53,385 bases of DNA from an uncultured Spartobacteria bacterium (GTDB taxonomy: Bacteria > Verrucomicrobiota > Verrucomicrobiia > Chthoniobacterales > Chthoniobacteraceae). The stretch lies in contig CAIYUV010000044.1 in the NCBI GenBank assembly GCA_903929475.1, positions 1 to 53,385 of the forward strand, in the 5' to 3' direction. Below the pieces are notes generated by a model, which was given only the letters and a program-made list of their open reading frames with translations, did no database searches and was not told where the DNA came from. Below are positions 1 to 53,385 of this stretch, in pieces. The translations under genes and the position numbers were made by a program. Each line of letters opens with the position of its first letter. Within the stretch, counting starts at the first letter, position 1.

Positions 1-49
1 CGACGCGGGCCTTAAATGCGGCTTCGTGCCGCTTACGTTTTTGTTTCAT
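1..49 (-). CDS. Transposase OrfA-like, N-terminal fragment (partial)
   Basis: Reading from ATG at 49-47, the sequence encodes MKQKRKRHEAAFKARV and then leaves the window. This matches the usual beginning of IS3-family OrfA proteins, which open with a basic stretch followed by 'H-x-A-F-K-A-x-V' leading into a helix-turn-helix. Only 16 residues are visible, so whether the transposase is intact cannot be judged. The position just inside the candidate IS end supports the call. Confidence 0.6.
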   Translation of the reverse strand, partial: MKQKRKRHEAAFKARV

Positions 50-140
50 ATTTTGGTGGTTCTTTGTGTTGTGTTTGAACACGCCTTCCACCGCCATTTT
101 ATAGCTTAGCCCCTGGCCCGAATTTCGGGGTCCACCTCAC
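1..140 (-). mobile_element. End of an IS3-like insertion sequence (partial, continues off the left edge)
   Basis: Read on the minus strand, this stretch starts with a candidate terminal sequence, GTGAGGTGGACCCCGAAATT (140-121). A leader of about 70 bases follows, then the start of a transposase OrfA-like gene at 49. An end of this kind followed closely by a Lys/Arg-rich OrfA start is the usual layout of IS3-family elements. A small perfect dyad (CCCGAA-T-TTCGGG) lies just inside the end. Only one end is in the window, so the target duplication and the subgroup cannot be determined. The exact outer boundary is uncertain by a few bases. Confidence 0.6.
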
Positions 141-181
141 AGCAACCATCAAAACCCATGGCACTACGCACGACGCTTACG

Positions 182-1594
182 CTAAATCAACCTCAGCACC
201 GCATACACCGACACGGTGGAACCGGACGGTGGGACCGTCGAGACCTTGAGCCGCACGTAGACTTTCGTGGAGGTCTGCGGCACCACGGCGGTGAAAGCCC
301 CGCCCGCATTCGTCCTGACATTGGTCGAGGGCACACCGCGCCATGTTACGAGGTCGGTGGAATACTGCACCGTCACCCGCGCCATCCGCCTGCGCGTGGG
401 GTCGGGCGTGCATCGCACGGACACATTGCCCGAATACCCGGCCACCGGTCCGCCTAGCGTGACCGGGAGTTTACTGGCGTCCGGCGCAGTGGGATTCAGG
501 CCGAGGGCGTATTCCACGAATTGCGGAATCCCGTCTCCATCCGCGTCGCCGATGAATGATCTGCTCGTGATGCCGTATCCCGCGAGCCAGTCGTAGTAGG
601 GCTGGTTGGGATTGATGCGAAGAAGCGTGAGCGCCTCCGCGTCGGTAATCTGCGGGATGCCCGCGTTGTAGCCCGCATTGAACGCCGAGATGATCGCGCG
701 CGCATTCCTGATCTGCGACGCCGTGTTCGGATGCAGACCGTCGCGGGTAAAGGCATAGCGTGGGTTGTTGTCGGCTTCCATGTCGTTCACGATTTCCACC
801 GCGCCAAAGTAATAGTGCACACCTTTAATCAGATTTGCGGTCTGGCCGTATGCATTCGCCACCGGGATGCCTTGCTGCGCGACCAGTGACGCGATCAACC
901 GGTTGACCGCCTGCGTGGCAGACGTGACCCTTGCGCGCTTCAGCGGATCCGGATGCGCCGCCTTTTTCGTTGGCGTAGCGCCAAGGTCGGGGACGTTTAC
1001 CAGGACGATCTGTGCCCTTGGATTCCGTTGCCTCACAAAATTGATGATCCGCGAAAGATTGGAATTGATGCCGGAAATCAGCGCCGTGCTGCTGCCACCA
1101 TCGTAAATGGTGCCGTATGCGGCCCGAAAATCGTTTCCACCGAGCCAGATGACCACCCGGCTCGCGGTGTGCGTTAATTGATCCTCAAGCGGCAGCCGCG
1201 CGGCAAAGAAAGCGGGTTTCGAAAAGAGAGTAGCAGTCACAAAGTCCCGGTATTGCCCCGATGTGACGCCGGGGATGCCCCAGTTGTATTCGAAGCCGCT
1301 CATCCGCGGAACCGACCACATATCCGGCAGCGTCTTGTATCCGCCAAAGTTGAAATACTTCGACCTCGTCCTGTGCATCACCTCGACCCAACTCATCGAC
1401 TCCCATCCGGGCACCGTCACCTTCGCGTAATCAGTCGGGAGGTTGATGAAATCCGGCACATCCGGGATGGTGTCGTATTCCGCGGTGAGACTGTCGCCGA
1501 TGGTCACGACATTCGCCCCGCGTGCCGGGATCGCAACAAGGCCCACGACGAAAAAAAGAACGGCCAGCGCTCGCACGCGTTGTCCATTGCACAT
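182..1594 (-). CDS. Secreted SGNH/GDSL-type hydrolase with C-terminal beta-rich domain
   Basis: About 470 residues from the start chosen here. It begins with a signal peptide (basic residues, hydrophobic AVLFFVVGLVAIPA, then ARGA), so it is likely exported. The SGNH signatures are visible: GDSL near residue 33-36 (catalytic Ser), GGND (block III) and DGLHPN (catalytic Asp and His). Such enzymes hydrolyse esters of lipids or of acetylated carbohydrates; the substrate here is unknown. After the catalytic domain comes a linker with 'DADGDGIPQFVEYALGLNP', a module common in secreted verrucomicrobial proteins, and then a beta-rich tail with YSTDLVTW. The reading frame is open back to 1666, and starts at 1645 or 1666 are possible, but the 1594 start gives the cleanest signal peptide. 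The IS end lies about 40 bases beyond its stop codon. Confidence 0.8.
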   Translation of the reverse strand: MCNGQRVRALAVLFFVVGLVAIPARGANVVTIGDSLTAEYDTIPDVPDFINLPTDYAKVTVPGWESMSWVEVMHRTRSKYFNFGGYKTLPDMWSVPRMSGFEYNWGIPGVTSGQYRDFVTATLFSKPAFFAARLPLEDQLTHTASRVVIWLGGNDFRAAYGTIYDGGSSTALISGINSNLSRIINFVRQRNPRAQIVLVNVPDLGATPTKKAAHPDPLKRARVTSATQAVNRLIASLVAQQGIPVANAYGQTANLIKGVHYYFGAVEIVNDMEADNNPRYAFTRDGLHPNTASQIRNARAIISAFNAGYNAGIPQITDAEALTLLRINPNQPYYDWLAGYGITSRSFIGDADGDGIPQFVEYALGLNPTAPDASKLPVTLGGPVAGYSGNVSVRCTPDPTRRRMARVTVQYSTDLVTWRGVPSTNVRTNAGGAFTAVVPQTSTKVYVRLKVSTVPPSGSTVSVYAVLRLI

Positions 1595-1835
1595 CGCGAT
1601 CCAAACGGAGGTATAGCGATCTCTGACCGGGCTGTGAGTAGTCATCACGCTTCTCGAATAGCACAAACTCCGCGGTTCGTCATGGGAATGATGACATTTG
1701 GTAGGCTGGCGGGCTGGTTCGAAAGCGGTGCCGGAGACGCGGCTCGGATGAGGATCGCCTCACCTGCGATTTAGAACCATCCCCCTTCACTCCCCGACGC
1801 CGATCTCCGTCCGGGCCAGTCACGGTGCGGCGGCG

Positions 1836-3086
1836 CTATGCACGGGTGCTGCCGTATTCCAGCGCGGGCGGGAGTTCGGCGAAGTCGCGCATGGCGGCAT
1901 GGAGGGCGGTGAAGTCGCGCTCGAAGAGGTCGCCGATGAGACTGTCGGTGAGCGAGCCGCGTTGGGCCGGGTGCGCTTTGATCATTTTTCCGAAGGAGAA
2001 GCCTTCGTCGTAAAATGCATAGACGAGTTTGCGCATGTTTTCGAGGCCGCGGCAGAGCGTCGCGCCGTATTCGGAAAAACGTGCGCCGCTGGTGTCGCCG
2101 GCAGTGAGCGCGGCGTCCACTGCGTCGGCGGCGAGTTCGCCGCTTTTCAATGCGAGGAAGACGCCGCTGGAAAATACGGGGTCGAGAAATGCGAAGGCGT
2201 CGCCCGCGAGGAGGAGTCCGTCAGCGGCGGGATGGCGGGAGCGGTAGCTGAATTCGCTGGTGACCCAATACTCGCCGAATTGCTGACCGCCCGCGATGTG
2301 GTCGCGAATCCAGACGTTGCGTTCGATTTCACGCGCCATGATCACGGCGGGGTCCTTGCTCGCGCTGAAGAGGCAGTCTTTTTCCGCGACGATACCGAGG
2401 CTGACGATGTCGTTTTTCAACGGGATATACCAAAACCAGCCGCGCCCGCCGACGTAGGCGACGGTGGTGTTTCCCTCGTCAATTCCGGGGTCGCGTTTCG
2501 CACCGCGCCAGTAGCTCCAGATGGCAAGTTTGTTGAGCTTCGGGTCGCGCTGATACCAGCCGTCGCGCAGTGCGGCGACGCGGTCGCGGCCCGAGCAATC
2601 CACAGTGACGGGCGCGTGGACGTGGAAGGATTTGCCGTCCGCGCCAATGGCCTCGACGCCGACGACGCGGCCCGAATCATCGCGCAGTAATTTCTGCACG
2701 GCGGTCTGCTCGCGGATTTCAGCGCCCTTCGCGTGGGCGTTGTCGAGGAGCATCATATCAAACTCCGCACGTTCGATCTGCCACGTGACGGCGCTGGGGT
2801 GATCGTAGTGTTCAGAAAAATAGAACGGCGATGACTGGCGTCCGTCGGCGGTGACAAACTGGACGCTGTGCTTTTTCACAAACGCGCGCTCGTGCATCTG
2901 CGCGATGAGGCCGAGGCGGTTCAGCGTGAACCAGCAATACGGCATGAGCGATTCGCCGATGTGGTAGCGCGGAAACTTTTCCTTTTCCAAAACGAGCACG
3001 CGTCGCCCGCGCTCGGCGAGCAGTGCCGCAGCGGTGGTGCCAGCCGGGCCGGCGCCGATGATGATGACGTCGTAGCGCTCGGACAT
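1836..3086 (-). CDS. FAD-dependent oxidoreductase, flavin-dependent halogenase-like
   Basis: A 416-residue flavoprotein. The dinucleotide-binding loop is at residues 9-18 (IIGAGPAGTT), followed by 'FPRYHIGESLMP', a signature of the halogenase/geranylgeranyl-reductase branch of class A flavoprotein monooxygenases. GWFWYIPL contains a WxWxIP motif, which marks flavin-dependent halogenases, and GDAFAFLDPVFSSG is the second FAD-contact region. Many proteins with these features are monooxygenases or act on carrier-bound aromatic substrates without halogenating, so the reaction is not settled. It is the third gene of a tight minus-strand unit with a chorismate-lyase-like gene three bases upstream and a radical SAM gene before that, suggesting a role in making or modifying an aromatic compound. 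Confidence 0.75.
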   Translation of the reverse strand: MSERYDVIIIGAGPAGTTAAALLAERGRRVLVLEKEKFPRYHIGESLMPYCWFTLNRLGLIAQMHERAFVKKHSVQFVTADGRQSSPFYFSEHYDHPSAVTWQIERAEFDMMLLDNAHAKGAEIREQTAVQKLLRDDSGRVVGVEAIGADGKSFHVHAPVTVDCSGRDRVAALRDGWYQRDPKLNKLAIWSYWRGAKRDPGIDEGNTTVAYVGGRGWFWYIPLKNDIVSLGIVAEKDCLFSASKDPAVIMAREIERNVWIRDHIAGGQQFGEYWVTSEFSYRSRHPAADGLLLAGDAFAFLDPVFSSGVFLALKSGELAADAVDAALTAGDTSGARFSEYGATLCRGLENMRKLVYAFYDEGFSFGKMIKAHPAQRGSLTDSLIGDLFERDFTALHAAMRDFAELPPALEYGSTRA

Positions 3087-3089
3087 GGC

Positions 3090-3635
3090 TCAGACTGGGC
3101 GCAGGATTTCGACGATTTGGGCGAGGACGCGATTGTCGGCGTCGAGGAGTTGATTTGAGCGACCGAAGAGCGTGACGGGCAGCGCGATTTGAAACAACTC
3201 CGCGAGATATGCGCACGGTGCGACGCGGAGAAATGCGCGCGGTTCGCTGCGGTATCGGACTTCGTAGCGGTTCAGCAATCCGCCGAGCGGGAGGCGTGCG
3301 GCGACGATTTCGGAACGCAGCGGCTCGTCGAAGGCATCGAGGGAAATTTCAATCGCGCCGTATTCGACGGGCAGCGCGGTTTTCACGCACTGGAGCAACA
3401 CTTCGCGGCGATAGTGCGTCGGCGAGTGCTCGCGCTGGATGACGCTGAGGATCATTTCGTCGGCGAAAAAATCTTCGAGCTTGGAAGTCATATCGCCGGA
3501 ATGGACGAGCAGCCGGTGCGCTTCGTGCGGCAGGACGGACGGCTCGATGATTTCAAACTCGGGAAGAGTGCGGCCCGCCGCTGCGTAGAAGAGCGGGAGT
3601 GGATGGAGTAATTCGAGTGGCGGTGCAGCGGTCAC
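3090..3635 (-). CDS. Chorismate-lyase-like protein (UbiC fold)
   Basis: The start is taken as GTG at 3635, which overlaps the stop codon of the upstream radical SAM gene (GTGA), giving 181 residues, the usual size for chorismate lyase. The frame is open further upstream, but that part is only a shadow of the neighbouring gene. Features expected of the UbiC fold are present: 'RREVLL' (the conserved Arg that contacts product in UbiC), 'LPLGGLL' corresponding to the PLGxxL region, and a C-terminal 'FGRS...IVEILRP' with the conserved Glu before the final Pro. Chorismate lyases release pyruvate from chorismate to give hydroxybenzoate. Whether this homologue is active is inferred. Its place between a radical SAM protein and a halogenase-like flavoprotein suggests an aromatic starter unit or quinone-type precursor. 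Confidence 0.65.
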   Translation of the reverse strand: MTAAPPLELLHPLPLFYAAAGRTLPEFEIIEPSVLPHEAHRLLVHSGDMTSKLEDFFADEMILSVIQREHSPTHYRREVLLQCVKTALPVEYGAIEISLDAFDEPLRSEIVAARLPLGGLLNRYEVRYRSEPRAFLRVAPCAYLAELFQIALPVTLFGRSNQLLDADNRVLAQIVEILRPV

Positions 3636-4975
3636 GAGTAGCGGGCGTTTTGGTGTTGCGGCAAAAAGAACGCGTGGAGGATGACGTCCACTTTCAGCAG
3701 CGCGGAGCGGTCGAGCACGAGCCAGTCGCCCTGTTCGACGAGCAGACCGCGGCGTTTGAGTTCGGTGAATTGCGCATCGAAGCGCTCGCTCACATTCACG
3801 CCGAACTTTTGCACGAAGTAGCTGCGCGAGACGCGACCGAGTTTTAGTTGCAGAATCAGCTCGCGAATGAGGCGTTCCTCGGACGTCGTTTCGAGCGCGC
3901 GACCGATCGGAAGTTCGCCCGCGGCCACGGCGGCGGTGTAGCTCTCGAAGTCGGGCAGGTTTTGAAAATGCACGCCGCCGAGGTGGCTGAAGCTCGCAAC
4001 GCCGAGTCCAAGAAGGTCCGCGCCCTGCCACAGTTCATCGCGATAGACGAATTTCGTTTTTGCCGGATCGCGCACGGCGGTCGTTGCGCTCGTCACGGTG
4101 TATCCGTTTTTCTCCAGCGCGCTGAACGCCTCGTTCACCCAGCGGCGTTTCGTGTGCCAGCATGCGACAGGTGCGACAAGTTTCCCCTCGGTTTTCATCT
4201 GCTCGTAGATGCCCGTGTTGAACGGCACTTCCATCTGGTAAATCGTCACGCTGTCCGGCTGGAGTTCGAGCGTGCGCGCGATGTTGCGCTGCCAGTTTTC
4301 ATCCGTCTCCTCCACCATGCCCGCGATGAGGTCTATATTGATCTGCGGAAAACCGACGCTGCGCGCGAAGCTGTATGCGCGGTAGATTTCGTCCTCGCGG
4401 TGAGCGCGTCCGTTGATTTCGAGGATGTGCCTGTCGAAATTCTCCACGCCGAGTGAAAGGCGCGTGATTCCGATTTCACGCAGCGCGCTCAATTTCCCCT
4501 CGGTGAGCGTGCCCGGTTCGGCCTCGAACGCAACTTCCTCCACTTCGTCCCATGGCAGGATGGACTTCATGCGGTCGGTGAGCGCGGTGAGTTGCGACAC
4601 GCTCAAATAGCTCGGCGTGCCGCCGCCGAAATAGACGAACTTCGGCTTGCGCCCGGCGATGCGCGGCGTGCGCGCGTAGGCCTCGAGTTCGCGCATTCCG
4701 GATTCGATGTAGCCTTTGATTTCCTCGGCGTTTTTGTCCGTATAAACGCGGAAGTAGCAAAAGTGGCAGCGCTTCCGGCAAAACGGGATGTGAAAGTAAA
4801 CGCCGAGCGGCGTGCCTGCTGGCGGTGGAGTTTGCAGCACCCGCGCGACCTCTTCGGTGTTCTCTTTTTTCCAAAAAGAAAACGGCGGATAATTGGCGAC
4901 GAAGTAATTGCCGGCGGTGGTCTCGTCGCCATCGCTCAGGAGACGGTCAAATAGCTCGGTGGAATTCGCAGGCAT
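3632..4975 (-). CDS. Coproporphyrinogen III oxidase-like (HemN/HemW family) radical SAM protein
   Basis: A 447-residue radical SAM enzyme. Cys66, Cys70 and Cys73 form the CxxxCxxC cluster motif inside 'IPFCRKRCHFC', and GGGTPS around residue 117 is the SAM-binding loop. A HemN-type C-terminal domain follows. An N-terminal extension of about 50 residues (with YPPFSFW) precedes the barrel, unlike typical HemW. The family contains true coproporphyrinogen dehydrogenases, the heme chaperone HemW, and radical SAM methyltransferases or cyclopropanases of natural-product pathways. The neighbours (chorismate-lyase-like and halogenase-like genes, overlapping or three bases apart) point to specialised aromatic metabolism more than to heme synthesis, but this is inference. 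It is first in the unit and divergent from the Nudix gene. Confidence 0.8.
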   Translation of the reverse strand: MPANSTELFDRLLSDGDETTAGNYFVANYPPFSFWKKENTEEVARVLQTPPPAGTPLGVYFHIPFCRKRCHFCYFRVYTDKNAEEIKGYIESGMRELEAYARTPRIAGRKPKFVYFGGGTPSYLSVSQLTALTDRMKSILPWDEVEEVAFEAEPGTLTEGKLSALREIGITRLSLGVENFDRHILEINGRAHREDEIYRAYSFARSVGFPQINIDLIAGMVEETDENWQRNIARTLELQPDSVTIYQMEVPFNTGIYEQMKTEGKLVAPVACWHTKRRWVNEAFSALEKNGYTVTSATTAVRDPAKTKFVYRDELWQGADLLGLGVASFSHLGGVHFQNLPDFESYTAAVAAGELPIGRALETTSEERLIRELILQLKLGRVSRSYFVQKFGVNVSERFDAQFTELKRRGLLVEQGDWLVLDRSALLKVDVILHAFFLPQHQNARYS

Positions 4976-5028
4976 CGGGTTTGGAGTGATACAGAGGAAT
5001 ACCCGCGAGGCAACGAGATATTATGTAT

Positions 5029-5092
5029 GCGTAGCATTTTCGCCCGAGGCGTGCTGCGTGAAAGAGACGACAAAATTGTGCGCGTAGCATTT
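5029..5092. repeat. Direct repeat GCGTAGCATTT x2 in a divergent intergenic region
   Basis: The 11-mer GCGTAGCATTT occurs at 5029-5039 and again at 5082-5092, 53 bases apart (about five helical turns). Both copies lie in the 158-base gap between the divergent radical SAM gene (start 4975) and the Nudix gene (start 5134). They could be operator sites for a regulator shared by both genes, or copies of a short interspersed repeat. Confidence 0.4.
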
Positions 5093-5133
5093 CCCGTTTG
5101 GCATTTTCCATCCGCCAACGCACAACGCGCCGC

Positions 5134-5751
5134 ATGAAAGATGAAAACATTCTCGTCGTCCGCCGTGAGTTGATTGAGCGCATCGGCATGTTCCAGGGGC
5201 TTTGCTTCGATGTGGAGCGCTACCTGCCCGCGCTGCTCGCGAGGGAGAACAATTTTTTCACCCCGCGCGCCCCGGCGGAAACAAACCCGTCGCTGAAACA
5301 AATCATCCCCTACGTGCTCATCGTCCATGGCGACTCGGTGTTTCATTACGTGCGCGGGAAAAAATCCGGCGAGCAGCGCCTCGTGGCGAAAGGGAGCGTG
5401 GGCATCGGCGGACACATGAATGACGGCGACGAGGGTCTCTTTTCCCTCGACTACGACGCCTACAACACCGCCGTGCAACGCGAAGTGGCGGAGGAAATGT
5501 TCATCGAGACACCCTACACGAATCACGTCGTCGCGCTGCTCAACGACGACTCGAACGATGTGGGCAAAGTGCATCTCGGTGTCGTCCATATTTTCCGACT
5601 CGCCAGCGACGCGGCGCACAAACGCGAGAGCGTGATCACGGAAGCGGGCTTTGTGCCGATTGCGGAATTGCGCCAGAGACGCGACGCGCTGGAGACGTGG
5701 AGCCAGTTCTGCATTGACGGAATTGACACGCTGCTCGCTGCGGCGAAGTAG
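5134..5751 (+). CDS. Nudix-fold hydrolase-like protein
   Basis: A 205-residue protein starting at MKDENILVV; an in-frame ATG at 5098 is also possible. The centre carries a Nudix-like signature: 'GSVGIGGHMNDGDEG', then a short insert, then 'AVQREVAEEM', where REVAEE provides the metal-binding glutamates. The insert makes the Nudix box longer than the standard 23 residues, so the consensus is only partly met. Nudix enzymes cleave nucleoside diphosphates linked to another group. The substrate cannot be told from sequence. The gene is divergent from the radical SAM unit, and its 3' end overlaps the 3' end of the opposing reading frame described next. Confidence 0.65.
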   Translation: MKDENILVVRRELIERIGMFQGLCFDVERYLPALLARENNFFTPRAPAETNPSLKQIIPYVLIVHGDSVFHYVRGKKSGEQRLVAKGSVGIGGHMNDGDEGLFSLDYDAYNTAVQREVAEEMFIETPYTNHVVALLNDDSNDVGKVHLGVVHIFRLASDAAHKRESVITEAGFVPIAELRQRRDALETWSQFCIDGIDTLLAAAK

Positions 5752-6253
5752 CGTCAATTCGACGTAGGCACGCCAAGCGACGGCATGGTGGCGAGTTGAT
5801 TGATCTGTGAATCAATGCGGCGTGGTTCACGTCGAACTTCAGCTTGCACGCCGTCAGCGCGGCGAGGCAGATCGCGACATTCGGAGTGCGCGCCTCGGCG
5901 TCTGCGTTGCTGCCAAAAGCAGCGTGCCAACGGCCCTGCTCACGCCACATCAACAGTGGCCCGTGCGCACTGCTTGCCTTGTCCACGACGATCCAAATCG
6001 CGGTTGGGTCGCTGCAATAGAGACGGAAAATTTTCACCTGCCGGACGACTGTCTTCGTCCAATCCACATCGGGCAGGAACTGCTGGTAATAGGGATCAGC
6101 TATCGCAATGAGAGCCTCGGCCTCGGTCTCGAATTGAAAGTGGCCATGCGAGTCCTCCCACATTAGCTCGGGCGTTTCGTCCGTGACGTGGACACCGACC
6201 AGCGCGTCGAGTTCGGCGACGCTGGCTATTCGGATTCGGTTCGGTTCGTTCAT
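5636..6253 (-). CDS. Small protein resembling the phage ABA-sandwich (BC1872-like) family
   Basis: Starting at MNEPNRIRI (6253), the first 140 or so residues look like a real protein: 'ASVAELDALVGVHV' near the N-terminus, aromatic and acidic residues in the middle, and 'TPNVAICLAALTA' towards the end. This is the layout of ABA-sandwich proteins found in phages and in some bacterial chromosomes, whose function is unknown. The last 50 residues are rich in Arg, Ser and Pro and overlap the end of the Nudix gene on the other strand. They may be non-native sequence reached after loss of the original stop codon or a frameshift. The assignment is tentative; no other phage genes are nearby. Confidence 0.5.
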   Translation of the reverse strand: MNEPNRIRIASVAELDALVGVHVTDETPELMWEDSHGHFQFETEAEALIAIADPYYQQFLPDVDWTKTVVRQVKIFRLYCSDPTAIWIVVDKASSAHGPLLMWREQGRWHAAFGSNADAEARTPNVAICLAALTACKLKFDVNHAALIHRSINSPPCRRLACLRRIDATSPQRAACQFRQCRTGSTSPARRVSGAIPQSAQSPLP

Positions 6254-6366
6254 AGGGAAGTCGAAAGCTGCAAAGTCGCCGCGCGGAAAACAATCCGCAA
6301 AATATACTAAATGAAAGCTGTCACCTACGGCTTGCAGCGCCACGAAACGCCCGACAGTCTCCGCCC

Positions 6367-7884
6367 ATGCCGCGCAAAGCCAAAACCCTCGCTGTCGTCG
6401 CCCATTCACCCGCCGTCATCCCCGCATCGAAGCGCACGCTGAGTTTCGGCGCGAAGTGGCAGTATGCTCCCGCGCCCGAGTCCGTCGTGGTGAAGCCCGA
6501 TGCGCGCTACGAACTGTTCATCGGCGGAAAATTCGTGAAGCCAAAAAGTGGTCAGTATTTTTCCACGCTCAATCCGGCCAACGAAAAGCAGCTCTCGGAA
6601 ATCGCGCTTGCGGAGCAGGCCGACGTGAACGCTGCCGTCTCTGCCGCGCGCCGCGCCTACGACAACGTGTGGGGAAAAATGTCGGGCCGCGAGCGTGGCA
6701 AGTATCTCTTCCGCATCGCGCGCATCATTCAGGAAAAGGCGCGCGAGCTGGCCGTGCTGGAGTCGCTCGACGGCGGAAAGCCGATCAAGGAATCGCGCGA
6801 CTTCGATCTCCCACAAGTCGCCGCGCATTTCTTCTATCACGCGGGCTGGGCGGACAAACTCGACTACGCATTTTCCGGAAAAATGCCGCGCCCCGTGGGT
6901 GTGTGCGCGCAAATCATCCCGTGGAATTTCCCGCTGCTCATGGCCGCGTGGAAAATCGCCCCCGCCCTCGCGTGCGGCAACACCATTGTCCTCAAGCCTG
7001 CCGAAACCACGAGCATCACCGCCATGCACCTCGCGCGCATTTTGCAGGAGGCGGAGTTGCCCGATGGCGTCGTGAACATCGTCACGGGCGCAGGTGAAAC
7101 CGGACGCGCGCTCGTCGAGCACGCGGGCGTGGACAAGATCGCGTTCACCGGCAGCACCGAGGTGGGCAAACTCATCGCGAAGGCAACTGCTGGCACGAAC
7201 AAAAAACTCGCGCTCGAACTTGGCGGTAAGGCCGCGCACATTATTTTCGACGACGCACCGCTCGACCAAGCCGTTGAGGGCATCATCGGCGGAATCTTTT
7301 TCAATCAAGGCCACGTCTGCTGCGCAGGCTCACGGCTCTTTGTGCAGGAGGGAGTCTATCGCACAGTCATCAAAAAACTACGCGACCGCATCAGCACCCT
7401 GCGCGTCGGCGACCCGCTCGACAAAAACACCGACATCGGCGCGATCAACTCCCGCGCACAGCTCGATAAAATCCGCTCGCTCGTGGACGCCGGAGTCGCA
7501 GAGGGCGGCGAACTTTTACAACCCCGCTGCACATTGCCCGAACGCGGATATTGGTTCGCGCCGAGCGTCATCACCGGCGTCACCGCGAGCCATCGCATCG
7601 CGCAGGAGGAAATTTTCGGACCCGTGCTCAGCGTGCTCACTTTCCGCACGCCGGATGAAGCCGTCGAGCGCGCCAACAACACGCCCTACGGCCTCAGCGC
7701 TGGCGTTTGGACGGACAAGGGCAGCAAGATTTTCAAAACGATCTCCAAGCTCCGTGCCGGAGTCGTGTGGGCGAACACCTACAACAAATTCGACCCCACC
7801 TCACCCTTCGGCGGCTACAAGGAAAGTGGCTTCGGTCGCGAAGGCGGCATCCACGGCCTCGCCTCCTACGTGCGACTGGATTGA
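6367..7884 (+). CDS. Aldehyde dehydrogenase family protein
   Basis: A 505-residue NAD(P)-dependent aldehyde dehydrogenase, the usual length for the family plus a short N-terminal extension. The signature parts are visible: 'IIPWNFPLLMAAWKIAPAL' (cofactor-binding region), 'FTGSTEVG' (nucleotide-binding loop), 'LELGGK' with the general-base Glu, and 'FFNQGHVCCAGSR' with the catalytic Cys at about residue 318. The common GQ before the active-site Cys is GH here. 'EEIFGPV' and 'SPFGGYKESGFGRE' close the C-terminal part. It oxidises an aldehyde to the acid, presumably in the cytosol; the substrate is not predictable. A TATACT box at 6303 lies in the gap upstream, but no convincing -35 was found. 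Confidence 0.93.
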   Translation: MPRKAKTLAVVAHSPAVIPASKRTLSFGAKWQYAPAPESVVVKPDARYELFIGGKFVKPKSGQYFSTLNPANEKQLSEIALAEQADVNAAVSAARRAYDNVWGKMSGRERGKYLFRIARIIQEKARELAVLESLDGGKPIKESRDFDLPQVAAHFFYHAGWADKLDYAFSGKMPRPVGVCAQIIPWNFPLLMAAWKIAPALACGNTIVLKPAETTSITAMHLARILQEAELPDGVVNIVTGAGETGRALVEHAGVDKIAFTGSTEVGKLIAKATAGTNKKLALELGGKAAHIIFDDAPLDQAVEGIIGGIFFNQGHVCCAGSRLFVQEGVYRTVIKKLRDRISTLRVGDPLDKNTDIGAINSRAQLDKIRSLVDAGVAEGGELLQPRCTLPERGYWFAPSVITGVTASHRIAQEEIFGPVLSVLTFRTPDEAVERANNTPYGLSAGVWTDKGSKIFKTISKLRAGVVWANTYNKFDPTSPFGGYKESGFGREGGIHGLASYVRLD

Positions 7885-7905
7885 TGTTCGAGTGAGAGCA
7901 TAAGT

Positions 7906-8598
7906 ATGAAAATCCACTCGCTGGAACACGCGCTATTCGAGGGGCCCGGACGCATTGCCACTTGGGCGGCGGAGCGTGGGCACACACTTTCGCGCACGGC
8001 GCTGCATGACGGGGAAACGCCGCCCGCGCTGGATGCATTTGATTTGCTCGTAATCATGGGCGGGCCAATGAGCATCCATGAGCATCGCAATCATCCGTGG
8101 CTGCCGATGGAGAAATGTTTTCTCGCGGAGGCCATACGAGCGCGAAAGCCGATCCTCGGCATCTGCCTCGGCGCGCAGCTTCTTGCGGATGTGCTAGGCG
8201 GGAAGGTGTTTCAGAATCCGGTGAAGGAGATCGGCTGGTTTCCCGTGCGGATGCTGGATCGCTGCGCGCCATTCAGCGCATTCCCCGAGCGGCTAGTCGT
8301 GATGCACTGGCACGGCGACATATTCACAATTCCCGAAGGCACACGGCGTGTGGCAGAGAGTGAGGCGTGCGCGAATCAAGCATTCGTCCACGGCGACCGT
8401 GTGGTGGGGCTGCAATTTCACATCGAGCTGGAGAAAGTGGGGATCGAGGATCTCGCCGCCGCGTCGCTCGACGAAGCTGGCGACGCGCCTTTCATCCAGA
8501 CGCGAGAGCAACTCCTCAATCCGCCGCAGGAGAGCATCGCTGCAGCGGGCGTCGCGCTTTACTCCCTGCTCGACGAACTCGCTGCACTGACAAACTGA
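7906..8598 (+). CDS. Class I glutamine amidotransferase (GATase1), GMP-synthase-like
   Basis: A 230-residue stand-alone GATase1 domain. 'GICLGAQL' carries the nucleophile (Cys87), 'VIMGGPMSIHEH' forms the oxyanion strand, and 'LQFHIELEK' provides the His and Glu of the triad. These domains hydrolyse glutamine to supply ammonia, although some stand-alone members act as gamma-glutamyl peptidases or have other amide substrates. There is no synthetase partner adjacent, so the acceptor is unknown. The gene begins 21 bases after the aldehyde dehydrogenase stop, so the two are probably co-transcribed. A large inverted repeat follows it. Confidence 0.88.
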   Translation: MKIHSLEHALFEGPGRIATWAAERGHTLSRTALHDGETPPALDAFDLLVIMGGPMSIHEHRNHPWLPMEKCFLAEAIRARKPILGICLGAQLLADVLGGKVFQNPVKEIGWFPVRMLDRCAPFSAFPERLVVMHWHGDIFTIPEGTRRVAESEACANQAFVHGDRVVGLQFHIELEKVGIEDLAAASLDEAGDAPFIQTREQLLNPPQESIAAAGVALYSLLDELAALTN

Positions 8599-8607
8599 GG
8601 GGTGGCT

Positions 8608-8671
8608 CAGGAAGGCAGGAAATGAGGAACGATTGGCGACGCTGTCTTTTTCATGCCTTCCTGCCTTCCTG
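8608..8671. repeat. Perfect 14-bp inverted repeat with 36-bp loop
   Basis: CAGGAAGGCAGGAA at 8608-8621 is exactly complementary to TTCCTGCCTTCCTG at 8658-8671. The pair occupies the gap between the amidotransferase and lysC. The right arm is followed by ATTAAAAATAG. It could form a long stem in RNA and act as a terminator-like or processing structure, but there is no T-run of the usual kind directly after it. The arms also look like two inverted copies of a short repeat. Confidence 0.65.
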
Positions 8672-8753
8672 ATTAAAAATAGACAGGCGCCGCACCGCAG
8701 GCGGCGGCATTGACAAGAACGGAGCGGGCCGCAAATCTCCGCGCCCTTTTTCA

Positions 8754-9968
8754 ATGAGTCTCATCGTCCAGAAATACGGCGGCACCAGCGTGGGGAATCC
8801 CGAGCGCATCAAGAACGTCGCGCGCCGAATCATCGCCACACAGGAGGAAGGCCATCGCGTCGTCGCAGTCGTCTCCGCCATGAGCGGCGTCACAGATTCA
8901 CTCATCAAGCTCGCCCGCGAGTGCTCCCCTGCCCCCGAAGAACGCGAGATGGACGTGCTGCTCGCCACCGGGGAGCAGACCACCATCGCCCTCACGGCAA
9001 TGGCCATCAACGCGATGGGAAAGAAGGCAGTTTCGCTCACCGGCGCTCAGGCGGGCATCGTCACGGACGGCGTCCACACGAAGGCGAAAATCGCCGACCT
9101 CACGCCGAAGCAACTCAAGCAATACCTCGATGACGGTTACATCTGCATCGTCGCCGGTTTTCAGGGTCAAACGAAAGATCACCGTATCACTACGCTCGGA
9201 CGCGGCGGCAGCGACCTCACCGCCATCGCCATCGCAGCAGCGGTGAAAGCCGATTTGTGCCAAATTTTCACTGACGTGGACGGCGTTTATACCTGCGACC
9301 CGCGTGTCGTCCCTACCGCGAAGAAACTCGACGAAATCAGTTTCGATGAAATGCTCGAAATGGCTTCGAGCGGCAGTAAAGTGATGCAGTCACGCTCCGT
9401 CGAGTTCGCCAAGAAATTCGGCGTCGTTTTTGAAGTCCGTAGTTCATTTAACCAAAACCCAGGCACCATCGTGAAAGAAGAAACCAAAAGCATGGAGGCC
9501 GTGGTCGTCCGCGGCGTCAGCATCGAAAAAAACCAGGCCAAAGTCACCGTCTGCCGCGCGCCCGACCGGCCCGGCACTGCGGCCCAAGTTTTCAACGCCA
9601 TCGCTGCGGCGGGCATCAGCATTGATATGATCGTGCAGAACGTCTCGCACGAAGGCACGACCGACATTTCCTTCACGCTTAGCAAGGACGAGCTGGCGAA
9701 AGTCGAAGCCGCGCTCGCGCCCGTGGTAAAATCCGTCGGTGCCGTGGGCCTTGAAAGCCGCAGCGAGATTGCGAAGCTGAGCGTCATCGGCGTCGGCATG
9801 AAGAGCCACAGCGGTGTGGCGGCGAAAATGTTTGAGGCGCTGAGCAAGGCGGGGATCAACATCCAGATGATCTCCACCTCCGAAATCAAAACCGCAGTCA
9901 TCGTGGACGAAGCCAAGATCGCCGAGGGCGCAAACGCAGTGCATGAGGCGTTCGGGCTCGCGAAGTGA
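8754..9968 (+). CDS. lysC: Aspartate kinase
   Basis: A 404-residue monofunctional aspartokinase that phosphorylates aspartate in the first step towards lysine, threonine, methionine and diaminopimelate. 'KYGGTSVGNPERI' at residues 7-19 is the family signature, 'GRGGSDLTAIAIA' is the substrate/ATP-binding region, and the C-terminal 140 residues hold two ACT domains (for example 'DRPGTAAQVFNAIAAAGI' and 'SGVAAKMFEALSKAGI') expected to bind the feedback inhibitor. The length matches the alpha-type enzyme of bacteria with a single copy. No lysine riboswitch was recognised upstream. A small zinc-ribbon-like gene starts three bases after its stop. Confidence 0.96.
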   Translation: MSLIVQKYGGTSVGNPERIKNVARRIIATQEEGHRVVAVVSAMSGVTDSLIKLARECSPAPEEREMDVLLATGEQTTIALTAMAINAMGKKAVSLTGAQAGIVTDGVHTKAKIADLTPKQLKQYLDDGYICIVAGFQGQTKDHRITTLGRGGSDLTAIAIAAAVKADLCQIFTDVDGVYTCDPRVVPTAKKLDEISFDEMLEMASSGSKVMQSRSVEFAKKFGVVFEVRSSFNQNPGTIVKEETKSMEAVVVRGVSIEKNQAKVTVCRAPDRPGTAAQVFNAIAAAGISIDMIVQNVSHEGTTDISFTLSKDELAKVEAALAPVVKSVGAVGLESRSEIAKLSVIGVGMKSHSGVAAKMFEALSKAGINIQMISTSEIKTAVIVDEAKIAEGANAVHEAFGLAK

Positions 9969-9971
9969 GCC

Positions 9972-10496
9972 ATGCCCATCTACGAGTTCATCTGCCCGAA
10001 GAACCAGCGCATCTATTCGTTCTTTGCGCGCAGTATTTCCTACGCGGACAAAGTCCCGAAATGCCCGGACAACCCGAAGTGGAAACTCGAAAGGCTGCTG
10101 AGTAATTTCGCCGTGACCGGTCGCGCGAAGGAGCCATCCGCCGTGCCGACGGGAGACATGGATGATTCCAAAATGGAAGCAGCGATGGAGGCGATGGAGC
10201 GTGAGTTCGGCGGCGTGGCCGAGAGTGACAATCCTGACCCGCGCGCACTCGCTGCGATGATGCGGCGCATGGGCGAACTCACCGGCGAAAAAATGCCCCC
10301 GCAGATGAACGAAGTCATCGCCCGTCTCGAAAAAGGCGAAGACCCGGAGAAACTGGAGGCCGACTACGGCGATGTTTTCGACGCGATGGACGCAGCACCC
10401 GATGAATCCCCGCTCGGCGAGATGAAACGTAAGCTACGCCGCAAACCACGCATCTCGAGGGACCCCGCCCTCTACGAGATGACAGATTATTTGTGA
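9972..10496 (+). CDS. FmdB-type zinc-ribbon-like protein with missing cysteines
   Basis: A 174-residue acidic protein whose first 50 residues resemble the FmdB/CxxC_CxxC regulatory zinc ribbon ('MPIYEFICPKNQRIYSFFAR'). In the usual domain two CxxC pairs bind zinc. Here each pair keeps only one Cys ('CPKN' and 'CPDN'), so metal binding by the standard site is unlikely. The rest is helical and charged, with 'MMRRMGELTGEKMP' and a Glu/Asp-rich stretch. The start codon lies three bases after lysC, so the two are translated from the same message. Function is unknown. Confidence 0.7.
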   Translation: MPIYEFICPKNQRIYSFFARSISYADKVPKCPDNPKWKLERLLSNFAVTGRAKEPSAVPTGDMDDSKMEAAMEAMEREFGGVAESDNPDPRALAAMMRRMGELTGEKMPPQMNEVIARLEKGEDPEKLEADYGDVFDAMDAAPDESPLGEMKRKLRRKPRISRDPALYEMTDYL

Positions 10497-10589
10497 ACTG
10501 CGCTCAAACGGAATTGCAGCATCAATCGCTCGCCCGTAATAGCACGTAATGCCCAATCGTATCCGCACCGATTCGTCGGCCCGCCGCCC

Positions 10590-12086
10590 ATGAACGCCGC
10601 ACGTCTCTGGCTCTGGTCACTCGCGCTCTTCGTCACCACGTTGTTCCTGCATACGCGGCTTAACACGTTTCCATTCTACTATCACCCGGACGAGCCGGGT
10701 AAGGTCGAGCAGGTGCTAGAAATGCGAGCATGGAATTTTCACCATCCAATGCTCCTGCTCTCCGCGACGAAACTCGTATCATCGAGCGCACGCACCGAGC
10801 AGACTGTGGTCGAGATCGGACGCTGGGTTTCCGCAGTATTCACGGCAGGCGCCATCGTTGCACTCTCGTTGCTCGCCTATGTCTGGCGCGGATGGGTCGT
10901 TGCAATGATCGCGGGGCTAACACTCATGCTGCATCATCAACTCTTCGAGTTGTCGCACTACATGAAGGAGGACACCGCTCTGCTCTTTGGTGTCTCAGTC
11001 GCTTTTCTAGGCGCATACGTCTTTTCAAAAAAGCACGGCACTGCGGCGGCAATGCTGCTGGGGACGGGATGCGGTCTGGCTATTTCAGGGAAATACCTTG
11101 GCATAGTCACACTCGTCCTCGCCGTGCCTGTGCTCTGCAATCGCGACGTAAAAGGCCGGCCCTGGCTTGCCGCCCTCTCCGCGATGCTGCTCGTGCTCAT
11201 CGCGGTAAATTTTCCCGTGCTTCGCGATTGGCATACTTTCACATCGAGCTTCACGAGGGAAACACGCCTCGTCGTCGAGGGGCAGGGCCAGATGACACAG
11301 AACGTGCCGCACACACGCTACTGGAATGTCTTCCTCGCCAACACCACACCCGTCATGTGGCTGCTCCTGCTCGCGCTTCTGTGGTCATGCGCGCGGCACC
11401 GTCGCGAATGGCGCGCGCTCGACTGGATGACGCTCGCATTCCCGTTTGTATTCGCTATCGCACTCTCATTTTCACCGAAGGACAACGACCGCTATTTTCT
11501 CCCTGCCACTGCGATCTTCACGCTGCTTGCCGCCGTCGGCATCTGCGAAGTTGCACGGCATTTTGGCGGACGCGAGCGCATGGTGGAAATCATAGTCGGC
11601 TCCATTCTCATCCTCGCGCAGTTGCCGAGTTGGACGGCAGATCGGGGTGGTCTGATCAAATACTGGCAGGCATTCCAGCGCGACGATACGGCTGAACTGG
11701 CTGCATGGTTGCGCGCTAATACAAAGCCCGCCGATATTATCGCCAAGGATGACAAAGTCCGGCTCCCGGATACGAAGCGCCACGGCACCGGCATCAATGC
11801 CCAGCCTTTGCCAAACCAGATCCTCAGCGATGACTATGTCGCCGACATCGGCACCATCACCGAGCTTCAAAACATAGGCGTGACGCACATCATCATCACC
11901 GAAAGCACCTACAAGAAATTTGAGCGTGCAGGGCTCAAGCCAAAGAAGGACGAGGCTGACAACTACGATCGACGCAAAAGATTTTACTCCGATCTCCGTA
12001 GGGATTTTGAACCCATCCGGCTCTGGCCGCGTGGCACAGTCCTCTACCTCCACCCCGGCCTGGAGATTTATCGCATCGTGCCTTAG
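10590..12086 (+). CDS. Membrane glycosyltransferase-like protein (GT39/ArnT type)
   Basis: A 498-residue polytopic protein with about ten hydrophobic segments in the first 370 residues and a soluble C-terminal part. 'YYHPDEPGKVEQ' in the first extracytoplasmic loop, near residue 30, matches the acidic motif that in GT-C enzymes contacts the lipid-phosphate sugar donor. GT-C enzymes of this kind move a sugar from a polyprenyl phosphate to lipid or protein on the outer face of the inner membrane. The acceptor cannot be predicted. The gene stands alone between the zinc-ribbon gene and uvrA. Confidence 0.75.
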   Translation: MNAARLWLWSLALFVTTLFLHTRLNTFPFYYHPDEPGKVEQVLEMRAWNFHHPMLLLSATKLVSSSARTEQTVVEIGRWVSAVFTAGAIVALSLLAYVWRGWVVAMIAGLTLMLHHQLFELSHYMKEDTALLFGVSVAFLGAYVFSKKHGTAAAMLLGTGCGLAISGKYLGIVTLVLAVPVLCNRDVKGRPWLAALSAMLLVLIAVNFPVLRDWHTFTSSFTRETRLVVEGQGQMTQNVPHTRYWNVFLANTTPVMWLLLLALLWSCARHRREWRALDWMTLAFPFVFAIALSFSPKDNDRYFLPATAIFTLLAAVGICEVARHFGGRERMVEIIVGSILILAQLPSWTADRGGLIKYWQAFQRDDTAELAAWLRANTKPADIIAKDDKVRLPDTKRHGTGINAQPLPNQILSDDYVADIGTITELQNIGVTHIIITESTYKKFERAGLKPKKDEADNYDRRKRFYSDLRRDFEPIRLWPRGTVLYLHPGLEIYRIVP

Positions 12087-12163
12087 TGGCGCGGTGAAGA
12101 TATTCCGCTTTCCCACGGAGGGGCGGGCCTGCTTTGGTGGCAGGTCACAACTTTCTCGTCGAG

Positions 12164-15049
12164 ATGGCCTCCGACTTCATCCGCATCGTTGGCGCACGCC
12201 AGCACAATTTGAAAAACCTCACGCTGGAAATCCCGCGTGAGAAGCTCGTCGTCATCACGGGCCTGAGCGGGTCGGGAAAATCCTCGCTCGCCTTCGACAC
12301 GCTGTATGCGGAGGGACAGCGGCGCTACGTCGAAAGCCTTTCGGCATACGCGCGGCAGTTCCTCGACCAGATGCAAAAGCCAGACGTGGATCACATCGAA
12401 GGACTTTCCCCGGCCATCGCCATCGAGCAACGCGGCAGTGGCGGAAACCCGCGTTCGACCATCGCCACGACGACGGAAATTTACGACTACCTCCGTGTGC
12501 TCTATGCAGCCATCGGTGTCCCTCACGATCCGAAATCGGGCCGTGTCATCCGTCGTATGACACCGCAGCAAATCGTGGACGCTATCCTCGCGCTTCCTGC
12601 GGAGTCGAAGATCGCTGTGCTCGCGCCGATTGTTAGCGGTGAAGCAGGTGAGTTTCGCGACGTGCTAGAGAAATTACGACGCGAGGGCTTTGTGCGCGTG
12701 AGGCTCGATGGTGAAATCGTCGAACTCAGCGGAACAGCGCCCATGCGCTTGGAGAAAGGAAAGAAGCATCGCATCGAAGCCGTGGTGGACCGTCTCGTCG
12801 TGCGCGACGGCATCCGCCAGCGACTCAGCGACAGCGCCGCCACGGCGTTGAAATGGGGCGAGGGCACGCTCACCGTGCTCCAGCAATCCGGCGAGATGTG
12901 GATACCCATCAATTACTCCACTCATTTCGCCGATCCCGACTCCGGCTTCACGCTGCCCGCACTCACGCCTAAACACTTTTCATTTAACAGCCACCATGGT
13001 GCGTGCCCCGCGTGTCAGGGGCTCGGCAGCGAACAGTATATTGATGGCGAGCTGCTCGTGCCCGATGCCGAATTGTCCCTCGCTGATGGAGCCATCGCGC
13101 CGTGGGCGAAGGCGAACCCGCGCATGAAAGGCTACTACACAGGCCTGCTGGCCTCGTTGTGCAAGGCATTCAAAACGAAGACCGATGTGCCGTGGTGCGA
13201 TTTGCCCGAAGCGTTTCAACAAGCCGTGCTGCATGGCACCGGCGAGCGCGAAATCGAAATTGCGTGGGGCGAAGGCAGCAAACGCGAGGCGGTGAAAAAA
13301 CCGTTTGAGGGCGTCGTCGCGCAAATGCAGCACCTCTACGAAACGACCGACAGCGAACTTTCGCGCCAGCGACTCCGCGCCTACATGGGCCGCCGCACTT
13401 GCTCCGTCTGCAATGGAGCGCGATTGCGCCCAGAGATTCTCGGCATCACGCTTGCGAGCGCGGAGAGCGAGAAAAGTATCCGCGCTTTCTGTCAGTTGAG
13501 CGTCACAGATGCGCGCTGGTTCATCGAGCACCTCGTCCTCGGCGAGGAGCAAAAGATCATCGCCACCGAAGTCGTGCGCGAAGTCCGTGCGCGTCTTTCT
13601 TTCATGGAAGAAGTCGGCCTCGGATATCTCTCCCTCGACCGTGAAAGCGGGACACTCAGCGGCGGCGAAGCGCAGCGTATCCGTCTAGCGACTCAAATCG
13701 GCAGCGGCCTCGCAGGCTGCCTCTACGTGCTCGACGAACCAAGTATCGGCCTGCATCAGCGCGACAATGATCGGCTCATCACCACGCTCCGCCGCCTGCG
13801 CGATCTCGGCAACTCCGTCATCGTCGTCGAGCACGACGAAGACACCATCCGCTCCGCCGACCATGTCCTCGATCTCGGCCCCGGAGCCGGCCATCGCGGC
13901 GGACACCTCATCGCACAAGGCACACCCGCCGAAGTAGAGAAAGTGGAAGCGTCCCTCACCGGCCAATATCTCGCAGGCACGGCAAAAATCCCCGTCCCAA
14001 AAAAACGCGTCGCACCACAAACAAATCCGCAATCCGCAATCCGCAATCCGCAATCCCGCGGCTGGCTCACCGTCGTCGGCGCGGAGGAAAACAACCTCAA
14101 CAATGTCACCGCACACTTTCCCCTCGGCTGTCTCACGTGCGTCACCGGCGTGAGCGGCAGCGGCAAATCCACGCTCGTGGATGACATCCTGCGCCGTGCG
14201 CTCTTCCGCCATTTCTACCGGAGCAAAGACAAGCCGGGCAAACATCGCTCCATCGTAGGCCTCGAACAAATAGACAAGGCCATCGTGATCGATCAGGCAC
14301 CCATCGGACGCACGCCGCGCAGCAACCCCGTGACTTACACCGGCGCGTTCGGCGGTATCCGCGATCTCTTTTCCGGCCTGCCGGCATCGCGTGTGCGCGG
14401 ATACGAAAGCGGGCGATTTTCCTTCAATGTCAAAGGCGGTCGTTGCGAGGCGTGCGAGGGCGACGGCGTGAAGAAAATCGAAATGCACTTCCTCGCCGAC
14501 GTGTATGTGGAGTGCGAGATCTGCCGCGGCCGCCGCTATAATCGCGAGACTCTGGAGATCACCTACAAAGGCAAAAACATCGCCGACATCCTCGACATGA
14601 CTGTGGACGAAGCCGCGCGCTTTTTCCGAAACATCCCCGGCGTCCACGACAAACTCGTCGCGCTGGAGGACGTGGGACTCGGCTATCTCCACCTCGGACA
14701 AAACGGCACGACGCTCAGCGGCGGCGAGGCGCAGCGCATCAAGCTCGCTGCCGAACTGTCGAAAAAGGCCACGGGACGCACCGTGTATATTTTGGACGAA
14801 CCCACGACCGGCCTGCATTTCGCCGACATCCACAAGCTGCTCGAAGTGCTGATGAAACTCCGCGATTCGGGGAACACGCTCATCATCATCGAGCACAATC
14901 TCGAAGTGATAAAGTGCGCCGACTGGCTCGTGGACCTCGGTCCCGAAGGCGGAAATGCCGGCGGGCGCATCGTGGCCGAGGGCACGCCGGAGGAAGTTGC
15001 AAGAGTGGACGCGAGCCACACGGGGCGCTATCTAAGGAGGATGCTATGA
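12164..15049 (+). CDS. uvrA: UvrABC excinuclease subunit A
   Basis: UvrA finds bulky DNA lesions and loads UvrB in nucleotide excision repair. About 961 residues from ATG at 12164 (MASDFIRI); a TTG at 12134 is open but less likely. The first Walker A is 'GLSGSGKSS' at residues 33-41 and the second 'GVSGSGKST' in the C-terminal half. Zinc-finger cysteines are visible as 'CPACQGLG', 'CSVCNGAR', 'CEACEGDG' and 'CEICRGRR', and both ABC signatures 'LSGGEAQRI' are present. The linker between the two halves (about residue 620) holds a heptamer-repeat insertion, described separately. A strong AAGGAGG at its 3' end serves the next gene, whose ATG overlaps this stop codon. Confidence 0.97.
14024..14055 (+). 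repeat. AATCCGC heptanucleotide tandem repeat inside uvrA
   Basis: Four copies of AATCCGC followed by a partial fifth lie within the coding sequence. Because seven is not a multiple of three, the tract is read in all three frames in turn and gives the heptapeptide NPQSAIR, then NPQSR. It falls in the linker between the two ABC halves of UvrA, where extra residues should be tolerated. It looks like a short repeat that entered the gene. Confidence 0.85.
15034..15040 (+). promoter_or_regulatory. Strong Shine-Dalgarno AAGGAGG deciding the start of the TPR gene
   Basis: AAGGAGG ends five bases before ATG at 15046 and lies inside the last codons of uvrA. It is one of few clear ribosome-binding sites in this window. 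It supports 15046 rather than the much earlier open frame and implies coupled translation with uvrA. Confidence 0.75.
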
Positions 15050-15154
15050 TGAATGCCGAATACCGCATGACGAATTGTAGAAAATTGCGCCTTCTTGCAG
15101 CAGCCATTGCACTCGCCCTTGCGTCATCCGTCATTCCACATTCGTCATTCGCCG
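15046..15154. repeat. Inverted pair of short interspersed repeats within a signal-peptide region
   Basis: The arm at 15051-15077 and the reverse complement of the arm at 15125-15151 agree at about 19 of 27 positions by eye. The right arm contains CATTCGTCATTC (15139-15150), which occurs again at 33706-33717 in front of the lactate permease gene. The two arms flank the hydrophobic core of the signal peptide of the TPR protein. Confidence 0.6.
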
Positions 15155-17547
15155 AGTCCCTCGTGATTTCCCAATCGCGTCAGGCCATCGCGGAAAACAT
15201 CCCGCAGGTGGCGATCTTTAAACTGTCCGACGCTCTCTCCGCGTCACCGCTCACGCCGGACGAGCGCATCGCCGCGCTGCGCCTGCTTGCCGAGGCGCAG
15301 ATCGCGACCGCCCAGTATGAACAGGCCATTAAGTCGCTGGCGCAAATTCCCGATCTTACGGATTCCGCCGCTGCACTGCTGCGTGCCCACGCACTGGCAG
15401 GAGCCGGGCGATGGAGCGAGGCGCTGCCAGTCTATAAATCACTCGGCGATCTGCCTGCTCCCCCGCCCGCGGCGATACTCGGCGAGGCGGAAAGCTTACA
15501 GGCGCTTGGACGCACTGCGGAGGCTGCCGACACTCTTAAACACTTCGTAAAATCCGCCGGCGCGACCAATGCGGCGTGCCTGAGACTTGCAAGCCTTTAC
15601 GTCGAACTGGGAAAAACGGACGAAGCCCGCAAACTCTTCGCAAAAACACAGGCGAACTCGCCGGCCGATGAAAAATGGCGCGCATACATCGGAGCGCGCA
15701 TCCTTCTTTTGGAAAAGCAATCGCAGGCCGCACTCGGGGCACTCGACCAAATGCTGCAATCTGACAGCAACCATCGCGTCGAAGGATTGTCAGAAAATCT
15801 CTACGCCGCTGCCGCACTTGCCGAGGCGGAAGCCCGGTTCGCGCTAAGTGGTCCAGACGCGGCTGAAAGGTCACTTGAAACTTTCATCCACAAAAATCCC
15901 GAGAGCCCGCACCTTGAACTCATTTTCCGCCGCCTCGATCAATTTTACACCGTGGACAAAACGCCCACCGAGGGAGCGCTGCACAAAATCGTTCGCGACC
16001 TCCCTCCTCGGGCTGGCGCGCTTGCACAGTTCTACGTCGCACGCCTTCAACTCCGCGAAAAACGTTATGAGCGTGCGGAGACCGCATTGAAATTTTTTCT
16101 CAAGCAATTTTCCGGACACACGCTGACGCCCGACATCTACGCCATGCAGGCCGAACTCGCACTCGCCACTGCCGTGGCACCAGACACAAAAAAGGCCCTC
16201 GCTGAGGCCGAGGCTGACTTAATCGCCGCATCCCGCACTGCACGCGACGACGAACAGCGCGCCGAGTTCGCACTGCGCACAGCGCTCGTCAATATGCAGC
16301 AGGGCGAATTCGTAAGTGCAGCCACGCACCTCGAAACCGCCAAACGGTCGCCACACCTCCGCCAGAACGCTGCCTATGACACCGCACTCGCGTGGCTGAT
16401 GCAGAAGAATTACGAGAGATTTCAAGAAGACATCGCCAGCCTCTCGGATCATCAACTCACAGGGCAGCTCTTCATTGAGGCGGGCCTCGTGCAGTCCCGC
16501 ACCAGCGATCCGAGGGCCGCAAACAGTCTTCGCACATTCCTGAAGACCTTCCCTGCTCACCCGCGCAGGGCCGAAGCACAGATCGCCATCGCCGAACTAG
16601 ATTTTCAACAAGGAAAAACATCGGACGCGAAGACACTCATCCAGACTGTCGCGGACACCACCACCGCACCCGAACAAATTGAGCAAGGCGAGTGCCTCGC
16701 CATTTTTCTCGAAGACGCCAAACAACCTCGTGACGACGAAAAAGTGATCGCACTCGCGCGTGCTTTTATTATCGCGCATCCAATGTCGGCACATCTCGCC
16801 GATGTGCGAATGAAACTCGGACAGATCAATTTTCACCGTGAAAATTTCCTAAATGCGCAGGAGCAATTTGAAAACGTCGCACGCACCGACAATGGCTTCA
16901 CCGAGACAGCACTCTACCTCGCAGGACAGTGCGCGATGAAGCTCATTAACGGCGAAGCTCTCAACCGCGCACTCGAACTCTTCGACAAGGTCGCCGAGCG
17001 CAAGGGTCCGCTGGAAGCCCACGCACGACTCCAGCAGGCCATCATCAAAAGCAAACTCGGCGCTGAGGATGATGCAGTGAAAATTTACGACAGCCTCCTC
17101 GGCGCGCCAAAGCCGCCCGAGCCCGACGTGCGCAACGCCGCACTAATCGGCAAGGGTGACAATCTCATCGTGCTCGGGAAAAAGGATCCAACACAAACCG
17201 AAGCTGCACTATCAACCTATAACCAACTCCTCGCCCTGCCGGAAACCACCTCCGCATGGCGCAACCAGGCCGCCTACAAAAAAGGCAAGGCACTCCAGCA
17301 ACTCGGACGCAACGACGAGGCGCTCGCGCTTTTCTATGACATCCTCGACCGCAACACCACAGGCACCCACGAAACATTCTGGTTTGCAAAATCCGGCTTC
17401 GACGCCGCCGGAATTCTTGAAGCCCGACAGCAATGGCGCAGTGCCGTCGGAGTATATGAGAAAATGTCCAAACTCCCGGGGCCCCACATCGAGCAGGCCA
17501 GACAACGGGTGAAAACGTTGCGACTGGAACATTTCCTCTGGGACTAA
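15046..17547 (+). CDS. Large secreted/periplasmic TPR-repeat protein
   Basis: 833 residues, almost entirely helical repeats of the tetratricopeptide type after an N-terminal signal peptide. Recurring 'A-x3-G-x7-A' spacing is visible (for example 'LYVELGKTDEARKLF', 'GKALQQLGRNDEALALFYDI'). Proteins like this act as scaffolds in envelope assembly or secretion; YbgF- or BamD-like roles are possible but not shown. The start at 15046 follows AAGGAGG, and the ATG overlaps the uvrA stop (ATGATGA). The signal peptide itself appears to be built from two inverted copies of a short interspersed repeat: '[10 protein letters not shown]' comes from one arm and 'VIPHSSFAE' from the other. It is probably co-transcribed with uvrA. 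Confidence 0.8.
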   Translation: MMNAEYRMTNCRKLRLLAAAIALALASSVIPHSSFAESLVISQSRQAIAENIPQVAIFKLSDALSASPLTPDERIAALRLLAEAQIATAQYEQAIKSLAQIPDLTDSAAALLRAHALAGAGRWSEALPVYKSLGDLPAPPPAAILGEAESLQALGRTAEAADTLKHFVKSAGATNAACLRLASLYVELGKTDEARKLFAKTQANSPADEKWRAYIGARILLLEKQSQAALGALDQMLQSDSNHRVEGLSENLYAAAALAEAEARFALSGPDAAERSLETFIHKNPESPHLELIFRRLDQFYTVDKTPTEGALHKIVRDLPPRAGALAQFYVARLQLREKRYERAETALKFFLKQFSGHTLTPDIYAMQAELALATAVAPDTKKALAEAEADLIAASRTARDDEQRAEFALRTALVNMQQGEFVSAATHLETAKRSPHLRQNAAYDTALAWLMQKNYERFQEDIASLSDHQLTGQLFIEAGLVQSRTSDPRAANSLRTFLKTFPAHPRRAEAQIAIAELDFQQGKTSDAKTLIQTVADTTTAPEQIEQGECLAIFLEDAKQPRDDEKVIALARAFIIAHPMSAHLADVRMKLGQINFHRENFLNAQEQFENVARTDNGFTETALYLAGQCAMKLINGEALNRALELFDKVAERKGPLEAHARLQQAIIKSKLGAEDDAVKIYDSLLGAPKPPEPDVRNAALIGKGDNLIVLGKKDPTQTEAALSTYNQLLALPETTSAWRNQAAYKKGKALQQLGRNDEALALFYDILDRNTTGTHETFWFAKSGFDAAGILEARQQWRSAVGVYEKMSKLPGPHIEQARQRVKTLRLEHFLWD

Positions 17548-17629
17548 ATCAGCCTGAATTTTCAGTTTCCACGCGGCGGTTTTCCAATTATCTCCGCGCT
17601 CCCTCCGGGACTCATTACAAATATCCACA

Positions 17630-18697
17630 ATGCCAAAACTCTTCATTCCAGGTCCTGTCCAAGTCTCCGAAAAAACTTTCCGCGCCATGTGCCGGCCGAT
17701 GATCGGGCACCGCAGCGGCGATTTCAAAAAACTCTACGGCGGAATCCAACCGCGGCTGAAGGAACTCTTCGGCACGACGCAGCCGGTGATGCTTTCCACG
17801 AGCAGCGCGTGGGGCGTGATGGAGGGCTCGGTGCGCAATCTCGTCGGCTCGGGCAAGGTGCTGAACTGCATGTGCGGCGCGTTTTCGGACAAGTGGTTCG
17901 ACGTGTCGAAGAAGTGCGGGAAGGACGCGGTGGCATTGCAGGTGGAATGGGGGCAGCCGGTGCGCGGCGAGCAGATCCGTGCGGCGCTGAGTGCGGGCGG
18001 GTTCGATGCGGTGACGCTGATTCACAACGAGACTTCAACGGGCGTGATGTCGAACATCGAAGAGATCAGCGCGGTGATGCGCGATTTTCCCGACGTGTGC
18101 CTGATCGTGGACACGGTGTCGTCGTTCAGCGTGGTGCCGATCCCGATGGATGCGCTGGGAATTGATGTGCTGCTCACGGGATCTCAGAAGGCGCTCGCGA
18201 TGCCGCCGGGGCTCGCGCTTTTTGCCGCGAGCAAGAAGGCGATGGATCGCGCTGCGACGGTGAAGGGGCGCGGCTACTATTTTGATTTCGTGGAGTTCGC
18301 GAAGAACCAGGCGGAGGACATGACGCCGAGCACGCCGAGCATCAGCCTCATCTACGCGCTGGAATCGAAGCTCGACGACATTTTCACCGAGGGCGTCGCG
18401 AAGCGCCATGCGCGGCATGCGGAGAACAATGCGATCGTGCATGAATGGGTGCGCAAGCAGGGCCTCGACTTTTTCGCGCCCGAGGGCTTCCGCTCGATGT
18501 CGCTGACGTGCATCGCGAACAACAAGGGCATTGATGTTGATGCGCTCGGGAAGAAGGCGAAGGAGCGGGGGTTCATCATTGATGGCGGCTACGGGAAGCT
18601 GAAGGGGAAGACATTCCGCCTCTCGAACATGGGCGACGAGACCCCGGCGACGATGCGCGAGCTGCTCACCTCACTCGACGCCTGCCTCGCGAGCTAG
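17630..18697 (+). CDS. Class V aminotransferase (serine/alanine-glyoxylate type)
   Basis: A 355-residue PLP-dependent enzyme beginning 'MPKLFIPGPVQVSEKTFRAM', the usual opening of the serine-glyoxylate/alanine-glyoxylate aminotransferase and SerC-like group. 'HNETSTGV' (residues 132-139) and Asp161 ('IVDTVSSF') position the cofactor, and Lys187 in 'TGSQKALAMPPG' is the expected Schiff-base residue. Enzymes of this group transfer amino groups between serine, alanine or phosphoserine-like substrates and glyoxylate or pyruvate; the exact pair is not determined here. The long stretch of uniform codon use and the family-typical length suggest an intact gene. Confidence 0.9.
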   Translation: MPKLFIPGPVQVSEKTFRAMCRPMIGHRSGDFKKLYGGIQPRLKELFGTTQPVMLSTSSAWGVMEGSVRNLVGSGKVLNCMCGAFSDKWFDVSKKCGKDAVALQVEWGQPVRGEQIRAALSAGGFDAVTLIHNETSTGVMSNIEEISAVMRDFPDVCLIVDTVSSFSVVPIPMDALGIDVLLTGSQKALAMPPGLALFAASKKAMDRAATVKGRGYYFDFVEFAKNQAEDMTPSTPSISLIYALESKLDDIFTEGVAKRHARHAENNAIVHEWVRKQGLDFFAPEGFRSMSLTCIANNKGIDVDALGKKAKERGFIIDGGYGKLKGKTFRLSNMGDETPATMRELLTSLDACLAS

Positions 18698-18748
18698 CGC
18701 GGACACCGCTCTCGACATTTCGGTTTTTCGCCAAGACACTCTCCGACC

Positions 18749-19663
18749 GTGAGCGCGCCCAAACGGCCAAACACCAAAAACCGACGCCCGCCGAACAAGG
18801 ACGAGGAGCAGGACGATTTGTTCAACAAGCCGCTGCATCGCATCCATGCGAGCACTGCGGATGCGGCGGAGGTCGAGTTCCCGCGGGGAGGAGCGACCCG
18901 GCCTGCGCGGCAACTCCGCCGCCATCGCCTCTGGAATTTCATCATCGGCCTCAGCCTGGTGCCGTTTGCAGTCATTCTCACATCGGCGCTTTTTCGCGCG
19001 CTATCCCTCGCCTCCGCGCAGCAGCGGAACATTCCGTTTTGGATGACGCATGAATTTCTCATGTTCGGAGTCGGCGGTGCCGCGTGGCTGTCATGGACAG
19101 TCATCAGCCTTCTCATCTGGCGCGAGCCGCGGCCCGTGAGCCTGTATGTGTGGGGACACGAGATGACGCACGCCATCGCAGCCATGCTCTTCAACGGTAA
19201 GGTGAAAAAAATCCACGTCAGCAGCGAGGGCGGCTACATCATCACCGACAAATACAATTTCTACATCGCGCTGGCACCCTATCTGTGGCCAATCTACAGC
19301 GCGATTGTGCTGATGTTTTGGGGCTGCGTGGGCTGGTTCAAAGAGGCGCTTTACCATCGTGAATGGTTCCTCGGCGCGCTCGGATTCACGTGGATGTTTC
19401 ACCTCACCTTCACGCTATGGATGCTGCCGAAGGGACAGTCGGATTTTCACGGGCCGGGCAAAGTGTTCTCCTTCTCGCTCATCTACTTTGCGAATGTGCT
19501 ACTGCTCGGGCTCGCGATCATTCCCCTCGCGCCTGATGTAACGCTCGTGAGCTACTGGGACGCACTCAGCTCGAGTTTTGTTTCATTTTACGAAACGGCA
19601 ATCAGCGTCATCGCGAAGATTCTCCACGCATTTGGCATCCTCGGCCACGGCCACTCACGCTAG
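18749..19663 (+). CDS. Integral membrane protein with HExxH motif (putative M50-like metallopeptidase)
   Basis: A 304-residue protein starting at GTG. The first 60 residues are charged and cytosolic-like, then about five to six membrane segments follow. 'YVWGHEMTHAIAAMLF' places a HExxH zinc motif (His137, Glu138, His141) in or next to a membrane segment, and 'EGGYI' and 'NFYIALAPYLWPIY' follow, similar to the order in intramembrane M50-type peptidases. A clear third metal ligand (Asp in the M50 NPDG motif) is not obvious. Activity is therefore a hypothesis. No partner gene is evident; a lipoprotein gene lies downstream. Confidence 0.6.
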   Translation: MSAPKRPNTKNRRPPNKDEEQDDLFNKPLHRIHASTADAAEVEFPRGGATRPARQLRRHRLWNFIIGLSLVPFAVILTSALFRALSLASAQQRNIPFWMTHEFLMFGVGGAAWLSWTVISLLIWREPRPVSLYVWGHEMTHAIAAMLFNGKVKKIHVSSEGGYIITDKYNFYIALAPYLWPIYSAIVLMFWGCVGWFKEALYHREWFLGALGFTWMFHLTFTLWMLPKGQSDFHGPGKVFSFSLIYFANVLLLGLAIIPLAPDVTLVSYWDALSSSFVSFYETAISVIAKILHAFGILGHGHSR

Positions 19664-19736
19664 AACCGCGAGAAAAGAATGATCCGCCCAAGGCACGGGC
19701 ACGCTTCCTGCATTTTGCCCCGCCCTAAACAGCCCT

Positions 19737-20363
19737 ATGAAACATCTCTTCTTCGCAATCACTGCCGCCATCAGCCTCTGCTCATGCGCTGGCACACGAG
19801 TCACCCACACGCAGGTCGCCACCGGCGCCATGTCTCCCAAGAAAATATTCATCCGCCCATTCGGCGCTGGTGAATTCCGCGGCGCACACGGCGGCGAGGC
19901 GATGAAGACCATCCTCCGCGCGCAGGCTGGAAATGAATTCGCGGAGGTTCTCAAGAGCGAACTCGCCAAGATCGCTCCGACGACAGTCCTCGCGGATGAC
20001 GAAACTGCTGACGGCGGATGGCTCGTCGAAGGCGAATTGCAAGTCGTGGACGCCGGCTGCCCGATTGCCCGCACCCTCTTCGGACGTCTCGGAATCGGTC
20101 GCAGTGGAATCCTTGTCCACGTCCGCATCACCGATGCAGAACGCAAGGCCGGACACGATGGCAAAGGCGGATGCGGCAACACACTCTATGAATTTGACAT
20201 CGCTGGCGGCAGCCGACTCACACACGGCGCTGGCGACGAGCACGCACCCGGTGTCGGCTACGCGCCTATCTTCGACTACCGTAATGCCGCAGAGCGCATC
20301 GCGTTTGTCCTCGAGCCAGACCGCTGCGGCTACGGCATACGCACCGCATCGCTGCGCCGGTAA
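19737..20363 (+). CDS. Lipoprotein, possibly DUF4410-like
   Basis: A 208-residue protein with a lipoprotein signal: hydrophobic 'FFAITAAISL' then 'CSCAG', where the second Cys would be lipidated. The mature part has 'KKIFIRPFGAGEFRG' and 'LVEGELQVVDAG', followed by 'FGRLGIGRSGILVHVRITDAE'. This order of strand, effector-like turn and glycine-rich middle resembles the DUF4410 family, whose function is unknown. The C-terminal region has four Cys/His-rich positions that may be structural. It stands alone, convergent with the MoxR gene. Confidence 0.6.
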   Translation: MKHLFFAITAAISLCSCAGTRVTHTQVATGAMSPKKIFIRPFGAGEFRGAHGGEAMKTILRAQAGNEFAEVLKSELAKIAPTTVLADDETADGGWLVEGELQVVDAGCPIARTLFGRLGIGRSGILVHVRITDAERKAGHDGKGGCGNTLYEFDIAGGSRLTHGAGDEHAPGVGYAPIFDYRNAAERIAFVLEPDRCGYGIRTASLRR

Positions 20364-20447
20364 AAAACTTTGTGATGTTGGTTGGGAAAAAAGGTGGATG
20401 GAGTCCAAGTGGCTTCATCCATCTTCTCCTTTTGCGGAAAAAGCCCC

Positions 20448-21509
<1,062 letters not shown>

Positions 21510-21565
21510 TGGAAAGTGCGGGCGAGTAGAGCAGCGATAGCGCAGGGTGCAAGGCTGGCGAATGC

Positions 21566-23125
21566 TTACAGGCCGAGGCGGTATTCGAAACTGTCCACCA
21601 GTGCGAGCCAGCTTGCCTGAATGATATTGTCGCTGACGCCGACCGTGCCCCACGATTTTTTGCCGTCGGTGCTCGTGATGAGCACGCGTGTGCGCGCAGC
21701 GGTGCCTTGCTGGCTGTTGATGATGCGCACCTTGTAGTCTTCGAGCCGGATGTCGCGGATGCCGGGATGAAAAGGCGCGAGCGCCTTGCGCAAAGCCGCG
21801 TCCAGCGCGTTCACCGGGCCGTCGCCTTCCGCAACAGTGTAGCTATCCTCGCCACCTACTTTGAGTTTCACGGTCGCCTCGCATTTGTCCAATCGCGAAT
21901 CGCCCGCACGACGATAAGAGCAGTGGTATTCGAGCAGTTCAAAGAGTGGTTTATATTTCCCAGTGGCCTTGCGCATCAGCAATTCAAACGACGCCTCTGC
22001 TGCCTCGAACTCGTAGCCTTCGCTCTCGAGTTGCTTCATCGTAGTGAGCACCGCCTGCACTTCGGGCGCGCCCTTTTTTAACTCAAAGCCAAGCCCCTCC
22101 GCCTTCGCGAGGATGTTCGACTGGCCGCTCATGTCGCTCACGCTGATGATGCGCGAATTGCCGACGAGCGCGGGGTCCACGTGTTCGTAGGTGCGCGCGA
22201 GTTTTTGCACGGCGTGGACGTGAAGCCCGCCCTTGTGCGTAAAAGCGGCATCACCAACGAAAGCCGCGCGGATATCCGGCGCGACGTTGGCGAGTTCCGC
22301 GACAAAGGTCGCCAGTTCGCGCAGGCGCGTGAGATCGGGCACGACGTTGATGCCGAGCTTGAGTTGAAGGTTTGCGATGGCGGTGATGAGGTTGCAGTTC
22401 CCCACGCGCTCGCCGTAGCCATTGATCGTCCCCTGCACCTGCACCGCGCCAGCCTCGACCGCAGCGAGCGCATTGGCGACGCCTAGGCCACAGTCGTTGT
22501 GCGTATGGATGCCCACGGGCTTGCCGAGATGTGCGATGGCCTTGCCCGTGACGTCTGCGATGAAGCCCGGAAGATTTCCGCCATTCGTCTCGCATAAAAC
22601 GACAAGGTCGGCGCCCGCATCGCTCGCCGCTTTGATCGTGGCGAGCGCGTATTCCGGCGCTTCCTTGTAGGCGTCGAAAAAATGCTCGGCGTCGTAGAGC
22701 ACCTCGCGCCCGTGCTTTTTCAAATGCACCACCGTATCGCGGATCATCGCGAGGTTTTCGTCGAGCGAGACTTGGAAAACTTCCGTCACGTGCAGCGGCC
22801 ACGTCTTGCCCACGATACACACCGCAGGCGTCTTCGCATCGAGGAGCATCTGCACCTGCGCATCGTCCTCCACGCGCAGCTTGCCTCGGCGAGTCATGCC
22901 AAACGCCGTCAGCTTCGCGTGTTTCCAATTACGTTTCGCAGCCTCCTCGAAAAAAGCCGCATCCTTCGGATTCGATCCGGGCCAGCCGCCCTCGATGTAG
23001 TCAACGCCAAAATCATCCAGCTTTTCCGCCACGCGAATCTTATCGAGAACCGAAAACGAAATGCCCGTCCCTTGCGTGCCGTCGCGCAGAGTGGTGTCGT
23101 AGATGGTAACTCGTTTGGTGCTCAT
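21566..23125 (-). CDS. cimA: Citramalate synthase
   Basis: 519 residues from ATG at 23125 (MSTKRVTIYDTTLRDG). The TIM-barrel signature 'YDTTLRDGTQGTGISFS', 'HTHNDCGLGVANALAAVEAGA' (metal-binding His residues) and 'GTINGYGERVGNCNL' are all present, and the C-terminal regulatory domain is complete. The long form with 'FTHKGGLHVHAV' fits citramalate synthase, which joins pyruvate and acetyl-CoA to give citramalate and allows isoleucine to be made without threonine deaminase. A homocitrate or isopropylmalate synthase is less likely, as those are distinct in the 'DGTQ' region. A terminator lies upstream between this gene and the pseudopilin cassette. Confidence 0.9.
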   Translation of the reverse strand: MSTKRVTIYDTTLRDGTQGTGISFSVLDKIRVAEKLDDFGVDYIEGGWPGSNPKDAAFFEEAAKRNWKHAKLTAFGMTRRGKLRVEDDAQVQMLLDAKTPAVCIVGKTWPLHVTEVFQVSLDENLAMIRDTVVHLKKHGREVLYDAEHFFDAYKEAPEYALATIKAASDAGADLVVLCETNGGNLPGFIADVTGKAIAHLGKPVGIHTHNDCGLGVANALAAVEAGAVQVQGTINGYGERVGNCNLITAIANLQLKLGINVVPDLTRLRELATFVAELANVAPDIRAAFVGDAAFTHKGGLHVHAVQKLARTYEHVDPALVGNSRIISVSDMSGQSNILAKAEGLGFELKKGAPEVQAVLTTMKQLESEGYEFEAAEASFELLMRKATGKYKPLFELLEYHCSYRRAGDSRLDKCEATVKLKVGGEDSYTVAEGDGPVNALDAALRKALAPFHPGIRDIRLEDYKVRIINSQQGTAARTRVLITSTDGKKSWGTVGVSDNIIQASWLALVDSFEYRLGL

Positions 23126-23188
23126 GGAAAAGGCGCGGAACGTAGGCGCACCGCAACTACTTGGCAAGGTGCTGAGGTCTCAAAATTC

Positions 23189-23228
23189 AAAAACCCGCTC
23201 GCATCAGCAGTCGATGGAGCAGGTTTTT
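23189..23228 (-). terminator. Intrinsic terminator after the pseudopilin cassette
   Basis: Read on the minus strand, AACCTGCTC pairs with GAGCGGGTT (one G-U pair) around a short loop, followed by TTTTTGAATTTTG. It lies just after the stop codon of the large cassette protein A gene. The A-run on the other side may allow it to work in both directions. Confidence 0.75.
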
Positions 23229-23249
23229 GAGAGTTAATATGCTGTGCAG

Positions 23250-26200
23250 CTACTGCATGGTAAACCGCTTTGAACTGAGAATGCGGAAGCGATAATAGGG
23301 ATCGAGACCCTTTGCTTTTGCATCCACAGCATCGTAGGGGGCCCCTCCGCCTGCAGGCACCAGTGCAGCATCATTCGCATCAAGGTATCGCTCAATCGTC
23401 GTTGATCCGCGGTATTCGCCGGTGATCCGATCCCGGGTTTCATCAAATTTCTGCCAGTCAGTGCCTGTCGAATTGGGATTCTTCAACAGCGACTGCGACC
23501 ACACATGAACCGTGTAAACATTCGATTTCGTAGTGAGCCTAGGATAGATTAACGAATACGTCTTCTCGCGGGCATTGTCGCCTGTCATGCTGTTTGCCTG
23601 CCAGAATAGAGCCCGAGTTGTAAGTTTTGGGTCGGCCGCCCATGCCGCTCTTAGAGCTTCAACCGAGGGATCATTGAACACGGTAGGATTACCCAGTGCA
23701 TCCTTGCTGTTAATGAGAAGATCCACTTCGCAAATTTCCGATGCGCACTTGAAGAATCCGTTGCCTCCCACGTCGAAGCGGGGAGTAATGGCGTTTTCAA
23801 TCGTGAGAGCCGGATCGATATCAAAACGGAACTCAACATTATTTGTCGATCCGGTAAGCGGCTTTTCTGCATGACCGCTCTCCTTCGTCGTGTTTGATAC
23901 AATAAGTTGCTTAATACCTTTGAGCACTGCAAACAGACCTGTGTTGCGTTCGATATAGCTGCGCTGTTTTCCTTTTTGGTCTTTGACTTTGGCGTAGCCG
24001 AAAGGCGCCAGACGGGCGTTCAAGTTAATCCGCCCCATCGTGGAAAGCGGTTCCGTGATTGGGAAGGGCTCAATGACGGGCATCGAAAAGAGATCGAGGA
24101 GGTAATGATCCGCAGGCGAGACTGCGCCCTTGTGACCGGCGGAGGTGGGAGGGCTGAAAAGCAGCGTCTCCCAAGGTCGTTTGGAAATAATTCCTGTAGG
24201 TAGCGAACCGAACGCCAAAGGCGAAGAAAGAACACGGTTCGGCGAAAAGTATGTATCACCTACAACTTCGGTTCCGTTGTCTCCGCGAAAGTAGGCAAGT
24301 CCGCCGCCGCCTGCAAAATCATCTGCGGGATCATTACGTGCGTTCCCTTCGTTGGGCTGATTGATGAAGGGGCCGTCTGTTTGCTTGGAAATACCGCGAT
24401 CCGCATCGCCTGCCGCCGTGCCGTCCACCGATGGGGCTCCGTTGATGGTTTTGGGGACATCCGGCATTTTCTCCAAGGAACCTTTAAAACGAATATCCGC
24501 GTTCTTGGTGATTCTGCCGTAATATTTTTTTGCCTCTGGAAGATCGGCACCCCAGCTACTATGCAAATTGTGAACCCAGCGCTTGGTTTTATCGAAATAG
24601 TCCAATGAATCTCCGGAGGGTTGATAGTAGGTATCCGGTGGATTTGCGAGACCGGCAACGTGACGATTATCACCTTTGGCGATGCCGTTGATCTCCATGG
24701 AACGAATAACATCCGAGTCGTATAAAGCGGTTTCTCCGGGATCGAGCAATGGGTGAGTAGGTGTGTTTGTCCCTCTGAGACCGCCGGCTGCCTCTGCCTT
24801 CATTGTTGCAGGGCCGCGTAGCTGCAAAGGTTTTTTGATCGGCTGCTGCTGCTTGGGTGCTGGCAAGGTTACCTCAGGAAAGGTAATAGTGAGCGTCTGT
24901 ATGGGCTGATTCAAATTTGCCTTTGCATAAATCGGCGGGGAGCCCAATGCCGATGCAGGGACGTCTAGTGGGTAGATATCTATGGTGAATGTTCCTTTGC
25001 TCAATTTGAACTCCGTAGGCGCAACCCCAGCTTTTTTCGGCATGTCTATGCGTTTGGAATAAAATGGATACTTGCTATACTCAGCTTCTATCCCTGCATT
25101 GTTGGAGTTTGGTTTGGAAAAAATCTTTCTGGCAGGATCCGATGCCTGACCTGGAAGTGAGATTCCTGCGTCATAAACGAACTGATTCGATATCCCCCGT
25201 GTTGGCATAAAGAAACGTCCCGAATCACTCCGCCATGCATCCACTCCCACATAATTGATGTTTCCGCCTCCCGTTCGATCTTCTGCTATAGACAAGGTAA
25301 ATGGGCCGAATGGTGCTTGATTCGGATCGCTGCCAGTAACGGTAAACGGCGTTGTTTCGCGAATCTTGTAAGCGTATGCCTCCGAAAGCCCCGCATACCC
25401 AGCAGAAACCGTAAAGAATTCGGGGACAATGGCGCAACGAAATGAGAGGTAATCTGTAGTATTTCCCGGAGGAGCTGACTCAACGACGCCGGTCTCTGTA
25501 GGAAGGGAAGATGTATCCTCGTAAAAAACCAAAGCGAGTTCAGAGAGAGTAACATAGCGACCAAAACCCTTTATCGTTGGCTTTCCAGTTTGGTCGTAGT
25601 GAACCGTCGGGCTGACTTGGCCTGAGCCGGGGTTCGGTTTGGTGTTTCCAGTTAGATCGTTATTTGGACTATAGCCTAGTGTGTATGCCAGCGGGAATCC
25701 TTGATTCGGATTATCTGTCCGTCCAGTGTCTACCATGTTCGTGCAACGAATATAATCGAATATCTCGAGGAATATCTGATCCATTTCCGTATATCCACCC
25801 GGAGCGACAGTGCCGTATTTCCCGCTAGCTGTAAATCTGTCACCGTTAGGAGTTGCCGGAACCGGCATATTTGCAAGCCGCATGAGATATTTTTCCACCA
25901 GATCCCGGTTCCTATTGGCGTTGATATTCAAAGATGGACCACTGTATGTCTGAGCACCGGAGATTTCGTAGTCGTATGTAGGGCTCCACGGATTCGCCCT
26001 CGAAAAAATGTAGGGCTTGGTCGCGATGGTTGAGCAAAATACCATCAAATCATCGAAGCCGCTCCGTTTACTGCTGGACGAAACGGGTTCGTCTTTCTCA
26101 TGCACAGGCCAAATGCAGACGCGCGGCATTCCGTATAAATTCAAATCAGGAGCACGACTGACAGCGGTAAGAAAAAAGCGGAGTTTTTCGAGTGCAGACG

Positions 26201-27521
26201 GGGTAAATTTGGCCGGGTCGAGAAATTTTGGATCTGTTTTATAAGTTGGACTGTCCGTAATAAACACGGGGTAAAAACCCTGCGCTGAAATCGGCGAGCG
26301 ATCCGGACGGAACCAGTATTCATCCAGCGTTGCAAAAAGCCGGTCCCGATCAATATTGCTATAGAGAGCCTTCATTGTTTTGTAATCAATGCCGGCATCA
26401 TTTCTGGAGGTTTCCATGCTTGTTGCATATCCGCCGCCCATTCGTGGAGCTAAGCGGTATATGGCCTCCTTAAAGACAGAATCCATATAGTCTTTTGGGT
26501 CAGCAGCGGGAAAAAGCCAGCGCAGGGCAGGGCTAAGACACGTGGTCGCGGGATGGCCCGGATAGCGCTGATATTCGTTATGCATGGGCTGTGAAATCGA
26601 AAGCGCGTTGGTTTTAGCACCACTGTTATCCACCTGACCTGCGTTATCCATTTTGCCGCTCTCATTAATAGAACTTGCCAGCGGAACATCCCAGTAGGTG
26701 CCTTCGCCAGCTGTATTGACGTTGATTTTGGCCGACTCATCGTCCGCCCAAAACGCCAGTCGGGCAACCGGGGGGTTATCTTTGGATGCACCCTTGAGTA
26801 TGTCGGATGCATCCGGGGCAACTACTGAACCATCCTTCAATTGATAGAGCCAGCGAACACGCATTGGTGCCAAAAGCACTGGGACTGTATTCCCTCCGCG
26901 AGTTTCCTTCAAAGTCGCGTGAGGGATATTGGCCGCAAAGAAACCAGTCACGATCCCCGTGCCGGGAGTTGCCACTGCAGCACCGTTGGCATCGAGTGCA
27001 GCTCTTGGGTCAACAATTGGATAATGCGGCTCCACTTCGCCGTTTTTAGCTCCCGGTGCAGGCATAAAGAGCGGCGAGTTAATATCCACAAACCCGGGTA
27101 GAGTAGTGGCTAGTTTCGCCGGATCCGGGTCAAAACCGGACTCTGCAGTTGTTCCCGGCTGCCACTGTGCTGCGGGCTGCTGCATGAGCGTAGCCGTATA
27201 AAGTTTATATACCATGTTGGCATTTTTTCCCGAGCCGAAAGTCTGAATCGCACCCGGCTGACTGGCCCATCCCACCGATCCGTCATCATTTTTGGTCGCC
27301 TCGCGAATTTGCGAGATGGCTAGATTCACTGCAGTCTCATACGCCTGCTTGGCTTCAAAGCCTGCCGTCATGGATCTTGATGCTTCACGCTCGTTTGAGA
27401 CGGTGCCCATGAATGCCACAAGCAATCCGGACATTAAAAGCAGGATGGCCAAAACGATGATCAGAGCAACAGCCCTGTTGTTTTGTTTTACGAACGGACG
27501 AAGGCGTGGATTTGCTTTCAT
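23250..27521 (-). CDS. Verru_Chthon cassette protein A (large pseudopilin-associated protein)
   Basis: About 1423 residues from ATG at 27521, which overlaps the stop of the upstream gene (TAATG) and is preceded by GGAG six bases away. The N-terminus is basic, then 'RAVALIIVLAILLLMSGLLVAFMG' is a single membrane segment, and the rest is predicted to be exported. This is the layout of the very long Verru_Chthon cassette protein A, found with proteins B and C in Verrucomicrobiota. It lacks the phenylalanine-glutamate start of a real prepilin, so it may be an assembly or pseudopilin-like tip (GspK-like) factor. The exact function is not established. The gene is complete, with no frameshift seen. 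Confidence 0.85.
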   Translation of the reverse strand: MKANPRLRPFVKQNNRAVALIIVLAILLLMSGLLVAFMGTVSNEREASRSMTAGFEAKQAYETAVNLAISQIREATKNDDGSVGWASQPGAIQTFGSGKNANMVYKLYTATLMQQPAAQWQPGTTAESGFDPDPAKLATTLPGFVDINSPLFMPAPGAKNGEVEPHYPIVDPRAALDANGAAVATPGTGIVTGFFAANIPHATLKETRGGNTVPVLLAPMRVRWLYQLKDGSVVAPDASDILKGASKDNPPVARLAFWADDESAKINVNTAGEGTYWDVPLASSINESGKMDNAGQVDNSGAKTNALSISQPMHNEYQRYPGHPATTCLSPALRWLFPAADPKDYMDSVFKEAIYRLAPRMGGGYATSMETSRNDAGIDYKTMKALYSNIDRDRLFATLDEYWFRPDRSPISAQGFYPVFITDSPTYKTDPKFLDPAKFTPSALEKLRFFLTAVSRAPDLNLYGMPRVCIWPVHEKDEPVSSSSKRSGFDDLMVFCSTIATKPYIFSRANPWSPTYDYEISGAQTYSGPSLNINANRNRDLVEKYLMRLANMPVPATPNGDRFTASGKYGTVAPGGYTEMDQIFLEIFDYIRCTNMVDTGRTDNPNQGFPLAYTLGYSPNNDLTGNTKPNPGSGQVSPTVHYDQTGKPTIKGFGRYVTLSELALVFYEDTSSLPTETGVVESAPPGNTTDYLSFRCAIVPEFFTVSAGYAGLSEAYAYKIRETTPFTVTGSDPNQAPFGPFTLSIAEDRTGGGNINYVGVDAWRSDSGRFFMPTRGISNQFVYDAGISLPGQASDPARKIFSKPNSNNAGIEAEYSKYPFYSKRIDMPKKAGVAPTEFKLSKGTFTIDIYPLDVPASALGSPPIYAKANLNQPIQTLTITFPEVTLPAPKQQQPIKKPLQLRGPATMKAEAAGGLRGTNTPTHPLLDPGETALYDSDVIRSMEINGIAKGDNRHVAGLANPPDTYYQPSGDSLDYFDKTKRWVHNLHSSWGADLPEAKKYYGRITKNADIRFKGSLEKMPDVPKTINGAPSVDGTAAGDADRGISKQTDGPFINQPNEGNARNDPADDFAGGGGLAYFRGDNGTEVVGDTYFSPNRVLSSPLAFGSLPTGIISKRPWETLLFSPPTSAGHKGAVSPADHYLLDLFSMPVIEPFPITEPLSTMGRINLNARLAPFGYAKVKDQKGKQRSYIERNTGLFAVLKGIKQLIVSNTTKESGHAEKPLTGSTNNVEFRFDIDPALTIENAITPRFDVGGNGFFKCASEICEVDLLINSKDALGNPTVFNDPSVEALRAAWAADPKLTTRALFWQANSMTGDNAREKTYSLIYPRLTTKSNVYTVHVWSQSLLKNPNSTGTDWQKFDETRDRITGEYRGSTTIERYLDANDAALVPAGGGAPYDAVDAKAKGLDPYYRFRILSSKRFTMQ

Positions 27522-28825
27522 TATTTGCTCCATTTTGAATTACGGAGGATGACATCTGTGGTGAACACTCGATAGTTCATCCTGGGGGTTGGTTGTTTAT
27601 TATCTACGTTGGAAATATGCCCAATGAGCGAATCGGAAGCCGGCCCTGATGGATCGCCGAGCTCCTTTTGAAAATCAGCAATATTTGTAACCGTCTTGAA
27701 CATGCCCTGACACCATGTGGGCGGTGCGAATGCATTGCCCTTGGTGTAATCGTGCAACTTGACCGCCGACGGTTCATCTATCGCCACCATGGTCACTTGA
27801 AGAATCGGCGGGAGTTGATGAAGTTGTTTAAGTTGTTTTGGACTCAAAACATTCGCGAGGTTCTTGAGATTGGCAGGCACCACTTGAGCCTGACTTTGGA
27901 AGGCCGGAAGAGGGCGTGAATCATACTCGAAATTATCAGTGAGATCGTTGAGTGCATCTGGTGCAGTGCGGTCTTTCTCAGCAAGCTTTGGAAGGATAAT
28001 CATCGCTACAATATTTTCCGCGAGAATACGCGAGTTATCCTGCTGCTTGATCGTTGGAAAAGCAGTGGTCAACTGCGCTGCCGGGGGCAATTTTCCAGTA
28101 GCAACGCGCACCCAGTCCGTCGGCAATTTGAACGGTGAGGCGGGTGTGCTTGATGTGGTGACATTGCCATTATTATCAAACTTCAGATTTGTGTAGTTGA
28201 TATTGTTATAAACCATCATCGCCTCCCCCGGCTGCATTACCTCCATCAGGCGGTAACGGTAACGTCTTGGGACGAGATTTTTATCCGGGTTAGCCAGATC
28301 GGGAGTGATGAATTTCGGCAAAAACCGATCCTCATCCCATACAATATAATAGCCAACGACAGACAATAAATTGGAGAGCGAACGATATTGTCGTGCTTGC
28401 ACTGCGGAGCCTGTTTCCACGAGCGAAGTCATGCCAATTGGCGCCTGAAAGAAGATCGTATGCGTCGGGTATTTTGTCTCATCCGCACTGCCGAAAAATT
28501 GATCGTCAGCATTTTTCTGCGCGGCTTTGCGCAAGACGAAATGGAGGTCCGACTGGCGGCGATAACCAGTCGGATTGCCGGTCGTTGAGTCCATATCAAG
28601 ATCCCAATAAGTATTCAGCGTCGCCTGACTGAGATTGCGCGTCATCGCGTCAAAACCGGCACGCGCAGCCTGAAATTGGGTAATCCGATTCGTGGTGCTG
28701 TTCACAACACGGCGGGTTTGATCCACCGAAGCTAGCAAAAGACCGAGAATAGCCACGATCAATGCGGAAGAAACAACTACTTCCACAAGGGTGAATGCGC
28801 TTCTAGACTGATGATGATTTTTCAT
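27521..28825 (-). CDS. Verru_Chthon cassette protein C (prepilin-like)
   Basis: 434 residues from ATG at 28825 (MKNHHQSRSA); an ATG at 28855 just after the preceding stop is also possible. A type IV prepilin-like N-terminus is clear: a short basic leader, then 'A/FTLVEVVVSSALIVAILGLLL', with Glu at position 5 of the mature protein. Cleavage after Ala instead of the common Gly is unusual but known to be tolerated in some pseudopilins. The rest is a soluble domain with no recognised motif. It sits between cassette proteins B and A, and its stop overlaps the start of A, so the three are one transcription unit. Confidence 0.85.
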   Translation of the reverse strand: MKNHHQSRSAFTLVEVVVSSALIVAILGLLLASVDQTRRVVNSTTNRITQFQAARAGFDAMTRNLSQATLNTYWDLDMDSTTGNPTGYRRQSDLHFVLRKAAQKNADDQFFGSADETKYPTHTIFFQAPIGMTSLVETGSAVQARQYRSLSNLLSVVGYYIVWDEDRFLPKFITPDLANPDKNLVPRRYRYRLMEVMQPGEAMMVYNNINYTNLKFDNNGNVTTSSTPASPFKLPTDWVRVATGKLPPAAQLTTAFPTIKQQDNSRILAENIVAMIILPKLAEKDRTAPDALNDLTDNFEYDSRPLPAFQSQAQVVPANLKNLANVLSPKQLKQLHQLPPILQVTMVAIDEPSAVKLHDYTKGNAFAPPTWCQGMFKTVTNIADFQKELGDPSGPASDSLIGHISNVDNKQPTPRMNYRVFTTDVILRNSKWSK

Positions 28826-28856
28826 GACTGGAGGCAGGTTATTAAGAAGCATCATT

Positions 28857-29447
28857 TTATTTCGGAGGATTCCCGTCTGTCTTTGCTATCAAAATTGGCA
28901 GCACCCTGTATCGGGCATTGGCTGGCATCTTTGCGACATCGTCTGATATCTTGAGCCCCCGGAGGAAATCCAACGATGGCGGGTTGTATCTTCCAACTAC
29001 AACCAATGCTTTGGAGGCTGATTTATCCTGATCGTAAAACTGGTCGCCTGCAATGGCGATGTTTTGCTTGTCGAGGACAACGCGAACCGCATAAACGCGG
29101 TTTTTCTCATAGGCGGCAACTGGCGCATTATCGCTGTCAAGAAATCCACCATCCGCATCGTAATAGTAGATGTTGTATGCGAAATTCGGGTCTGAGAGCT
29201 TCAAATACTCTGTGGACTGCAACATCGAGGTAACATCCGTCGTAATACGTGTGATGTTTGTCGCATCCACAGTGGTTTTAAAAATTTGCAAGCCAGCGGG
29301 AAGCAAACCCAGGAGCGCGATAAAAGCTGTGGCAATAATCGCAATAGCGAGCGTCACCTCAATGATACTGAAGCCTTTTCGGCTTTTCAGCGGAGAAAGG
29401 CTGAATTGTGAGTTGCTCCTCTCTGGGAAGATATCGAGTTTGTGCAT
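28857..29447 (-). CDS. Verru_Chthon cassette protein B (prepilin-like)
   Basis: 196 residues. After a basic leader the prepilin signature 'G/FSIIEVTLAIAIIATAFIAL' appears, with Glu at mature position 5, followed by about 150 residues of pilin-like globular domain. The leader is longer (25 residues) than usual but no closer in-frame start exists. It is the first gene of the B-C-A order, with C beginning one to thirty bases after its stop. The cassette's fourth protein (D, another prepilin) is not seen within this window on either side. Confidence 0.85.
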   Translation of the reverse strand: MHKLDIFPERSNSQFSLSPLKSRKGFSIIEVTLAIAIIATAFIALLGLLPAGLQIFKTTVDATNITRITTDVTSMLQSTEYLKLSDPNFAYNIYYYDADGGFLDSDNAPVAAYEKNRVYAVRVVLDKQNIAIAGDQFYDQDKSASKALVVVGRYNPPSLDFLRGLKISDDVAKMPANARYRVLPILIAKTDGNPPK

Positions 29448-29531
29448 ACGGTGTATTTACAGGGTGAATTTGAATACGGTCAACAGGAAATCTGCCAGCT
29501 AACAAGAATTTTTTGAAAATGACACATACGG

Positions 29532-30137
29532 CTACTTTGTCGGCAACACCGCCCGACTGACACGTAGTTGGTCAAAATTTGGGAAAAACGCCTCAATAAT
29601 ATAGGCCTTGCCCGCCACCATGTCGCGCGTGGCGATGGTTGCCGTGTATTCAAGCCGCTCCCCGGGATTGATCACGAGGAATCCCTGTTCCTTGTCCAAC
29701 TTTTGGTCGTCGGACACACGTAATATCGCTTTCCCGTCCTCGTTTTTTACAAGCACTTCGATCCGTTGCGAACTGGGAAATTCGAGTTGGATGGCCTGCT
29801 TACCATTATTGACCACTTGAACAGTCACCCTCACCGCCCGTGTATCCGGCAATTTCACGAGACTGGGATCCAGCGTCATGCTCATCGCGAGTTGTCGCCA
29901 TCCCGATTTCTCAACTACGCTCTTATTGCCGCCGCGATGGAAAGGCACCTTCACCATTTCCGCAGTTTTTTCACCGGCATGCTTCGTGGAATCCCAAATT
30001 CTGCACGTCCCTTTCTTCGCACCGGACCAGGCCCTCTCCCAAAATCCCGGAGTTGGCTGTCTCGTGCCATCTTCAGCGGGCGGCGTTTTTGAGAAAGCGA
30101 CAGCAGACAGGCATAGGAGCGCGAACAGCATCTTCAT
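29532..30137 (-). CDS. Secreted protein with BsuPI-like (intracellular proteinase inhibitor) domain
   Basis: 201 residues from ATG at 30137 (MKMLFALLCLSAVAFS), which gives a clean signal peptide; the open frame extends upstream without coding character. The C-terminal 110 residues have the BsuPI beta-sandwich pattern: 'VTVQVVNNGKQAIQLEFPSS', 'RIEVLVKNEDGKAI', 'INPGERLEYTATI'. In Bacillus this domain inhibits an intracellular protease; homologues in exported proteins have unknown roles. It lies upstream of cassette protein B on the same strand with an 84-base gap, and is divergent from the next gene (68 bases), so both may share a promoter region. Confidence 0.65.
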   Translation of the reverse strand: MKMLFALLCLSAVAFSKTPPAEDGTRQPTPGFWERAWSGAKKGTCRIWDSTKHAGEKTAEMVKVPFHRGGNKSVVEKSGWRQLAMSMTLDPSLVKLPDTRAVRVTVQVVNNGKQAIQLEFPSSQRIEVLVKNEDGKAILRVSDDQKLDKEQGFLVINPGERLEYTATIATRDMVAGKAYIIEAFFPNFDQLRVSRAVLPTK

Positions 30138-30204
30138 TCCATGGAATGTGCGCCCGATGCCTGCCGTGTTGCAAATCCCAATTCGCACGACAAAGCTGCC
30201 TCCC

Positions 30205-30810
30205 ATGCAAATCCGCACACTCTTCGCCGTGCTCGCGCTGACCGCCACAAGCGCACTCGGCATGTCACAAAAAGTAAAAGTCACCGTCCGCTTTCACACC
30301 GAGACGAACAAACAGGACGGCGACACCTTCGCAATGCCGGTGCATCTCCAATACCAAAACCGCGACACACACCTCGACCGCATCCCCGCCCTCAGCGAAA
30401 AAAACATCAAGACCATCTTCCCATTTCGCGCAACCGATGGTTCATGGGGCTGCTCTTTTCAGCTCAATGAAAGCGGGCGCATCCGTCTCGAAACCTTGAG
30501 CAGCGAAAGTCGCGGCACCTCCCTCGTCGTTTTCATCGGGACGAAAACCGGCCAGCATCAAGTGGTGGACATGATCATAGACCGCATCGTCACCGACGGC
30601 ACCATCACGATCCCGCGCGGGATCACCGACATTGAGATACTCGTTTTGCGCCAGCAATTCAAAGTGCTTGGCGACGAAAAACCCAAGCCCGCGAAAAAAG
30701 AAACGAAGAACGACATCACCGACTGGCGCATCAACCGCGACAGAAGCCCCACTCCAAAGCCTGCGCCGCCGCCACGCAAGGAAACCCCTCTGCCGCGCCT
30801 GCCGGACTAA
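30205..30810 (+). CDS. Secreted protein of unknown function with Pro/Lys-rich tail
   Basis: 201 residues from ATG at 30205 (MQIRTLFAVLALTATSALG), giving a clear signal peptide; the open frame upstream is not coding. The mature part has alternating strands ('KVTVRFHTETNKQDGDTFA', 'SLVVFIGTKTGQHQVVDMII') and ends in a Lys/Pro-rich tail with 'PAKKETKND' and 'PAPPPRKETPLP'. No known family was recognised. It is divergent from the BsuPI-like gene and about 40 bases ahead of an AEC transporter, so it may be co-transcribed with the latter. Confidence 0.6.
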   Translation: MQIRTLFAVLALTATSALGMSQKVKVTVRFHTETNKQDGDTFAMPVHLQYQNRDTHLDRIPALSEKNIKTIFPFRATDGSWGCSFQLNESGRIRLETLSSESRGTSLVVFIGTKTGQHQVVDMIIDRIVTDGTITIPRGITDIEILVLRQQFKVLGDEKPKPAKKETKNDITDWRINRDRSPTPKPAPPPRKETPLPRLPD

Positions 30811-30852
30811 AGTGGCACCTGCAAACCACTCCCTATTTCCCCGCAGGCGAAG

Positions 30853-31794
30853 ATGAACACCGCCTACGCATCACTCCTCACCGCAGTCGCGCCGGCCTTC
30901 GTCGTCATCGCGTGCGGCTTCGGCCTGCGGCGTCTTGGAAAACTTCAGCCGGCGGCGGATGCGAGCCTCCTCACGCTCGCCATCAATTTTCTCTACCCGT
31001 GCTTCATCGCCGACGCCGTGCTCGCCAACCGCGAATTGCGCGACTTCAGCAACGTCATCATCCCTCCCATCGCCGGTGCCGCGCTGCTCGCGTGCAGCTT
31101 CGGCATCGCCGCACTCGTCGCACGCGCGATGCGACTCCAGCGTCCGCATCCCGCGCGCACATTCACATTCACCGCTGCGATTCCGAATTGGGGCTATCTC
31201 CCCGTCCCTCTCGTGCAGGCGATATTTCCGGCGAGCACCACAGGCGTCCTCTTCGTCCACAACATCGGCTTTGAACTCGTGCTCTGGAGCCTCGGAGTCT
31301 GGCTCCTCGCCGGAGAAGGCTCGTGGCGGCGCGTATTTAATATCCCCTTCTTCGCCATCCTCGCCGCACTCGCACTCAATCTCGCTCATGCTTCCGACTG
31401 GCTCCCCGCCGTCGCGCTCAACTCCCTGCATTTCCTCGGTCAGGGCGCAATCCCGCTCTCACTCCTCCTCACAGGAGCCATGCTAACCGACTCCGTCGCC
31501 GCAGGCGGAATCATGCAAAACACTTCGCGCACACTCATCGGCTGCATCGTGAAACTCGCCATCCTCCCTCCGCTGATCATCCTCGCCGCGCGATGGCTTC
31601 CATGCTCCCTCGATCTAAAACGCGTCCTCGTCGTTCAGGCGGCCATGCCCTGCGCGATGGTGCCCGTCGTCCTCACTCGACTCTACAACGCTGACACCGG
31701 CACCGCCGTCCGGCTCGTCATCACCACCACCAGCCTCGGCCTTCTCACCATCCCGTTTTGGCTGCGTATCGGCGCGCACATCGTCGGGCTTTGA
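30853..31794 (+). CDS. AEC (auxin efflux carrier) family transporter
   Basis: 313 residues and about ten membrane segments arranged as two inverted halves, typical of the AEC/bile-acid-transporter-like superfamily. 'AINFLYPCFIADAVLA' in the first half and 'NWGYLPVPLVQAIF' with its breaks in helices are characteristic. Bacterial members export or exchange small organic acids such as malate or other carboxylates; the substrate is not known here. The gene's stop is separated by only four bases from the end of the opposing membrane protein gene. Confidence 0.88.
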   Translation: MNTAYASLLTAVAPAFVVIACGFGLRRLGKLQPAADASLLTLAINFLYPCFIADAVLANRELRDFSNVIIPPIAGAALLACSFGIAALVARAMRLQRPHPARTFTFTAAIPNWGYLPVPLVQAIFPASTTGVLFVHNIGFELVLWSLGVWLLAGEGSWRRVFNIPFFAILAALALNLAHASDWLPAVALNSLHFLGQGAIPLSLLLTGAMLTDSVAAGGIMQNTSRTLIGCIVKLAILPPLIILAARWLPCSLDLKRVLVVQAAMPCAMVPVVLTRLYNADTGTAVRLVITTTSLGLLTIPFWLRIGAHIVGL

Positions 31795-31798
31795 AAAA

Positions 31799-33628
31799 TC
31801 ACGCGCACCGCGCGCGGCACATCATGAGCGCGCCCGCCACCCACATCACCGCGAGCGGCAGCACACTCCATCGTCCATCGAGCCAAAGCATCTCACCAAC
31901 ATTGAACGCCCCCCATCTCGCTGCATCCGAATGCGCCGGAAATTTCTGAAAATAAGTCCCGTCCCACATCCCCATCGGATTCACCGAAACAGGCCCCGGC
32001 ATCGCCGCAATCCAAAGTGGCTCCTGTTCGCCATTCACAACGCGCGACCAACCCTCCGCGCGGATTTTCCCAAGCTGCCGCTCACGCTCCGCCACATCCG
32101 GCACTTCCTTCGTCAGCTTGCGCTGTTGCCCCTCCATCCATTCCTCGAACTTGTCATCCACCACCGGCCACGCACGCCCGCTCACAAACAGCGGCCACGC
32201 ATAACGCCACACCAGACTGTTTCCCGCCAGCTTCTCCTTCCACTCACCCGGCTTGTTGCGCCACGCGTGCGCGCCAACGCCCAGCGGATTCAGCGAGTCC
32301 GTCACCGTCAGCAACGACTGCTGCAAAATACTGATCCCAACGAGCACGAGCGCCGCCCGTGGCCACTGCACAAACGCAGGCACCAGCGCGAGACACCCGA
32401 ACGGTAGCATCGGAATCAAATACCTCGGCCCCGCCGCAAACCCACCGTGAAAACCGTTGAAACAAATGTTCACCGTGAAAAAAAAGACAGCGACTCCGAT
32501 TACAATCCAGCGCTCCGCTCGCAGCGCATCACGCCTGCACCACTTCGCCAGCGCGAGCACCGCCAGAACCAGCACCGGCGACAGCACAAACAAACCGCGC
32601 CACGGCGAAATCGTGATCGCCAGCGCCGCAAACCACGAAGGCTTTGTGAACATCCCGAGAAACGCCGGGGCCGTTTCCTTGAACACCGGATTTTGAAAAC
32701 TCGTATTCACCACGAACGGCGAACCAAACGCCGCCATGTTGTAGCACAGCAGCACGACAAGACACGGCAGCACCCCCAACGTGAAACGCCCCGCATCCCG
32801 CAAATTTCCGCGCCGCAACAAAACCCACAGCCCAAACATCGCTCCCGGAACCGCCGCCAAATAATTCGTCACCGCAGCCACGCCCGCCCAAATCCCCGCA
32901 CGCATCGGACGCTCCACGCGCACCTCTGCAAACGCCGCAAGCAGCAGCACCGCCGTCAGATTGTGATCAAACATCAGCGTCGCAAACGGAAAGAATGTCG
33001 TCCCGAAACCAAGCGCCAGAGCCGCACCCAGCACTGCACACAGATTTCCCGGAAACATCGCCGCCGCCACACGCGCAAAAATCACGACGCCCAGCGCCGA
33101 TGCCAGCCCCACCGTCAAAGCCGAACACAGCCACCCGTTCACACAAAGCACCCACCAGTCATCGAGACTCAACCCCATCCCCCGCTCCACGAGCGACGCG
33201 ATGAAATAAACCGGCACCGCAAACAACGACGCACCCGGCGGTTTGTTCGGGTGAAAATGACCATCGGGCGCAATGCCCACATCACCCGTGCAAGTATCCC
33301 ATCCAATCACCACCGGCTCCGCACCATCGTCCAGCGACTTCCCATTCACCGGAGCCAGATTGTAGTCCCAAGGATCATTCCCCCAGCACAGCCGATGGAC
33401 TTTTCCATCGCTCACAAATTCCCCATCCTTCACCGACTCTCTCACCATCACACGCCCCTCGCCCGGCTGATACACCATGAAATCATCCACCGCAAAAGTC
33501 CCCCGCTCCACTATCGCCCGCACCTCCGCAAACCGCGCATTCTGATTCCACCCGCCGCCTTGGTGAAACCATGCGAACGTCACGAACGAGAGAGTGAACA
33601 ACAGCAATTGAAGACGACGCGACAGCAT
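31799..33628 (-). CDS. Large polytopic membrane protein (GT-C glycosyltransferase-like)
   Basis: 609 residues with about eleven membrane segments. An early extracytoplasmic loop has an acidic pair ('ENxxxF'-like region 'QNARFAEVRAIVERG') and 'HPNKPPGASLFAVPVYF', seen in undecaprenyl-phosphate-dependent membrane enzymes of this type in Planctomycetes and Verrucomicrobia. A soluble region near the C-terminus (about residues 470-560) lies outside the membrane. It probably transfers a sugar or processes a lipid-linked glycan, but this is inference from topology. The opposite strand has long Arg/His-rich open frames that are shadows of this gene. Confidence 0.55.
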   Translation of the reverse strand: MLSRRLQLLLFTLSFVTFAWFHQGGGWNQNARFAEVRAIVERGTFAVDDFMVYQPGEGRVMVRESVKDGEFVSDGKVHRLCWGNDPWDYNLAPVNGKSLDDGAEPVVIGWDTCTGDVGIAPDGHFHPNKPPGASLFAVPVYFIASLVERGMGLSLDDWWVLCVNGWLCSALTVGLASALGVVIFARVAAAMFPGNLCAVLGAALALGFGTTFFPFATLMFDHNLTAVLLLAAFAEVRVERPMRAGIWAGVAAVTNYLAAVPGAMFGLWVLLRRGNLRDAGRFTLGVLPCLVVLLCYNMAAFGSPFVVNTSFQNPVFKETAPAFLGMFTKPSWFAALAITISPWRGLFVLSPVLVLAVLALAKWCRRDALRAERWIVIGVAVFFFTVNICFNGFHGGFAAGPRYLIPMLPFGCLALVPAFVQWPRAALVLVGISILQQSLLTVTDSLNPLGVGAHAWRNKPGEWKEKLAGNSLVWRYAWPLFVSGRAWPVVDDKFEEWMEGQQRKLTKEVPDVAERERQLGKIRAEGWSRVVNGEQEPLWIAAMPGPVSVNPMGMWDGTYFQKFPAHSDAARWGAFNVGEMLWLDGRWSVLPLAVMWVAGALMMCRARCA

Positions 33629-33631
33629 GAA

Positions 33632-33719
33632 GATGGAATCAATGACGGAATTTCGCTGACGAATGAAGCCCTAAAGTGCCGTTCTTAATTGCATTCGCCA
33701 TCCGTCATTCGTCATTCAC
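33632..33719. repeat. Inverted pair of the CATTCGTCATTC-type short interspersed repeat
   Basis: Arms lie at about 33632-33666 (with 'AATGACGGAA' and 'GACGAATGA') and 33691-33719 (with CCGTCATTCGTCATTC). They are imperfect inverted copies in the 95-base gap between the divergent membrane protein and lactate permease genes. The 12-mer at 33706-33717 is identical to that at 15139-15150. Confidence 0.6.
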
Positions 33720-33723
33720 ACCC

Positions 33724-35334
33724 ATGCCCTGGCAGCAAAACTACGACCCGCTCCACACCCTCGCCGGTTCCGCGCTCGCTGCCGCGATGCCGATTGCACT
33801 GCTGCTCGTGCTGCTCGCATTTTTTCATGTGCGCGCGCACCTTGCCGCGTTCGTCGGGCTGGCGGCCGCACTTGCCGTTGCAGCACTCGTTTTCAAAATG
33901 CCAGTCTCCCTCTGCATCGCCGCAGCAGGCTATGGCGCGGCATTCGGGCTTTTTCCCATTGGGTGGATTATCCTCAACGCCATTTTCATCTACCAGCTCA
34001 CCATCGAGACAGGAGCTTTCGATGCGTTAAAAAGACAAATCGCCTCGCTGAGTGCCGACCGCCGCATCCAGGCACTCCTCATCGCGTATTGCTTTGGCGC
34101 GTTTATCGAGGGTTGCGCGGGCTTCGGTGCGCCCGTCGCCATTTCCAGCGCGATGCTCATCGGGCTTGGATTCAAGCCGCTCGAAGCCGCGAAGCTCGCC
34201 CTCATCGGCAACACCGCGCCAGTCGCATTCGGCAGCGTCGGCATCCCGATTACCACCATCAGCAGCGTCACCGGTCTCGATCTCCACGCGCTCAGCTCGA
34301 TGGTAGGCCGGCAGCTTCCTTTCTTTTCGCTCATCATCCCGTTCTGGCTCATCGCCGCGCAAGTCGGCTGGCGCGGGATGCTCGCCGTCTGGCCCGCGTG
34401 TCTCGTCTGCGGCGGTGCGTTCGGAACCACGCAATTTCTCGTAAGTAATTTTCACGGCCCGTGGCTTGTGGACATCGCCGCAGCAACCGTTGCCATGCTC
34501 GCGCTGATCGCCCTGTTGAAATTCTGGCGCCCGCAGGACGAAAGAGCCGCTAACAAAACGGAAATCACAACACAACACTCGCTCCGTCCATGGCTCCCGT
34601 GGCTGCTGCTCGCTGCTTTCGTTGCGCTCTGGAAAGTGAAACCTGTCGAGTTGTTGCTGAAGTCCGCCGCTGACTGGCGCTTCAATGTCCCGCTGATTTT
34701 CCAAGGCGTGCAGCGCATCCCGCCCGTGGTCTCCGTGCCAGAGTTTGAAAAAGGCGTCTTCGATTTCCAGATCCTCGCATCCACCGGCACCGCGCTTTTC
34801 TTTTCCGGCATCATCGCAGGGCTGCTCCTCGGAGTGCGCCCCGCTCACCTCGCACACATCTACTGGCAGACGTTACAGCGTGTGCGCGTCTCGCTGCTAA
34901 CCATCTCGCTCATGCTCGCATTTGGCTACACCACTCGCTACGCGGGCACCGATACCACGCTCGGTCTCGCCTTCGCCGCCACTGGCTCATGGTTCCCATT
35001 TTTCTCCCCGCTCCTCGGCTGGCTCGGCGTCGCGCTCACCGGCAGCGACACCTCTTCGAATGTTCTCTTCGGCAATCTCCAAAAAGTAACCGCCGAGCAG
35101 ACTGGCATCTCCCCCATTCTCACCTGCGCTGCAAACAGCTCCGGCGGCGTCATGGGAAAAATGATTGACGCCCAAAGCATCGTCGTCGCCCAGACTGCCA
35201 CCGGCACCGCGCCCGATGCGCCCGATGCGGGAACCATCCTGCGCGCCGTTTTCTGGCACAGCCTCGCACTCGCTGCGCTCGTCGGCATTTTCGTCTGGCT
35301 GCAGGCTCGCGTCTGCCAATGGATGATTCCGTAG
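33724..35334 (+). CDS. lldP: L-lactate permease
   Basis: 536 residues from ATG at 33724 (MPWQQNYDPL); an earlier in-frame ATG at 33676 would only add repeat-derived residues. Twelve or more membrane segments and family motifs are visible: 'EGCAGFGAPVAISSAMLIGLG', 'GNTAPVAFGSVGIPI' and 'GSDTSSNVLFGNLQ'. LldP imports L-lactate (and often D-lactate or glycolate) with protons across the inner membrane. No lactate dehydrogenase gene is adjacent, although a decayed glycolate-oxidase-like fragment lies elsewhere in the window. The stop is five bases from the end of an opposing gene. Confidence 0.92.
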   Translation: MPWQQNYDPLHTLAGSALAAAMPIALLLVLLAFFHVRAHLAAFVGLAAALAVAALVFKMPVSLCIAAAGYGAAFGLFPIGWIILNAIFIYQLTIETGAFDALKRQIASLSADRRIQALLIAYCFGAFIEGCAGFGAPVAISSAMLIGLGFKPLEAAKLALIGNTAPVAFGSVGIPITTISSVTGLDLHALSSMVGRQLPFFSLIIPFWLIAAQVGWRGMLAVWPACLVCGGAFGTTQFLVSNFHGPWLVDIAAATVAMLALIALLKFWRPQDERAANKTEITTQHSLRPWLPWLLLAAFVALWKVKPVELLLKSAADWRFNVPLIFQGVQRIPPVVSVPEFEKGVFDFQILASTGTALFFSGIIAGLLLGVRPAHLAHIYWQTLQRVRVSLLTISLMLAFGYTTRYAGTDTTLGLAFAATGSWFPFFSPLLGWLGVALTGSDTSSNVLFGNLQKVTAEQTGISPILTCAANSSGGVMGKMIDAQSIVVAQTATGTAPDAPDAGTILRAVFWHSLALAALVGIFVWLQARVCQWMIP

Positions 35335-35338
35335 CCCC

Positions 35339-35974
35339 CTATTCGTCTTCCGCCAGCGAATTCACGGCCTTTACACTCTCTACATAAAACAGCTCGCATG
35401 CACCGTTGCCGGTATCATCGCGGCGGAGTGAACTGTTCCAATTAAAGCCGCCGGTTTTCGCCGCATTCACGAGATAGCCTTTCATCGTCACAAGCTGCCC
35501 GACGCGTAACCAGCGGATCGCACTGCGCACTTCGTTATTCGCGGCGATGACGTGGTTGTTCGCTGCGGAAACTTTGATCTCGTCCTGCGAAATCGGAGGC
35601 GTGTCGCTCCATTCATAAAAGAAAAAACGGTTTCCCATTGAGAGCGACAAATGATCGAGCACAGCCGAATCACTCATCCTTTGCCAGCCAACCGCCACAT
35701 CGGTCGGCACGAGGCCGGATTGCGGGCCGCTATGATAGGTCTTCGTTCCAAGCACGCGCGCATGGAGACGGTATTCCGCAACCGCTGTGAGCTTCCAGCC
35801 ATCCATATCCGGGAGTGATTTCGGTGCGATTTCCTTTTGCTGAGGGGCACCTTGGATCAACACGCCCGGCAGCTGTTTCACTGCACGCCACGGCCAGAAC
35901 ACAAACGCCGAGACGAACAGTGCGATTAAAAGTATGAGTTTGGCGGCACCACGAAAAGACACACCTCCTCGCAA
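35339..35974 (-). CDS. Membrane-anchored conserved protein of unknown function
   Basis: 211 residues with a single N-terminal membrane segment ('LILLIALFVSAFVFWPW') and a soluble part. It carries several strongly featured stretches, including 'VPTDVAVGWQRMSD', 'SAANNHVIAANNEV', 'WNSSLRRDDTGNGACELFYVE', that recur in an uncharacterised family of many bacteria. The C-terminal half looks like a domain that keeps 'SSL-x-R-x-DTG-x-GACE'. No catalytic role can be assigned. The gene is convergent with the lactate permease and 39 bases from the next minus-strand gene. Confidence 0.65.
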   Translation of the reverse strand: MRGGVSFRGAAKLILLIALFVSAFVFWPWRAVKQLPGVLIQGAPQQKEIAPKSLPDMDGWKLTAVAEYRLHARVLGTKTYHSGPQSGLVPTDVAVGWQRMSDSAVLDHLSLSMGNRFFFYEWSDTPPISQDEIKVSAANNHVIAANNEVRSAIRWLRVGQLVTMKGYLVNAAKTGGFNWNSSLRRDDTGNGACELFYVESVKAVNSLAEDE

Positions 35975-36013
35975 GCAACGGAAGTGCCACCGCGCAGAAT
36001 TGCTGCCCGCAGA

Positions 36014-36799
36014 CTACTTCAGTGCATTCTTCAAAAGGAAATCCACAATCGGTTTGGGATCTTTCAGCGAGTGCGGATGATGATTCACGCCGGGCTTGGC
36101 GATGACTTCGATTTTTCCACCTGCTGCGGTGTATTTTTCCGCGAAGAGTTTCGTATTCTCGGGAAATGGCACCGTGTCATCCGCATCGCCGCAGACCGAG
36201 ATGATCGGGATACCTGCCTTCGCGAGAGCCTCTGCAAAGTCGAGCGGGTTGCCTTTGAAAGCGGGCACTGTCTCCTCCGTGAGGTTGTAAATTTTCATCG
36301 CCTGCTGCCAGCATCCCTTGTCTCCCCTGCCCTTGCCTTTACCGCCCGGCCACGAGCGGATGTCGAGCACCGGCGCATCGAGATACAGCGCGGCGGTTTT
36401 GTCGGGATGCGCTGCGGCGAAGTTCACCGCATACAATCCTCCACGGCTGAAACCTTCCAGCGTCACGCGCTTCGCAAGTCCCATCGTGCCCGTGACGTTT
36501 TCATAAAATTTCGCCATCAACTCAATGGATGACGGAGCACCATACATATCGCTCACTTGAAAATAGGCGACGTGCCAGCCAGCCGCGAGCAACGCGATAT
36601 CGCCCTGCGGCTCGTGGCCGAAAAACTCTGTTCGCCAAATCCACGGCTTCCCCTCTGCCGGGGTTTTCGGTTTCACGATGAGTCCCGCGTGGTCGGCGAC
36701 TTTGAAATCGAGACGCTCGTAGCCGTTCCATGCGGAAACGCGCGGAGCTTCGTCGGCGAAGGCAAAAGTGGCAAGGAAGAGGAAAAGTAGTGCGCGCAT
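36014..36799 (-). CDS. Secreted alpha/beta hydrolase
   Basis: 261 residues from ATG at 36799 (MRALLFLFLATFAFA), which gives a signal peptide. 'EGFSRGGLY' is the nucleophile elbow (G-x-S-x-G), 'GDADDTVP' provides the acid, and 'NHHPHSL' the catalytic His, so the triad appears complete. Such exported hydrolases may act on esters of plant polymers or on lipids; the substrate is unknown. It lies immediately after the plsC start side and is transcribed on the same strand as the operon that ends at plsC, with a gap of 45 bases. Confidence 0.75.
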   Translation of the reverse strand: MRALLFLFLATFAFADEAPRVSAWNGYERLDFKVADHAGLIVKPKTPAEGKPWIWRTEFFGHEPQGDIALLAAGWHVAYFQVSDMYGAPSSIELMAKFYENVTGTMGLAKRVTLEGFSRGGLYAVNFAAAHPDKTAALYLDAPVLDIRSWPGGKGKGRGDKGCWQQAMKIYNLTEETVPAFKGNPLDFAEALAKAGIPIISVCGDADDTVPFPENTKLFAEKYTAAGGKIEVIAKPGVNHHPHSLKDPKPIVDFLLKNALK

Positions 36800-36844
36800 G
36801 GAGGCTTTGTGCCAGCAGGCTGCACGCGACGCAAGCACAGCGAA

Positions 36845-37459
36845 CTACGGCAACCGCAAGACTGCGATGCGCGCCATCACCTGCTCGCTCAGGCGCTGAT
36901 AGACTTCGCGCGGATCACCGGCGACGTCCGCCTTCGTGAAACGCAGCGGTTTTCCGATGACGACGGAAATCGGCACGCGTCGCGGAAATTTCCTGCCGCG
37001 TGGAAAAGCATCGAATGCACCAAAAACGCGCATTGGGACGACTGGCGCGAGCGTTTTGGCGATGACGAGGCCGACTCCGGCTTTCGCCGGTTGGAGTTGT
37101 CCGTCTCGCGAGCGCGTGCCTTCGGGAAATATGATCGTGCAGCCGCCATCACGCACGAGGCGGATGACGCTTTTCAGCGCACTCATATCCGCGCCATCGC
37201 GATCCACGCCGATTACATTCAAGTGCCGCAGCAATTTCCCAAGATACGGAATATCGAAAAGCGTCTTGCGGGCGAGGAAGTGGATCTGACGGTGGCAGCA
37301 AATTGAGCCGAGTGGCGGATCGAGAAAGCTCTGGTGATTCATCGCCAGGAGCGCCGGGCCGTCTTCGATGATGTTTTCCTGTCCGTGAATTTGCAGCCGG
37401 AAGAAATCGCGTGCGGCGAATCCGGCGAGGTTCCAGCAAAGATTGTAAATCAGGCCCAT
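36845..37459 (-). CDS. plsC: 1-acyl-sn-glycerol-3-phosphate acyltransferase-like (PlsC family)
   Basis: 204 residues. 'NHQSFLD' (His42, Asp47) is the catalytic HxxxxD motif and 'FPEGTRSRDG' the glycerophosphate-binding motif. The enzyme acylates lysophosphatidic acid to phosphatidic acid at the inner membrane. It begins ten bases after the stop of cmk and is the last gene of the tyrA-aroA-cmk-plsC unit. Such clustering of a nucleotide kinase with an acyltransferase is common in bacteria. Confidence 0.9.
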   Translation of the reverse strand: MGLIYNLCWNLAGFAARDFFRLQIHGQENIIEDGPALLAMNHQSFLDPPLGSICCHRQIHFLARKTLFDIPYLGKLLRHLNVIGVDRDGADMSALKSVIRLVRDGGCTIIFPEGTRSRDGQLQPAKAGVGLVIAKTLAPVVPMRVFGAFDAFPRGRKFPRRVPISVVIGKPLRFTKADVAGDPREVYQRLSEQVMARIAVLRLP

Positions 37460-37469
37460 GCGCTGCGAC

Positions 37470-38123
37470 TCACACGTTCGGCGATAACGCGAGGCCCTTC
37501 ATTTTCAAGCGCCCGACGATCTCGCCGACGACTCCATCAATCGTGAGATTCGAGCTGTCCACGACGTGCGCGTCCTCCGCGATGACGAGCGGACTTGTTC
37601 GCCGCGTGGTGTCAATTTTGTCGCGCGCCGCAATCGTGTCGGCAAGCCCCTGACTCGCACGGCGGCGGGCGCGGACCTCGGGACTGGCATCTATGTAAAA
37701 TTTGTAGGGTGTCTCGGGAAATACCACGCTGCCGATGTCGCGACCCTCCATCACGATGTCGTTCGCTTCCGCAAATGTGCGCTGCTTTTCCACGAGGATG
37801 CGCCGCACCTCGGGGATGCTGGCGATGGCCGAAACGTTCGCGTTCACAGCCGGCTCGGTGAGGTGCAAATCGGGATCGGCACCATCGAGCAGGATCGTGC
37901 TTTCTCCATCGCGCATCCCGCAGGAAAAATCCGTCGTATCGAGCAGGCCGAGCACTTTCCCCGCATCATCGCACGGCACACCGTGCGAAACGGCGAGCCA
38001 TGTGACCGCGCGATACATCGCTCCGCTGTTCACATAGAGCCAGCCGATACGGCGCGCGAGTGCTCGTGCGACGCTGCTTTTTCCGCTGGCGGCAGGTCCG
38101 TCTATGGCGATGACCATGGGCAT
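37470..38123 (-). CDS. cmk: Cytidylate kinase
   Basis: 217 residues (or 215 from the next ATG at 38117, MVIAIDG). 'AIDGPAASGKSSVARALA' is the P-loop, 'LYVNSGAMYRA' and 'EGRDIGSVVFP' match the CMP-binding region of bacterial cytidylate kinases. It phosphorylates CMP/dCMP to the diphosphates. The start lies one to eight bases after the aroA stop, so it is translationally linked to aroA. The gene order aroA-cmk is common across bacteria, where cmk often precedes ribosomal protein S1. Confidence 0.94.
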   Translation of the reverse strand: MPMVIAIDGPAASGKSSVARALARRIGWLYVNSGAMYRAVTWLAVSHGVPCDDAGKVLGLLDTTDFSCGMRDGESTILLDGADPDLHLTEPAVNANVSAIASIPEVRRILVEKQRTFAEANDIVMEGRDIGSVVFPETPYKFYIDASPEVRARRRASQGLADTIAARDKIDTTRRTSPLVIAEDAHVVDSSNLTIDGVVGEIVGRLKMKGLALSPNV

Positions 38124-38124
38124 G

Positions 38125-39417
38125 CTACTTCTTCGATTTCACCACGCGCTGGAGTGTTTCGTAAAAGCCGGGGTAGCTCGTGGCGACACAGTCCGTGTCG
38201 TGGATAATCGTCTGCTCCTCGGAAAAAAGACCGAGAATCGCGGCGGACATGGCGATACGATGATCGCCGAAGCTCTCGACTTCTGCCCCATGCAGAGGGC
38301 AGCCGCCAACGATTTCCATTCCGTCCTCACGCTCGTCCACCTGCACACCGAACGCACGCAGGTTCATCGCGACAGCAGCGATGCGGTCGGTTTCTTTTAC
38401 ACGCAATTCCTTCGCATCGCGAATCACCGTGCGCCCTTCCGCCAGTGCTGCTGCAACGGCGAGGATGGGAAGTTCATCAATGACGTTGGGAATTTCCTTT
38501 CCCCCGATTGTTGTCGCTTTCAGCCGTGTGCCGCGCACTTCGACGGAACCGCGTGGTTCGCCTTCGCTGCTCTCGATCATTTCATTCACGTGAGCGCCCA
38601 TGCGGATCAGCACCGCGAGGATGCCGGTGCGCGTGGGATTGAGGCCCACATTTTTTACCATCAAGCGCGCTCCGGGCTGCGCTGCTGCGGCGACGAGCCA
38701 GAATGCTGCGCTGGAAATATCGCCCGGCACATCGAAGTCGCGCGACTCCAGCGACTGCCCGCCTAGCACACTGACGGTGAGTCCGTTTCTACGTGGATGT
38801 GCGACATGCCACGCGAGCATCCGCTCAGAATGGTCGCGAGATTGCTCCGGCTCCGTGACGCTGGTCGTTCCCTTCGCAAAAAGGCCCGCGAGCAGAACTG
38901 CGCTTTTCACCTGCGCGCTGGCGACTGGCGAAGTGTATGCGATGCCGTTCAGTTCCCCGCCTTCGATCACGAGCGGCGCGCGGCCATCGCCACCCTCCGC
39001 CGTGATGCGCGCTCCCATCTGCGCCAGCGGCTGCATCACGCGCTTCATCGGGCGCTTGCTGAGTGAAGCATCGCCAACGAGGCGCGAGCGGAATGGCTGC
39101 GCGGCGAGGATGCCGCTGAGCAGCCGCATTGTTGTGCCGGAGTTTCCGCAATCAATGTCGCCACTCGGCGCAGTAAATTTCCCGCGCGTTCCGTGGACGA
39201 TCAGCGTGGTTTCGTCCACGCGCTCAATTTTCACGCCGAGCTGCTGAAATGCCTTCATCGTCGAAAGACAATCCTCGCTCGGAAGAAAGCCGGTGATTTG
39301 CGCGGTGCCGTTTGCAAGGGCGGCGAGCATGATGGATCGGTGTGAGATGCTTTTGTCGCCCGGCACTTTGATTTCTGCGTGAATCGTCGGTGCGCGGCGG
39401 ATTTTCCAGTCGGTCAT
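38125..39417 (-). CDS. aroA: 3-phosphoshikimate 1-carboxyvinyltransferase (EPSP synthase)
   Basis: 430 residues. 'VPGDKSISHRSIMLAALANG' is the N-terminal signature, 'GNSGTTMRLLSGIL' the second, and 'VKETDRIAAVAMNLRAFG' and 'FGDHRIAMSAAI' complete the active site. It makes 5-enolpyruvylshikimate-3-phosphate, the step before chorismate. Its ATG overlaps the tyrA stop (ATGA), so the two are translated together. Together with tyrA and the chorismate-lyase-like gene elsewhere, it puts chorismate metabolism in the window. Confidence 0.95.
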   Translation of the reverse strand: MTDWKIRRAPTIHAEIKVPGDKSISHRSIMLAALANGTAQITGFLPSEDCLSTMKAFQQLGVKIERVDETTLIVHGTRGKFTAPSGDIDCGNSGTTMRLLSGILAAQPFRSRLVGDASLSKRPMKRVMQPLAQMGARITAEGGDGRAPLVIEGGELNGIAYTSPVASAQVKSAVLLAGLFAKGTTSVTEPEQSRDHSERMLAWHVAHPRRNGLTVSVLGGQSLESRDFDVPGDISSAAFWLVAAAAQPGARLMVKNVGLNPTRTGILAVLIRMGAHVNEMIESSEGEPRGSVEVRGTRLKATTIGGKEIPNVIDELPILAVAAALAEGRTVIRDAKELRVKETDRIAAVAMNLRAFGVQVDEREDGMEIVGGCPLHGAEVESFGDHRIAMSAAILGLFSEEQTIIHDTDCVATSYPGFYETLQRVVKSKK

Positions 39418-40259
39418 TTCGGGAAAGTGATTTGGTCGCGTGTGTGTTTGGCCCCGGCGAGCAAGTCGTGAAGTGCCTGCGGGTCGCCTTGGGGCGCGAG
39501 GGTTTGGCGGAATTCGGCGAGCTTGGCAATCATGGCATCAAGCGCAGCGACAACTGCGGTCGAGTTTTCACGAAGAATCTCGACCCACAGCGGAGCTGGC
39601 CCGCTCGCTACGCGGGTGGTGTCGCGAAAGCCGGGGCCCACGACGTTGAAAGCGTGCGGATTGCTTGCAGCCACCGTGCGAACGAGAGTGCCGGCGACAA
39701 GGTGCGGCAGGTGGCTGATGAGCGCGACGCATTCATCGTGCTCCGCCGCTGCCAGTCGCACGACGCGGCATCCGAGACTTTGCCAGAAAGCGGAAACTTT
39801 TTCTGTGGCTTCACCAGAGTTGTCCGATGTGACGATGCAAGTTGTGCCTTCAAAAAGATTCGCGCGCGCCGCTTTTAGCCCGGTGAATTCGCAGCCTGCC
39901 ATCGGATGACTGCCGACGAACTGCGCACGTCCGGCGAAAATCGCACTCAACTCAGCAACCACCGTCGCCTTCACGCTACCGACATCGGTGACGATGGTAT
40001 CCGCGCGAAGTTCGCCGACGATTTCACGCGCGAGCGCAGGCATTGCGCCGACCGGCACGCTAAAAATCACGACATCTGCACCGCGCACAATTTCACGGAC
40101 ATCGGTGGACGCCTCGTCCGCACAACCACGCGCACGGATTTCCTCCACCGCCTCGGCACGACGCGCCCACAGTGCGACATGATTGCCGCCCAGCGCGCGT
40201 AATTTCAAAGCTATGGAGCCGCCGAGAAGCCCGGGTCCTAGAATGGCGATGTGTTTCAT
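39414..40259 (-). CDS. tyrA: Prephenate dehydrogenase
   Basis: 281 residues from ATG at 40259 (MKHIAILGPGLLGGSIA). The NAD-binding loop 'GPGLLGGS' near the N-terminus and 'VGSHPMAGCEFTG' (with the conserved His) identify the TyrA family, which converts prephenate or arogenate on the way to tyrosine. The length fits the monofunctional enzyme without an ACT domain. The start is fixed by the position of the binding loop. An intrinsic terminator ends six bases before this ATG, which is unusual and treated in the findings. Its stop overlaps the aroA start. Confidence 0.93.
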   Translation of the reverse strand: MKHIAILGPGLLGGSIALKLRALGGNHVALWARRAEAVEEIRARGCADEASTDVREIVRGADVVIFSVPVGAMPALAREIVGELRADTIVTDVGSVKATVVAELSAIFAGRAQFVGSHPMAGCEFTGLKAARANLFEGTTCIVTSDNSGEATEKVSAFWQSLGCRVVRLAAAEHDECVALISHLPHLVAGTLVRTVAASNPHAFNVVGPGFRDTTRVASGPAPLWVEILRENSTAVVAALDAMIAKLAEFRQTLAPQGDPQALHDLLAGAKHTRDQITFPK

Positions 40260-40265
40260 GCGGAG

Positions 40266-40305
40266 AAAAAATACCCCGGCTTGCGGTGCGACCGACAAGC
40301 CGGGG
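40266..40305 (-). terminator. Strong intrinsic terminator directly before tyrA
   Basis: On the minus strand CCCCGGCTTG pairs perfectly with CAAGCCGGGG (10 bp; 40296-40305 with 40274-40283) around a 12-base loop, followed by TATTTTTT. It lies 27 bases after the lipoprotein stop and ends six bases before the tyrA ATG. It would end the transcript of the upstream genes and, if read through or regulated, control tyrA. Confidence 0.85.
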
Positions 40306-40331
40306 ACGAAAGAAACATGGCGAATCCGGGC

Positions 40332-40718
40332 CTACGGAGGGACGAGGAACGTGCGGTGCGTGTAGGGGCACTCGGCCTCGGTGCCGGGAGGCAGACCGCG
40401 CACATCAATGAGACGACCCTGCGCATCGTAGGGGCTCTTCACATAGCCTGCTTTGCCTTCGACTTTGATGGCGTATTCGGGATTCCGCTGGCCGGGAGGC
40501 TCGGGAATTTTGTTTTTCGGAATCGGATCGGGATCGGACGTCTTGGTGGTCGGTTCTGGATTGCCGGGATCAATGGTCGGGACGTTCGCAGTCTGCGGGT
40601 TTTGCGCGGCTGGATCATTGCCGGGCGCGGGTTTTTGGCGTGGTTTTGGTTTGGGGTCGCAGGCCGACAGCGCGACCGCTGCAACGAGGACGGAACCCAA
40701 GAGTGTGATTTGCTTCAT
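40332..40718 (-). CDS. Small lipoprotein with conserved C-terminal motif
   Basis: 128 residues with a type II signal peptide ('LVAAVALSAC', Cys lipidated). A Pro/Asn/Asp-rich linker of about 60 residues is followed by 'KVEGKAGYVKSPYDAQGRL' and 'GTEAECPYTHRTFLVPP', a C-terminal pattern that also appears in other small verrucomicrobial lipoproteins. The function is unknown. It sits between ptsI and tyrA, and its transcript probably ends at the terminator that follows. Confidence 0.65.
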   Translation of the reverse strand: MKQITLLGSVLVAAVALSACDPKPKPRQKPAPGNDPAAQNPQTANVPTIDPGNPEPTTKTSDPDPIPKNKIPEPPGQRNPEYAIKVEGKAGYVKSPYDAQGRLIDVRGLPPGTEAECPYTHRTFLVPP

Positions 40719-40789
40719 AAATCGGCGGGACAGATATGCTATCCGAAGGAAAACGGCAATGCTAATTTTCTAGCATTTGAAAGAGCCAC

Positions 40790-42532
40790 TCACAGCAGCT
40801 CTCCATAGTGCTCCCGTGCGACCGCATCGCAGGCTGCCTGAATGGCCGCGCCAGAGTCGCAAGCAAGCGCGACTGCGGCGAGCCGCTGGCAAATCCCGGT
40901 GTCCAGTGAACGCACGGCGCGCTTCACACGTGGCAGCACCGATGCACCGCAACTCAGTTCATCCACGCCGAGTCCGAGAAGGAGCGGCGTGAGCGTGATG
41001 TCACCGCCGGTCTCGCCACAGACGCCGACCCAAATCCCGGCGGCGTGCGCGGCGTCCACTGTCTGCTTGATCAGGCGAATCACGGCGGGATGCGTCGGCT
41101 CGTAGAGGTGGGCGATGTGTTCGTTCGTGCGGTCGGTAGCGACGGTGTATTGCACGAGATCGTTTGTCCCGAGGCTGAAAAAATCCACCTCCTTCGCGAG
41201 AACATCCGCGATGATCGCGGCGCTCGGCACTTCGATCATGATGCCCACCTCCATCTCCGCGTCGAACTGATGCCCTTCCGCACGCAACTCGGCACGACAC
41301 TCCTCGATGATCGCCTTCGCCTGCCGGATTTCGCCGACGCCGGAGATCATCGGAATGAGCAGCTTCACATTTCCGCGCACGCTTGCACGGAGGATTGCGC
41401 GGAGCTGCGGCTTGAAAATATCGGACCGCTCCAGACACACACGGATCGCCCGCCAGCCGAGAAATGGATTCACCTCCGGCGTCGCGTGAAGTTGCTCGTG
41501 TAATTTATCGCCGCCGAGATCGAGCGTGCGGAAAATCACCGGATGCGGCCACAGCGCCTCGGCGACTTTGTGGTAGGCGGCAAACTGCTCATCCTCGCCG
41601 GGCATATCATCGCGATTGAGATACAGGAACTCCGTGCGAAAAAGCCCCACTCCCTCCGCACCGCTCGCGCGCACCTGCTCCGTGTCCTCGGGTGCCTCGA
41701 TGTTTGCAGCGAGCACGACGTGCCGTCCGTCGCGCATCGTGGACGCCGTTTCGCGCAACTGCCCCAGTTCCGTCTCCACCGTGCGGCGGCGGTTTTGCTG
41801 CTCGCCATATTCAAAAAGAGTCTGCTCGTTCGGGTGGACGATGAGCAGACCGCTGTAGCCGTCGAGCAACACCGGCGCGCCGTCCTCGATTTCCGCCAGC
41901 GCAGAGTGGAGGCCGACAATTGCCGGGATGTTCAGCGAGCGCGCCATGATCGCCGTGTGCGAAGTCCTCCCGCCGACCTCCGTGCCGAAGCCAAGAACGT
42001 GCGTGCGATTCATCTGCGCCGTGTCGCTTGGCGTCAGATTGTGCGCGAGCACCACGTGCGACGAAGTCAGCCCCGCGAGGCCTGCGTGATCTTTGCCGAG
42101 CAAATTGTGAATCACGCGCCGCGCCACGTCGAAAATATCCACCGACCTCTCGCGCAGATACACGTCGTCCATTTCCGCGAGGGTCTTCGTGTATCGCTGC
42201 GCGACGGTGAAAAAAGCGTGCTCCGCGTTGCATTTCTCGGCGCGGAGAAGTTTCTGCACTTCGTCCATCAGCACGCCATCCTCCACCACCAGCAAATGCG
42301 CATCGAAAATCGCCGCATCATGCGCGCCAAGTTGATCCGCCACTCGCTCCTGCATCGCCAGAATCTGTCGGCGCGTGTCGCCGAGCGCCATCTGCAAACG
42401 ACGAAGCTCCGACTCGACATCCGGCACGGTGTGTCGCGGTGGAAGCTCTTCGTCAGGGCGATAGATGTAGGCGGTTCCTCGTGCGATGCCCGGGGATACA
42501 GCCACACCTTGGAATCGCCTCTCAGTCTTCAT
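40790..42532 (-). CDS. ptsI: Phosphoenolpyruvate-protein phosphotransferase (PTS enzyme I)
   Basis: 580 residues from ATG at 42532 (MKTERRFQGVAVS). 'GGRTSHTAIMARS' contains the phosphorylated His, and the PEP-binding TIM barrel has 'GLFRTEFLY' and 'CGETGGD' with the catalytic Cys. Enzyme I takes phosphate from PEP and passes it to HPr. It overlaps the HPr gene by 11 bases and is third in the hprK-ptsH-ptsI unit. No enzyme II gene is in the window. Confidence 0.95.
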   Translation of the reverse strand: MKTERRFQGVAVSPGIARGTAYIYRPDEELPPRHTVPDVESELRRLQMALGDTRRQILAMQERVADQLGAHDAAIFDAHLLVVEDGVLMDEVQKLLRAEKCNAEHAFFTVAQRYTKTLAEMDDVYLRERSVDIFDVARRVIHNLLGKDHAGLAGLTSSHVVLAHNLTPSDTAQMNRTHVLGFGTEVGGRTSHTAIMARSLNIPAIVGLHSALAEIEDGAPVLLDGYSGLLIVHPNEQTLFEYGEQQNRRRTVETELGQLRETASTMRDGRHVVLAANIEAPEDTEQVRASGAEGVGLFRTEFLYLNRDDMPGEDEQFAAYHKVAEALWPHPVIFRTLDLGGDKLHEQLHATPEVNPFLGWRAIRVCLERSDIFKPQLRAILRASVRGNVKLLIPMISGVGEIRQAKAIIEECRAELRAEGHQFDAEMEVGIMIEVPSAAIIADVLAKEVDFFSLGTNDLVQYTVATDRTNEHIAHLYEPTHPAVIRLIKQTVDAAHAAGIWVGVCGETGGDITLTPLLLGLGVDELSCGASVLPRVKRAVRSLDTGICQRLAAVALACDSGAAIQAACDAVAREHYGELL

Positions 42533-42812
42533 CAAATTTCGAGAGCACGAGTTTTTCCAACGCGGCCAGCGCCTCCTCGGCGTCGGCCCCTTCACAAGTA
42601 ACCGCCAGTTTGCTCCCCTGCCCCGCCGCCAGCATCATCAGCCCCATGATGCTCTTGCCATTCACCGTCTGCTCGTCCTTCACCACCCACACCTCGCATT
42701 TGAACTGTCCCGCCAGCTTTACGAATTTCGAGCAAGGTCGCGCGTGCAGACCGAGCTTGTTGATGATCTCGATTTCCCGACTGACGGTGATTTTTGGTTT
42801 CAGAATGCTCAT
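42522..42812 (-). CDS. ptsH: HPr phosphocarrier protein
   Basis: 96 residues, slightly longer than the common 85-90. His23 in 'KLGLHARPCSKF' is the site phosphorylated by enzyme I and Ser54 in 'NGKSIMGLMML' is the site of HPr kinase. Keeping both sites means it could serve in sugar uptake and in signalling, as in Gram-positive bacteria and some Gram-negatives. It starts three bases after the hprK stop. Confidence 0.95.
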   Translation of the reverse strand: MSILKPKITVSREIEIINKLGLHARPCSKFVKLAGQFKCEVWVVKDEQTVNGKSIMGLMMLAAGQGSKLAVTCEGADAEEALAALEKLVLSKFDED

Positions 42813-42815
42813 CGG

Positions 42816-43790
42816 TTACTCGTCCTTCTTCTTTGGCTGCATCGCATTGAGCAAGCGTTCATTGAATTCAACTGCACTATTATGCCCGAGGCTCTTCAAT
42901 TTTTGATCGAGCGCCGCCACCTCCACGAGCCGCGCCAAATCACGCCCGGGACGCACCGGCACCGTCACGTGCGGCATCAAAAGACCGAGGATTTCGTAAT
43001 ACTGCTGCTCAATGCCCGTGCGTTCGATTTCCTCGATTTCCTGCCAGTCCTTCAGCGTCACCACGAGGTCGAGCCGCTTTTCCAAACGAATCGCGCCGAC
43101 GCCAAAAATCGCTGTCACATTGATCACACCGATGCCGCGCACCTCCATGTGATTTCGTGTCAAATCCGCGCTCGTGCCCATCAGTTCGCGCCCCTCGACC
43201 ACGCGGAAATTCGTGATGTCATCGCTGACCAGCGAGTAGCCGCGCTCGAGCAGTCCGAGCACGCACTCGCTTTTACCGATGCCGCTCGACCCGCGAACCA
43301 TCACGCCGATGCCTTGGATGTCCACCATGCTGCCATATTCGCTTTTGCGCGCGGCAAAATCGAACTCCAGCGCGAGCGTGGCCGCATTGATGAAACGCAT
43401 CGTCACCATCGGCGTGCTGAACACCGCGATCTCGCGATCCCGCGCCGCCGTCACGAGAGACTCCGGCACGCGGTGATGCCGCGCCACCACGATGCACGGG
43501 ATGGGATGCTCGCACATCGCCTCGAACCGCTGCGCCACCTCTTTGTCCGAAAGACTTTTCAAATACGACAGCTCCGCCGATCCCAAAACCTGGATGCGCT
43601 TGTCCGCGAAATACGAAAAGAAACCGCACAGCGCCAGGCCGGGCCGGTTGATCGTGGGCTCGCGGATTCGTCGCTGGAATCCAATGCCGGCCTCCGTGAG
43701 TGGTTCGAGTTGCAACGACTCCGAGTGTCGTGTGTAGAACTCGCCCACGGTCAGCGTCGGGTGCTTTTCAGGCGAAGTCATCGCCCTCAT
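42816..43790 (-). CDS. hprK: HPr kinase/phosphorylase
   Basis: 324 residues in the two-domain form (N-terminal domain to about residue 145, then kinase). The P-loop is 'GSSGIGKS' (residues 167-174), followed by 'SLVSDD' with the acidic pair and 'MEVRGIGVINVTAIFGVGAIR', the C-terminal signature of the family. It phosphorylates HPr on Ser. The usual His in the 'HGxxVD' stretch before the P-loop appears as Tyr ('EYGSMVDIQG'), which may alter the phosphorylase activity. It is first in the hprK-ptsH-ptsI unit. Confidence 0.93.
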   Translation of the reverse strand: MRAMTSPEKHPTLTVGEFYTRHSESLQLEPLTEAGIGFQRRIREPTINRPGLALCGFFSYFADKRIQVLGSAELSYLKSLSDKEVAQRFEAMCEHPIPCIVVARHHRVPESLVTAARDREIAVFSTPMVTMRFINAATLALEFDFAARKSEYGSMVDIQGIGVMVRGSSGIGKSECVLGLLERGYSLVSDDITNFRVVEGRELMGTSADLTRNHMEVRGIGVINVTAIFGVGAIRLEKRLDLVVTLKDWQEIEEIERTGIEQQYYEILGLLMPHVTVPVRPGRDLARLVEVAALDQKLKSLGHNSAVEFNERLLNAMQPKKKDE

Positions 43791-43832
43791 TTAGCCCAGA
43801 CCCCACACACAGTGGCAAGGTGGAAACCTCAC

Positions 43833-44840
43833 TTACTTCCGCGCGGCATGATCCTCTGCGCGTTTTTTGATCACAGTAAGAATCGAAGATTGCACCTGAT
43901 TCATCACCCAGCGACTCCACCAACCGGCGTAGGCATTGAAGCGCGTGGAAAGCCGGTGCGTGCTCGTCAGCACCAGACGGCATCCACTTTCCTCCGTCTG
44001 GATGACGTAGCGCCCGTCGAGCACATCATAAAAACGCCCACCAACGATTATGTGCTGATCAAATGCTGTGTGCGGGATGAAATCCGGATCGGCCTTGATG
44101 GTGAATGCAATCGAACTCTCAGGCTTCCATTCGGTGACAGTCTCATAAAACGACACGCCGCGTTCGAACGTCGCGAGCCTCCGAGCCCCCACGCCTTCGT
44201 GATCCAGCGTTGCCGCAATGGGTCGCGGAAAATCGAGAACGTAGATCCATTTGAATGGCACCTCTTCGTGCGATATGGCGCGGACATTCGCAATCTCTGC
44301 CCAAATTTCAGCAGGCGATGCATTGATTTGAATACTGTCCTCAATGGCCACGAGTTCGGGTGGCGCTTTCCACTGCGCCTCAATTGGCGCGACTGCAAAC
44401 GGCAGAAGAACGAAAATGCTGACGTAAAGTCGGTTTGAACGATGATAAATCAACCATGCCATTGCACGTCCGCCCAACATTGCCATCGGAAGCATAATGG
44501 GAGAAGCAACCACAAGGCACAACAGCGCCTCCAGATGGACGATAAAGGAGGTGGAAAATGCGACTATAGTTACGAGCATTGGTGCCACATTCGCCCAGAA
44601 CGACGACGGCCCGCAAAGTCGGCAACCCAGAAAAGTCGTCAACGCACCAAACGCCATTGGCACAAGCGTCAAAAAAGAAATAGAAACAATAGGCAGGTAA
44701 TCTTTTAAAACGTGCCACCCAAAAAGAAGTCGCACCGTGAGCGCGTAGAGTAGCGCCACCGCGAAAACAATGAGCGTCGTCATGATTGGCCGCTTTTTCG
44801 GAGGTTGTGCCCCTGTAGGAAGATCAATTTCAAACGCCAT
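43833..44840 (-). CDS. Membrane protein with C-terminal SRPBCC (START-like) domain
   Basis: 335 residues from ATG at 44840 (MAFEIDLP). Four or five hydrophobic segments fill residues 20-150. The rest is a START/SRPBCC-like lipid- or ligand-binding fold: 'IEDSIQINASPAEIWAEIANV', then strands with 'WKPESSIAFTIKADP', and a final helix 'GWWSRWVMNQVQSSILTVIKKRAE'. Such domains bind hydrophobic molecules. The fusion to a membrane anchor suggests action at the membrane surface. No partner gene is recognised; the peptidase gene precedes it on the same strand with a 56-base gap. Confidence 0.7.
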   Translation of the reverse strand: MAFEIDLPTGAQPPKKRPIMTTLIVFAVALLYALTVRLLFGWHVLKDYLPIVSISFLTLVPMAFGALTTFLGCRLCGPSSFWANVAPMLVTIVAFSTSFIVHLEALLCLVVASPIMLPMAMLGGRAMAWLIYHRSNRLYVSIFVLLPFAVAPIEAQWKAPPELVAIEDSIQINASPAEIWAEIANVRAISHEEVPFKWIYVLDFPRPIAATLDHEGVGARRLATFERGVSFYETVTEWKPESSIAFTIKADPDFIPHTAFDQHIIVGGRFYDVLDGRYVIQTEESGCRLVLTSTHRLSTRFNAYAGWWSRWVMNQVQSSILTVIKKRAEDHAARK

Positions 44841-44896
44841 GCGCAAAACCTCAGCGGTGCGCTCTTGTCATCACAAGAAGAAACTTAAACGAGCAG

Positions 44897-47866
44897 TTAC
44901 TTCCGCGCCTCGGGTGTCGCGGTGATTTCCACGCGCTTGCTTTCGCGCTCCACGATGACCTTCACGGGCTGGCCGATTTTCACTGAGTCGAGCGCGTAGG
45001 TGTAGTCGTAGATGTTTGCAATTTTTTGTCCGGCAAACTCCACAATCACATCGCCCCCTTTCAGCCCGGCTTTCTCGGCGGGACTGTCGGCGCGCACTCC
45101 GCTGAGCTTCACGCCTTTCACTTCGGTAGCATAATCCGGGATGCTTCCGAGATAGGCGCGCATCTGATCGCGCCCGCCGCCTTGATCCTTGCGCTCGACG
45201 CGCGAAAACTCGGGCCGCTCCGGCGACTGCGCCACATCAAGCACGATGCCCTTCGCAAACGTCGCGATGCGCGCGATGCCATCGGCGTTGATTTTGTCCG
45301 CCGTATCCGTCGGGCGATGATAGTCTTCGTGGCTACCCGTGAAAATATTCAGCACCGGGATGCGCTTCGGGTAGAAGGAAGTCACGTCGGTCGGCAAATA
45401 CGGGTCTTCCTGCAACGTGAGCGCGAAACCCGCTGCGACATTGCGTTTTTCAATGATGCGCGGCCAGGACTTCGAAGACCCCACCGCCTGCACGAGCAAC
45501 TTATTTTCGCGCAGCCGCCCCACCATGTCGGCGTTGATGTAGGCGACCACATTTTTCAAATCGAGCGGCGGCTTTTCCACGAAAGCATTGCTGCCCAGCA
45601 ATCCCGACTCCTCGCCGCTCCACAGCGCAAACGCCACGTTGCGGCGGAATTTCTCCGGGCGCTCCGCGTGCTCCTTCGCCAGCGCGGCGGCAATCTCCAA
45701 GACCATCGCAGTGCCGCTCGCGTTGTCATCCGCGCCGGGATGGATTTTTCCTTCCTCGCCAGCGCGAGCGAGCGAACTGCCGCTGCCTTTTCCACGACCG
45801 AGATGATCGTAGTGCGCGCCGAGAATCACCCATTCCGTCGCACCCTTCACCGGGATGCAACCGATCACATTTCGATCCGTCTTCTTTTCGTGAATCACAC
45901 CCGCAGCGAAAGTCGCGGACGCGCCCGGCACTGCAAACCCTCCCTGCGCGTGCGGATTTTCATCATCAAGCGCCGACTGCAATTCCTTCACAGTCTTCCC
46001 CGCCGGCTTCAGCAACGCATCGGCAAACGCCCCGCTCACACTCAGCGCAGGCAACCCGCTGTCCGCATTACTCCCGTCGCCGCTCAGCGGCAAAAGCTCG
46101 CCCGCATTCGGCGAGTTGGGTCCCGTCACCACCAGCACGCCCTTCGCGCCACGTTCGCGCGCCATCATCACTTTGTAGCGCAGGCCGGCGTAGCGATTCA
46201 GATGCGCACGACGCGGCGCATCCACGCCCTCCGGCACGTAGCGCAGGATGAGCACCACCTTGTCCTTCACATCCAGCCCCTCGTAACTGTTGTAGCGTCG
46301 CTGCCCCGCCCCCTCCGGCACGCTCAGCCCATAGCCCGCAAAAACCACCGCACCACGCGCCTCCTCATTCGAGCTGAAAGGCAGCGGACGAAAATCGCGG
46401 TCGAGCACCGCAGGCGCACCCTCATTGATTTTCAGCGCCGACTTCCCCGCATCCACACGCTCACCCGAATTAAATTCAAACGGATGAAAGTATCCATCAA
46501 CGCCGGGCAGCGGTATCACCCCCGTCTTTTTAAAATACTCCGCCAGCCAATCCGCCGCCATCCGCGCGCCATCGCTACCAACCGCGCGGCCATCACGTTG
46601 CTCATCCGCAAGCCAGCTCACTTCGGCCTTCGCATCCTCCTCCGAAATCTCTGTATGCAGTTCGTGTGCACCAGCACCCGGAACCTCTCTCAATAACCAA
46701 TCAATATTTTGTTCAGTAATCCCCCTGCCTGTTTCGACAGACTTGGTTTTTATTTCTACATCTTGCGCGCCCGCTGCTTCCCGCTTCGGCGCCGCCTCCA
46801 ACGCCTTCAACGCCGCCTCGTGATTCCAGTCCGCGAGGAAAATCTGCGACTTCCCGTCCGACGTGCGCCCGCTCGCCCACGACAGCTTTTTCCCATCCGG
46901 CGAAAACACCGGCAGCCCGTCGAAGCCCGGTGTGAACGTCACCCGCACCGGCTCGCGCCCGCCCGCCGCATCCACGAGGAACAGCTCGAAATTTTCAAAC
47001 CCCAGCTTGTTCGACGTGAACACCACATACTTTCCGCTCGGATGAAAAAACGGCGCCCACGACATCGCCTTAAAATCCGTCAGCCGCCGCACATCGCTGC
47101 CATCGAGCTTCATCGTGAAAATATCAGCATTCATCCCGCTCGCATCGAATCGCCGCCAGAGGACCCGCTCCCCATCCGGCGAAAAGAACGGCCCGCCATC
47201 ATAGCCCGGCGCATTCGTCAGCCGACGCACATTCGATCCATCCGCATCCATGATGTAGATGTCGCCGAACCACGACGGTTCCTTGTCATAGCGCGCCCGA
47301 TTTTCCGCCGAGAGATTCTCCAGCGGAAAAGCCCCGCGCAGCGAACAAAACACAATCTTCTTCCCGTCCGGCGAAAACGCCCCCTCCGCATCATAGCCCG
47401 GCGACTTCGTCAAATTCACGAGCCCCGTCCCGTCCGCATTCGCCGAAAAAATATCCATCGCCGCATCGTAATCCCACGAATACCGCCGCTGCTTCCCGCT
47501 CGCGCGAAACTCCAGCTCCGCCTTTTGCTTCGCCACCGCATCCGCATCCTCATGCGTGCTCGCAAACAACACCCGCCCCGTCCCCGCTTGAAAAAAACCG
47601 CACGACGTCTTCCCCGTCCCCGGCGACACGCGCGTCGTCTCCCCGCTCTCCAAATCCAGCACATACATCTGATAAAACGGATTTCCCGCCTCCCGCTCAC
47701 TTTGAAAAATCATCCGCTTCCCATCCGGCGAAAAATACCCCTCCCCGCTCCGCTTCCCCTCAATAATGAGCTGCCGCGCATTGGAAACAAACCGTCCCTC
47801 CAGCGCAGCATCCTCCCCCGCAAACACAGCCGAAGCCACCAGTGCAAAAGCAAAACGAAAAATCAT
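44897..47866 (-). CDS. Secreted M28-family peptidase with TolB-like propeller, PA and PDZ domains
   Basis: 989 residues from ATG at 47866 (MIFRFAFALVASAVFAGE), giving a signal peptide; the frame is open further upstream without coding character. Residues about 30-345 form a WD40/TolB-like propeller with repeated 'FSPDGKK' and 'DGSDVRRLT' motifs. A PA-like domain follows (about 480-640, 'VLILRYVPEG'), then the M28 catalytic domain with all five metal ligands in order: 'GAHYDH', 'HPGADDN', 'SGEESG', 'NADMVG' and 'SHEDYHRP'. A PDZ domain ends the protein ('SPAEKAGLKGGDVIVEFAG'). It is expected to be an exported aminopeptidase. The fusion of propeller, PA and PDZ in one chain is uncommon. Confidence 0.88.
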   Translation of the reverse strand: MIFRFAFALVASAVFAGEDAALEGRFVSNARQLIIEGKRSGEGYFSPDGKRMIFQSEREAGNPFYQMYVLDLESGETTRVSPGTGKTSCGFFQAGTGRVLFASTHEDADAVAKQKAELEFRASGKQRRYSWDYDAAMDIFSANADGTGLVNLTKSPGYDAEGAFSPDGKKIVFCSLRGAFPLENLSAENRARYDKEPSWFGDIYIMDADGSNVRRLTNAPGYDGGPFFSPDGERVLWRRFDASGMNADIFTMKLDGSDVRRLTDFKAMSWAPFFHPSGKYVVFTSNKLGFENFELFLVDAAGGREPVRVTFTPGFDGLPVFSPDGKKLSWASGRTSDGKSQIFLADWNHEAALKALEAAPKREAAGAQDVEIKTKSVETGRGITEQNIDWLLREVPGAGAHELHTEISEEDAKAEVSWLADEQRDGRAVGSDGARMAADWLAEYFKKTGVIPLPGVDGYFHPFEFNSGERVDAGKSALKINEGAPAVLDRDFRPLPFSSNEEARGAVVFAGYGLSVPEGAGQRRYNSYEGLDVKDKVVLILRYVPEGVDAPRRAHLNRYAGLRYKVMMARERGAKGVLVVTGPNSPNAGELLPLSGDGSNADSGLPALSVSGAFADALLKPAGKTVKELQSALDDENPHAQGGFAVPGASATFAAGVIHEKKTDRNVIGCIPVKGATEWVILGAHYDHLGRGKGSGSSLARAGEEGKIHPGADDNASGTAMVLEIAAALAKEHAERPEKFRRNVAFALWSGEESGLLGSNAFVEKPPLDLKNVVAYINADMVGRLRENKLLVQAVGSSKSWPRIIEKRNVAAGFALTLQEDPYLPTDVTSFYPKRIPVLNIFTGSHEDYHRPTDTADKINADGIARIATFAKGIVLDVAQSPERPEFSRVERKDQGGGRDQMRAYLGSIPDYATEVKGVKLSGVRADSPAEKAGLKGGDVIVEFAGQKIANIYDYTYALDSVKIGQPVKVIVERESKRVEITATPEARK

Positions 47867-47973
47867 ACCGCCAAGATGTTTCCCCCACCGCCCAAGTGCA
47901 AGCCCACCGAGAACCCATTCGCCCTTCCGACGCTGCGATTGACCCTCTATCCGCAGCGTGCCAGCCTCCACAC

Positions 47974-48135
47974 ATGAGTTCTCTTCCTGTTGAACTACCA
48001 GCCAGCACAGACCTCCACAGTGGCGATGAAGTGACCATTCACGCGCACGTCGTCGGCAAGCAGCTCGTAGCTGACACGGTTCAAAAGCCCCCACAACCGA
48101 CAGCTCCGATACACGGCAGCGGCACGAAGGAATGA
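47974..48135 (+). CDS. Possible 53-residue protein upstream of the PIN toxin
   Basis: Starting at ATG 47974, a short frame reads 'MSSLPVELPASTDLHSGDEV' and continues with a strand-like 'TIHAHVVGKQLVADTVQK'. It lies 21 bases before the PIN-domain gene. Antitoxins of VapBC systems usually precede the toxin, and 'GDEVxI' stretches occur in AbrB/MazE-like antitoxins, but the similarity is slight. Open frames exist in the other direction too, so this could be chance. No clear ribosome-binding site was seen. Confidence 0.3.
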   Translation: MSSLPVELPASTDLHSGDEVTIHAHVVGKQLVADTVQKPPQPTAPIHGSGTKE

Positions 48136-48156
48136 TGCGATAGAACCATCCAGCCA

Positions 48157-48630
48157 ATGAAGCCGCGCCTCTATCTCGAAACCACCATCCCCAGCTACCT
48201 CGTCGCCCGTCGCAGCCGCGACCTCCGCATCACTGCCGATCAAGAAACCACCACAGAATGGTGGGATACCAAACGGCATGAATACGATCTTTTCACCTCC
48301 GAAATCGTCATAGCGGAAGTCTCCGAAGGAGACGGCTCCATGTCGAAGGCCCGGATGGAAATCCTCGCCAGTGTCCCACGGCTGTCTGCACTGCCCCAAG
48401 CGGATGAGATCATCGAACTACTCCTGCGCGACGGCATTATTCCACCGAACGCCACTGCAGACGCAGCACACATCGCCCTCAGCATCGTCCACGCGATGGA
48501 TTTCCTCCTTACGTGGAACTGCAAACACATCAGTAACCCACACAATTTTCGGCGCATCGAGCGCATCTGTGCCAGACGTGGATACGCCTGCCCCGTCATT
48601 TGCACGCCAGAACAACTCCTGCCACTATGA
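48157..48630 (+). CDS. PIN-domain protein (VapC-like toxin)
   Basis: 157 residues. 'MKPRLYLETTIPSYLVARRS' is the opening of a PIN-domain subfamily of toxins (the usual LD at the start of the domain is LE here), 'TSEIVIAEVSEGD' provides an acidic pair, and 'DAAHIALSIVHAMDFLLTWNCKHI' carries the remaining Asp and Asn positions of the active site. VapC-type toxins are RNases that cut tRNA or rRNA. The stop overlaps the ATG of the downstream small gene (ATGA), which is expected to be the antitoxin of this family. Confidence 0.8.
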   Translation: MKPRLYLETTIPSYLVARRSRDLRITADQETTTEWWDTKRHEYDLFTSEIVIAEVSEGDGSMSKARMEILASVPRLSALPQADEIIELLLRDGIIPPNATADAAHIALSIVHAMDFLLTWNCKHISNPHNFRRIERICARRGYACPVICTPEQLLPL

Positions 48631-48836
48631 ACACCATGCAACCGAACTCGATACTCGCCGAAATCCGCCACACACGCGATGAAATGGCCCGTGCAGCCGA
48701 TTACGACGTAAAGAAATTCATGGATGCAATCCGAAAGCGCGAACACACCTCCGCCGCACAAGGCATCACATTCGCCAATCCGATGCCGGACGAAGGTGAA
48801 ACCTGCATCCTCCGCGAAGAACCGCCGAAAGCCTGA
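48627..48836 (+). CDS. Probable antitoxin partner of the PIN toxin
   Basis: 69 residues from ATG at 48627, overlapping the toxin stop (ATGA). The N-terminus 'ILAEIRHTRDEMARAADYDV' is helical and charged. This small protein family is found directly beside PIN proteins like the one above, and its order after the toxin is usual for it. A partial copy of its N-terminal segment lies directly downstream. No DNA-binding motif of a known antitoxin class was recognised. Confidence 0.65.
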   Translation: MNTMQPNSILAEIRHTRDEMARAADYDVKKFMDAIRKREHTSAAQGITFANPMPDEGETCILREEPPKA

Positions 48837-48839
48837 GCC

Positions 48840-48899
48840 ATAAACGAAAACGACATCCTCGCCGAAATCCGCCGCCTCCGCGACGAACTTCATCGAATG
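48840..48899 (+). pseudogene. Decayed second copy of the antitoxin N-terminus
   Basis: Four bases after the antitoxin stop, the sequence encodes 'NENDILAEIRRLRDELHR', close to 'ILAEIRHTRDEMAR' in the intact gene. It lacks an ATG (ATA at 48840 stands where the start would be) and breaks off after about 19 codons, where a different frame continues as the fragment below. Confidence 0.6.
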
Positions 48900-49074
48900 G
48901 CATTTCGCCATCCACCTCGGCGGCACCATCACCGGCGAACACGGCGTCGACCTCGCCAAAAAACCCTTCCTCCCCAAAGCCATCGGCGAATCCAACCTCG
49001 CGTTGATGAAACAACTCAAACGCGCCCTCGCCTCCCTCAACATCCTCAACCCCGGAAAAATCTTCGACGTGTAG
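48889..49074 (+). pseudogene. C-terminal fragment of a GlcD-type FAD-linked oxidase
   Basis: In the frame ending at TAG 49072-49074 the sequence reads 'HLGGTITGEHGVDLAKKPFL', later 'LASLNILNPGKIFDV' and then stops. This is the terminal part of glycolate oxidase GlcD or D-lactate dehydrogenase, where 'GGTxSGEHG' is a conserved metal-site region and 'LNPGKIF' the end. No upstream part of such a gene exists here, so it is a remnant of about 60 residues. It is fused directly to the decayed antitoxin copy. Confidence 0.75.
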
Positions 49075-49093
49075 CCTTCGCTGTCGCACAAAA

Positions 49094-49621
49094 TCAGGCA
49101 CTGCGATCTCGTTGGACGAAATAGCAAGTCACTACATACGCGAAAAGCGTGCAGAAGAGATTGAGCGGGAACGAAAGCAGAACAATGAGCCAGCCGATCT
49201 GGACTCCGGTCATGGCACCCTCTGCGAATATGCCGAGCCGCCGATCCCACGGTGGAAAATATCCCGCCTGCATATCATGAAAGGTCCAAAGAACGCCTCC
49301 AACAGCACTACTGAGAAGTAGCGTTGTGACAATTACTACCACCAAGCCTGCGTGCATTCGCCAGCCAGTGGATCGCGTGCGAATACCCCAAGCTGCCGCC
49401 ACAAGAGCATAAATAAATGCCACGAGACCGAGATACTGTGCTGGATGCTCATAATGGTAGAGGAACATGCGGAACAGAGCACCAAAAACACGCTCCTGCC
49501 TGCAAACGGAACCAAGAAACCAATAACCACCAAGGCTTGTCGAAAAAGTGAGGCTGAAGAGCACAGCGAAAAGTCGAATGAACCTCATCCAAGTTGCCGA
49601 CCGCATTTGGGTTTCACTCAT
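49094..49621 (-). CDS. Small polytopic membrane protein of unknown function
   Basis: 175 residues from ATG at 49621 (MSETQMRSATWMRF); the open frame goes further upstream without coding character. Four hydrophobic segments are visible ('LFAVLFSLTFSTSLGGYWFL', 'YLGLVAFIYALVAAAWGI', 'AGLVVVIVTTLLLSSAVGG', 'IGWLIVLLSFPLNLFCTLFA'). No family is recognised. It is convergent with the remnant genes and lies next to the repeat-rich intergenic region. Confidence 0.55.
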   Translation of the reverse strand: MSETQMRSATWMRFIRLFAVLFSLTFSTSLGGYWFLGSVCRQERVFGALFRMFLYHYEHPAQYLGLVAFIYALVAAAWGIRTRSTGWRMHAGLVVVIVTTLLLSSAVGGVLWTFHDMQAGYFPPWDRRLGIFAEGAMTGVQIGWLIVLLSFPLNLFCTLFAYVVTCYFVQRDRSA

Positions 49622-49814
49622 AGGAAGGAGTAGCGATGGAAAACACCGCATCGATCCGCAGTGGAATTGTGAGCGGTGTGGGCATGGGTTAAGGAGAGCA
49701 GCGCGGCATCTTGCCAGCAAGCCGGAAGAGATCCCGTGGCTCCATGCGCTTCGTGGTTTTCAGGGTGAAGGCAAATGGCTTTGCGGGTTGGCGGGTTGGC
49801 GCGAGATTTTTGGC

Positions 49815-49844
49815 GGGTGGGGATTTTGGGTGGGTTGGGGCGGG
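49815..49844 (+). other. Putative G-quadruplex cluster (six G-tracts in 30 bases)
   Basis: Six runs of three or four G's (49815-17, 49819-22, 49828-30, 49832-34, 49837-40, 49842-44) are separated by loops of one to five bases on the plus strand. This exceeds the standard four-tract rule for a quadruplex. It lies in a G-rich non-coding stretch about 200 bases before the 42-bp array. No quadruplex-related function is known for this site. Confidence 0.6.
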
Positions 49845-49968
49845 ATGCGATGGGCTGGATGGTGTGTTGGGGGCTTTGAAAGCGCTCGGCGAACTGGGAT
49901 GGTGGGGGTGGTTTGCCTTGGATGACTCGGATGGGCATGGATGGAATTTGTGGGATGGCATGTTCCGC

Positions 49969-50005
49969 TCATCCGTGGCCATCCGTGATATCCGTGGTCG
50001 AAAAA
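49969..50005 (+). repeat. ATCCGTGG-type short interspersed repeat
   Basis: Three near-copies of 'ATCCGTGG' occur here (TCATCCGTGGCC, ATCCGTGATA, TCCGTGGTCG) followed by AAAAA. Phrases of this kind are seen repeatedly in intergenic DNA of environmental bacteria. It directly precedes the 42-bp array and is a different repeat. Confidence 0.5.
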
Positions 50006-50034
50006 TCCGGTGTTCGTGTTTCTTGACGGGGTGT

Positions 50035-50454
50035 TGAAGTGCCTTGTTGCGGCGTGCATTGAGGCTCATCGAGTATTGATGTGCTTTGTTGCGGGCTGCA
50101 ATGGTGCCTATCGAGAGTTATTTTGTGCTATTTCAGGCTGCATTAATACACATCGAACGTTGATGTGAATCATTGCAGCGTGCATTGAGGCACTTTGAAT
50201 ATTGTTGCACTATATTGCAGTCTGCATTGAGGTATTTGAATACTTCATGTCTCTCAATGCGTCCTGCATTGACTCACTTTAACGCTCGATTTGGCTCATT
50301 GCAGCGCATTTTAATGCACTGCAAAATGCCATCTGCCTCGATGCAGCCTGCTCTGTGGCACTCGAACATTCCATTTGCCTCAATGCAGCGCGCTCTGTGG
50401 CACTGCGACATCCCTTTCGGGTTGTTGGACGGTGCTTTGTCCTGCATGGTCATG
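50035..50454. repeat. Array of ten degenerate 42-bp tandem units with no indels
   Basis: The anchor trinucleotide (TTG/ATG/TTT) recurs at 50047, 50089, 50131, 50173, 50215, 50257, 50299, 50341, 50383 and 50425, always exactly 42 bases apart. Units share a core like 'TTGCAG', 'CGTGCATTGAGGCAC' but differ at many positions. The core is an imperfect dyad (CTCATTGCA facing TGCATTGAG). Forty-two bases is 14 codons and also four turns of B-DNA. The later six units are open on the plus strand as a 14-residue repeat with 'MQRALWH' at its core, while units 1, 2 and 4 begin with an in-frame TGA. Confidence 0.85.
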
Positions 50455-50534
50455 AAGAGGGCGTTTTTTAGCAATTCTCCCTTGAAAAACGGCGTTTCGG
50501 GGGCAGAATTTCGGGCGTCAAAACCTCAACTCCT

Positions 50535-51470
50535 ATGTCGCAGAACATCACTCCCGTCAATTATACCCCGCTCGTCGCCCTCGCCGAAGATGTGGCGGAC
50601 GGCGCGCAACTCCACGAAGCCAGCATCGGCCTTTTGCAAAACACCGCTGCGCGCATCCGCAACGACCGGGCGGCACTGACTTCGGCGGAAAGTGCGCTGC
50701 TTTCGTGCCGGGTGGCTAAATCGGCGGCGGCGGCGGCGCTCCGCTCGGCGGATCGCGATGCGGCGGAGTTCATCGCGCTCTTTTTGCACATCGGGAAGAT
50801 GACGCTGGGGCGCACTTGGAACGCGACTTGGGAGCAGGCGGGGTTTTCCGGCGGCTCGCTCGCGGCACCGCGTTTGCGCGATGCGCGGTTTGCGCTGCTC
50901 GGGGCGATGCGCGATTTCCTCGGCGGCAATCCGCAGTTTGAAATCACGGACGCAAACCACCCGGAACTCGCGCTGACGGCGGCGCGGGCGTCGGCCATTT
51001 ACGAGGCGATCTCGACGGCGCGCTCGGCGCTCAACCAGGCCGAGGTGGACAACAGCGCGGCGCTCGCCATCCGCGATTCGGCGAAAGTGGCCCTCCGCCG
51101 CCGCATCACCGGCCTGCGCGAAGAACTCGGCCAGCTCATCGCGGGCGATGATCCACGCTGGCTCGCCTTCGGTTTCAACCGCCCCGCCGACCCCGACACA
51201 CCCGAAGTCCCCGACCGCCCCACCGTCGCCCCCGGCGCGCCCGGCAGCGGCATCCTCATCGTCCACTGGCCCCGCGCCCGCCGCGCCACCCGTTACAAAC
51301 TGCTCGCGCTCCTGCAAAATTCCACGACTCCGCTTGACCTCGGCCTTTTCACCGACAACCAAGCCGTCATCACCCTCCCCTCCGCCACCCGCGCCCAAAT
51401 CCAACTCCTCGCCCACAACAAACACGGCTACAGCACGCCAAGTGAAGCGGTGCAGGTCTTCGCACCGTAG
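50535..51470 (+). CDS. Uncharacterised helical protein with a C-terminal FN3-like domain
   Basis: 311 residues. The first 210 are mostly alpha-helical and Ala-rich, with two marked stretches: 'LGRTWNATWEQAGF' and, at the end, 'DDPRWLAFGFNRPADPDTP'. The last 75 form a beta-sandwich-like domain of fibronectin type III character ('GILIVHWPRARRATRYKLLA', 'HNKHGYSTPSEAVQVFAP'). No signal peptide is visible. It begins 80 bases after the 42-bp array and may be linked to it. Proteins with these motifs seem to be characteristic of Verrucomicrobiota, but no function is known to me. Confidence 0.7.
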   Translation: MSQNITPVNYTPLVALAEDVADGAQLHEASIGLLQNTAARIRNDRAALTSAESALLSCRVAKSAAAAALRSADRDAAEFIALFLHIGKMTLGRTWNATWEQAGFSGGSLAAPRLRDARFALLGAMRDFLGGNPQFEITDANHPELALTAARASAIYEAISTARSALNQAEVDNSAALAIRDSAKVALRRRITGLREELGQLIAGDDPRWLAFGFNRPADPDTPEVPDRPTVAPGAPGSGILIVHWPRARRATRYKLLALLQNSTTPLDLGLFTDNQAVITLPSATRAQIQLLAHNKHGYSTPSEAVQVFAP

Positions 51471-51608
51471 CAATGCGCGGGGGTTTTGGATCGCAGCCGT
51501 GTCTTTCTAAGACGTCAATGCGCCGCGTAAGAAAGCGCTCATAAGTTCGCTCGCCAATTTCTCGTGAACACACCAAAAGCCTTTGCAACCAATCGCCATC
51601 ACCCATCC

Positions 51609-52646
51609 ATGAATACCTTTCCTTTCCTACGTTTCTGGCAAATTTCTGCGACCTTGCTCGCGCTGACGCTGGCGGATTTCGCCACGGCGCAGACTCCGGC
51701 GAATCCGGGAAATGGCAACGCGAAGCCCGATGCGCCGGTGAAACCGACGGTGACTGGAAAGTTCCTCGGCAACGGGAAGAATGCGGCGATCAAATTTGTG
51801 ATCGTGGAGGAGGAAGAGGCTTTCGGCGGGAAGGAAGCGGTGAAAGTGATCTTCACGGAGAAAGACCCTGCGACATCGAAGAAGCCTTCGTTCGACGCTG
51901 TGTTTGGGAAGCTCGGCAGTGCGTTGATTCTGAGCGTGGATCTCGATGGCGGGATTTTCGGCTGCGAAGTGGCCCACAGCGCGCACAAGAAACAGGGGTT
52001 CAGTTCGGTGGGAAGAATCAAGATGGCCGAGTTTAAAATCGCGGGCGGGAATGTGACCGGTCGCGTAACCACAGGCGAGGAACTCGATACGTTTGGGGAT
52101 AAATGGGAGGTGGACATGACGTTTGCCGCACCGATGCCGGCGAAAGCGCACAAAGCACCGGCGGCCACGCCAAAGCCGCCCGAGGATGAAACGGACGAGC
52201 CTGTGAAAAAGGAACGCAAGGCCGCAGCCGGTCCGCTCATCCCCGCGCGAAAGCTGCCGCTTCCGAAGGATGCGACCGATGTGGAGTTCAAGCAGATCGT
52301 GGATCAGATCCAATTTAACAGCACGCGGTCGGTGGAGGCGGTGACGAAGGAGTTTTCGGCGAATCTCAAGCAACAAGGCTGGAAGGACGGCGCCGGAAGT
52401 TTGAACGGGAAGAAGAATGCGATCCTCAAGCGCGAGCAGGGCGATGCGAAACTGACGATCATGATTCAGCCTGCGGCGTCGGGCTGCACGGTGAAGATCT
52501 TTACCGAAGGCCTCGATTGGAGCGGTGGCGACGATGCGACTCCTCCCACTCCCAAGAAGGCTGCTGACGACGATGATGATGACGCCGAGGGGCAGGTTCA
52601 CAAGGCGCTCAAGGATGCGCTGAAAGGTCTGCCGAAAGGGCTGTAG
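51609..52646 (+). CDS. Secreted protein of unknown function, two domains with acidic tail
   Basis: 345 residues from ATG at 51609 (MNTFPFLRFWQISATLLAL), which gives a signal peptide ending near 'ATAQ'; an earlier in-frame ATG at 51564 is less likely. A first domain (about 45-185) is beta-rich ('KFLGNGKNAAIKFVIVEEEE', 'SALILSVDLDGGIFGCEVAH'). A Lys/Glu/Pro linker follows, then a second domain with 'KEFSANLKQQGWKDGAGSLN' and 'TIMIQPAASGCTVKIFTEGL'. The C-terminus has an Asp-rich run. Similar C-terminal domains occur in planctomycete secreted proteins. Function is unknown. Confidence 0.65.
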   Translation: MNTFPFLRFWQISATLLALTLADFATAQTPANPGNGNAKPDAPVKPTVTGKFLGNGKNAAIKFVIVEEEEAFGGKEAVKVIFTEKDPATSKKPSFDAVFGKLGSALILSVDLDGGIFGCEVAHSAHKKQGFSSVGRIKMAEFKIAGGNVTGRVTTGEELDTFGDKWEVDMTFAAPMPAKAHKAPAATPKPPEDETDEPVKKERKAAAGPLIPARKLPLPKDATDVEFKQIVDQIQFNSTRSVEAVTKEFSANLKQQGWKDGAGSLNGKKNAILKREQGDAKLTIMIQPAASGCTVKIFTEGLDWSGGDDATPPTPKKAADDDDDDAEGQVHKALKDALKGLPKGL

Positions 52647-52750
52647 TTGCTGCGCGACATTGCAAGTCGCACACCCGCGCCCAGCATGAACGGATACTGA
52701 ATCGGTAGAGCCGGCATCCACATCATTGTAGTGTCTCACTTTCTTCGCAC

Positions 52751-53385
52751 GTGACTCCATTCACCTTACCCAATTCCCCGCGTATCAAGCGCGTGAACAG
52801 TTTCCACGCACTGCTCACGACGCCCTTTGCGGATGGTGTGAATGCACTCTGCTGGCCGCGCCCACTGGGCGGGGATTTCGGCGAAGTGCTGAAACATCTC
52901 GTCGTGAGCGAAGGGATTCATGTTCTCGACGAAGCGCAACTCGCCAGCCTCCCGGTGAGCGATGCAGGCCGCGCAGCCATCGCGATGATGCTCGAAGACT
53001 CACGACTTCTTCGCGAACACGACCTCGACCCCACGCTCAACTGCATCAACGGCTATCCTCGCGACGAAGAACCGGGGCCCGTGCGCACGGACGTGATTTC
53101 CTTTCACGTGGACAGCGCGCCGGTGGAAGCAGACACGTGGCTTTGCACCTACCACGGTGCGACGAGCGAGGGCCTGCTCAACGAAGAGGCGCAACGCCGT
53201 GTGGAAATCCCCGAAACGCGCACCGAGTTGCTCAGAATCTTTGGAGGAAAAGACGATGAGTCCTTCCGCGAATTTCTCAGCGAACACTGCTACGACCTGC
53301 ACTACGCCCCGCTGCCGCACGCGCGGCCATATTCCTTCGGCATCGGCAACCTCTGGCGCATCGCCACGGAATGGCCCGGCAGCCC
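52751..53385 (+). CDS. Conserved protein of unknown function, possibly DUF1826-like (3' end outside the window)
   Basis: A GTG at 52751 opens a frame that runs without a stop to the window edge, giving at least 211 residues. The coding character is strong: 'VISFHVDSAPVEADTWLCTY' followed by 'HGATSEGLLNEEAQRR', then 'LSEHCYDLHYAPLPHARPYS' and 'FGIGNLWRIATEWPGS'. The 'FHVDxxP' and 'CTYxG' stretch resembles DUF1826, a family sometimes linked to metal or CobW-type genes, but the match is uncertain. The start codon is a guess between GTG at 52751 and later in-frame starts. Confidence 0.7.
   Translation, partial: MTPFTLPNSPRIKRVNSFHALLTTPFADGVNALCWPRPLGGDFGEVLKHLVVSEGIHVLDEAQLASLPVSDAGRAAIAMMLEDSRLLREHDLDPTLNCINGYPRDEEPGPVRTDVISFHVDSAPVEADTWLCTYHGATSEGLLNEEAQRRVEIPETRTELLRIFGGKDDESFREFLSEHCYDLHYAPLPHARPYSFGIGNLWRIATEWPGS

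Follow-up and report, generated by a model that had tools for sequence, protein, structure and literature searches.

Arrays of ~21n-bp dyad units upstream of helical-Fn3 genes in Verrucomicrobiota: a candidate spacing-constrained cis element

Introduction

Plasmid Rep iterons and parC-type centromere sites are sets of sites with a shared sequence that is read by the adjacent protein. The arrays described here resemble them in having ~20-bp sites regularly spaced, at one or two helical turns, close to a gene promoter; however, we recognise neither a replication nor a partition gene beside them, and near-identical genes (91% identity) are preceded by unrelated arrays, so that the arrays lack a shared site sequence for the neighbouring gene's protein to read. 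Bacterial minisatellites (VNTR loci) share with the present arrays the whole-unit change of copy number and the homogenisation of units, and the head-to-tail units found here likewise vary in number between homologous loci; the differences are the fixed 41/42 (21n) period, the dyad in most units and the position 5' of particular gene families. REP and BIME elements of the GTAG and CGTC super-families repeat one sequence across the genome, are marked by a GTAG or CGTC tag and are found mostly 3' of genes (PMC3733652). Short intergenic palindromes, alternating unit orientation and clustering are common to both; in contrast, each of the present arrays has its own sequence, a fixed unit length and a position upstream of one kind of gene, and in place of one palindrome dispersed genome-wide, the array studied here has no sequence relative in its own genome. 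In Beggiatoaceae, a regulatory role has been proposed for intergenic TAACTGA heptamer repeats (MacGregor 2015 as cited in PMC4853749). As far as the citing paper describes them, these too are short phased direct repeats, but they keep a constant 7-bp sequence and do not form 21n dyad arrays. Searches of the open-access literature yielded no description of arrays of the present kind.

Here we analyse a ten-unit array in a stretch of 53,385 nucleotides from an uncultured Spartobacteria bacterium (the window, which means this whole stretch) and its counterparts at other loci, which precede genes for short cytoplasmic-looking proteins with a helical N-terminal and an Fn3/beta C-terminal domain. 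Features of the locus are collected in Table 1.

Table 1. Coordinates of the array, the gene that follows it and the surrounding segment
Feature	Position	Strand	Remarks
Segment with array and gene A	47924..51540	.	absent at the same place in the same-genus genome G005, 45 bp instead
Ten-unit 42-bp array	50035..50454	.	each unit an imperfect dyad; consensus TGATGTGCCTCATTGCAGCCTGCATTGAGGCACTTCGACATT
Unit 10 of the array	50413-50454		weak
Leader, array to gene A	50455..50534	+	80 bp
Gene A	50535..51470	+	311 aa, intact; multi-copy family
Gene A, N-terminal long-helix bundle	helices 10-31, 38-90, 115-131, 149-201 (residues)		predicted structure
Gene A, C-terminal Fn3 domain	about 219-311 (residues)		predicted structure

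Results

The array in the window

A leave-one-out profile applied at 42-base steps from 50035 scores all ten units in register at +10 to +38 bits, shifts of up to 6 bases improve no unit's score, and the units flanking the array score -12 and -21 bits, which confirms the coordinates and the unit count of the preliminary description. The register is perfect over ten units of 42 bp that are ~40% diverged from one another; identity at lag 42 is 0.608, against 0.259 +/- 0.022 in shuffled sequence (z 15.8), and in the rest of the window the top identity over all lags from 10 to 130 is 0.41. TRF detected the two ends of the array only. The dyad previously reported for each unit is real and larger than claimed: scored against the forward profile, the reverse-complemented array fits in a single phase, at a mean of +20.6 bits per unit against an all-phase average of -34, and the whole unit is self-complementary, its two dyad centres (unit positions 19 and 40) being separated by 21 bp. 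A CRISPR array was rejected as an identification, because the entire 42-bp unit varies gradually and a constant repeat is absent.

Neither the DNA of the array nor its 14-residue peptide had any match other than the array itself in its own genome, in 56 relatives, or in plasmids and viral contigs. An isolated sequence with no relatives had been named beforehand as an outcome that would speak against a genuine element; the sequence is indeed unique in the own genome and the 56 relatives, and the architecture recurs in dozens of cases. A promoter and terminator scan gave nothing above shuffles, and helical (10.5-bp) phasing of A/T was not found in the arrays, which thus carry no bent-DNA signature.

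Association with gene A and two further families

The structure predicted for the gene A protein, a long-helix bundle followed by an Fn3 domain, is of high confidence (pLDDT 92). The Fn3 fold is supported by a Foldseek match to titin Fn3 (E 3e-5) and a VIA-align Z of 14.5 over 89 residues, the Foldseek matches in BFVD and PDB falling mainly on the Fn3 part; Pfam fn3 is matched by 7 of 16 family members (best E 5.8e-4) and not by the window protein itself. No signal peptide is seen by eye, and tblastn against plasmids and phages gave no match to gene A. Gene A has paralogues in its own genome and in five of the nine congeners, with 0-10 copies per genome within the one genus.

The paralogue loci provided the route to related arrays, an autocorrelation scan finding a period of 41 or 42 at most of them and placing every such array 5' of the gene. 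Gene-A loci were gathered from public Verrucomicrobiota genomes and by family and phylum searches, and were counted if the flank was long enough. An upstream array is present at 56 of 63 loci (54 of 61 after two duplicate records are dropped), with a best period of 41, 42, 63 or 82-84 in all cases except one, in which 31 scores just above 41. Twelve of the 63 downstream flanks pass the same threshold, none of them at 41, 42 or 84. Among control ORFs on sampled contigs, 4/176 in the own genome (G000) and 2/162 in a congener without gene A (G007) have an upstream array, so that gene-A loci differ from controls (6/338) with a Fisher p of 2e-53. The arrays lie 0 to ~440 bp upstream of the genes, with a few farther away, and the DNA conserved between gene-A paralogues usually starts ~20-120 bp before the ATG, 3' of the array.

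Two more gene families, which appear to be helical/beta and for which no relationship to gene A was detected by sequence (for the second, a profile comparison gave no homology), are preceded by such arrays. The second family (MKRxxYYP, about 233 aa) was reached from a contig picked at random in the own genome, which holds up to 11 matches, several of them fragments. Six of its seven testable loci have 21- or 42-bp upstream arrays with a best lag identity of 0.60-0.90, and the seventh, in a distant genome (G072), is weak at 0.51; several loci share an A/C-rich leader resembling that of many gene-A loci. Its structure model is of low confidence (pLDDT 74), and the beta domain should be taken as no more than predicted. 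The third family (about 212 aa) was reached from a 21-bp array in the congener G003; arrays of 21, 42, 63, 84, 41, 62 or 64 bp lie upstream in 26 of 30 loci and downstream in 1 of 29. Plasmids and viral contigs gave no match to family 2, and plasmids, phages (tblastn) and viral contigs none to family 3. The occurrence of arrays at three families indicates that the base unit is ~21 bp and that the array is tied to a class of genes and not to one family.

Architecture, sequence turnover and spacing

In 46 of 50 extracted gene-A arrays the unit is self-complementary (p<0.05), and under a stricter null dyads are found in 15 of 27 arrays of the other families. The typical gene-A unit has a strong dyad with ~8-bp arms and a 3-bp centre and a weak dyad half a unit away. 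Periods of 21, 41, 42, 63 and 84, with half-units alternating in orientation, point to a spacing quantum of ~21 bp (two helical turns). TpA is strongly avoided in all 50 gene-A arrays, at 0.22-0.29 of expectation, against 0.48 in the upstream flanks. Except at orthologous loci, arrays of different loci mostly have unrelated sequences: gene pairs of 86-91% identity have unrelated arrays, and for L023 and L027, two loci of one genome with genes 91% identical, array similarity is no higher than for shuffled sequence. As each array has its own sequence and the spacing of 41/42 bases (two times about 21) recurs in dozens of them, spacing and not sequence seems to be the conserved feature.

The preliminary description argued that something holds the spacing, and comparison of orthologues bears this out: in two close pairs (L067/L100 and L082/L089) the arrays show 70 substitutions and 0 indels, the upstream flanks 72 and 7, a modest contrast in indels (p 0.015). 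Substitutions in the arrays of these pairs accumulate at about two to three times the rate of the leader (8.7 vs 2.5% and 16 vs 8%), and by eye the changes look partly like blocks, resembling conversion between units. Within arrays, where 28% of positions are substituted, 7 register changes were counted over 360 units, a figure to be read with the fact that detection at a constant lag favours in-register arrays; beyond the array ends, 5 of 98 continue with a one-base shift. Other orthologous arrays differ by whole units (7.3 and 5.2 in L015/L018, 11.2 and 6.1 in L088/L090, 11.2 and 5.3 in L019/L027). Free indels and random copy number in homologous arrays had been proposed as the outcome that would undo the original claim; copy number does differ, by whole units, and free indels are absent from the two close orthologous arrays. 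The suggestion of DNA sites phased at four helical turns fits better than a coding repeat, with the correction that the quantum is ~21 bp, or two turns, and not 42.

Coding and RNA explanations

It is very improbable that the array codes for a protein repeat of 14 (or 7) residues, the other explanation first offered. Such a repeat would agree with 42 and 21 being divisible by three and with the open frame present in many arrays, but no frame is open throughout the window array, all six being closed, as the in-frame stops noted earlier had already indicated. The period is 41 bp in 12 of the 50 arrays, which rules out a reading frame as the cause of the spacing, and open frames occur in these 41-bp arrays too, while only 5 of the 50 arrays are open in frame with the gene; the open frames elsewhere arise because TpA avoidance is so strong. 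Codon positions in the window array are equally variable (56/53/50), so that, with no frame open, the changes once called synonymous-looking are not a coding signal. A coding tandem repeat was therefore rejected on the stops, the 41-bp periods and the absent codon-position signal.

Transcription of the array as a leader or a separate RNA, with 41/42-nt hairpins that would be processed or would serve as binding sites for the helical-Fn3 protein, or a corresponding role as single-stranded DNA, is unlikely. The window array folds better than shuffles (z -6.5 as RNA, -5.6 as DNA), UpA is often avoided in RNA as TpA is here, and kept structure with free sequence is typical of RNA. Good folding is, however, expected from any array of symmetric units, and Rfam gave only chance-level matches, none near threshold. 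Complementarity within a unit (0.652) is like that between neighbouring units (0.645-0.652; Wilcoxon p 0.63), and the ratio of G.U to A.C among imperfect pairs is 1.28 against 1.30 expected. Within-unit covariation is absent both in the arrays and in the orthologues, in which double compensatory changes are limited to one or two at the most, not above chance in most arrays. Arms that match no better within than between units, together with the lack of a G.U excess, disfavour RNA hairpins and agree with symmetric sites in double-stranded DNA.

History of the locus

In G005 the genes that flank the segment 47924-51540 are 90-95% identical to those of the window and directly joined, so that the array and gene A shared their gain or loss at this place, along with other DNA; the segment is variable DNA and no precisely bounded cassette. 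Within it, at 48157-48836, two small adjoining ORFs resemble by eye a PIN-type toxin-antitoxin pair. It is conceivable, and in our view quite unlikely, that the arrays are sites of cassette exchange or insertion and that helical-Fn3 genes multiply by landing 3' of them. The span of gene-A copy numbers within the genus, the start of paralogue homology just 3' of the array, the unrelated arrays of L023 and L027 and the presence of array and gene A inside the segment absent from G005 would all agree with such a platform. Against it, neither a recombinase nor a precise insert boundary was found, the absent segment is 3.6 kb long and includes other genes, and gene A is no known recombinase.

The last ~19 bases of the leader (GTCAAAACCTCAACTCCT) are common to a truncated paralogue on contig C86 of the own genome, the array of which is unrelated. 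Broken gene-A copies are present at L033 (G000 C86), where a 21-bp GGACGTCC array ends 18 bp before the start, and at L110 (G000 C202), a locus with a 42-bp array (0.83); decayed genes thus also have arrays beside them.

Discussion

With the coding and RNA explanations failing, the choice narrows to a symmetric element of double-stranded DNA and a by-product of the way arrays form. Our best reading, to which we give a probability of about 0.4, is a spacing-constrained double-stranded-DNA cis element, that is, a putative multi-site regulatory or architectural array acting on the downstream gene. It is proposed that the array would act as double-stranded DNA, with successive dyads facing one side of the helix, about two turns apart. 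A putative host architectural or regulatory protein, recognising the symmetric and regular spacing and not tuned to a fixed sequence, would load cooperatively along the array, and the loaded array would set transcription of the downstream gene. Recombination would homogenise and replace units, the unit length being under selection, and this replacement would explain the unrelated sequences before near-identical genes.

Against this cis element speak the unrelated array sequences, which would be difficult for an ordinary sequence-specific binder, the missing A/T phasing, the modest contrast in indels and the bias of detection towards in-register arrays. Also against it are arrays of the same period that stand without such a gene, several in G000 (C138:14-480, C138:53089-53614, C251:19479-19699 and C70:4185-4755) and two in 400 kb of G007 (C3:9019-9846 and C12:18753-19402), which make a general array-making process possible. 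Some of the arrays with no recognised helical-Fn3 neighbour sit at contig ends. The free-standing arrays keep alive the main rival, a minisatellite process that favours a quantum of 21 bp: these genomes would readily form 21n-bp dyad arrays that have no function of their own, by slippage or template switching with homogenisation by unequal exchange, and helical-Fn3 genes would land or be copied beside them. We consider this somewhat unlikely. The whole-unit differences between orthologous arrays, their divergence at about two to three times that of the leader and the unrelated arrays of genes 86-91% identical are as such a process would predict; yet the position is upstream throughout (for the third family, 26/30 against 1/29 downstream), one period is kept across bacterial families despite unrelated sequences, and old arrays such as that of the window, at 40% divergence, stay in register.

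A wider interpretation of the cis element, which we offer tentatively and regard as possible at most, is that a short helical-Fn3 gene and a private ~21n-bp dyad array controlling or maintaining it make up a genetic unit of Verrucomicrobiota not described before; selection would act on spacing and symmetry and not on sequence, and the cell would read the geometry of DNA. An element that keeps unit length and symmetry amid free sequence turnover is unusual, and this one is associated with three uncharacterised gene families, of which a single genome can hold up to ten matches to gene A and eleven to the second family. Should the arrays be functional, they would be a cis element read by its geometry and a first handle on the role of these proteins; if not, they would reveal a mutational process whose quantum is fixed at 21 bp.

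Further features of the loci

At about half of the gene-A loci an N-terminal extension in frame with the gene, of the type MNWDEGTWDSGFWDEPS...NRRT, spans -111 to -1 relative to the inner ATG; it is rich in tryptophan and aspartate (NWDEGxWDxGxWDxPS...K.K.NRRT) or takes the form of FGQAFFGDGSRFG or FYDSGARYD variants; similar short motifs also precede third-family members. At many loci in Verrucomicrobiaceae (L079, L081, L085, L092, L093 and others) gene A is followed, ~950-1100 bases past its start, by a collagen-like gene of the pattern MPYDPxLPANNSPNSSAQMRAQLNGLKDLIDA...GPxGPxG...SDPPTQxEVQ..LDELIxALRR, the PHROG tail-fibre matches of which are probably due to the collagen repeats. Direct repeats of 7 bp (CGGTTAT/CGGTCAT, CACTGAC/CACCGAC) and ATCCGTG-type repeats lie just 5' of some arrays, at L022 1012-1086, L031 763-814, L037 735-817 and, as seen by eye, ~49975-50010 of the window.
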